From Burkholderiales bacterium (GTDB lineage: Bacteria > Pseudomonadota > Gammaproteobacteria > Burkholderiales > SG8-39): a DNA stretch of 34,154 bases. The notes beneath the pieces are model-generated. The model saw nothing but the letters and a program-made list of their open reading frames with translations. It had not been told where the DNA came from and ran no database searches. Location of the stretch: positions 1 to 34,154 of the forward strand of contig JAOAFL010000063.1 of assembly GCA_026416295.1 (NCBI GenBank). Direction: 5' to 3'. A program made the position numbers and the translations under genes. Below, piece by piece: positions 1-34,154 of this stretch (its first letter is position 1; each line of letters starts with the position of its first letter).

Positions 1-2
1 TC

Positions 3-611
3 CTCGATCCGGCGGCGACGCTCGAGACGCCGATCGAGCTGCTGCTATCTACCGGCATCCGGTCGGTGGATCACGCGGTCGAAGGCTGGTGCGCGAAGAA
101 ACGCGTTCCGATCGCCGACGCGGCGAACCGCGAGGCGATGCGGCTTCTTGCCGGCGCGCTTCCAGCGATCCGGCGCGACCCCGGCGATCTGACGGCGCGC
201 GCGACGGCGCAGCACGCGACCTGGCTCTCGCGCATCGCCTCGATGGCGGGCGTGCCCTACGGCGCAAGCCACGGCATCGGCTACCTGCTCGGCGGCGGAC
301 GGGGCGTTCCGCACGGTATCACCTCCTGCGTCGCGCTTCCGGCGGTCATGCAGTGGAACGAGCCGGCGAACGCCGAGCGTCAGAAGGAGGTGAGCGCGAT
401 CTTCGGCGATGCGGCGGAGAGCGCCGCGCAGGCGCTCGCGCGCTTCATCGCCGGGCTCGGGCTGCCGACCCGGCTGCGCGAAGTCGGCATCCCGCGCGAA
501 GACCTTCCGGCGATCGCCGCGAGCTGGGACGGCGGCGCACCGATCGCGACCAATCCGCGCCCGGTGCGCGGCACCGACGACCTGCGGGAGATTCTGGAAC
601 TCGCCTGGTAG
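3..611 (+). CDS. Iron-containing alcohol dehydrogenase / maleylacetate reductase-like (partial, 5' end missing)
   Basis: C-terminal about 202 residues of an iron-type (group III) alcohol dehydrogenase. The frame is open from the first bases of the window, so the N-terminal NAD-binding half lies upstream. The all-helical metal-binding domain is recognisable. It has a G-I-R-S-V-D-H-A-V-E segment, whose His is a usual metal ligand, then A-S-H-G-I-G-Y with a Gly-rich turn and G-V-P-H-G-I, carrying two more His residues placed as in the family. The alternation with P-H-G-I-T-S resembles maleylacetate reductases and related short Fe-ADHs, but the substrate cannot be decided from this half. The protein ends 85 bp before the convergent aldehyde dehydrogenase. 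An ATG at 66 is internal to the conserved domain and is not the true start. Confidence 0.9.
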   Translation, partial: LDPAATLETPIELLLSTGIRSVDHAVEGWCAKKRVPIADAANREAMRLLAGALPAIRRDPGDLTARATAQHATWLSRIASMAGVPYGASHGIGYLLGGGRGVPHGITSCVALPAVMQWNEPANAERQKEVSAIFGDAAESAAQALARFIAGLGLPTRLREVGIPREDLPAIAASWDGGAPIATNPRPVRGTDDLREILELAW

Positions 612-696
612 GCGCCTTGCACGCCGAAACAGCGCGCTTCGCGCCCGCCCGATCGCGTAAAGGGTGCGAGGCGGCTCGCGCGGCCGCGCGGCGCGA

Positions 697-2124
697 TCAG
701 CCTTTGAGCTGCAGGCTCTGGTACTCGAGGAATTCCTCCAGCCCGTAGACGCCCGCTTCGCGGCCGTGCCCCGACTGCTTGAAGCCGCCGAAGGGGGCGT
801 TCAGGTTGAAGGCGCCGCCGTTCACGTCCACCTGGCCCGCGCGGATGCGGCGCGCGATGCGCTGCGCGCGCGCTTCGTCCTTCGACCACACCGCCGCCGC
901 AAGTCCGTAGATCGTGTCGTTCGCGATCCGCACCGCCTCCTCTTCGTCCGCGTAAGGGATGATCGCGAGCACCGGGCCGAAGATCTCCTCCTGCGCGATC
1001 GTCATCGAATTCCTCACGCGCCCGAACACCGTCGGCTTCACGTAGTAGCCGCCCGCCGGTACGCCTTCCGGGGGCTCCGCGCCGCCGGTGAGGAGCTCTG
1101 CGCCTTCTTCGATGCCCTTGCGGATGTAGCCGCGCACGCGCTCGAGCTGCGCCTTAGAGGCGAGCGGCCCAAGCTTCGTGGTCTCGGCGAGCGGATCGCC
1201 GACGGTGAAACCGCGCGCGATCTCGGCCGCGAGCTTCGCCGCCTCCTCGTATTTCGATGCCGGCACGAGCATGCGCGTGAGCGCCGTGCAGGTCTGGCCG
1301 GAATTGAGGTAACACGCGTTGACGGTGGAGCGCACCGCGGTGGCGAGGTCCGCGTCATCGAGAATCACCGACGGCGACTTGCCGCCCAGCTCCAGCGCGA
1401 CGCGCTTCACCGTCTGCGCGGCGAGTTCCGAGATGCGCTTTCCGGCGCGCGTGGAGCCGGTGAACGAGATCATGTCCACCTGCGGGTGCTTGACCAGCGC
1501 CTCGCCCGCGACCGGCCCGTAGCCGGTGACGAGGTTGAAGACCCCGGCGGGCAGTCCCGCCTGCTCGATCACCTCGGCGAGGATGAAGGCGTTGAACGGC
1601 GCGACCTCCGAACATTTCAGCACCACGGTGCAGCCGGCGGCGAGCGCCGGTGCGACCTTGAGCGCGATCTGGTGCAGCGGATAGTTCCACGGCGTGATCG
1701 CGCCGACCACCCCCGCCGGCTCGCGCACGACGAGCGAGTTGCCGACGCGCTCCTCGAACCGGAACTCGCGCACGATTCTCGCGTAGTTGGCGAAGTTGGC
1801 GACCGGAAGCCCCGCCTGGATGCGCTGCGAGAGCTTGAGCGGCATGCCGACTTCCTGCGAGATCGTGCGGGCGATTTCGTCCGCGCGCGCCTTCAGGCCG
1901 TCGGCGATCTTCTGCAGGTACTCGGCGCGCGCCTCGACCGGCGTCGCGCGCCAGCCGTCGAACGCCGCGCGCGCGGCGGCGACCGCGGCGGCGACGTCGC
2001 CTTCGACGCCGGCCGGGACCGTGCCCATCACCTCGCCCGTGCCGGCGTGGTGCACCTCGATCGCGTCGGTGCCCTGCGGGGCGATCCAGCGCCCGCCGAT
2101 GAAAAACTTGTCGCGTCGGATCAT
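697..2124 (-). CDS. NAD(P)-dependent aldehyde dehydrogenase
   Basis: A full-length (475 aa) member of the aldehyde dehydrogenase superfamily, which oxidises aldehydes to carboxylates in the cytoplasm. The visible landmarks are all present: the P-W-N-Y-P segment, the F-T-G-S-T cofactor-loop motif, the general base Glu near residue 245 in L-E-L-G-G-K-S-P, and the catalytic Cys near residue 279 in S-G-Q-T-C. The late E-E-I-F-G-P-V motif and the C-terminal P-F-G-G-F-K-Q-S-G motif are also there. The gene is divergent from the zinc alcohol dehydrogenase at 2202 and convergent with the iron-type alcohol dehydrogenase. An alcohol-to-aldehyde-to-acid role for the trio is therefore plausible but inferred. 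The substrate is not predictable from sequence alone. Confidence 0.95.
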
Positions 2125-2201
2125 GCGGACCTCTTTCGGGAAGGCGCCTATTCTAGCCGTATACTGCGGCGCGACCGGACGGACGCGGAAAGGACGCGAA
2201 C
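2125..2201. promoter_or_regulatory. Divergent promoter region between aldehyde and alcohol dehydrogenase genes
   Basis: This 77-bp gap separates two divergent starts. It holds two back-to-back sigma70-like -10 boxes. TATACT at 2160-2165 reads toward the alcohol dehydrogenase. TAGAAT, read on the minus strand at 2155-2150, faces the aldehyde dehydrogenase. Each differs from TATAAT by one base in an otherwise very GC-rich stretch. No good -35 box is visible at the standard spacing for either, so activator dependence is possible. The call rests on the -10 matches and the gene geometry only. Confidence 0.4.
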
Positions 2202-3308
2202 ATGGCGCGCAAGGCGAGGGCGGCGATCTGCCGCGAGCTCAACAAACCGGTGGTCGTCGAGGAGATCGCGGTGGATTCTCCGAAGCGCGGCGAGGTGACG
2301 ATCAAGGTCGCCGCCTGTGGCGTGTGCCACTCGGACCTTTCGGCGACCAACGGCACGATCGCGCTACCCCCGCCGCTCGTCCTCGGGCACGAGGCCGCGG
2401 GCGAAGTGGTCGAAGTGGGCGAGGGCGTCGCGGGGCTTGCGGTCGGCGACCGCGTCGTGTCGTCGTTCATCTACATGTGCGGAAAATGCCGCTTCTGCGC
2501 GAGCGGCCGGCCGGTGCTCTGCATCGAGCAGGGCCGCGCGCTCACGACGCCGCCCGAGGGCACGCCGCGGGTGCGCGACCGGGATGGCCGGCCGCTCAAC
2601 GTCTTCTCCGGCTGCGGTGTCATGGCCGAGTACGCGACGCTTTCGGCCGACAACGTGGTGAAAATCGATCCGAACGTTCCTCTCGATCGCGCGGCGCTCG
2701 TCGGCTGCGCGGTGACGACCGGCGTGGGCGCCGTTTTCAACACCGCGCGCGTCGCCCCGGGCTCGACGGTGGCCGTCTTCGGCTGCGGCGGGGTGGGCCT
2801 CAACGTCATCCAGGGCGCGGCGATCGCAGGCGCCGAGACGATCCTCGCGATCGACGCGCTCGCGGCAAAGCTTGAGCTCGCGCGCCGCTTCGGTGCGACA
2901 GACACGCTCCTCGTTTCGCCCGGCGAAGACCCGACGAAAGAGATCAAGAAGCGCACGGGCGGCGGCCCGGACTACGCGTTCGAGTGCGTGGGCTCGGGGA
3001 CGCTCGCCGAACTCGCCTACAAGGCGATCCGCCGGGGCGGCGTGGCGGTGATCGTCGGCGTCGCGGGCCCGACCGAGTCGGCGAGCTTGCGGCCGATGAC
3101 GATGGTGTTCGAGGAAAAGACGCTCACCGGGAGCTACTTCGGTTCCTGCGTGCCGCGGGTGGATTTTCCCCGGATGCTACAGCTCTACATGGCGGGCAGG
3201 CTGAAACTGGACGAGTTGATCACGCGCCGCTACTCGATCGACGAGGCGCCGCAGGCGTTCGCCGATCTGGAAGCGGGCCGCAACGCCCGCGGCGTGATCG
3301 TCTTCTAG
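2202..3308 (+). CDS. Zinc-dependent alcohol dehydrogenase (MDR family)
   Basis: A 368-aa medium-chain dehydrogenase/reductase of the class III-like zinc alcohol dehydrogenase group, interconverting alcohols and aldehydes with NAD(P). The catalytic zinc ligands are visible: Cys42 in G-V-C-H-S-D, His63 in G-H-E-A-A-G, and a Cys in V-G-C-A-V-T-T-G. The structural zinc lobe is complete, with Cys93, Cys96, Cys99 and Cys107. The Rossmann dinucleotide motif G-C-G-G-V-G-L is present. The start ATG follows a GGAAAGGA-type Shine-Dalgarno. The gene lies divergent from the aldehyde dehydrogenase and immediately upstream of the glycine riboswitch, with only about 18 bp between its stop codon and the first aptamer. 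Substrate preference (for example S-hydroxymethylglutathione versus other alcohols) is not determined. Confidence 0.94.
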
Positions 3309-3313
3309 TCTGC

Positions 3314-3319
3314 TAGACT
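3314..3319 (+). promoter_or_regulatory. Probable -10 box of the gcv operon promoter
   Basis: TAGACT lies just after the preceding stop codon. It would place the transcription start near 3326, exactly where the P1 strand of the first glycine aptamer begins (3327). That spacing is the main argument. No convincing -35 hexamer is seen at 16-18 bp upstream, inside the end of the alcohol dehydrogenase gene. Confidence 0.4.
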
Positions 3320-3324
3320 TTCCG

Positions 3325-3512
3325 GGCCCCGCAGGAGAGCGCGGTGGGCCGAAGGCCTGCCGCCGCCGGAGGCGCAAGCTCCCATAAACGCTCAGGCCCA
3401 AACACCGCGGGGCGGATTCGCCGGACTGGAGAGAGGCGCGGCGCTTGCCGCGCCCACCGAAGGGGCAAGCGCGCAGGGCGCGCAATCTCTCAGGTAAAAG
3501 GACAGGGGGAGC
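3325..3512 (+). ncRNA. Tandem glycine riboswitch
   Basis: Two consecutive glycine-type aptamers sit in the gcvT leader. The first has a closing stem of CCCCGC (3327-3332) with GCGGGG (3407-3412). Inside it are GGAGAG, a G-C-C-G-C-C-G-G-A-G-G-C-G-C-A-A-G core and a C-G-C-T-C-A-G-G-C return strand. The second runs from about 3423 and has GGAGAG (3428-3433), the hallmark CACCGAAGGGGCAAGC core, CTCTCAGGT and AAAAGGACAG. These are the conserved blocks of the glycine riboswitch, and a short linker joins the two units as usual in tandem forms. Genes directly downstream are gcvT, gcvH and gcvP, the classical targets, so glycine should raise their expression. The second aptamer fits the consensus better than the first. 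Confidence 0.93.
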
Positions 3513-3516
3513 GGCA

Positions 3517-3538
3517 GCGGGCGCGAACGCGCGCCCGC
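3517..3538 (+). promoter_or_regulatory. GC hairpin in the riboswitch expression platform
   Basis: A perfect 9-bp GC stem (GCGGGCGCG at 3517-3525 with CGCGCCCGC at 3530-3538) closes an AACG loop right after the second aptamer and 28 nt before the gcvT ATG. No T-tract follows, so it is not a standard intrinsic terminator. It may be a structural part of a translational switch. CAGGG at 3503-3507, in the 3' end of aptamer 2, could also pair with CCCTG at 3545-3549, next to a GGAG. That pairing is inference. Confidence 0.5.
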
Positions 3539-3566
3539 CGTGCACCCTGGAGCCGAGCCCCGAGAG

Positions 3567-4655
3567 ATGACGCCAGAGACCGCGCTTCGCAGGACACCGC
3601 TCTTTGAGGCGCATCGCGCGCTCGGCGCGCGCATGACCGCGTTCGCGGGCTGGCAGATGCCGCTTCACTACGGCTCTCAGCTCGAGGAACACCGCGCGGT
3701 CCGGACATCCGCAGGCGTGTTCGACATCTCCCACATGTGCGCGGTGGACGCGGAAGGCCGCGAGGCCCGCGCGGCGCTTCGCCGGCTGCTCGCGAACGAC
3801 GTCGCAAAGCTCGCCGCGCCCGGACGCGCGCTCTACGCGTGCCTGCTCGACGAGCGGGGCGGCATGCTCGACGACCTGGTCGTCACCTGGCTGGGCGGTG
3901 AGCGCTACCGGCTCGTCGTCAACGCCGCGACCTGCGAGCGCGACCTCGACTGGTTTCGGAAAAGCGCGCCCGAGGTGGCCTTCGCGGCGCGGCGGGACCT
4001 GGCGATGCTCGCGTTGCAAGGGCCGGCGGCGCGCGAAACGCTGTGGCGCGCGCGGGGCGCCTGGCGGGCCGCGACCGAGGCGCTTACCCGCTTTTCGGCC
4101 GCGGAGCTTTCGGGCGACGTGTTCGTCTCGCGCACCGGCTATACCGGCGAAGACGGCTTCGAGGTCATGCTGCCTGCGCCGCAGGCGGCGGCGCTCTGGA
4201 ACGACCTGGTCGCCGCAGGCGCCGTCCCCTGCGGCCTTGCGGCGCGCGATACGCTGCGGCTCGAAGCGGGAATGATCCTCTACGGTCAGGACGCCGACGA
4301 AACCGTTACCCCGTTCGAGGCGGGCGTCGGCTGGACGGTGGATCTTTCCGATTCCGCCCGCGAGTTCATCGGTCGCCGGGCGCTCGAGGCGAGAAGCGCG
4401 CGCTTCCAGCTCCTCGGCCTGAGGCTCGAAGAACGCGCCGTGCCGAGAAGCGGCATGAACGTTCGCACCGCGCACGGCGCAGGCGAGGTGACGAGCGGGA
4501 CGTTTTCGCCCACGCTCGGGGTGACGATCGCGCTCGCGCGGCTGCCGCTTGCCGCGGCGCCGGGCGACGCCGCCGAGATCGAAGTGCGCGGCCGCTGGCT
4601 TTCCGCGCGCGTCGTCAAACCGCCGTTCGTCCGTCATGGCAAGGAGGTGAGATGA
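3567..4655 (+). CDS. gcvT: Glycine cleavage system T protein (aminomethyltransferase)
   Basis: The tetrahydrofolate-dependent aminomethyltransferase of the glycine cleavage system. It takes the aminomethyl group from lipoyl GcvH and releases ammonia and 5,10-methylene-THF. From the ATG at 3567 the protein is 362 aa, close to the usual 360-365. N-terminal [23 protein letters not shown] and the [11 protein letters not shown] folate-site region are typical. [11 protein letters not shown] and the later L-R-L-E-A-G-M sequence follow. A GTG at 3540 is in frame but would add nine residues and abuts the hairpin, so the ATG is preferred. It is the first gene of the riboswitch-controlled operon. Its stop overlaps the gcvH start by 4 bp (ATGA). 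Confidence 0.97.
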
Positions 4656-5038
4656 ACATTCCGCCTGAGCTGCGCTATACCGCGACCCACGAGTGGGTGC
4701 GCGAGGAGGGGGATCTGCTCGTCGTCGGCATCACCGATCCCGCGCAGGAGATGCTCGGCGACCTCGTCTTCGTCGGCGAAGTCGAGGTCGGACGAAAGCT
4801 CGGCGCCGGGGAAGTCGCCGCGGTGGTCGAGTCCACGAAGGCCGCCGCTGACGTGTATTCGCCGGCTGCGGGCGAGATCGTCGCGTTCAACGAGGAACTC
4901 GCGAAAAACCCCGAGATCGTCAACCGCCGGCCGTACGACGCATGGATCTTCAAGCTGCGGCCGGTGCAGCCGCCGCAGAACCTGCTCGATGCCGACGGCT
5001 ACCGCGTCGCCGTCGAGGCGAAAAAGGAGGCGCCGTGA
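4652..5038 (+). CDS. gcvH: Glycine cleavage system H protein
   Basis: The lipoyl-carrier protein that shuttles the aminomethyl group between GcvP, GcvT and dihydrolipoamide dehydrogenase. It has 128 aa, the normal size. The N-terminal T-A-T-H-E-W-V sequence, the G-I-T-D-P-A-Q strand and the lipoylation site at Lys63 in [11 protein letters not shown] are all present, as is the following P-A-A-G-E-I-V and N-P-E-I-V-N. A near-perfect Shine-Dalgarno (AAGGAGGTGA, 4641-4650) lies inside the end of gcvT, and the start overlaps the gcvT stop. Lipoylation genes and the L protein (lpd) are not in the window, which is common because they are usually shared with other complexes. Confidence 0.97.
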
Positions 5039-7896
5039 GCGAGCTTGCCGCGCTCGAAGCGAGGGACGAGTTCGTCGGCCGCCACATCGGGCCGAGCGAG
5101 GCCGAGGTCCGGGCGATGCTCGCCGCGCTCGGCTGCGATTCGCTTGCGACGCTCCTCGAGCAGGCGCTTCCGCCGGCGATCCGCGCCCGCAGGCCGCTTG
5201 CGCTCCCCGCGGCGCGGCCCGAGCGCGAGGTGCTCGCCGAGCTGCGGCGCCTTGCGGCGAAGAACCGGGTGCTGAAGAGCTTCATCGGCCAGGGCTATTA
5301 CGGCACGTTCACCCCGCCCGTCATCCTGCGAAACGTGCTCGAGAACCCCGCGTGGTACACGGCGTACACGCCGTATCAGGCCGAAATCTCGCAAGGGCGG
5401 CTCGAGGCGCTGCTCGTCTTTCAGACGATGGTGAGCGATCTCACCGGCCTGCCGATCGCGAACGCCTCGCTGCTCGACGAGGCGACCGCCGCCGCCGAGG
5501 CGATGGCGATGGCGCGGCGCGCGAGCCGCTCGCCGAGCCGCACGTTCTTCGTCTCCGAGCGCTGCCATCCGCAGACGATCGCGGTGCTCGCGACGCGCGC
5601 CGAGTGCCAGGGGATCGAGCTGCGCGTGGGCGACGAGCGCGCACCGCCCCCCGACTGCTTCGGCGCGCTGGTGCAGTACCCGGACACCTTGGGCGGCGTC
5701 GTCGATCACCGGCCGCTCGCCGAGGCGCTGCACGCGCACGGGGCGCTTCTCGTCGCGGCGACCGATCTGCTCGCGCTCGTGCTCCTTTCGCCGCCGGGCG
5801 AATGGGGCGCCGACATCGCGGTCGGGTCTGCGCAGCGCTTCGGCGTGCCGATGGGCTACGGCGGCCCGCACGCCGCGTTTCTCGCCTGCCGCGAGGATCT
5901 GGTGCGCCAGCTTCCCGGCCGGCTCGTCGGCGTCTCGCGCGATGCGCAGGGCGCGCCCGCGCTTCGCCTCGCGCTTCAGACGCGCGAGCAGCACATCCGG
6001 CGCGAAAAGGCGACCTCCAACATCTGCACCGCGCAGGTACTCCTTGCAGTGATCGCGGCGATGTACGCGGTCTGGCACGGGCCGCAAGGCCTCGAGCGCA
6101 TCGCGCGGCGCACGCATCGCATGGCGGCGCTCGCCGCGCAAGGGCTCGCACGCCTCGGTTTTGCGGTGTCGCCCGCCGCATTTTTCGACACCATCGTGGC
6201 AGAGACCGGCGCCGCGACCGAGGCGATCCACGCAGCGGCGATCGCGTACGGGATGAACTTCCGGCGTCTCGAAGGAGGGCGGATCGGGCTTTCGTTCGAC
6301 GAGACGACGACGCGCGAGGATGTGGCGCGGCTGCTCTCGGTGTTCGCGCGCGGGGCAGGGCGGCCGCCGGTCGTACCCGAGGCGGACGCCGCGGAGCGGC
6401 TGCCCGAGGGGCTGCGGCGCGCATCGCCCTTCCTTACCCATCCGGTGTTTCATGCGCACCGGTCCGAAACGGCGATGCTGCGGTATCTGCGCCGGCTCGC
6501 CGACCGGGACCTCGCGCTCGATCGCACGATGATCCCGCTCGGCTCCTGCACGATGAAGCTGAACCCGACGGCGGCGATGATCCCGATCACCTGGGAGGGT
6601 TTTGCCGGCATGCATCCGTACGCGCCGGCCGACCAGGCGGCGGGCTACGGCGAGCTGATCGCGGATCTGTGCGCGCAGCTTGCCGAGATCACCGGCATGG
6701 ATGCGGTGAGCGTGCAGCCGAACGCCGGCGCGCAGGGCGAATTCGCCGGGCTGCTCGCGATCCGCGCCTGGCACCGCGCGCGCGGGGAGCCCGAGCGCGA
6801 CCTCTGCCTCATTCCGTCGTCGGCGCACGGCACCAACCCGGCCTCGGCGCGCATGGCCGGCATGAGCGTGGTCGAAGTCGCCTGCGATGCGCACGGCAAC
6901 GTCGATGTGGCCGACCTGCGCGCAAAAGCGGCCGCGCACCGCGAGCGGCTCGCGGCGCTCATGATCACCTATCCGTCCACGCACGGCGTCTTCGAGGAAT
7001 CGATCCGCGAGATCTGCGACCTCGTGCACGCGGCAGGCGGCCAGGTGTACATGGACGGGGCGAACCTCAATGCGCTCGTCGGCCTTGCGCGCCCGGGCGA
7101 ACTGGGCGCCGACGTCTGTCACGTCAACCTTCACAAGACCTTCGCGATCCCGCACGGCGGAGGCGGCCCGGGGGCCGGACCGATCGCGGTAAAGGCCCAC
7201 CTTGCGCCGTATCTTCCCGGCGATCCGCTCGAGGCCGCAGGCGCGGTCGGCCCGGTGTCGGCGGCGAAATACGGCTCGGCGGGGATCCTGCCGATTTCCT
7301 GGGCCTACATCGCGCTGATGGGCGCAGACGGCCTGCGGCGCGCGAGCGAAGCGGCGATTCTCGCGGCGAACTATGTCGCTGCGCGGCTAGCGCCGCACTA
7401 TCCGGTGCTCTACACCGGCCGCGGCGGCCGCGTCGCCCACGAGTGCATCCTCGACCTGCGGCCGCTGCGCGAGACGGCGGGCATTACCGCAGAGGACGTC
7501 GCAAAGCGCCTCGCCGACTACGGGTTTCATGCGCCCACCATGAGCTTTCCGGTCGCCGGCACGCTGATGGTCGAGCCGACCGAGTCCGAGAGCCTCGCCG
7601 AACTCGACCGGTTCATAGACGCGATGATCGCGATCCGCGCCGAGATCCGCGAAATCGAGGAGGGGCGCGCCGACCGCGAGGACAACGTGCTGAAAAACGC
7701 CCCGCACACCGCCGCGATGTGCGCAGCCGACGAGTGGCGCCACCGCTACCGCCGCGCGCAAGCCGCGTTTCCGCTGCCGAGCCTTCGCGCGGCGAAATAC
7801 TGGCCGCCCGTCGGGCGCGTGGACAACGCGTGGGGTGACCGGCACCTCGTTTGCGTCCTGCCGCCGCCCGAGGCGTCCGCGGCGGCCGGCCGTTGA
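5035..7896 (+). CDS. gcvP: Glycine dehydrogenase (decarboxylating), P protein
   Basis: The PLP-dependent glycine decarboxylase of the glycine cleavage system. It is a single 953-aa chain rather than the split GcvPA/GcvPB form. The N-terminal half contains R-H-I-G-P-S, the [15 protein letters not shown] block and [11 protein letters not shown]. The C-terminal half contains the S-C-T-M-K-L-N-P segment, S-A-H-G-T-N-P-A-S and the PLP-binding Lys701 in N-L-H-K-T-F, followed by a Gly-rich loop. The start is taken as the GTG at 5035. It overlaps the gcvH stop (GTGA) and has AAAAAGGAGG just upstream; translation from an earlier ATG would only read through gcvH in another frame. It converges with the M20 gene, 18 bp between stops, with no clear terminator. 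Confidence 0.97.
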
Positions 7897-7914
7897 CGGG
7901 CAGCGACCGGGAAA

Positions 7915-9081
7915 CTATCGCGCGAGCCGCCGCTCGGCGAGGCGCGCAAGGGCGCTCGCGCCCCAGACGAGCGCCGCGTCGTTGAAGTCGTAGTGCGGGT
8001 TGTGGACCTCGCAGGCGCCCGGGCCGGCGCCGTTACCGACGTTGAAGAAGCAGCCGGGCACTTCCCGCAGCATGCAGGCGAAATCTTCGGAGGCCATATT
8101 GAGCGGCGGATCGCGCACGAGCGCCGCGTCGCCGGCGAGCTCGGCGCAGACGGCGGCGACGAACTCCGCCTCGCGCGCGTCGTTCACGAGCGGCGGAAAG
8201 ACGACGCGAAAATCGGTCCGCGCCCGCGCGCCGAAGCCGGCCGCGACCCCGTCGGCGAGGCGGCCGACCCGCTCGCCGAGCGTTCGCATCACCTCGTCGG
8301 AGAAGGCGCGCGCGGTGCCCGAAAGCCGCACGCGCTCCGGGATCACGTTGTAGGCGTCGCCGCCGTGAATTCTCGTCACCGACAGTACCGCGGTGTCGAG
8401 CGGGCGGACGTTGCGCGCGACGACGCTCTGAAGCGCGACGACGAGGTGGGCACCGGCGAGCACCGGATCGACGCCCGCCTCGGGGCGCGCGGCGTGCGCA
8501 CCGACCCCCTCGATGTTGATGTCGAAGAAGGCACCGCCCGCCATCATCGGGCCCGGACGGACCGCGAAGGCACCGACCGGCAGACCCGGGCGGTTGTGCA
8601 GGCCGTAGATCGCGTCGCACGGAAAGCGCCGGAAAAGCCCGTCGGCGATCATCGCCTGCGCGCCGCCCAGACCCTCTTCCGCCGGCTGGAAGACGAACAC
8701 CACGGTGCCGTCGAAGCGGCGCGTCTCGGCGAGGTAGCGCGCGGCGCCAAGGAGCATCGCGGTGTGGCCGTCGTGGCCGCAGGCGTGCATCCGGCCCGCA
8801 TGGCGCGAGCGGTGCTCGAAGGTGTTCGCCTCCTCGATCGGCAGCGCGTCCATGTCGGCGCGCAGGCCGACGCTTCGCGCAGAAGACCCGGTGCGCAACA
8901 CGCCGACCACGCCGGTGCGGCCGACCGCGCGGTGCACTTCGATGCCCCAGGCGGCGAGCTTCCGGGCGACGAAATCGGCGGTGCGCTGCTCCTCGAACCC
9001 GAGTTCCGGATGCGCGTGGAGGTCGCGCCGCCAGGCGGTCATCTCCCCGGCGAAGCGTTCGATTTCCGGCAGCGCCGGCAT
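7915..9081 (-). CDS. M20 family amidohydrolase (hippurate hydrolase-like)
   Basis: A 388-aa metallopeptidase of the M20D amidohydrolase group, which hydrolyses N-acyl amino acids or similar amides in the cytoplasm. Visible signatures are R-R-D-L-H-A-H-P-E-L-G-F near the N-terminus, G-L-R-A-D-M-D-A-L-P-I, and M-H-A-C-G-H-D-G-H with metal-binding His and Cys. Also present are Q-P-A-E-E-G with the catalytic Glu pair, the H-A-A-R-P-E dimerisation-domain loop and S-E-D-F-A near the end. The chosen start (ATG at 9081) precedes M-P-A-L-P-E-I and matches family length; the same frame stays open upstream inside the previous gene but only as a shadow. It is the last gene of the minus-strand operon, 5 bp after the reductase stop. 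Hippurate, N-acetyl or indole-acetyl amino acids are all possible substrates. Confidence 0.92.
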   Translation of the reverse strand: MPALPEIERFAGEMTAWRRDLHAHPELGFEEQRTADFVARKLAAWGIEVHRAVGRTGVVGVLRTGSSARSVGLRADMDALPIEEANTFEHRSRHAGRMHACGHDGHTAMLLGAARYLAETRRFDGTVVFVFQPAEEGLGGAQAMIADGLFRRFPCDAIYGLHNRPGLPVGAFAVRPGPMMAGGAFFDINIEGVGAHAARPEAGVDPVLAGAHLVVALQSVVARNVRPLDTAVLSVTRIHGGDAYNVIPERVRLSGTARAFSDEVMRTLGERVGRLADGVAAGFGARARTDFRVVFPPLVNDAREAEFVAAVCAELAGDAALVRDPPLNMASEDFACMLREVPGCFFNVGNGAGPGACEVHNPHYDFNDAALVWGASALARLAERRLAR

Positions 9082-9086
9082 CGCCG

Positions 9087-10013
9087 CTAGGCGCAGCCGA
9101 GCCGGCGTTCCTTGGCGAGCACGAGCGCCGTCACCGCCTCGTTCACCGGCGCCTGCATCCCGAGTTCCTGCGCGACCCGCGGGATCGAGCCGTTGATCAC
9201 CTCGATCTCGCTTCGGCGCCGGGCCATCAGGTCGAGGAGCACCGACGGACGCGCCTTCGGGATCTTCGCGCCGAAGTCGCGCACGTAGGCGACCGGATCG
9301 GCGATGTCGAGCCGCACGCCCTTCGCGCGCGCGACCGCGTAGGCTTCCGTCGCGCAGGCCGCCGACACGCGCGAAAGATCGGGGTCCGCCATCACTTCGC
9401 CGGTGGTGCACTCGGCGATCGCGCAAGGGCCGGAGTAGGCGCAGTTGCAGATGAGCTTTTCCCAGACGAGCTGGTCGATGTCGTCGAACACCTTGACGCG
9501 AAAGCCTGCGCCCCGCCACAGCGCCTCGACCGCCTTCAGTCGCGGCGTGATCGGGCCGCCGAACTCGCCGAGGCGCACGAGCTCCATGCCGTTGTGGTGC
9601 GCGTGTCCCGGGGCGCGCAGCGAGGCGCCGAAGCCGCCCACCACGCCCACCATCACCCGCTCGCGCCCGAGCACCGCGGCGGCGGTCTCAGGGCCGCCCA
9701 GGCCGTTCTGGATCGAGAGAACCGGGGTGTCGGCCTTGAGCAGCGCCTTCGCCGACTCGGCTGCCGCAGCGACGTGCATCGCCTTGGTGGCGAGGATGAC
9801 GAGGTCGCAGGGGCCCGCCTCGCGCGCATCCGTCGTCGCGCGGATGCGCACGGTGCGATCGCCCGAGGCGCCTTCGAGCCGCAGGCCCCGCTCGCGGATC
9901 GCATCCACATGCTCGCGCCAGCGATCCACCGCCCAGACTTCGTGACCGGCCGAGGCGAAGAGGGCGGCGTACACCGAGCCCATCGCGCCGCAGCCGACGA
10001 TCGCGATCTTCAT
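9087..10013 (-). CDS. Ketopantoate reductase family protein (ApbA/PanE-like)
   Basis: A 308-aa NADPH-dependent reductase of the ketopantoate reductase family. The N-terminal Rossmann motif is G-C-G-A-M-G-S within the first 15 residues. Family catalytic positions are visible: a Lys in L-A-T-K-A-M, a Lys in W-E-K-L-I-C-N, and a Glu in S-E-I-E-V-I-N-G. Housekeeping PanE makes pantoate for CoA synthesis. Here the gene is embedded between a solute receptor and an amidohydrolase in a catabolic operon, so a role as a 2-keto acid or 3-hydroxyacid-type reductase for the operon substrate is as likely as pantothenate synthesis. The gap to the upstream receptor gene is 9 bp. Confidence 0.92.
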   Translation of the reverse strand: MKIAIVGCGAMGSVYAALFASAGHEVWAVDRWREHVDAIRERGLRLEGASGDRTVRIRATTDAREAGPCDLVILATKAMHVAAAAESAKALLKADTPVLSIQNGLGGPETAAAVLGRERVMVGVVGGFGASLRAPGHAHHNGMELVRLGEFGGPITPRLKAVEALWRGAGFRVKVFDDIDQLVWEKLICNCAYSGPCAIAECTTGEVMADPDLSRVSAACATEAYAVARAKGVRLDIADPVAYVRDFGAKIPKARPSVLLDLMARRRSEIEVINGSIPRVAQELGMQAPVNEAVTALVLAKERRLGCA

Positions 10014-10022
10014 GGCCGCGCG

Positions 10023-10988
10023 CTACTGCTCGATGCGGATGTTGGCCTCCCGGATGATGCGCGCGTACCGTTCCTGCTCGCGCCGCAGCACCGCGGCCAT
10101 CTCGTCGGGCTCGGTCGCCGCCGGCTCGAGCCCGAGGGCGAGGTAGCGCTCCCGCAGATCGGGCGCCTGCATCGCCTTGCGGATTTCCGCCGAGAGCCGC
10201 GCGAGGATCTCGCGCGGGGTACCCGCGGGCGCCGCATACCCGATCCAGGCGGCGACGTCGAAGCCCGGAAGGTCGGCCGCCTCGGCGAGCGGCGGCACTT
10301 CCGGCAGCGCGCTCGAGCGCCGCGCCGTGGTGACGCCGTAGGCCTTCAGCTTGCCCGAGCGCACGTGTCCGCTCACCGCCGCCACGGTCTCGATGGTGTA
10401 GTGGATCTGCCCGTTGATCACGTCGGTGAGCGCCGGCGCGCTCCCCTTGTACGGGACGTGGCGCGCCTTGAGTCCGGCCATCGCGTGAAACAGCTCGGAG
10501 AACAGATGCGCGGTCGCGCCGGTGCCGGAGGAGGAGAATACGTACCGGTCAGGGTTCGCGCGCACGTGCGCGACGAATTCGCGCGCGTTCGCCGCCGGAA
10601 ACGACGGGTGCGCGACCAGCGCGAAAGGCGAGAGCGCCGTGAGGCTCACCGGCGCGAGGTCCCGCAGCGGGTCATAGGGCACCTTCTGCAGGTTCGGCAT
10701 GATCGAGATCGGACCGCTCGAAGCGGCAAGCAACGTATAGCCGTCGGGCGCCGCGCGCACCACCGCCTCGGTGCCGATCTGACCGCCCGCCCCAGCCCTG
10801 TTTTCGACGACGAACGGCTGGCCGAGCGATTCCTGGAGCTTTTGCGCGACGATGCGCGCGGCGAGGTCGGTCGCCTGCCCTGGCGGCCAGGGCACGATCA
10901 CCTTCACCGGGCGGGCCGGGTACGGCTGCGCGAGCGCGCCGACGGGCGCAATCGCGACCGCGAGTAAAAACGCGACGATCCGCAGCAT
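10023..10988 (-). CDS. Bug/TctC-family tripartite tricarboxylate transporter substrate-binding protein
   Basis: A 321-aa periplasmic solute receptor of the Bug family, abundant in Burkholderiales. A classical signal peptide occupies about residues 1-20, ending A-L-A before Q-P-Y-P. The diagnostic start of the mature protein, P-V-K-V-I-V-P-W-P-P-G-Q-A-T-D, follows. Later family features such as V-V-E-N-R-A-G-A-G-G and P-Y-K-G-S-A-P-A-L-T-D are present. No TctA or TctB membrane subunit is encoded nearby, which is common for these orphan receptors. It sits in the operon with FadB-type, thiolase, reductase and amidohydrolase genes, which suggests that it binds the imported substrate or a related organic acid. 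The ligand is unknown. Confidence 0.93.
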   Translation of the reverse strand: MLRIVAFLLAVAIAPVGALAQPYPARPVKVIVPWPPGQATDLAARIVAQKLQESLGQPFVVENRAGAGGQIGTEAVVRAAPDGYTLLAASSGPISIMPNLQKVPYDPLRDLAPVSLTALSPFALVAHPSFPAANAREFVAHVRANPDRYVFSSSGTGATAHLFSELFHAMAGLKARHVPYKGSAPALTDVINGQIHYTIETVAAVSGHVRSGKLKAYGVTTARRSSALPEVPPLAEAADLPGFDVAAWIGYAAPAGTPREILARLSAEIRKAMQAPDLRERYLALGLEPAATEPDEMAAVLRREQERYARIIREANIRIEQ

Positions 10989-11010
10989 ACCCTGGCCCCC
11001 TTCGCGCCGG

Positions 11011-12189
11011 TCAGACGACTTCGAACAGGCCGGCGGCGCCCATGCCGCCGCCGATGCACATGGTGACGACCACGTACTTCACCCCGCGGCGCCTGCCTTC
11101 GAGAAGCGCGTGGCCGACGAGGCGCGAGCCCGTCATCCCGTAGGGATGGCCGAGCGCGATCGAGCCGCCGTTCACGTTGAGGCGCTCGTCCGGGATCCCG
11201 AGCCGGTCGCGGCAGTAGATCACCTGCACCGCGAACGCCTCGTTCAGTTCCCACAGGCCCACGTCCTCCATGCGCACGCCGCAGCGCTCGAGGAGCTTCG
11301 GCACCGCGAACACCGGGCCGATGCCCATCTCGCCCGGCTCGCAGCCGGCGACCGCGAAGCCCCGATAGATGCCGAGGGGCTTCAGGCCCCTTTTCGCCGC
11401 CTCGCGGTCGCTCATCACGACCTGGGCGGACGCGCCGTCGGAAAACTGGCTCGCGTTGCCTGCGGCGATCACGCCGCCCTCGATCGCCGGCTTGATCTGC
11501 GACACCGCCTCGTAGTTGGTGTCCGGGCGGATCCCCTCGTCCTCGGCGGCGGTCACCTCCTTCACCGATTCGGCGCCGGTCTCCTTGTCCACCACCTTCA
11601 TCTTGGTGGTGATCGGCACGATTTCCTCGCGGAAGAGGCCGGCGGCGCGCGCCCTCGCCGCGCGCTGCTGGCTCGCGACGCCGTAGCGGTCCTGCGCCTC
11701 GCGCGAGATGTCGTACTTCTTCGCGACATATTCGGCCGTCTGGAGCATCGGCCAGTAGATCTCGGGCTTGTGCCGGTGCAGCCAGTCGTCCTGCGCATGG
11801 TGCTTGTTCGACTCGTTCTGAACGAGCGAAATCGATTCCAGCCCTCCGGCGACGTAGATGCCGGGTTCGCCCGCGAGGATGCGCTGCGCGGCAAGCGCCA
11901 CCGTCTGCAGGCCCGAGGCGCAGAAGCGGTTCACGGTCATGCCGGAAACGGTCACCGGCAGCCCGGCGCGGATCGCGATCTGGCGCGCGATGTTGCCGCC
12001 GGTCGCGCCCTCGGGCATCGCGCAGCCCATGAGGACGTCTTCGACCTCCTGCGGTTCGACGCGCGCGCGCTCGAGCGCCGCGCGCACCACGTGCGCGCCC
12101 ATCTTCGCGCCGTGGGTGAGGTTGAGCGCGCCGCGCCAGCTCTTGCAGAGCGGCGTGCGTGCGGTCGAGACGATCACTGCCTCGGTCAT
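11011..12189 (-). CDS. Thiolase (acetyl-CoA acyltransferase, FadA-type)
   Basis: A 392-aa thiolase that cleaves 3-ketoacyl-CoA with CoA to acetyl-CoA and a shortened acyl-CoA. The acylated Cys is in N-R-F-C-A-S-G-L-Q. The catalytic His lies in G-G-S-I-A-L-G-H-P and the second Cys in C-I-G-G-G-M-G-A. N-terminal S-T-A-R-T-P is typical. The start ATG at 12189 follows the FadB-type stop by 8 bp, and the pair is a classical multienzyme beta-oxidation module. The sequence resembles proteobacterial acetyl-CoA C-acyltransferases used in degradation more than biosynthetic PhaA, but this split is a judgement from motif context only. Confidence 0.95.
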
Positions 12190-12197
12190 GGTTGTCC

Positions 12198-14291
12198 CTA
12201 TCCGTTGAAACGTTTTCCTTCGGCCGCAAGCCGGGCAAGGAGCGGCGCGACCTGCCACTGGCCGCCCTGATAGCCGTTGCGGAAGCGCTCGATCGCGGCG
12301 AGCACCTTCGCGAGGCCCACCGTGTCGGCGTAGAACATCGGCCCGCCGCGGTAGGGCGGAAAGCCGTACCCGGTGAGGTACACGATGTCGATGTCGGAGG
12401 CGCGAAGCGCAATGCCTTCTTCGAGGATACGGGCGCCCTCGTTCACGAGTGCGTAGATGCAGCGCTCGACGATCTCCTCGTCGGCGATCGCCCGCGGCGC
12501 GACGCCGATTTCCCGCCGGTGCTCGGCGATCAGCGCCTCCACCTCGGGGTCGGGGATCGGCGTGCGGCTGCCCGGCTCGTAGCGGTACCAGCCGCGGCCG
12601 GCCTTCTGCCCGAACCAGCCGCGCTCGCAGATGCGGTCGGCGACCTTCGAGTAGACCATCTCGGGACGCTCCTTTGCGCGCCGTTTGCGGATCTCCCAGC
12701 CGATGTCGTTTCCGGCCATGTCGTACATGCGGAACGGCCCCATCGCCATGCCCCAGCCCTCGAGCGCCCGGTCGATCTGCTGCGGCGTCGCACCCTCCTC
12801 CAGCAGAAACAGCGACTGCTGCACGTATTTTTCCAGCATGCGGTTGCCGATGAAGCCGTCGCAGACGCCGGAGACCACCGGCACCTTGCCGAGGCGCTTC
12901 GCGAGCTTCATCGTCGTCGCGAGCACGTCCTTCGCAGTCCTTGCGCCGCGCACGACCTCGAGCAGCCGCATCACGTTCGCGGGCGAAAAGAAATGCGTGC
13001 CGAGGACGTCCTCGGGGCGCCGCGTCGCCTGCGCGATCGCGTTCACATCGAGCGTCGAGGTGTTGGTCGCGAGGATCGCGCCGGGTTTGGCGATCGCATC
13101 GAGCCGGCGAAAGAGGTCCTGCTTGACGTCCATCCGCTCGAACACCGCCTCGATCACGATGTCGGCCTGGGCGACGTCCGCGAGCGCGAGCGTCGGCCGG
13201 ATGAGCGCCATGCGCCGGTCCATTTCTTCCTGCGCGAGCCGGCCTTTCGCCACCGTCGCCGCGTAGTTCGCGCGGATCGTCGCCATGCCGCGCTCGAGCG
13301 CCGCCTCGTTCGCCTCGACCACGGTCACGGGGATGCCGGCATTGGCGAAGCACATCGCGATGCCGCCGCCCATGGTGCCGGCGCCCACCACCGCGGCCGT
13401 GCGGATCTCGCGCGTCGGCGTGTCTTCGGGCACGTCGGGGATCTTGGTCGTCTGGCGCTCGGCGAAGAACATGTGCCGCAGCGCCTTCGATTCGACCGTC
13501 TCGACGAGATACTGGAAGCGCTCGCGCTCGTAGGCGAGCCCTTCGTCGAACGGGCGGCTCGCGGCCGCTTCGACGCAGCCGACGATCTCGAGCGGCGCCG
13601 GATAGCCGCGCGAGCGCTTGGCGACCTCGGCGCGCGCGCGCTCGAAGAACTGCTTCGGGTCGCCCTCGACTCGAACGGTCATGTCGCGGATGCGGCGCGG
13701 ACCCTTGCCTTCGGCGAGCAGCCTTTTCGCGAACGCGATCGCGCCTTCGAGCAGGTCGCCTTCGACGATCTCGTCGACCAGCCCGAGCGCTCGCGCTTCC
13801 TCCGCGCGGATCGGGTTGCCGGTCGTCATCATCTCGATCGCCTTTGCCGCGCCGAGCAACCGCGGCAGGCGCTGGGTGCCGCCGGCGCCGGGAAGGATGC
13901 CGAGCTTCACTTCCGGCAACCCGAGCTGCGCCCCGGGCAGCGCGACCCGGTAGTGGCACGCGAGCGCAAGCTCCAGCCCACCGCCGAGCGCGAATCCGCC
14001 GATCGCGGCGATCATCGGCTTCGGAAACGCGTCCTGCGCCCGGTTGATGTCCTGCAACGTCGGCGGTTGCGACGCCTTGGGCGTGTTGAATTCGCGGATG
14101 TCGGCGCCGCCCGAGAACGCTTTGGGCGATCCGATGAGGACGAGCGCTTTTACCGTCGGGTCGGCCTCGGCGCGCTGGATGCCGGCGAGGATCCCGGGCC
14201 GCAGCACGCTGCCCAGACCGTTGACGGGGGGGTTGTTCATCGTGACGACGGCGATGCCGTCGTGAACCGAATACGCTGCCGCTTCAGTCAT
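12198..14291 (-). CDS. Bifunctional enoyl-CoA hydratase / 3-hydroxyacyl-CoA dehydrogenase (FadB/FadJ type)
   Basis: A 697-aa multifunctional beta-oxidation protein. Residues about 1-190 form a crotonase domain with F-S-G-G-A-D-I, a Glu in G-G-G-L-E-L-A-L-A and a second Glu in L-P-E-V-K-L-G, as expected for a working hydratase. Around residue 300 a Rossmann motif G-A-G-T-M-G-G-G starts the NAD-binding dehydrogenase part. T-H-F-F-S-P-A-N holds the catalytic His, followed by two C-terminal 3-hydroxyacyl-CoA dehydrogenase helical domains. The ATG at 14291 fits family length; an in-frame upstream extension to 14366 lacks conservation and would cover the promoter. It is the first gene of the five-gene operon, with a TAGAAT -10-like box at 14362-14357 on the minus strand. 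Confidence 0.95.
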
Positions 14292-14520
14292 CTCGCGGGA
14301 ATCTCCGAAAGGGGCGGGATCGATCTTGCGCCCGGCGAAAGCCGTCGGGCCAGCGGATTCTAGCAAGCGGCGTCGGCGGGCCCGGCCGCGACTTGCGAAC
14401 GGCCGGCCCGGCGCGAGGGGGCGAACGGAGTGGGAAGCTGCCCACTATCGTTTCGCTCGCTTTTGTGGTTGCTTTCCCACGCCCTGCGGCGTACCGTCGG
14501 CGCAACGAGAGGAGGCGCCC
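14292..14520. promoter_or_regulatory. Divergent intergenic region with promoter-like and inverted-repeat elements
   Basis: This 229-bp gap separates the FadB-type operon from the HTH/methyltransferase-like gene. On the minus strand TAGAAT (14362-14357) is a good -10 box for the FadB operon; no clear -35 is seen. The right half, 14446-14480, is less GC-rich than its surroundings and carries repeated GTGGGAA/TTCCCAC half-sites. A strong Shine-Dalgarno (GAGAGGAGG, about 14507-14515) precedes the GTG start at 14521. No convincing small gene is present. Confidence 0.5.
14430..14480. repeat. GTGGGAA / TTCCCAC inverted repeat, candidate operator
   Basis: GTGGGAA at 14430-14436 is the exact inverse of TTCCCAC at 14474-14480. 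Between them GTGGG (14430-14434) also pairs with CCCAC (14441-14445) around a 6-nt AAGCTG spacer. The cluster lies 41 bp upstream of a protein that itself has an N-terminal helix-turn-helix-like region. The elements could be operator half-sites or alternative hairpins in the leader. Confidence 0.35.
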
Positions 14521-15915
14521 GTGCAGCTCGCGCAGCCGAGTTCGCTGCTCGAAACCATCGCCGAATTCTGCCGACGCAACCGGCTCGCCGAATCCACCTT
14601 CGGGCGGCGGGTGGTGAACGACGGCAAGTTCGTCGCGCGGCTCCGCGACGGCGCGCGCGTGACGCCCGAGACGCTGCAGCGCGTCGCCGCGTATCTGGAG
14701 CGCCACGGCGTCGCGGCGCCGCAGGCGCCGCGCGAGCTGCGTCCGCTCATCCGCGTCGCCGAGCGGCCGGCCGACGCCGGCGCCCCCGAGCCCGCGTCGC
14801 GCCAGTTCCGCTTCTTCGACAACCGCCAGAAGTATCTGCTGTTCGTCAGCACCTGCGGCGAAAAGGAAGTGATCGCGCGCCGCATCGGCATGGAGCTCGG
14901 GCACCTGCGGCCGCGGCCGCCTGCGGTGCGCGTCTTCGACGCCGGCATGGGCGATGCGACCGTGCTGACGCGCGTCATGCGCGAAATGCACCGGCGCTTT
15001 CCGACCATGCCGTTCTACTTCGTCGGCAAGGAGATCAGTCTCGAGGACGTGCGGCTGTCGCTCGACAAGATGGCCGATCGATTCTTCGAGCATCCGGCGA
15101 CGGTGCTCGTCGTCACCAACATGTACTACACCGAGGCGCCGTGGCTTGCGCCGAAGGCGGTCGCCGCCGCCACCTCGCTCGTATGGCACGAGGTGGCGCT
15201 CACCGGCACGACGGCGCACGAGTTCGGCGAGCAGATCGAGGCGCTCGAGCCGTTTCTCGCGCGCCACTGGCAGGCGCGTCACAGCCCGACGAGCGGCAAC
15301 CCGGTCTACGAGCGGCCGGTGGTGCTCGTGCTCTACCGCGAGGATTTCCGCTTCCTGCTGCACGACATCGTCCCGCGCCAGGGGCGGGCGGTCGCCGACT
15401 TCGACCTGGTGATCGCCTCGCAGCCCTACCGCGCGCGCGCCCCGCTCGAGTTCAAGGCGCAGAAGGTGATCGCGCCGCTTGCGCGCGCGCTCGGCCCCGG
15501 CGGGCGGCTGATCGGCATCCACTCGAAGGGCGGCGATCCCGGCCTCGAAATCGTGCGCCGGATCTGGCCCGACGAAAACCCGTTCCGTCACAGCCGCCAC
15601 GAGCTGCTGCGCGCGGTGCGCGCCGAGCTCGGCCGCGAGGCGCGCCGCTACAACTTCAACGCGTATTCGGAAGCGCGCGCGGTGTTTCGCTACGACATGC
15701 ACACGCTGCCCACCGAGATCGCCGCGAGCATCGGCACTTCGACGCTCCTTGCGGCCTGGAACGCGGCGGTGTACGTCGCGCAGATCGACGACGAGCGGCT
15801 CGCGCAGGTGGTCGGCGAGCGCCGCTATCTGGAGGCGACGCGCGAGGTGCTGCAGGCCCACGGCGGGCTGTGGTTCCTCGACGAGTCCTACGTGATATCC
15901 CGCAAGAGGAGCTGA
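14521..15915 (+). CDS. HTH-like domain plus SAM-dependent methyltransferase-like protein, function unknown
   Basis: 464 aa from the GTG at 14521, chosen for the GAGAGGAGG ribosome site and because conservation-like sequence begins there. Residues about 5-65 look like a small helix-turn-helix domain: F-C-R-R-N-R-L-A-E-S-T-F-G-R-R, then a conserved-looking V-N-D-G-K-F-V-A-R-L-R-D-G. After a linker, residues 138-146 read V-F-D-A-G-M-G-D-A, a class I methyltransferase motif I for S-adenosylmethionine. F-D-L-V-I-A-S-Q and later G-P-G-G-R-L-I-G-I-H fit motifs further along the fold. A mid-region M-Y-Y-T-E-A-P and a long C-terminal part are not familiar. Only 3 bp separate it from the MetF-like gene, so the two are cotranscribed. 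I cannot name a substrate; it may be a methyltransferase, a regulator, or both. Confidence 0.75.
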   Translation: MQLAQPSSLLETIAEFCRRNRLAESTFGRRVVNDGKFVARLRDGARVTPETLQRVAAYLERHGVAAPQAPRELRPLIRVAERPADAGAPEPASRQFRFFDNRQKYLLFVSTCGEKEVIARRIGMELGHLRPRPPAVRVFDAGMGDATVLTRVMREMHRRFPTMPFYFVGKEISLEDVRLSLDKMADRFFEHPATVLVVTNMYYTEAPWLAPKAVAAATSLVWHEVALTGTTAHEFGEQIEALEPFLARHWQARHSPTSGNPVYERPVVLVLYREDFRFLLHDIVPRQGRAVADFDLVIASQPYRARAPLEFKAQKVIAPLARALGPGGRLIGIHSKGGDPGLEIVRRIWPDENPFRHSRHELLRAVRAELGREARRYNFNAYSEARAVFRYDMHTLPTEIAASIGTSTLLAAWNAAVYVAQIDDERLAQVVGERRYLEATREVLQAHGGLWFLDESYVISRKRS

Positions 15916-15918
15916 ACG

Positions 15919-16809
15919 ATGACGGTCGCCGTGCGCCCGCAGGCGGGCGAACTGGAGCGCATCGCCGCGGAACTGGTCGCCTGCGGCTCGCTCGAGATGA
16001 ACGCCGACCGCGCGGCCGATGCGCGCGCGATCGCCGCCGAGCTTCCGGTCGGCACGCGCGTCTACGTCAACCATCTGCCGCGGCACTCGCTCGAGCAGTC
16101 GCTCGATGCGCTCGTCGCGCTGCGCGAGGCGGGCCTCGAGCCGGTGCCGCACGTCGCCGCGCGGCGCGTGCCTTCGCGCAAGGCGCTGCGCGATTTCCTC
16201 GCGCGCGCGGTGCGCGAGGCGGGGGTGGCGAAGGTGCTCGCGATCGGCGGCGACCTGCGCGCGCCCGACGGCCCGTACGCCGACGCCGGCGCGATGCTCG
16301 CCGACGGCGTGCTCGCCGACTGCGGGATCCGAGAGGTCGGGCTTCCCGGCTACCCGGAGGGACATCCCGCGATCCCGCGCCCGGTGCTCGCACGGCTGCT
16401 CGCCGATCGGCTCGGCATCCTGCGCGCGCAGGGCCTCGGCGCACACATCCTCACCCAGTTCTCGTTCGCGCCGGTGCGCGTCGTCGAATACCTCTCGGAG
16501 CTTGCGCGCACCGCGCCGGGCGTGCCGGTCTACGTCGGCCTCGCCGGCCCGACCGACCCGGTGCGGCTCATGCGCTTTGCCCAGCGCTGCGGCGTGAGCG
16601 CGTCGCTGCGGGCGCTGCGCGCGCAGGGCATCGGGGCGGTGCGGCTCGTCACCCACACCGATCCGATGGAGCAACTCGTCGCGCTCGCGCGCCACTGCGC
16701 CGGCGCCGCCGAGTGCAACGCGGTGGGCGTGCACCTCTACAGCTTCGGCGGGGCGGCCGAAACCGCCCGCTGGATGAACCGCGTCATCACCGTCGCGCGC
16801 GGCGGCTGA
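15919..16809 (+). CDS. Divergent methylenetetrahydrofolate reductase (MetF-like) protein
   Basis: A 296-aa protein with the outline of a MetF-type TIM barrel. V-L-A-I-G-G-D-L matches the barrel strand that normally reads A-L-R-G-D. G-Y-P-E-G-H-P matches the Y-P-E-x-H-P signature, T-Q-F-S-F matches the T-Q-F-F-F strand, and the C-terminal H-L-Y-S-F-G matches H-F-Y-T-L. The N-terminal F-E-F-F-P-P signature of standard MetF is replaced by S-L-E-M-N-A, keeping only the Glu. The family reduces 5,10-methylene-THF to 5-methyl-THF with a flavin. This copy is diverged enough that another folate-linked role is possible. The start follows AGAGGAG, 3 bp after the methyltransferase-like gene, which implies a joint function. 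Confidence 0.8.
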   Translation: MTVAVRPQAGELERIAAELVACGSLEMNADRAADARAIAAELPVGTRVYVNHLPRHSLEQSLDALVALREAGLEPVPHVAARRVPSRKALRDFLARAVREAGVAKVLAIGGDLRAPDGPYADAGAMLADGVLADCGIREVGLPGYPEGHPAIPRPVLARLLADRLGILRAQGLGAHILTQFSFAPVRVVEYLSELARTAPGVPVYVGLAGPTDPVRLMRFAQRCGVSASLRALRAQGIGAVRLVTHTDPMEQLVALARHCAGAAECNAVGVHLYSFGGAAETARWMNRVITVARGG

Positions 16810-16836
16810 GCCCGCCGGCGGTAGCATCCGGCGGCA

Positions 16837-17673
16837 GTGGACCTGCCGCTTCCGGTTCTCCTTGCGGTGCTCGGCGCGGCCGCGGCGCACGCGGCCTGGA
16901 ACGCGCTGCTCAAGTCCGGCACCGACCCGCTGCTCGACGCGGCGCTCCTTGCGCTCGCGGCAAGTGCGCTCGCCGCGCCGGCGCTCGCGCTGGTCGAGCC
17001 GCCGCGGCCGGAGGCCTGGCCGAACCTCCTCGCCTCGGCGTCGATTCACGTCGGCTACTACGCGACGCTCTCTTTCGCCTATCGCGCGGGCGATCTCGCG
17101 CACGCGTACCCGATCATGCGCGGCACCGCGCCGCTCTTCGTCGCGTTCTTTTCCGCGGCGGCGTTCGGCGAGACGCTCGCGCCGGCCGCCTGGAGCGGCA
17201 TCGCGCTCATCTGCGCCGGGGTGCTCTCGCTCGGGCTCTGCGGCGGCGGCGCGAACCGGCGCGCAAGCGCCTGGGCGCTCGCCAACGCCGCGATCATCGC
17301 GGCCTACACCCTCGTCGACGGCGCCGGCGTTCGTGCCGCCGGCGGCGCAGAACGCTACGTCGTCTGGCAGCTCTTTTTGATGGGGCTGCCGTTCGGCCTG
17401 GCGGTGCTCGCGCTGCGCGGGCGGGCGCTCGCGCGCCATGCGGCGCGCTACTGGCCGCGGGCGCTCGCCGGCGCCGCGCTCTCGGGCGCGGCCTACGGGG
17501 TTTCGCTCTGGGCGATGACGCGCGCGCCGGTGGCGGTGATCGCGGCGCTGCGCGAAACCTCGGTGATCTTCGGGGCGTTGCTCGGCGCCTGGCTCCTCGG
17601 CGAGGGGCGGCTGCGGGCGCGGCTCGCCAGCGCGGTCGCCGTCTTCGCCGGCCTGGTCGCGTTGAGGCTCTGA
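16837..17673 (+). CDS. EamA family (DMT superfamily) transporter
   Basis: A 278-aa polytopic inner-membrane protein with about ten hydrophobic segments, arranged as two EamA repeats. The first repeat includes A-H-A-A-W-N-A-L-L-K-S near residue 20 and A-Y-P-I-M-R-G-T-A-P-L, followed by F-G-E-T-L. The second ends L-R-E-T-S-V-I-F-G-A and L-G-E-G-R-L, the repeated family motif. DMT proteins export or import small metabolites such as amino acids and nucleotides; the cargo is not known here. The start is a GTG at 16837. A TAGCAT -10-like box at 16822-16827 sits so close that a transcript from it would be almost leaderless. Confidence 0.92.
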   Translation: MDLPLPVLLAVLGAAAAHAAWNALLKSGTDPLLDAALLALAASALAAPALALVEPPRPEAWPNLLASASIHVGYYATLSFAYRAGDLAHAYPIMRGTAPLFVAFFSAAAFGETLAPAAWSGIALICAGVLSLGLCGGGANRRASAWALANAAIIAAYTLVDGAGVRAAGGAERYVVWQLFLMGLPFGLAVLALRGRALARHAARYWPRALAGAALSGAAYGVSLWAMTRAPVAVIAALRETSVIFGALLGAWLLGEGRLRARLASAVAVFAGLVALRL

Positions 17674-17743
17674 TCGGGCTCCGGCTCGGACAAAACGATA
17701 AAATCGCCCAAGGGCGGGCGAGGGCCAGCCGAAGAAAGCGACC

Positions 17744-18004
17744 ATGAGCGACGAGACGCTGCGCTGGCCGACGAACCTCGATCGCGCGGCGATCGTCGAG
17801 CGGCTGCTGCGCGTGCGCGAGACGGCGGCGAAGGCCGGGCTGACGGAGCTGGTCGAGCGCCTGGCCGATGTCGAGACGATGTCCGGACCGAAGATCGGGT
17901 CGGCGGTCGTCGCGGCGCTCACCTGGCTGCAGGATAGGCCCGCAGAGCGCGAGATCGTCGCCCAGCTCGAGATCGTGGCGGTCAACCTGAAGAACCTGAA
18001 GTAG
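17744..18004 (+). CDS. Hypothetical protein (86 aa)
   Basis: A small, mostly helical, soluble protein with no signal peptide or membrane segment. The middle G-P-K-I-G-S-A-V-V-A-A-L-T-W-L-Q stretch is its most distinctive part. I do not recognise the family. The coding call rests on an ATG start, a Leu/Ala/Glu composition typical of a real protein, absence of a better competing frame, and the fit in a + strand run. A TAAAAT -10-like box at 17699-17704 lies 40 bp upstream, so it may have its own promoter. The ribosome site is weak. Confidence 0.7.
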   Translation: MSDETLRWPTNLDRAAIVERLLRVRETAAKAGLTELVERLADVETMSGPKIGSAVVAALTWLQDRPAEREIVAQLEIVAVNLKNLK

Positions 18005-18077
18005 CGGCGCGCGGACGGCGAGCCCCCCGCGGCGGCCGTGCGACAATCTGCGCCTTCGGTATTCCGGCGAGGCTGCG

Positions 18078-18497
18078 ATGGCGACAAGACCCGACGACCG
18101 CCTGATCGAGGCGGAGATGAACCCGAACGATCTCTGGCTGGAAGAGGTCTACACCGACCGACGCGTCGGCACGATCCGCAAGATGACGCCCGTCAAAAGC
18201 GACGGCACGCGCGACCCGAAGCGCGAGATCGCCTGGCTGGGCGAGACGCAGGTGATGAGCGCGGTCGGCATGCTGCCGATCAGTTTCACGCTCGAGGCGA
18301 AGACGCTCGAGGAGGCGGCGCAGAAATTCGGCGCGGCGGCGAAGGCCGCGATCGAGCGCACGATCAAGGAGCTGCAGGAGCTTCGGCGTCAGGCCGCATC
18401 CTCCATCCTCATCCCGCAAGGAGGACTTCCGCCGATGGGGCCGGGCGGCGTTCCGGGCGGCGGAATCGCCGGCGGCGGAAAGATCCAGCTCCCCTGA
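18078..18497 (+). CDS. Hypothetical protein (139 aa) with Gly/Pro-rich tail
   Basis: A cytoplasmic-looking protein in two parts. Residues 1-110 are charged and folded-looking, including W-L-E-E-V-Y-T-D-R-R-V-G-T-I, G-E-T-Q-V-M-S-A-V-G-M-L-P-I-S-F and a helix rich in Ala, Glu and Lys. The last roughly 26 residues are a flexible Gly/Pro tail (G-G-L-P-P-M-G-P-G-G repeats). I do not recognise a named family. The start ATG at 18078 has GGCGAGG upstream. It lies 73 bp after the 86-aa gene and 30 bp before the acyl-CoA synthetase, so it may be cotranscribed with either. Confidence 0.8.
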   Translation: MATRPDDRLIEAEMNPNDLWLEEVYTDRRVGTIRKMTPVKSDGTRDPKREIAWLGETQVMSAVGMLPISFTLEAKTLEEAAQKFGAAAKAAIERTIKELQELRRQAASSILIPQGGLPPMGPGGVPGGGIAGGGKIQLP

Positions 18498-18527
18498 GGG
18501 CGGCGCGCACGGAGGAGGGCGCAGGGC

Positions 18528-20159
18528 ATGCACGGCCTGATGATGGACATGCCGCTCGCGATCAGCGAGCTGATCCGCCACGCGGACCGCCATCACGGCG
18601 ACACCGAGATCGTGTCGCGGCGCGTCGAGGGCGACGGGCTGCACCGCTACGACTATCGCGCGGCGCACCGGCGCGCGCGCCGGCTCGCGAAGGCGCTCGC
18701 GCGGCTGGGCCTTGCGATGCACGACCGCGTCGGCACGCTCGCCTGGAATGGCTACCGGCATTTCGAGCTTTATTACGCGGTCGCGGGCTCGGGCGCGGTG
18801 ATTCACACGATCAACCCGCGCCTCTTCGAGGACCAGATCGTCTACATCGCCAACCACGCCGAGGACCGGATCCTGTGCTTCGACCTCACGTTCCTCCCGC
18901 TCGTCGAAAAGCTCGCGTCGCGCCTCGAGACGGTCAAGCGTTTTGTGCTGATGACCGACCGCGCGCACATGCCGGCGAAGACCTCGATCCCGGGGCTGCT
19001 CTGCTACGAGGAACTCGTCGAAGCCGAGGACGACCGCTTCGAGTGGCCGCAGTTCGACGAGCGCACCGCGGCGTGCCTGTGCTACACCTCCGGCACCACC
19101 GGTAACCCCAAGGGGGTGCTCTACTCGCACCGCTCGACGATCCTGCACGCCTACGGCGCGGCGCTGCCCGACGTGCTCAACCTCTCGGCGCGCGACGTCG
19201 TGCTGCCGGTGGTGCCGATGTTCCACGTCAACGCCTGGGGGCTACCGTATTCGGCCGCCGCCTGCGGCACGAAACTCGTTTTCCCCGGCCAGCATCTCGA
19301 CGGGCGCAGCCTCTACGAGCTGTTCGAAGCCGAGCGCGTCACGATGTCGGCAGGGGTGCCGACGGTGTGGCTCGGGCTCCTTCAGTTCATGGACGCGAAC
19401 CGGCTGAAGTTCTCGACGCTCAAGCGCGTGGTGATCGGCGGCTCGGCCTGCCCGCCGGCGATGATGCGAAAGTTCGCCGACGAGTACGGTGTGGAGGTGC
19501 TGCACGCCTGGGGCATGACGGAGATGAGCCCTCTTGGCTGCGTGAACACGCTGAAGGGGAAGCACCTCGCGCTCGATCGCGAGTCGCAGTTCGCGATCCG
19601 CATCAAGCAGGGCCGGCCGCCGTTCGGCGTCGACTGGCGCATCGTCGACGAGGAAGGCCGCGAGCTTCCCGCCGACGGCAGGACCTTCGGCCACCTTCAG
19701 GTGCGCGGCCCTTGGGTGATGCGCGGCTACTTCAAGGGCGAAGGCGGCGACCCCTTGCGCGACGGGTGGTTTCCGACCGGCGACGTCGGCACGCTCGATG
19801 GCGACGGTTACCTCCAGATCACCGATCGCTCGAAGGACGTGATCAAGTCGGGCGGCGAGTGGATCAGCTCGATCGACCTGGAAAACATCGCGATCGCGCA
19901 TCCGGCGATCGCGGAAGCCGCGGTGATCGGCGTGCGCCACCCGAAGTGGGACGAGCGCCCGATCGTGGTCGCGGTGAAAAAGCCCGGCGCCGAGGTGACG
20001 CGCGAAGAGCTGCTTGCGTTCTACCAGGGCAAGGTCGCCAAATGGTGGGTGCCGGATGACGTGGTATTCGTCGAGGAGCTGCCGCACACCGCGACCGGCA
20101 AGCTCTCCAAGCTGACGCTCCGCCAGCGCTTCTCCGACTACCGGCTGCCCGGCACATGA
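18528..20159 (+). CDS. Fatty-acyl-CoA synthetase (AMP-dependent ligase, AlkK-like)
   Basis: A 543-aa adenylate-forming ligase that activates a carboxylic acid with ATP and CoA. The phosphate-loop motif [11 protein letters not shown] near residue 186 is complete. H-A-W-G-M-T-E-M-S follows, then the T-G-D-V motif and [16 protein letters not shown] hinge. The catalytic Lys525 lies in A-T-G-K-L-S-K. N-terminal [10 protein letters not shown] resembles medium-chain AlkK-type enzymes, whose substrates are fatty acids, but this is a similarity judgement. A GGAGGAGG-type ribosome site precedes the ATG. The stop overlaps the crotonase start by 4 bp (ATGA), so translation is coupled. Confidence 0.94.
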
Positions 20160-20920
20160 GCCGCGTCCTCGTCGAGACCTCGGACCGGGTGCTGCGCATC
20201 GAAATGGCGCGGCCGGAGCGCAGGAACGCGCTCACCGCCGACATGTACGAGGCGATGAGCGAGGCGCTCGCGCGGGCGGCCGAGGACAGCGAGGTGCGCG
20301 CGGTGCTCGTGCACGGCGCGCGCGACTGCTTCACCGCCGGAAACGACCTCAGGGACTTTCTCGAGACGCCGCCGGAGAGCGAAGACAGCCCCGCCTTCCG
20401 TTTCATCCGGCTGCTTCCCGAGTTCCCGAAGCCGCTCGTCGCCGCGGTGAACGGCCCGGCGGTCGGCATCGGCACCACGATGCTCCTTCACTGCGATTTC
20501 GTCTATGCGGCGCCCGGTGCGCGCTTTCAGCTGCCGTTCGTTCCGCTCGGCGTCGTGCCCGAGGCGGGCTCGAGCCTTCTTCTTCCGCTCTTCGCCGGCT
20601 GGCAGCGGGCGGCGGAGCTTTTGCTTCTCGGCGCGCCCTTCGGTCCGGAAAAGGCGCTTGCCGCGGGCTTCGTCACCGAGATCGTGCCGGAGGCCGAACT
20701 CTTTGCGCGCGCGCGCCAGACGGCGGCCGCGCTCGCGGCGCTTCCGCCGGCAGCGGTGCGCGCGGCGAAAGCGCTCATGAAACGGCATCTTCGCGAGGCG
20801 ATCGCCGCGGCGATGCAGGAGGAAGGCAGGATCTTTCGCGAGCGGCTGCGCTCGCCGGAGGCGCGCGAGGCGATGACCGCGTTCTTCGAAAAGCGCAAGC
20901 CGGACTTCTCGAAGTTCTGA
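20156..20920 (+). CDS. Enoyl-CoA hydratase/isomerase family protein (crotonase), isomerase-like active site
   Basis: A 254-aa crotonase. The oxyanion-hole segment F-T-A-G-N-D-L and the N-G-P-A-V-G-I-G-T-T helix start are present. The two Glu residues used by standard hydratases are not: the first site has Thr-Thr-Met in place of the usual Glu, and the L-P-E-x-x-L-G site reads L-P-F-V-P-L-G. Glu136 in V-V-P-E-A-G-S-S sits where delta3-delta2-enoyl-CoA isomerases of the ECI2 type carry their catalytic Glu. An isomerase role, moving double bonds of unsaturated acyl-CoAs, is therefore favoured over hydration. It is translationally coupled to the acyl-CoA synthetase upstream. Confidence 0.92.
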   Translation: MSRVLVETSDRVLRIEMARPERRNALTADMYEAMSEALARAAEDSEVRAVLVHGARDCFTAGNDLRDFLETPPESEDSPAFRFIRLLPEFPKPLVAAVNGPAVGIGTTMLLHCDFVYAAPGARFQLPFVPLGVVPEAGSSLLLPLFAGWQRAAELLLLGAPFGPEKALAAGFVTEIVPEAELFARARQTAAALAALPPAAVRAAKALMKRHLREAIAAAMQEEGRIFRERLRSPEAREAMTAFFEKRKPDFSKF

Positions 20921-20978
20921 TCCGCGCGCTGGCCGCGCGTGCGGCGAAACGCGGGCGCTCGCGCGCCTGCCGGGCCGC

Positions 20979-20984
20979 TAGAAT
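20979..20984 (+). promoter_or_regulatory. Probable -10 box upstream of the MaoC gene
   Basis: TAGAAT, one base from the sigma70 consensus, lies 18 bp before the MaoC ATG in a GC-rich 82-bp gap. A GGGGAGG ribosome site (about 20991-20997) lies between it and the ATG. The transcript leader would be only about 10 nt. No -35 box is convincing. Confidence 0.35.
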
Positions 20985-21002
20985 CCGGCGCGGGGAGGTG
21001 CG

Positions 21003-21461
21003 ATGACGAAGACAGCGTTGCGCCTGCGCGAGCTGGAATCGCGCGTGGGCGAAGAGGTGGGCGTCTCGCCCTGGGTGGAGATGCCCCAGGAGCGGATCGA
21101 CCTCTTCGCGAGAGCGACCGAGGATTTCCAGTGGATCCACGTCGACCCGGAGCGGGCGAAATCCTCGCCCTTCGGCGGCACGATCGCGCACGGTTTTCTG
21201 ACGCTCTCGATGCTGCCGAAACTCGTCGAATCCACCTTCGAGTTCTCCGACCGCAAGATGGGCGTCAACTACGGGCTCAATCGCGTGCGTTTCACCGCCC
21301 CGGTGCCTGCGGGCTCGCGCATCCGCGGGCGATTTCGGCTCGCGAAATACGAAAGGCTCCCCGACGGCGGCGTGCAGACCACCTGGAACGTGACGGTGGA
21401 GCGCGAAGGCGGCGATAAACCGGTGATGGTGGCGGAAGCCATCAGCCGGCACTATTTCTAG
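21003..21461 (+). CDS. MaoC-like dehydratase
   Basis: A 152-aa hot-dog fold protein of the MaoC/R-hydratase group, which hydrates enoyl-CoA thioesters. The hydratase-2 signature is visible: the segment F-Q-W-I-H-V-D-P-E-R-A near residues 42-52 carries the His/Asp-rich site, and P-F-G-G-T-I-A-H-G-F follows. The ATG at 21003 has a strong ribosome site. With its own -10-like box upstream it may start a separate transcript from the acyl-CoA synthetase and crotonase. It could supply the hydration step missing from the isomerase-like crotonase. The downstream cyclase begins 9 bp after its stop. Confidence 0.92.
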   Translation: MTKTALRLRELESRVGEEVGVSPWVEMPQERIDLFARATEDFQWIHVDPERAKSSPFGGTIAHGFLTLSMLPKLVESTFEFSDRKMGVNYGLNRVRFTAPVPAGSRIRGRFRLAKYERLPDGGVQTTWNVTVEREGGDKPVMVAEAISRHYF

Positions 21462-21470
21462 GCCTGCCCC

Positions 21471-22514
21471 GTGGCGCCGCGCTGGAAACACCGGCCGCCC
21501 GGCTCGAACTGGGGCGAGTTCGGCCCCGAGGACCAGCGCGGCCGGATGAACTGGGTGGGACCCGAAAAGGTGCGCCAGGGCGTGGCCGAGGTGCGCGAGG
21601 GGATCACCTTCTGCCTTTCGCTTCCGCTCGACTACCCGGGGAAAAGCGTCCTCAACCCGCGGCGCCGGCCGCCGCGGCTTGCGGCGACCGAACGCTCGGG
21701 CGCGCAGAACTTCTGCTATGCGCTTTCGCGCGACGATCCCCGCTTGACCGACGTCGTCTGCGACGATCAGGCGCTCCTTTCGCTTCAGTACTCGACGCAG
21801 TGGGATTCGCTCGCCCACATCGGCAGCCGGTTCGACGCCGACGGCGACGGCGAGCCGGAAATCGTCTTCTACAACGGCCATCGCGCCGGCGAGGACGTGC
21901 TCGCAGCGCCCGGGCCGGCGGCGCCCGACAACTGGGCGCGCTACGAGGGCACGCGCGCCGCGCGGCTCGGCATCGAGCACCTAGCCGAGCACGGCGCGCA
22001 GGGGCGCGGGGTGCTCGTCGACCTTCACGCCCACTTCGGGCGCGAGCGGCGCGCAGTCGGCTACGACGACCTGATGCGGGTGCTCGCGGCCGACCGGGTG
22101 GAGGTCGAACGCGGCGATTTCGTGCTCTTCTACACCGGTTTTGCGGACGTGCTCCTCGAGATGCGGAAGAACCCCGACCCGAAGCTCGTTCACGCGACCT
22201 GCGCGGGGCTCGATGGCCGCGACGAAAAGCTCCTGCGCTGGGTGAGCGACTGCGGTTGCGCCGCCTTGATCGCCGACAACTACGCGGTCGAGATCATCCC
22301 CGAAGGGCCGTGGAAACCGGTGCCCCATGCGCTCATGCCGCTACACGAGCACTGCCTTTTCAAGAACGGCATTCACCTCGGCGAGCTGTGGTACCTCTCG
22401 GAGCTTGCCCGCTGGCTGCGCGCGGCCGGCCGCAACCGGTTTCTGCTCACCGCGCCGCCCCTGCGGCTTCCGGGCGCGGTCGGTTCGCCCACGACGCCGA
22501 TCGCCACCGTCTGA
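21471..22514 (+). CDS. Cyclase family protein (kynurenine formamidase-like metal hydrolase)
   Basis: A 347-aa member of the cyclase family (PF04199-type), whose characterised relatives hydrolyse amides, lactams or related bonds with a metal ion. The segment Q-W-D-S-L-A-H-I-G holds Asp and His in the place of the family H-x-G-T-H-x-D metal motif, and D-L-H-A-H-F-G further on adds more His. The C-terminal P-L-H-E-H-C-L also fits. The start is a GTG; N-terminal W-K-H-R-P-P-G-S-N-W-G matches the conserved opening of the long cyclase subgroup, so the later ATG at 21546 is unlikely. There is no clear ribosome site, suggesting coupling to MaoC. The substrate is unknown. Confidence 0.88.
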   Translation: MAPRWKHRPPGSNWGEFGPEDQRGRMNWVGPEKVRQGVAEVREGITFCLSLPLDYPGKSVLNPRRRPPRLAATERSGAQNFCYALSRDDPRLTDVVCDDQALLSLQYSTQWDSLAHIGSRFDADGDGEPEIVFYNGHRAGEDVLAAPGPAAPDNWARYEGTRAARLGIEHLAEHGAQGRGVLVDLHAHFGRERRAVGYDDLMRVLAADRVEVERGDFVLFYTGFADVLLEMRKNPDPKLVHATCAGLDGRDEKLLRWVSDCGCAALIADNYAVEIIPEGPWKPVPHALMPLHEHCLFKNGIHLGELWYLSELARWLRAAGRNRFLLTAPPLRLPGAVGSPTTPIATV

Positions 22515-22525
22515 GCCGCGCGCCG

Positions 22526-24112
22526 GTGAGCGAGACCTGCGACTACCTCGTCGTCGGCGCGGGCTCGGCCGGCTGCGTGCTCGCCGCCCGCCTGAGCGAG
22601 GACGGATCGAGCCGCGTGCTGCTGCTCGAGGCCGGCCCGCCCGATCGCGATCCGTGGATCCACGTGCCGCTCGGTTACGGCAAGCTCTTCGCCCGCCGCG
22701 ACATCAACTGGGCGTACGAATCGGAGCCGGAGCCGGCGCTTGGCGGCCGCCGCATCTTCACGCCGCGCGGCAGGGTGCTCGGCGGGTCCTCCTCGATCAA
22801 CGGGCTCGTCTACATCCGCGGCCAGCCAGAGGACTACGACGGCTGGGGCGTGCCGGGCTGGCGCTGGCGCGATCTGCTGCCGTATTTTCGCAAGAGCGAG
22901 GACCAGCAGCGCGGCGCGAACGACTGGCACGGCGCGGGCGGGCCGCTCGCGGTCTCCGACCTCGAGCCGCACGAACTGGCCGACGCGTTCGTCGCGGCCT
23001 GCGTCTCGCTCGGCATTCCGCGCAACGACGATTTCAACGGCGCGCGGCAGGAAGGCACCGGCTACTATCAGGCGACCGCGCGCGCCGGCCGGCGCTGTAG
23101 CGCCGCGGTCGCGTATCTTCGCCCCGCGCGGCGGCGCGCGAACCTGCGCGTCGAGACCGGGGCGCTCGCGCGACGCGTCGTCTTCGAGGGCGGCCGGGCG
23201 GTCGGGGTCGAATACGAGCAGGGCGGCGCACGCCGCATCGCGCGTGCCGCGCGCGAGGTGATTCTCGCCGCCGGCGCGTTCAATTCGCCGCAGTTGCTGC
23301 AGCTCTCGGGCGTCGGGCCGAGGGAACTGCTCGAACCGCACGGCATCCCGCTCGTGCACGATCTCCCGGGCGTCGGCGAAGACCTGCAAGACCACTTCTA
23401 CTGCCGCACGTTCTGGCGCGCGAACCGCCCGATCACGCTGAACGACGACATGGCGAGCCTGTGGCGCAAGGCGAAAATCGGGCTGCGGTATCTGCTCTTT
23501 CGCCGCGGACCGCTCACCGTGAGCGCGGGCTACGCGGCGGCGTTCGTGCGCGTGCTGCCGGAATCGACGCGGCCGGATGCGCAGATCTACTTCATCAATT
23601 TCTCGAGCGATCGGCGCGGCGGGGCGCTGCATCCGTTTTCCGGCTTCACGCTCGCGGTCTCGCAGCTTCAGGCCCAATCGCGCGGCTCGGTGCGCATCCG
23701 CTCGGCGGACCCGCGCGAGCCGCCGGCGATCCGCTACAACTATCTCGCCACCGAGCGCGACCGGCGGGTGATGGTCGAGGGCCTGAAGCTCGTGCGCCGT
23801 ATCGCCGCCGCGCGCCCGCTCGCCGACTATGTCGCCGGCGAGCACACCCCGGGCGAGCGCGTCAGGACCGACGAGGACTGGCTCGCGTTTCTTCGCGAGT
23901 CGGGCGACACCGTCTTTCATCCCACCTCGACCTGCCGCATGGGCACCGACGCGCGCGCGGTGGTCGATTCCCGGCTCCGCGTGCGCGGGCTGGGCGGCTT
24001 GCGCGTGGTGGACGCCTCGGTGATGCCCGCCGTGCCCTCGGGCAACATCAACGCGGCGGTGATCGCGCTCGCCGAGCGCGCCGCCGACCTCATCCGTTCG
24101 GAGCCGGCGTGA
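22526..24112 (+). CDS. GMC-family FAD oxidoreductase (choline dehydrogenase-like)
   Basis: A 528-aa glucose-methanol-choline oxidoreductase that oxidises an alcohol using FAD. N-terminal Y-L-V-V-G-A-G-S-A-G-C-V is the FAD Rossmann motif. G-R-V-L-G-G-S-S-S-I-N-G is GMC signature 1, and G-A-F-N-S-P-Q-L-L-Q-L-S-G-V-G is signature 2. The active-site region F-H-P-T-S-T-C-R-M-G-T-D carries a conserved His, and S-G-N-I-N-A-A-V is the closing FAD contact. The start is GTG at 22526, 11 bp after the cyclase stop, before S-E-T-C-D-Y-L. The stop overlaps the MOSC start (GTGA). The alcohol substrate is not evident; polyol, aryl alcohol and choline are all in the family. Confidence 0.95.
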   Translation: MSETCDYLVVGAGSAGCVLAARLSEDGSSRVLLLEAGPPDRDPWIHVPLGYGKLFARRDINWAYESEPEPALGGRRIFTPRGRVLGGSSSINGLVYIRGQPEDYDGWGVPGWRWRDLLPYFRKSEDQQRGANDWHGAGGPLAVSDLEPHELADAFVAACVSLGIPRNDDFNGARQEGTGYYQATARAGRRCSAAVAYLRPARRRANLRVETGALARRVVFEGGRAVGVEYEQGGARRIARAAREVILAAGAFNSPQLLQLSGVGPRELLEPHGIPLVHDLPGVGEDLQDHFYCRTFWRANRPITLNDDMASLWRKAKIGLRYLLFRRGPLTVSAGYAAAFVRVLPESTRPDAQIYFINFSSDRRGGALHPFSGFTLAVSQLQAQSRGSVRIRSADPREPPAIRYNYLATERDRRVMVEGLKLVRRIAAARPLADYVAGEHTPGERVRTDEDWLAFLRESGDTVFHPTSTCRMGTDARAVVDSRLRVRGLGGLRVVDASVMPAVPSGNINAAVIALAERAADLIRSEPA

Positions 24113-24849
24113 ACCGCGACGCCGCGGCCGGCGTGGTCGCGTCGCTGTGGCGCTATCCGGTGAAATCGATGCAAGGCGAGCCGCTCGAGGAGGCGCGGTT
24201 CGAGGCGACGGGCATCTCCGGCGACCGGGCGTACGCGGTGATCGAGCCGGCTTCGGGAAGGGTCGCGTCCGCGAAATCGGAGCGCTGGGCGAAACTCCTC
24301 GAATGCCGGGCGCGCTACACCGTGCCGTCGGGCGAGGGCGGGCCGCCGGGCGACCTCGAGATCGAGCTTGCCGGCGGCGAGCGGCTGCGCGCGGGAGCGG
24401 CCGAGTTCGATGCGCGGCTTTCGCGCGCGCTCGGGGTCGGCGCAGCCGCCCTCGACGGCCCGCGACCTGCGGACCCGCAGTTCGACGCGGCGCCGGTCCA
24501 TCTGATCACGTCTGCGTCGCTCGAACGGCTCGCGGCGATTTGCGGTCTGCCCGCGCTCGACGAGCGGCGGTTTCGGCCGAACGTCGTCGTGGCGACGTTT
24601 GCTGCTGCGCACGGGTTCGTCGAGCAGGACTGGATCGGACGGACGATCGCGCTCGGCGAGGAGGTGCGCCTGCGCATCGAGTCTGCCTGCGAGCGCTGCG
24701 CGATGACGCTGCTCGCCCAGCCGGGGCTTGCCCGCGAGCCGCGCATCTTCGAGAGCGTGCGCCGCGCCGCCGGCGGCTGCCTCGGGGTCTACGCGTCGGT
24801 GGTGGCGCGAGGGCGCGTGCGCTGCGGGGACCGCGTGCGGCTCCTGTAG
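24109..24849 (+). CDS. MOSC domain-containing protein (molybdenum cofactor sulfurase C-terminal-like)
   Basis: A 246-aa protein with an N-terminal MOSC beta-barrel region (W-R-Y-P-V-K-S-M-Q-G-E, then G-I-S-G-D-R-A-Y-A-V) and a C-terminal MOSC domain. The latter contains F-R-P-N-V-V-V, W-I-G-R-T-I and a C-E-R-C pair near residue 190. Related proteins bind molybdenum cofactor or carry sulfur and act in N-hydroxylamine reduction or sulfur transfer, as in YcbX and mARC. The GTG start overlaps the GMC stop by 4 bp, so the two are translationally coupled. No partner electron carrier domain is fused, but a ferredoxin-NADP reductase lies 400 bp downstream. Confidence 0.9.
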   Translation: MNRDAAAGVVASLWRYPVKSMQGEPLEEARFEATGISGDRAYAVIEPASGRVASAKSERWAKLLECRARYTVPSGEGGPPGDLEIELAGGERLRAGAAEFDARLSRALGVGAAALDGPRPADPQFDAAPVHLITSASLERLAAICGLPALDERRFRPNVVVATFAAAHGFVEQDWIGRTIALGEEVRLRIESACERCAMTLLAQPGLAREPRIFESVRRAAGGCLGVYASVVARGRVRCGDRVRLL

Positions 24850-24878
24850 CGCGCGGCCGCCGCGCGCCGGGGCGATGA

Positions 24879-24884
24879 CATAAT
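24879..24884 (+). promoter_or_regulatory. Possible -10 box before the DUF3301 gene
   Basis: CATAAT in a local AT-rich dip (GATGACATAATCC) is one base from TATAAT. Transcription would begin near 24891, at or just before the ATG of a 16-codon leader. No -35 hexamer is clear. Confidence 0.35.
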
Positions 24885-24891
24885 CCCCGCG

Positions 24892-24942
24892 ATGAGGAAG
24901 AAAGGGCGGATCGCGACCTCTTCGGGCACGGCGGCGCAGTAG
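24892..24942 (+). CDS. Possible 16-codon leader peptide
   Basis: ATG at 24892 opens a 16-residue basic peptide (M-R-K-K-G-R-I-A-T-S-S-G-T-A-A-Q) that stops 2 bp before the DUF3301 ATG. A -10-like box at 24879-24884 would make the transcript start almost at this ATG. No Shine-Dalgarno can be scored. It may equally be non-coding leader, and only its position supports a coding role. Confidence 0.25.
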   Translation: MRKKGRIATSSGTAAQ

Positions 24943-24944
24943 CG

Positions 24945-25265
24945 ATGTGGGAAGCCGCTGCGCTCGTTGCGCTCGCTGCCGGCGCGCTGTTCTGGGCCGA
25001 CAGCCTGCGCGCGCGCGAGCGGGCGCTTGCGGCCGGGCGGCGCGCCTGCGAGCGTCGGGGCCTGCAACTGCTCGACGACACGGTCGCGTTCGCCGCGCTG
25101 CGGCTTGCGCGCGACGAAGACGGTCGGGTGCGCTTCGAGCGCGTCTACACGTTCGAGTTTTCCGACGACGGCGACAATCGCCGGCGGGGCGCGATCGTGC
25201 TCGTCGGCGAACGCGTCGCCGAGCTGCGGCTCGAGCCGCCCGGGGCGACGAAGGCCGTCGTATGA
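24945..25265 (+). CDS. DUF3301 domain-containing membrane protein
   Basis: A 106-aa protein with one N-terminal membrane helix (about residues 3-18, W-E-A-A-A-L-V-A-L-A-A-G-A-L-F-W) and a soluble domain. The domain has C-x(n)-G-L-Q-L-L-D-D-T-V-A-F and a later R-V-Y-T-F-E-F-S-D-D-G segment, the hallmark of DUF3301. No function is established. In many proteobacteria it sits near ferredoxin-NADP reductase or heme and lipid genes; here the next gene is the reductase, overlapping by 4 bp (ATGA). Its topology suggests a cytoplasmic-face or periplasmic anchor protein. Confidence 0.9.
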   Translation: MWEAAALVALAAGALFWADSLRARERALAAGRRACERRGLQLLDDTVAFAALRLARDEDGRVRFERVYTFEFSDDGDNRRRGAIVLVGERVAELRLEPPGATKAVV

Positions 25266-26002
25266 GCGGCTGGCTGCAAGGCCGCGTGATCGAGAACCGG
25301 CACTGGACCGAGACGCTTTTTTCGCTGCGCATCTCGGCCCCACGGCTCGCGTTCGAGGCCGGCCAGTTCGTGCGCATCGCGCTCGACGTGGGTTCTGAGC
25401 GCATCGCTCGGCCGTTCTCCTTCGTCAATCCGCCGCACGACCCGGTGCTCGAGTTCTACGGCGTCGTGGTGCCCGAAGGGCCGCTTTCGCCGCGGCTTGC
25501 GCGCCTTCGCGCGGGCGACGCGCTCTGGGTCGCGGACAACCCGTCCGGGTTTCTCGTCCTCTCGGAAGTACCGCCGGCCGAGGATCTCTGGCTCGTCGCG
25601 ACCGGCACCGGACTTGCGCCGTTTCTCTCGATCCTGCGCACCGAAACGTGCTGGCAGCGGTATCGGCGCGCGGTGCTCGTGCACGGCGTGCGCCATGCGC
25701 GCGAGCTCGCCTACCGCGAGCTGATCGACGCGCTGCGCGCCGAGCGGCCCGGGCGCCTCTACTACGTGCCTTTCGTCTCGCGCGAGCAGGCGCCGGGTGC
25801 GCTCGCCGGACGGATTCCGGCGGCGATCCGCGATGGACGGCTCGAGGCAGCGGCGCTGCCCATCGGGCGGGAGCGGAGCCAGTTCATGCTCTGCGGCAAT
25901 CCGCAGATGCTCGCGGACGTTACCGCGGCGCTCGCCGAGCGGGGCCTGCGCAAGCACCGCAGGCGCGCCCCCGGTCACATCACGACGGAGGCGTTCTGGT
26001 AA
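25262..26002 (+). CDS. fpr: Ferredoxin--NADP reductase (short bacterial form)
   Basis: A 246-aa flavoprotein that transfers electrons between NADPH and ferredoxin or flavodoxin, similar in size to E. coli Fpr. The FAD-binding R-P-F-S-F-V-N-P-P motif near residue 45, the V-A-T-G-T-G-L-A-P-F NADP motif, L-C-G-N-P-Q-M and the characteristic C-terminus R-A-P-G-H-I-T-T-E-A-F-W are all present. The start ATG overlaps the DUF3301 stop by 4 bp. Its end overlaps the inferred start of the lipoprotein gene. It may serve the upstream MOSC protein or general redox and oxidative-stress balance. Confidence 0.94.
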   Translation: MSGWLQGRVIENRHWTETLFSLRISAPRLAFEAGQFVRIALDVGSERIARPFSFVNPPHDPVLEFYGVVVPEGPLSPRLARLRAGDALWVADNPSGFLVLSEVPPAEDLWLVATGTGLAPFLSILRTETCWQRYRRAVLVHGVRHARELAYRELIDALRAERPGRLYYVPFVSREQAPGALAGRIPAAIRDGRLEAAALPIGRERSQFMLCGNPQMLADVTAALAERGLRKHRRRAPGHITTEAFW

Positions 26003-26829
26003 GTCTGCGCCTTCTCGCCCTCGTTCTTGCCCTTGGCGCGCTTTGCGGCTGCAGCTCGGTGCGGCTCGCCTACAACCACGCCGAGACGCTGCTCGCCTGG
26101 CAGGCGAACAGCTGGTTCGATCTGCACGGCGAACTCGCCGAGGAGCGCGACCGGCGAATCGCCGCGTTCGTCGCCTGGCACCGCGCGAACGCGCTCCCGC
26201 AGTACGCGAGGCTCGCCGAGGAGGCGGCCCGGCGCCTCGAGCGCGGGCTCACGCGCGCCGACGTCGAGTGGGGCTACGACGCGGTGTTCGCGCAGCTGCG
26301 GCAGGCGATCCGCGCCGGTGCGCGCGAGGCGGCGCCGTTGCTCGACCGGCTTTCGCCCGAGAACCTTTCGCATTTCGAGGCGCGGCTCGCGGAGGACAAC
26401 CGCAAGTTCGCGCGCGAGCACGTGCGCCCGAAGGCCGAAGAGCGGCGCCGCCAGCGCCTGCGGCGCATGATCGAGCGGCTGGAGGACTGGCTGGGCGAGC
26501 TGTCGGAGGCGCAGCGCGAACGCGTGCGGCGCTACAATGACCGCATGCCGCTCACCGGCGAGATGCGCGCGCGCGAGCGCGGGCGGCTGCAGCAGGAGCT
26601 GCTCGCCATGCTGCGCGCGCGCGAGGCGACGCTGCGCCTTGCCGACTGGGCGCCCCACTGGGATCGGCAGCGCGAGCCGGACTACGCCGAGGTGGTCGCG
26701 CGCAACCGCACGGAGCTCGTGAACATGCTGCTCGAACTGGACGGCACGCTCAGCACGGAACAGCGGGCGGCGGCGGTCGCGCGGCTGCGCTCGTGGGCGG
26801 CCGATTTCGAGCGTCTGGCGCGGCGATGA
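25996..26829 (+). CDS. DUF6279-like outer-membrane lipoprotein, inferred CTG start
   Basis: About 277 aa. The N-terminal hydrophobic run L-R-L-L-A-L-V-L-A-L-G-A-L-C-G then Cys-Ser-Ser looks like a lipoprotein signal with the lipobox Cys near residue 16. The mature part is helical and charged, with W-Q-A-N-S-W-F-D-L and many Arg/Glu coiled segments, as in DUF6279 proteins. There is no ATG, GTG or TTG between 25651 and the signal sequence in this frame; the ATG at 25648 would add about 116 shadow residues. A GGAGG at 25987-25991 lies four bases before a CTG at 25996, so CTG initiation is the best explanation, with an overlap of 7 bp with the reductase stop. The end overlaps the next ATG by 4 bp. 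Confidence 0.78.
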   Translation: MVSLRLLALVLALGALCGCSSVRLAYNHAETLLAWQANSWFDLHGELAEERDRRIAAFVAWHRANALPQYARLAEEAARRLERGLTRADVEWGYDAVFAQLRQAIRAGAREAAPLLDRLSPENLSHFEARLAEDNRKFAREHVRPKAEERRRQRLRRMIERLEDWLGELSEAQRERVRRYNDRMPLTGEMRARERGRLQQELLAMLRAREATLRLADWAPHWDRQREPDYAEVVARNRTELVNMLLELDGTLSTEQRAAAVARLRSWAADFERLARR

Positions 26830-29800
26830 GCGAGCGCGCCGAAGCGCGGACCGGGACGCCCGAGCCGCGCGGCGCCGAGGCCGCGCCCGGCTACGCCGGA
26901 CTGCCGCGCGACGCGCAGCTCGAATACAAGGCGATTCTCGCGAACGCCTCGATCGGCATCGCGTTCACGCGCGACCGCAAGTTCTTCCTCTGCAACCCGA
27001 AGTTCGCCGAGATGTTCGGCTGGCAGCCCGAGGAGCTGATCGGGCAGCCGGGCCTGGTCGTCTATCCCTCGCGCGAGAGCTACGAGGCGCTCGGCGCGAT
27101 CGCGATCCCGATTCTTTCCTCCGGGCGCCAGCTCGACCTCGAATGGGAGGTGAAGCGCAAGGACGGCAGCACGTTCCTGTGCCGCATGATCGCGAAGGCG
27201 ATCAATCCGCTGCGCACGCAGGACGGCACGGTCTGGATCGTCGAGGACATCACCGAAAGAAAACGCCAGGCCGACGAACTGGCGCGCCTTGCGCGCGAGC
27301 AGGAGGCGATCCTCGACGCCGCCTCGATCGGCATCTGCTTCGTGCGCGATCGCGCCGTCGTGCGCTGCAACCGTCGCTTCGAGGAGCAGCACGGCTACGG
27401 GCCCGGCGAGCTGATCGGGCGGCCGGCGGCGGAGCTTTACGCGTCGGAGGACGCGACGCGGGCGCTCGGCGAGGCCGACGTGCGGCTCGCCGCCGGGCGG
27501 ACCTTCAGCGCGGTGGCGCTCGCCCGGCGCAAGGACGGCAGCCCCTACTGGTCGCGGCTCACCGGCTGCGCGGTGGATCCGGCCAACCCGGCGCGCGGCT
27601 CGGTGTGGCTCGACGAGGACATCACCGAGCGCAAGCGCGCCGAGGAGGAGCGCGAGCGTCTGGTGCGCGAGCAGGAGCTGATCCTCGACAACGCCACCGT
27701 CGGAATCCTGTTCGCGCGCAATCGCGTCATTCAGCGGGTGAACCGGTGCCTGGAGGAGATGACCGGCTACAGGGCGGCCGAGCTCGTCGGTCGGCCGAGC
27801 GCGGTGCTCTTTGCCGAGCATGCCGACTGGGAGCGGGCGACGCGGCTCGCCTACGACACGACCCCGCCCGGCGGGATTCACGAGACCGAGTGGCGGTTCC
27901 GCAGGAAGGACGGTTCGACTTTCATCTGTCGCACGCGCGGACGGCGCATCGACGCGGGCGAGGCCGAGCAGCAGTGGATCTGGAGCATGGAAGACGTCAC
28001 CGCCGAGCGCGACGCCGAGGCGCGGGTGCGGCGCGCGCTCGTCGAGCAGGAGCTGATCGTCGAAAACGCCCAGGTCGGCATCGTGTTCGTGAACGACGGC
28101 GTCATCCAGCGCTGCAACCGGCGCGCGGCCGAAATGCTCGGCCACGCGCCCGAGGAGATGCCCGGCATGGCGGTGCGGACGCTGCACGCCGACGCCGAAT
28201 GCGCGCGCACCGGAGGCGCCGACGTCGGCGCGCACACGCCGCCCGGCGGAACCTGCTCGACCGAGCTCACCTTGCGCCGCAAGGACGGCTCGACCTTCAT
28301 CGGCCGCGCCGTCGGCCGGCGGGTGGACGCGGGCGAGGGGGCGCAGCAGTGGATCTGGATCCTCGAAGACGTGACCGCAGAGCGCGAGATGCGCGCGGCG
28401 CTCGAGCGCCTGGTCGCCGAGCGCACGCAGGAGCTGGTGTCGGCGAACCGCCGCCTGGAAGCCGAGATCTACGACCGCAAGCAGGCCGAGGAGCGCGCGC
28501 AGCATCTCGCCGACCACGACGCGCTCACCGGCCTGCCCAACCGCCGGCTGCTCGAGGACCGGCTGTCGCAGGCGATCGCGCGTGCCGACCGCACGCAGAA
28601 GCCGACCGCGGTGATGTTCGTCGACCTGGACCATTTCAAGGCGATCAACGACACGCTCGGCCACGCGGTCGGGGACCGGGTGCTGAAGGAGGTGGCCGAG
28701 CGCCTGGTGCGGCAGCTGCGCGTCGGCGACACCGTGTGCCGGCTGGGCGGCGACGAGGTCGTCGTGGTGCTGCCCGAGGTCACGCGCGCCTCGGACGCCG
28801 CCGGCGTCGCGCAGAAGATCCTGGAGACGGTGGCGCAGCCCTACCGGATCGACGACCGCGAACTGCAACTTGCGGCCTCGATCGGCATCAGCGTGTTTCC
28901 GGACGACGGCGCCGACGCCGAAACGCTCATCCGTAACGCGGATGCGGCGATGTACCACGCGAAGGAAACCGGCCGCGGCGGCTACCAGTTCTTCACCGAG
29001 CAGATGAACCAGGCGGCCGCGCGGCGCATCGCGATCGAGAAAGATCTTCGCCGGGCGCTGCAGGAAAACGCGCTGCGCCTGCACTACCAGCCGGTGATCG
29101 ACGCGGAAAGCGGCGCCGTCGTCGGCTACGAGGCGCTCCTGCGCTGGCAGCATCCGACGCGGGGCCTGGTGCCGCCGACCGAGTTCCTGCAGATCGCCGA
29201 GGACACCGGGCTCATCCTGACGATCGGCGAGTGGGTGCTGCGCGAAGCGTGTCGCTGGATCGCGTTCGTCGGCGCGGATCGCGCGCTGCCGGTGAGCGTG
29301 AACCTCTCGCCGCGGCAGTTCGCCGACCCGCGGCTTGCCGAGCGCGTCGCCGCCGCGTTGCGCGACACAGGGGTGCCGCCGCGGCTGCTCGAGCTGGAAG
29401 TGAGCGAAGCGACGACGATGCAGCACGCCGAGGCGGCGCAGGCGACGCTCGCGAAGCTGAAGCAGCTCGGCGTGTCGCTCACCATGGACAATTTCGGCGC
29501 CGCGTTCTCGAGCGCCGCGCGGCTGCGGCACTTCCCGATCGACCGGCTGAAGATCGATCGTTCGCTCATCGGCGAATTCGGCAACGCGAAGGATTCGGCG
29601 CCGGTGCTCGCGGCGATGGTGGCGCTCGCGCACGCGATCGGCCTGCGCGTGGTCGCCGAGGGCGTGGAAACCGAGGCGCAGCGGGAGTTCCTGCGCGCCT
29701 GCGCCTGCGACTACCTGCAGGGGTTTCTGCTCGGCAGGCCGACGGCGCCGGAAGCGTTGCTCGCGCAGCCGCAGGCCGACCTCCCCGCGCCCGTCAGCGC

Positions 29801-29843
29801 GCCCGTGCCGGGCGCCGACGCTCGAGCAGGCGCCGCAGGTTGA
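26826..29843 (+). CDS. Four-PAS GGDEF/EAL cyclic-di-GMP protein
   Basis: A 1005-aa cytoplasmic signalling protein without membrane segments. Four tandem PAS domains occupy about residues 33-145, 150-265, 270-395 and 400-515. A repeated E-Q-E-x-I-x-x-N-A-x-x-G-I opening shows internal duplication. A coiled stretch leads to a GGDEF domain with G-G-D-E-V at 641-645 and a complete inhibitory R-V-G-D site at 632-635, exactly five residues before it, so a product-inhibited diguanylate cyclase is plausible. The EAL domain begins at E-A-L 769-771 with L-L-R-W. Its loop 6 motif is M-D-N-F-G-A-A-F (887-894) instead of D-D-F-G-T-G-Y, replacing the second metal-binding Asp by Asn, so phosphodiesterase activity may be weak. 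Start overlaps the lipoprotein stop by 4 bp. Confidence 0.95.
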   Translation: MSERAEARTGTPEPRGAEAAPGYAGLPRDAQLEYKAILANASIGIAFTRDRKFFLCNPKFAEMFGWQPEELIGQPGLVVYPSRESYEALGAIAIPILSSGRQLDLEWEVKRKDGSTFLCRMIAKAINPLRTQDGTVWIVEDITERKRQADELARLAREQEAILDAASIGICFVRDRAVVRCNRRFEEQHGYGPGELIGRPAAELYASEDATRALGEADVRLAAGRTFSAVALARRKDGSPYWSRLTGCAVDPANPARGSVWLDEDITERKRAEEERERLVREQELILDNATVGILFARNRVIQRVNRCLEEMTGYRAAELVGRPSAVLFAEHADWERATRLAYDTTPPGGIHETEWRFRRKDGSTFICRTRGRRIDAGEAEQQWIWSMEDVTAERDAEARVRRALVEQELIVENAQVGIVFVNDGVIQRCNRRAAEMLGHAPEEMPGMAVRTLHADAECARTGGADVGAHTPPGGTCSTELTLRRKDGSTFIGRAVGRRVDAGEGAQQWIWILEDVTAEREMRAALERLVAERTQELVSANRRLEAEIYDRKQAEERAQHLADHDALTGLPNRRLLEDRLSQAIARADRTQKPTAVMFVDLDHFKAINDTLGHAVGDRVLKEVAERLVRQLRVGDTVCRLGGDEVVVVLPEVTRASDAAGVAQKILETVAQPYRIDDRELQLAASIGISVFPDDGADAETLIRNADAAMYHAKETGRGGYQFFTEQMNQAAARRIAIEKDLRRALQENALRLHYQPVIDAESGAVVGYEALLRWQHPTRGLVPPTEFLQIAEDTGLILTIGEWVLREACRWIAFVGADRALPVSVNLSPRQFADPRLAERVAAALRDTGVPPRLLELEVSEATTMQHAEAAQATLAKLKQLGVSLTMDNFGAAFSSAARLRHFPIDRLKIDRSLIGEFGNAKDSAPVLAAMVALAHAIGLRVVAEGVETEAQREFLRACACDYLQGFLLGRPTAPEALLAQPQADLPAPVSAPVPGADARAGAAG

Positions 29844-30453
29844 GCTCGACGCCGACGAGGTTCGGGTTCACCTCCAGCGCGCGGCGCCAACGGGCGAGCG
29901 CCTCCTCTTCCCGGCCGAGGCGCAGCAGCACCTCGCCGCAGCCGGCGAGCGCACCGAAGTGAAGCGGGTTGCGGCGCAGCACCTCCTCGCAGTCGGAGAG
30001 CGCGCGCTCGAAGTCGCCGGCGAGGAAGTACGCGGTCGCGCGCCGGTTCCAGCCCTCGGCGAAATCGGGGCGGCGGCGGATCACCGCGCTGAAGGCGGCG
30101 AGCGCCTCGCTGTAGCGCCCCGCCTGCAGGTCCTCGACGCCCGCGGCCATCAGCCGGTCGATCTCGGTCTCGCCCGAGCGGCTCCAGAGCAGCCACAGGC
30201 CCTGCTCGGCGAACCCGCGCACGAACGGGCTTTCGTCGCGCAGCCGCGCGACGAGAAGCGGCTGGTCGGCCATGGTGCCGTGGTTTGCGATCCAGGCGAT
30301 CGCTTCGGCACGACGCTCGGTCGCCGGGTCCTCGAGCGCCGCGAGCGCCTCTTCGCGACTCTGCGGCGCGGGCACCGCCTGCGGCGCGGCGCATGTTAAG
30401 GTAGCGACGAGGGAAACTCCGAGGAGCAGCCGATGGGCAAGCGCTCGCGCCAT
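29794..30453 (-). CDS. Exported TPR-repeat protein
   Basis: A 219-aa protein with an N-terminal signal peptide (about residues 1-22, L-L-L-G-V-S-L-V-A-T-L-T-C-A-A) and no clear lipobox. A HEAT-like segment R-R-A-E-A-I-A-W-I-A-N-H-G (about residues 47-90) precedes roughly three TPR units between residues 100 and 205. These have alternating A-G-R-Y-S-E-A-L-A-A-F, A-G-D-F-E-R-A-L-S-D and G-R-E-E-E-A-L-A-R-W helices. It probably acts as a periplasmic scaffold. Its 3' end overlaps the end of the GGDEF/EAL gene by 50 bp and its 5' end overlaps the divergent TPR gene by 21 bp. A later start would remove the signal peptide. Confidence 0.85.
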   Translation of the reverse strand: MARALAHRLLLGVSLVATLTCAAPQAVPAPQSREEALAALEDPATERRAEAIAWIANHGTMADQPLLVARLRDESPFVRGFAEQGLWLLWSRSGETEIDRLMAAGVEDLQAGRYSEALAAFSAVIRRRPDFAEGWNRRATAYFLAGDFERALSDCEEVLRRNPLHFGALAGCGEVLLRLGREEEALARWRRALEVNPNLVGVELNLRRLLERRRPARAR

Positions 30454-30894
30454 GCACTGATGTTAGTCCTGTTCGCAGCGGTCGCGCAGGCCGCCGACGA
30501 CCAGGGCGCGCCAGCGCGTGACGCGCGCCTGGAGGCCGCGCGCGCGGCGATCGCGAAAAAGGACTGGCCGGCCGCGCAAGCGGTGCTGAAGGAGGCGCTC
30601 GAGGCGAACCCGGGGAACGCCGACTACCACAACCTGTACGCCTACGCGATCCGCAGCGCGCCGAACCCGCAGATGGACCTCGTCTTCAAGCACTACCACG
30701 AAGCGCTGCGGCTCGACCCGAAGCATCGCGGCGCGCACGAGTACATCGGCGAGGCGTACCTCATGGTCGGCAACCTCGACAAGGCGCGCGAGCACTTGAA
30801 GGCGCTCGGCCGGCTCTGCCTTCTCGGGTGTCCGGAGTACACGCAGCTCAGGCGCGCGATCGAGGAGCACGAGCGCCGGCAGGCGAAGCGCTGA
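30433..30894 (+). CDS. Exported TPR-repeat protein
   Basis: A 153-aa protein with a signal peptide (A-L-M-L-V-L-F-A-A-V-A-Q-A-A, cleavage likely near residue 21) and about two TPR units. The first is K-K-D-W-P-A-A-Q-A-V-L-K-E-A-L, the second L-D-P-K-H-R-G-A-H-E-Y-I-G-E-A-Y-L. A Cys pair C-L-L-G-C near residue 130 could form a disulfide or bind a metal. The ATG at 30433 has GAGGAG seven bases upstream. It starts inside the 5' end of the divergent TPR gene. It is followed after 4 bp by the sulfatase, so the two are likely cotranscribed. Related short TPR proteins often occur with periplasmic enzymes, but no specific partner is proven. Confidence 0.88.
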   Translation: MGKRSRHALMLVLFAAVAQAADDQGAPARDARLEAARAAIAKKDWPAAQAVLKEALEANPGNADYHNLYAYAIRSAPNPQMDLVFKHYHEALRLDPKHRGAHEYIGEAYLMVGNLDKAREHLKALGRLCLLGCPEYTQLRRAIEEHERRQAKR

Positions 30895-30898
30895 ACGC

Positions 30899-32245
30899 GT
30901 GGCTGCGCGCGAGCGGGGCGTCGCGAGGCGCCCGAACGTCGTCTTCATCCTCGCCGACGACCTCGGCTGGGCCGATCTCGGCTGCTACGGCGCGCGGCCG
31001 CGCGCGGCCGGGGCGCGCTTTGCGACGCCGTCGCCCGTGCTCGACCGCATGGCGCGCGAGGGCCTGCGCTTTACGCAAGGCTACGCCAACTCCTCGGTCT
31101 GTTCGCCCACGCGCATCGCGCTCATGACCGGGCGCTGGCAGCACCGGCTGCGCGGAGGCGCCGACGAGCCGATCCGCACGCGCGAGCGCGGCAATCCGGC
31201 GCTCGGACTGCCGCCCGAGCATCCGACGCTCGCGTCGCTTCTTCGCGACGCCGGCTACGCAACCGCGCTCGTCGGCAAGTGGCACCTCGGCTTTCCGCCC
31301 CACTTTCATCCGCTGAAGAGCGGCTATCAGGCGTTCTTCGGCTCGCTCTCCGGCGCGGTCGATTACTTCACGCACAAGGACAGCGCCGGGGTGCACGACC
31401 TGTGGGAGGGCGAGCGCGAAGCGCACGTGCGCGGCTACCTCACCGACCTCATCAGTGCGCGCGCGGTGCGCTTCATCCGCGCGCACCGGCGCGAACCGTT
31501 CTTTCTCTCGGTGCACTACACCGCGCCGCACTGGCCGTGGGAGACGCGCCGCGACTGGGCGGAAGCCGAACGCATCGCGAGCCTCTATCACTTCGACGGG
31601 GGATCGGCCGCCGCCTACTACACGATGATCCGCCACATGGACGAGGGGATCGGCCGGATCCTTGCCGCGCTCGATTCGGCCGGCATCGCGCGCGACACGC
31701 TCGTCGTCTTCACGAGCGACAACGGCGGCGAGCGCTACTCCGACACCTGGCCGCTCGTCGGAAAGAAGATGGACCTGCTCGAAGGCGGCATCCGCGTCCC
31801 TTACCTCGTGCGCTGGCCGGCGGTCATCCGGGCAGGCGGGATCACGGCGCAGCTCGCGATCACGATGGACTGGGTGCCGACGATTCTGGAGGCGGCGGGG
31901 GTCGCACCGCATCCGGACTATCCGCTCGACGGCCAGAGCCTTCTTCGGGTGCTTCGGAATCCGGAGCGAACGTTCCCGCGGGAACTGTTCTGGAAGATGC
32001 GCTACCGCGAGCAGAGGGCGATGCGCGCGGGCCGCTGGAAGTACCTCTCGATCGAGGGCGACGAGTTCCTTTTCGATCTTGCGCGCGACCCCCGCGAGCG
32101 CGCGAATCTTGCGCGGCGGGAGCCTTCGCGCTTCGAAGCGATGCGCGCGCGCTACGCCGACTGGGAGCGGTCGCTGCCCGAGTATCCGGACGCGACCTTC
32201 ACGGTGATCGGCGGCAAATCCGACCTCGCCCGGCCGGCGGGGTAG
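30899..32245 (+). CDS. Sulfatase (Cys-type)
   Basis: A 448-aa alkaline phosphatase-superfamily sulfatase. N-terminal V-V-F-I-L-A-D-D-L-G-W supplies the paired Asp calcium ligands. Cys68 in V-C-S-P-T-R is the C-x-P-x-R site converted to formylglycine, followed by I-A-L-M-T-G-R-W. G-K-W-H-L-G and the late T-S-D-N-G-G and G-K-K motifs complete the active site. The GTG at 30899 gives no signal peptide, so the enzyme is predicted cytoplasmic or exported by an unusual route. No formylglycine-generating enzyme is present in the window. The substrate is unknown: aryl, alkyl or choline sulfate or a phosphonate/phosphate ester are possible. Confidence 0.94.
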   Translation: MAARERGVARRPNVVFILADDLGWADLGCYGARPRAAGARFATPSPVLDRMAREGLRFTQGYANSSVCSPTRIALMTGRWQHRLRGGADEPIRTRERGNPALGLPPEHPTLASLLRDAGYATALVGKWHLGFPPHFHPLKSGYQAFFGSLSGAVDYFTHKDSAGVHDLWEGEREAHVRGYLTDLISARAVRFIRAHRREPFFLSVHYTAPHWPWETRRDWAEAERIASLYHFDGGSAAAYYTMIRHMDEGIGRILAALDSAGIARDTLVVFTSDNGGERYSDTWPLVGKKMDLLEGGIRVPYLVRWPAVIRAGGITAQLAITMDWVPTILEAAGVAPHPDYPLDGQSLLRVLRNPERTFPRELFWKMRYREQRAMRAGRWKYLSIEGDEFLFDLARDPRERANLARREPSRFEAMRARYADWERSLPEYPDATFTVIGGKSDLARPAG

Positions 32246-32273
32246 CGGCGGGGCGGCTCGCCCCCGGGAGCGG

Positions 32274-32501
32274 TCAACGCAAGGCGCGCCGGCGGCGCAG
32301 CTCCTCGAACAGCCCGCCGAAGACCTCGGCAAGGCTCACGTCGGCGTTTTTCAGGATGCGCTTCGCCATTCGCATCTCTTCGGGCACGAGCGGATCCTCG
32401 TCGAGGTCGAGCGGGCGGCCTTCGCCGGGCAAGCCTCGGAGCTCGCCGCGCGCGACCGCCTCCTCGATCCTGCGCTCGGCGATCCATTCGAGGACGTGCA
32501 T
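32274..32501 (-). CDS. DUF1992 (DnaJ-homologue subfamily C member 28-like) protein
   Basis: A 75-aa protein carrying the core of DUF1992: I-A-E-R-R-I-E-E-A, then G-L-P-G-E-G-R-P-L-D-L, D-P-L-V-P-E-E-M-R-M-A and R-I-L-K-N-A. The family is usually around 120 aa in proteobacteria, so this copy is short at the C-terminus, ending in a basic R-R-R-R tail. The start ATG at 32501 is 10 bp after the P450 stop, and the longer frame upstream is the P450 shadow. The function is unknown; a chaperone link is suggested only by family name. Confidence 0.85.
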   Translation of the reverse strand: MHVLEWIAERRIEEAVARGELRGLPGEGRPLDLDEDPLVPEEMRMAKRILKNADVSLAEVFGGLFEELRRRRALR

Positions 32502-32511
32502 CGGGGCCTCG

Positions 32512-33885
32512 CTACGCGCGCCGCGCGACGACGCGCATCGGAAGGCCACCGCGCGGCCTGAGCGTGATCCGCGGCTCGGTGGCGACTTCGCGCCCGGGGA
32601 TCGCCTCCAGCCGCCAGCGCCGCGCGATCGCGCAGAGCACGATCGCATGCTCCATCATCGCGAAGGCGTTTCCGATGCAGACGCGGGGGCCGCCGCCGAA
32701 GGGCAGATACGCGTAGCGCGGGCGGGCTCGCTCCTCGCCCGGTGCGAAGCGCTCGGGGCGAAACGCCTCGGGCTCGGGCCAGTAGTCCGGCCGGCGGTGC
32801 AGCGCATAGGGGCTGATGACGATGTGGGCGCCGGCCGGCATCCGGTAGGGCCCGAGCCGGTCTTCGGCGAGAGCGCGTCGGCTGAAGACGTAGGCGGGCG
32901 GATAAAGCCGCATCGTTTCTTCCGCCACCATGCGCGCATAGGGCAGCCGCTCGAGGTCGTCGAAGGCCGGCGCCGCGCGCTCACCCAGCACCGCATCCAG
33001 TTCCGCGTGCAGCTTCGCCTCGGCCTCCGGATGCTGCGCAAGAAGGTGAAACGTCCAGGTGAGCGCGATCGCCGTCGTCTCGTGCCCGGCAAGGAACAGC
33101 GTCACCAGTTCGTCGCGCAGCTGCCGGTCGGTCATCGCATCGCCGGTGTCCGCATCTTTCGCCTCGATCAGCATCGCGAGCAGGTCTTCGCGCGGCGGTT
33201 CGCCCCGCGCGGCGGCCGCACGCCGCTCGCAGACGATGCGGGCGACGATCCGGTCGAGCGTCGCGACCGCTCGCCGGAACTCGCGCCCGCGCGGACGAAC
33301 GAGAAACTCCGGCAGCTCGAAGAACGCGCGCAGGCGGACGCGCCCGGTTTCCTCCTGCAGCACCGCCATCGCGTCGGCGACCTCGGCGATGTCTGCCGAG
33401 ACGTCGGCGCCGAAGAGCGTTTTCGCGACGATTTCCATCGTGACCGCGTTCATCTGCGCCATCACATCGACGATCGTCGCGTGCGACCAGCGCGCGGCCG
33501 CCGCCGCGGCGCAGCCGGCCATCGTGTCGGCGAGCGCGCGCAGCCGCCGCAGGTGAAACGCCGGCTGCATCAGGCGCCGCTGGCGGCGCCAGAACTCGCC
33601 CTCGGAGACGAGCAATCCGTCGCCGAGGAACGGGCGCAGGTTGTTGCGGTAGGTGACCGACTTCGGGTAATTGGCCGCGTTGTCGAGCAGGATGCGCTTG
33701 ACGAACTCGGCGTCGTTGACGAAGTAGATCCGCTTGCCGAGGAGCCGCGTGTAGCAGAGCGGCCCGCGCTCGAGCGTCGCCATGATGTCGAAGCGCGGCG
33801 CAAGCCCCAGCCAGCGCGCAAGCGCCGGCGCCTCCTTCATCGGCGGAAACTCGATGCGCGGCGCTTCGAGGGCGGCGGCGCTCAT
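32512..33885 (-). CDS. Cytochrome P450
   Basis: A 457-aa soluble P450 mono-oxygenase. The oxygen-activation helix I motif A-G-H-E-T-T-A lies near residue 266. The E-x-x-R motif is E-E-T-M-R, and the heme-binding loop F-G-G-G-P-R-V-C-I-G carries Cys403. An early W-R-R-Q-R-R-L-M-Q-P-A-F region is the C-helix motif. It resembles the CYP102-like or CYP4-like heme domain group without a fused reductase, so an external ferredoxin or reductase partner is needed; none is adjacent. The ATG overlaps the preceding hydantoinase-B stop by 4 bp (ATGA), so the two are translationally coupled. Substrate unknown. Confidence 0.95.
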   Translation of the reverse strand: MSAAALEAPRIEFPPMKEAPALARWLGLAPRFDIMATLERGPLCYTRLLGKRIYFVNDAEFVKRILLDNAANYPKSVTYRNNLRPFLGDGLLVSEGEFWRRQRRLMQPAFHLRRLRALADTMAGCAAAAAARWSHATIVDVMAQMNAVTMEIVAKTLFGADVSADIAEVADAMAVLQEETGRVRLRAFFELPEFLVRPRGREFRRAVATLDRIVARIVCERRAAAARGEPPREDLLAMLIEAKDADTGDAMTDRQLRDELVTLFLAGHETTAIALTWTFHLLAQHPEAEAKLHAELDAVLGERAAPAFDDLERLPYARMVAEETMRLYPPAYVFSRRALAEDRLGPYRMPAGAHIVISPYALHRRPDYWPEPEAFRPERFAPGEERARPRYAYLPFGGGPRVCIGNAFAMMEHAIVLCAIARRWRLEAIPGREVATEPRITLRPRGGLPMRVVARRA

Positions 33886-34154
33886 GCGGGCTTTCCGTAG
33901 CCGCCGCCGCCGGGCATGCGGGCCACCAGCCGGTCGCCTGCCGGAACGAGGTAGGTCGCCTTGCCGGGAAGCACCTTGCCGCTTGCGAGCGCGACGTGCG
34001 CGGGCTGCCCGTTCTCGCCGCCTGCGCGCCCGCGCGCGGGATGGCGGCGTCGCTCGACGGTCGCGCAAGCGATCGTGAAGGGCGCAGGCTCGGTGTTCTC
34101 GATCTCGATCACCGAGCCCATGCCGCCGCGAAAGCGCCCCGCGCCGCCCGAGCC
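33882..34154 (-). CDS. Hydantoinase B / 5-oxoprolinase-type subunit (partial, C-terminal end)
   Basis: The last about 90 residues of a HyuB-type subunit; the rest lies beyond the window end. The G-S-G-G-A-G-R-F-R-G-G-M segment at the edge and the closing G-D-R-L-V-A-R-M-P-G-G-G-G-Y-G are typical of N-methylhydantoinase B and related acetone or acetophenone carboxylase subunits. These act with a HyuA-like ATPase subunit, expected upstream. Reading continues open to the window edge, so the ATG at 34121 is internal. The stop overlaps the P450 start. Frame and motifs support the call; the exact substrate class cannot be set. Confidence 0.9.
   Translation of the reverse strand, partial: GSGGAGRFRGGMGSVIEIENTEPAPFTIACATVERRRHPARGRAGGENGQPAHVALASGKVLPGKATYLVPAGDRLVARMPGGGGYGKPA

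Follow-up and report, generated by a model that had tools for sequence, protein, structure and literature searches.

We describe a pair of adjacent genes that look like a self-controlled two-step route in which the methyl group of SAM would be passed to folate and then oxidized. The pair, hereafter gene 1 and gene 2, lies in a stretch of 34,154 nucleotides (the window) from a Burkholderiales bacterium, taken from a 2.87 Mb genome bin that is 94% complete and has Betaproteobacteria/Burkholderiales as its closest named relatives. Our analyses revealed a SAM-methyltransferase fold next to an MTHFR fold, SAM motifs, a recurrent pairing of gene 1 with MTHFRs, neighbours belonging to the SAM cycle and to folate metabolism, and a link between the helix-turn-helix (HTH)-like domain of gene 1 and repeated sites in its promoter, and these computed results support the proposed route. 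Its interpretation as a self-regulated methyl-disposal shunt from the SAM cycle to the folate pool is offered tentatively, at a little under even chances.

An earlier note, made from the DNA letters, had pointed to two genes 3 bp apart and quoted four motifs, and this description was accurate: the spacer occupies positions 15916-15918 with gene 2 downstream, and VFDAGMGD (gene 1 residues 138-145), SLEMNA, YPEGHP and TQF were all located, with conservation far beyond chance (Table 1). The same window harbors glycine cleavage genes at 3567-7896, and Fhs was found in its genome (G000:C132). A PF02219 search detected no canonical MetF in the genome bin, which is incomplete. LigM was not found in this genome either, ruling out a LigM-dependent role in the window.

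Table 1. Coordinates in the window of both genes, their motifs and the putative operator sites.
Feature	Position	Strand	Remarks
Putative operator 1, inverted repeat GTGGG-N6-CCCAC, gene 1 promoter	14430..14445	+	Conserved before gene 1 in an alignment of 14 relatives
Putative operator 2, GTGG-N7-CCCAC, 35 bp downstream of operator 1	14465..14480	+	Conserved TTGTGGTTG..TTCCCAC block
Gene 1	14521..15915	+	GTG 14521 to TGA 15915, 464 aa; based on ORF and conservation, AF2 model and fold matches, neighbours and co-occurrence
HTH-like domain of gene 1, residues 9-61, four helices	14545..14703	+	AF2 secondary structure
Motif I DAGMGD of gene 1, residues 140-145 (SAM binding)	14938..14955	+	D140, G142, G144, D145 invariant in 56 diverse rows
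K170-E171 of gene 1, end of strand beta 2	15028..15033	+	Invariant in 56 rows
Motif IV-like SQPY of gene 1, residues 300-303, end of strand beta 4	15418..15429	+	S300, Q301 invariant in 56 rows
Gene 2	15919..16809	+	ATG 15919 to TGA 16809, 296 aa
SLEMNA strand of gene 2, residues 24-29	15988..16005	+	S24, E26 kept in subfamily
YPEGHP of gene 2, residues 145-150	16351..16368	+	P146 invariant
TQF of gene 2, residues 179-181	16453..16461	+	Q180, F181 invariant

Among all PDB sequences, the best match of gene 2 was the MTHFR of Sphingobium SYK-6 (7xg9/7xlf), with a phmmer E value of 1.2e-42 (4e-7 for the next MTHFR), and a profile search gave 2e-86 to the same enzyme versus 4e-16 for the next. The AF2 model (pLDDT 92) displayed TM scores of 0.83-0.85 to 7xg9 and of about 0.67 to E. 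coli MetF, and the scores fell below curated cut-offs (16.3 vs 24 bits for PF02219; 21.1 vs 293.7 bits for TIGR00676). Given these low scores and a structure nearer to the SYK-6 enzyme, the assignment of gene 2 as a canonical MetF was ruled out. By its sequence, gene 2 adds a member to the SYK-6-type MTHFRs and is predicted to be oxidative; the MetF likeness noticed earlier holds as regards the MTHFR fold, while the idea of an odd MetF gives way to membership in this recently described group. The SYK-6 enzyme is encoded in a ligM-metF-ligH operon (PMC6888825) and reportedly works backwards, from 5-CH3-THF to CH2-THF (PMC12585457), and an MTHFR subfamily favouring the oxidative direction has been described (PMC13001107).

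The SLEMNA strand of gene 2 had been described as standing in place of FEFFPP, a description that calls for refinement: the SYK-6 MTHFR has the SLE motif as well, and the subfamily as a whole retains it, S24, E26 and D112 each being found in at least 90% of 46 homologues. Judged from these alignments, SLE is a subfamily feature and not a degenerate FEFFPP. Going by position, its Glu presumably corresponds to Glu28, the catalytic residue of E. coli MTHFR.

Gene 1 gave no credible match in Pfam or NCBIfam, zero matches at E 1 when its sequence profile was compared with the PDB, and no match when sought on plasmids. Its AF2 model (pLDDT 86) comprises an HTH-like domain that a linker of low confidence joins to a class I methyltransferase fold (94-464), for which the closest fold match was human histamine N-methyltransferase (Z 18.1 over 263 residues), followed by caffeine/SABATH-type enzymes and a fatty-acid O-methyltransferase. 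All 50 fold matches listed for the model were methyltransferases, and the seven-strand SAM-methyltransferase fold is present. In a conservation set of 56 diverse homologues, two hallmarks of class I enzymes, motif I and an acidic residue that follows strand beta 2, were invariant (D140, G142, G144, D145 and E171), E171 occupying what we take to be the position of the ribose-binding acid. The earlier recognition of a class I SAM-binding motif is therefore borne out by an invariant motif I and a methyltransferase fold, and gene 1 aligns with SAM-dependent small-molecule methyltransferases, not end to end with an enzyme lacking SAM-binding geometry. Compared with motif IV of N-methyltransferases, (D/N/S)-(P/I)-P-(Y/F/W), which we consider the relevant likeness, gene 1 displays SQP(Y/F/W) in place, with Gln for Pro/Ile at position 2; P302 is conserved in at least 96%, and position 303 is Y, F or W in the rows shown. 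This motif fits a possible N-methylation. With its SAM motif and SQ residues invariant, gene 1 has the features of an enzyme and not those of a decayed fold.

A scan of 84,980 species genomes yielded 466 confirmed gene 1-related stretches (in the low-GC loci L233-L236, genes were taken from long ORFs), and the best 80 of the 466 loci, spread over alpha-, beta- and gammaproteobacteria, showed 62-83% identity in gene 1. Cultured carriers among the loci include Pseudolabrys sp. Root1462 and Rhabdaerophilum calidifontis. Gene 1 represents an unrecognised, widespread family with members in hundreds of genomes and with ties to both MTHFR and the SAM cycle. The neighbour pair is kept, as a survey suggested in the earlier note revealed: gene 2 lies downstream of gene 1 in 73 of these best 80 loci, mostly overlapping or less than 100 bases apart, and 2 of the remaining 7 stop at a contig end just past gene 1. 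Among 61 relatives, 24 carry gene 1, of which 20 also carry gene 2; the other four (G018, G021, G023 and G033) all have M203, our label for a second, different MTHFR subfamily, which in G018 immediately follows gene 1. Either gene 2 or M203 was present in 24/24 relatives with gene 1 and 3/37 without it (p 4.9e-14, a value in which relatedness of the genomes overstates independence). The three exceptions carry gene 2, namely G001 and G012, whose assembled neighbourhood is devoid of gene 1, and G028, where gene 2 is near a contig end. A second test considered 386 evenly drawn alphaproteobacteria, 30 with gene 1 and 48 with M203; here M203 occurred in 20/30 genomes with gene 1 and 28/356 others (p 1.7e-13, independence again being overstated by kinship). 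The dependence appears to run one way: gene 1 requires an MTHFR that does not itself require gene 1.

M203 adjoins gene 1 in operon, convergent and divergent layouts (L220, L222-L228, L230), and on the gene 1 tree the partner type switches twice, with M203 reappearing (L203) within the gene 2 clade. The strongest indication that gene 1 acts on something handled by MTHFR is that two different MTHFR subfamilies occupy one and the same position. Overall, an MTHFR was located within 6 kb of gene 1 in 99/120 testable loci, drawn from partly overlapping locus sets, whereas less than 1% of random genes would lie so close (an estimate for 1-2 MTHFRs in a 3-4 Mb genome), and chance adjacency was ruled out. 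The approximately 21/120 testable loci with no MTHFR within 6 kb, which include metK-ahcY clusters of a genus with 6-9 Mb genomes, count against the proposed shunt, as does the finding that M203 is closest to the MTHFR domain of an enzyme acting in methionine synthesis.

The remaining neighbours of gene 1 share a theme, methyl groups travelling via methionine and SAM with a folate outlet. One operon (L167) reads gene1-metK-ahcY-gene2-purU, with an HTH-less gene 1 and with metK, ahcY and purU confirmed by NCBIfam, and another (L203) reads gene1-M203-folE, folE being named by NCBIfam. The order MetE-like-gene1-metK-ahcY was found in L140 and L164, preceded by an ABC transporter in the genus of 6-9 Mb genomes. 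MetE-like genes occur in the fetched flanks of 40/94 loci, and their products lack the folate-binding half (PF01717 only; family NF005085). In two 1.4 Mb genomes (L235, L236), a DddP-like gene comes after a distant gene 1 homologue; L235 also has a divergently oriented homocysteine S-methyltransferase gene, with metK about 5 kb off. With the conserved pair, the two folds and these SAM-cycle and folate neighbours, the dedicated methyl or one-carbon unit proposed in the earlier note is supported. LigM and protocatechuate genes lie beside the pair in some Rhizobiales loci, and LigM was identified in 2/24 relatives with gene 1; LigM being also a maker of 5-CH3-THF, its presence beside the pair counts against the shunt. 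The same applies to the absence of PurU from the window's family (0/24 relatives with gene 1), where PurU as a terminal step was ruled out and Fhs is present instead.

The substrate had been left unnamed in the earlier note; tetrahydrofolate can now be proposed as acceptor, and we regard a transfer of methyl from SAM to this acceptor by gene 1 as possible, at odds somewhat short of even. Gene 1 would bind SAM and methylate N5 of tetrahydrofolate, yielding S-adenosylhomocysteine and 5-methyl-THF, which gene 2 would oxidize to 5,10-methylene-THF, the oxidative flux being itself a prediction. A methyl arriving as methionine or SAM would in this manner become usable or oxidisable one-carbon units. 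The 5,10-methylene-THF pool would be shared with the glycine cleavage genes of the same window, and carbon could leave through FolD and Fhs in the window's genome or, in certain other lineages, through PurU. The methyl of a sulfonium exceeds an N5-methyl in reactivity, hence the transfer from SAM to THF should be favourable. The shunt is supported by the small-molecule methyltransferase fold of gene 1 with its invariant SAM motifs and SQ, by its ties to two MTHFR subfamilies and to SAM-cycle and folate operons, by HTH-less forms that keep the core and the MTHFR partner while the operator tracks the HTH, and by the nearest solved relative of gene 2, which oxidizes 5-CH3-THF (PMC12585457).

The literature searched, in which subscription journals were sparsely represented, contained no SAM:THF methyltransferase, a result that counts against the shunt. 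More tentatively still, gene 1 may represent an undescribed enzyme class, a SAM:tetrahydrofolate N5-methyltransferase that links the SAM cycle directly with methyl oxidation on folate. Such an enzyme would operate in many alpha- and betaproteobacteria, some of them with streamlined genomes of 1.2-1.6 Mb, and in one clade would double as its own DNA-binding regulator. Homocysteine methylation is one way in which bacteria can take in the methyls of betaine, DMSP and other methylated compounds, and the published models covered describe no route for oxidizing a methyl once it resides on methionine or SAM; in the SAR11 model, the first methyl of glycine betaine is said only to reach methionine (PMC3160333). 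If true, a SAM-to-folate methyltransferase with an oxidative MTHFR would close that gap: once folate-independent MetE-like or betaine-homocysteine-type enzymes had placed methyls on methionine, these could be burned or reused, and a family unrecognised by Pfam and NCBIfam would gain a function, as part of a self-regulated two-gene module that converts methyl groups to one-carbon units. What may be a missing step in the metabolism of methyl groups is thereby made testable.

The most serious alternative is a different acceptor, which we nonetheless judge unlikely: gene 1 would be a SAM-dependent N-methyltransferase for another small molecule, and MTHFR, MetE-like, MetK and AhcY would form an activated-methyl-cycle cassette supplying and recycling SAM, with the MTHFR working reductively. 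Every gene of the cassette suits a SAM regeneration cycle, the fold is shared with histamine N-methyltransferase and caffeine-type enzymes, and the contexts of gene 1 vary (aromatic, phosphonate and DddP-like genes). However, MetE-like partners without the folate-binding half are unlikely to accept a methyl from MTHFR, gene 2 is nearest to an oxidative MTHFR, the PurU and LigM neighbours are catabolic, and no common export or product gene was seen in the neighbourhoods.

It is less probable still that gene 1 is a methyltransferase-derived sensor of SAM or SAH, non-catalytic and exerting allosteric control on MTHFR by binding. The linkage of gene 1 to MTHFRs of two subfamilies would suit such a role, and eukaryotic MTHFR has a SAM-responsive regulatory domain of its own (PMC13001107); nevertheless, the catalytic-site residues are invariant, S300-Q301 at the acceptor end of beta 4 among them, and some gene 1 copies lie beside metK and ahcY with no adjacent MTHFR.

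Regarding the HTH-like domain, AF2 predicted its four helices with high confidence, a block AESTFGRR-VNDGK is almost invariant, and the domain had no Pfam, family or meaningful PDB profile match. It is present in 106/128 homologues of the tree set and absent from 22/128, a distribution that needs two changes on the gene 1 tree, in which HTH-less forms occupy deeper branches as drawn (midpoint root). Since these forms retain the core and the MTHFR partner, the domain is an add-on, dispensable for the family. The pattern GTGGN7CCCAC had 3 matches in the window (both strands; 0.14 expected), all at operator 1 or 2. In the 56-row set, promoters of HTH-bearing genes contained 4.18 half-sites per 200 bp, as compared with 1.44 (sd 0.16) in shuffled sequences, and those of HTH-less genes 1.06 versus 1.12; three or more half-sites were observed in 36/38 of the former and 2/18 of the latter, with an exact layout that varies between clades. 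As the operator tracks the presence of the HTH, autoregulation of gene 1 through the putative operator sites is likely, and the domain probably binds the GTGGG/CCCAC sites of its own promoter, DNA binding being deduced from sequence. In the window's lineage, the HTH fused to the enzyme would thus let the enzyme set its own level, plausibly in response to SAM, SAH or folate. The suggestion of self-regulation made in the earlier note consequently gains support from the operator, although the HTH is not a general property of the family. Rfam gave no riboswitch above threshold at the gene 1 promoter.

Least probable, and in our opinion very doubtful, is a gene 1 that acts chiefly as a transcription regulator of SAM-cycle and one-carbon genes with its methyltransferase domain as SAM sensor, which would agree with the HTH domain, the repeated conserved putative operator and neighbours that are usual targets of SAM-cycle regulators (metK, ahcY and MTHFR genes; PMC4239095), but is opposed by the HTH-less homologues, whose promoters are unenriched in half-sites and which make a pure DNA-binding regulator unlikely, and by the rarity of full sites outside the gene 1 promoter (0.008 per kb), a pattern expected of local autoregulation by the HTH, so that the fetched loci give no sign of a wider regulon.

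With regard to known systems, the pair seems a variant of the LigM-S6MTHFR module of Sphingobium lignivorans SYK-6 (PMC6888825, PMC12585457), with a SAM methyltransferase replacing the demethylase. In that module, an MTHFR close to gene 2 oxidizes 5-CH3-THF made by an adjacent partner gene, and Fhs (LigH) acts downstream in the pathway, Fhs likewise being present in the window's genome. Here, the partner is a SAM-methyltransferase-fold protein and not the THF-dependent demethylase LigM, self-regulation via an HTH on the enzyme is predicted, and the genome has glycine cleavage genes, absent from SYK-6. The MetF2-FolD-PurU system of chloromethane degraders and the THF-linked methyl oxidation of SAR11 (PMC3160333) also oxidize 5-CH3-THF by an MTHFR homologue, with carbon leaving as formate; in them, corrinoid or GcvT-like enzymes bring the methyl to THF, whereas a SAM methyltransferase is proposed here. 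Gene 1 shares its fold over 94-464 and its SAM motifs with small-molecule class I methyltransferases (histamine N-methyltransferase, SABATH/caffeine enzymes, mycobacterial fatty acid O-methyltransferase), and is set apart by approximately 10% identity, the lack of a profile match, the SQPY motif, the HTH in one clade and the ties to MTHFR. ArsRM-type fusions (PMC10190100) similarly consist of a single polypeptide with a DNA-binding domain and a SAM methyltransferase; their substrate is arsenite, whereas the links of gene 1 are to SAM and folate metabolism, and its HTH-less homologues are common.

Genome G247 was found to carry two copies of gene 1, the gene for the methyltransferase-fold protein (loci L166 and L167), one encoding the HTH domain without displaying operator half-sites (the GTGGG/CCCAC promoter elements), the other HTH-less, located within a metK-ahcY-gene2-purU operon and displaying an operator-like site. 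This arrangement looks as if one copy may control the other in trans.

HTH-less homologues were also identified in other settings. At L171, such a homologue lies approximately 4 kb from a second, divergent metK (TIGR01034, 322 bits). In genus g208, those of L169 and L170 (53%) displayed no one-carbon genes among their neighbours, and the adjoining gene, recognized by sequence only, is presumably dioxygenase-like; these homologues perhaps constitute a branch with a different role.

Two unusual forms of gene 2, the MTHFR gene, were observed (see table). The L102 frame corresponds to either a fusion or a read-through artefact; the joint between its halves is arginine-rich. The L238 product begins with MEAIAEQGSTL, the residues that open gene 1 in relatives; it looks as though an in-frame deletion had removed gene 1, which may reflect either a genuine loss or an artefact of the assembly.

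Features at the window and at other loci
Feature	Position	Strand	Remark
Glycine cleavage operon	window 3567-7896	+	GcvT, GcvH, GcvP by Pfam
EamA-type transporter, downstream of gene 2	window 16837-17673	+	TIGR03340 match
Gene 2 and MetE-like gene as single open frame	L102:7455-9500		681 aa
Gene 2 with gene 1-like N-terminus	L238:5490-6377		genome G012
HTH-less gene 1 homologue and second, divergent metK	L171:9780-15210		

Among the 61 relatives compared, folate-independent MetE-like genes (NF005085) are highly multiplied in the family of the window, with a maximum of 11 matches in G033. PurU was present in 15 of the 37 relatives lacking gene 1, and in none of the 24 bearing it.

In the window, gene 1 lies approximately 6.6 kb downstream of the glycine cleavage operon, and the methylene-THF pool fed by this operon is shared with the proposed gene 1/gene 2 route. 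The EamA-type transporter scored 190 bits against TIGR03340 (phosphonate utilisation associated), below the cut-off of 288. L233 has a similar transporter close to its gene 1 homologue, and that homologue is surrounded by the phosphonate genes PhnW, PhnA and phosphonoacetaldehyde dehydrogenase.
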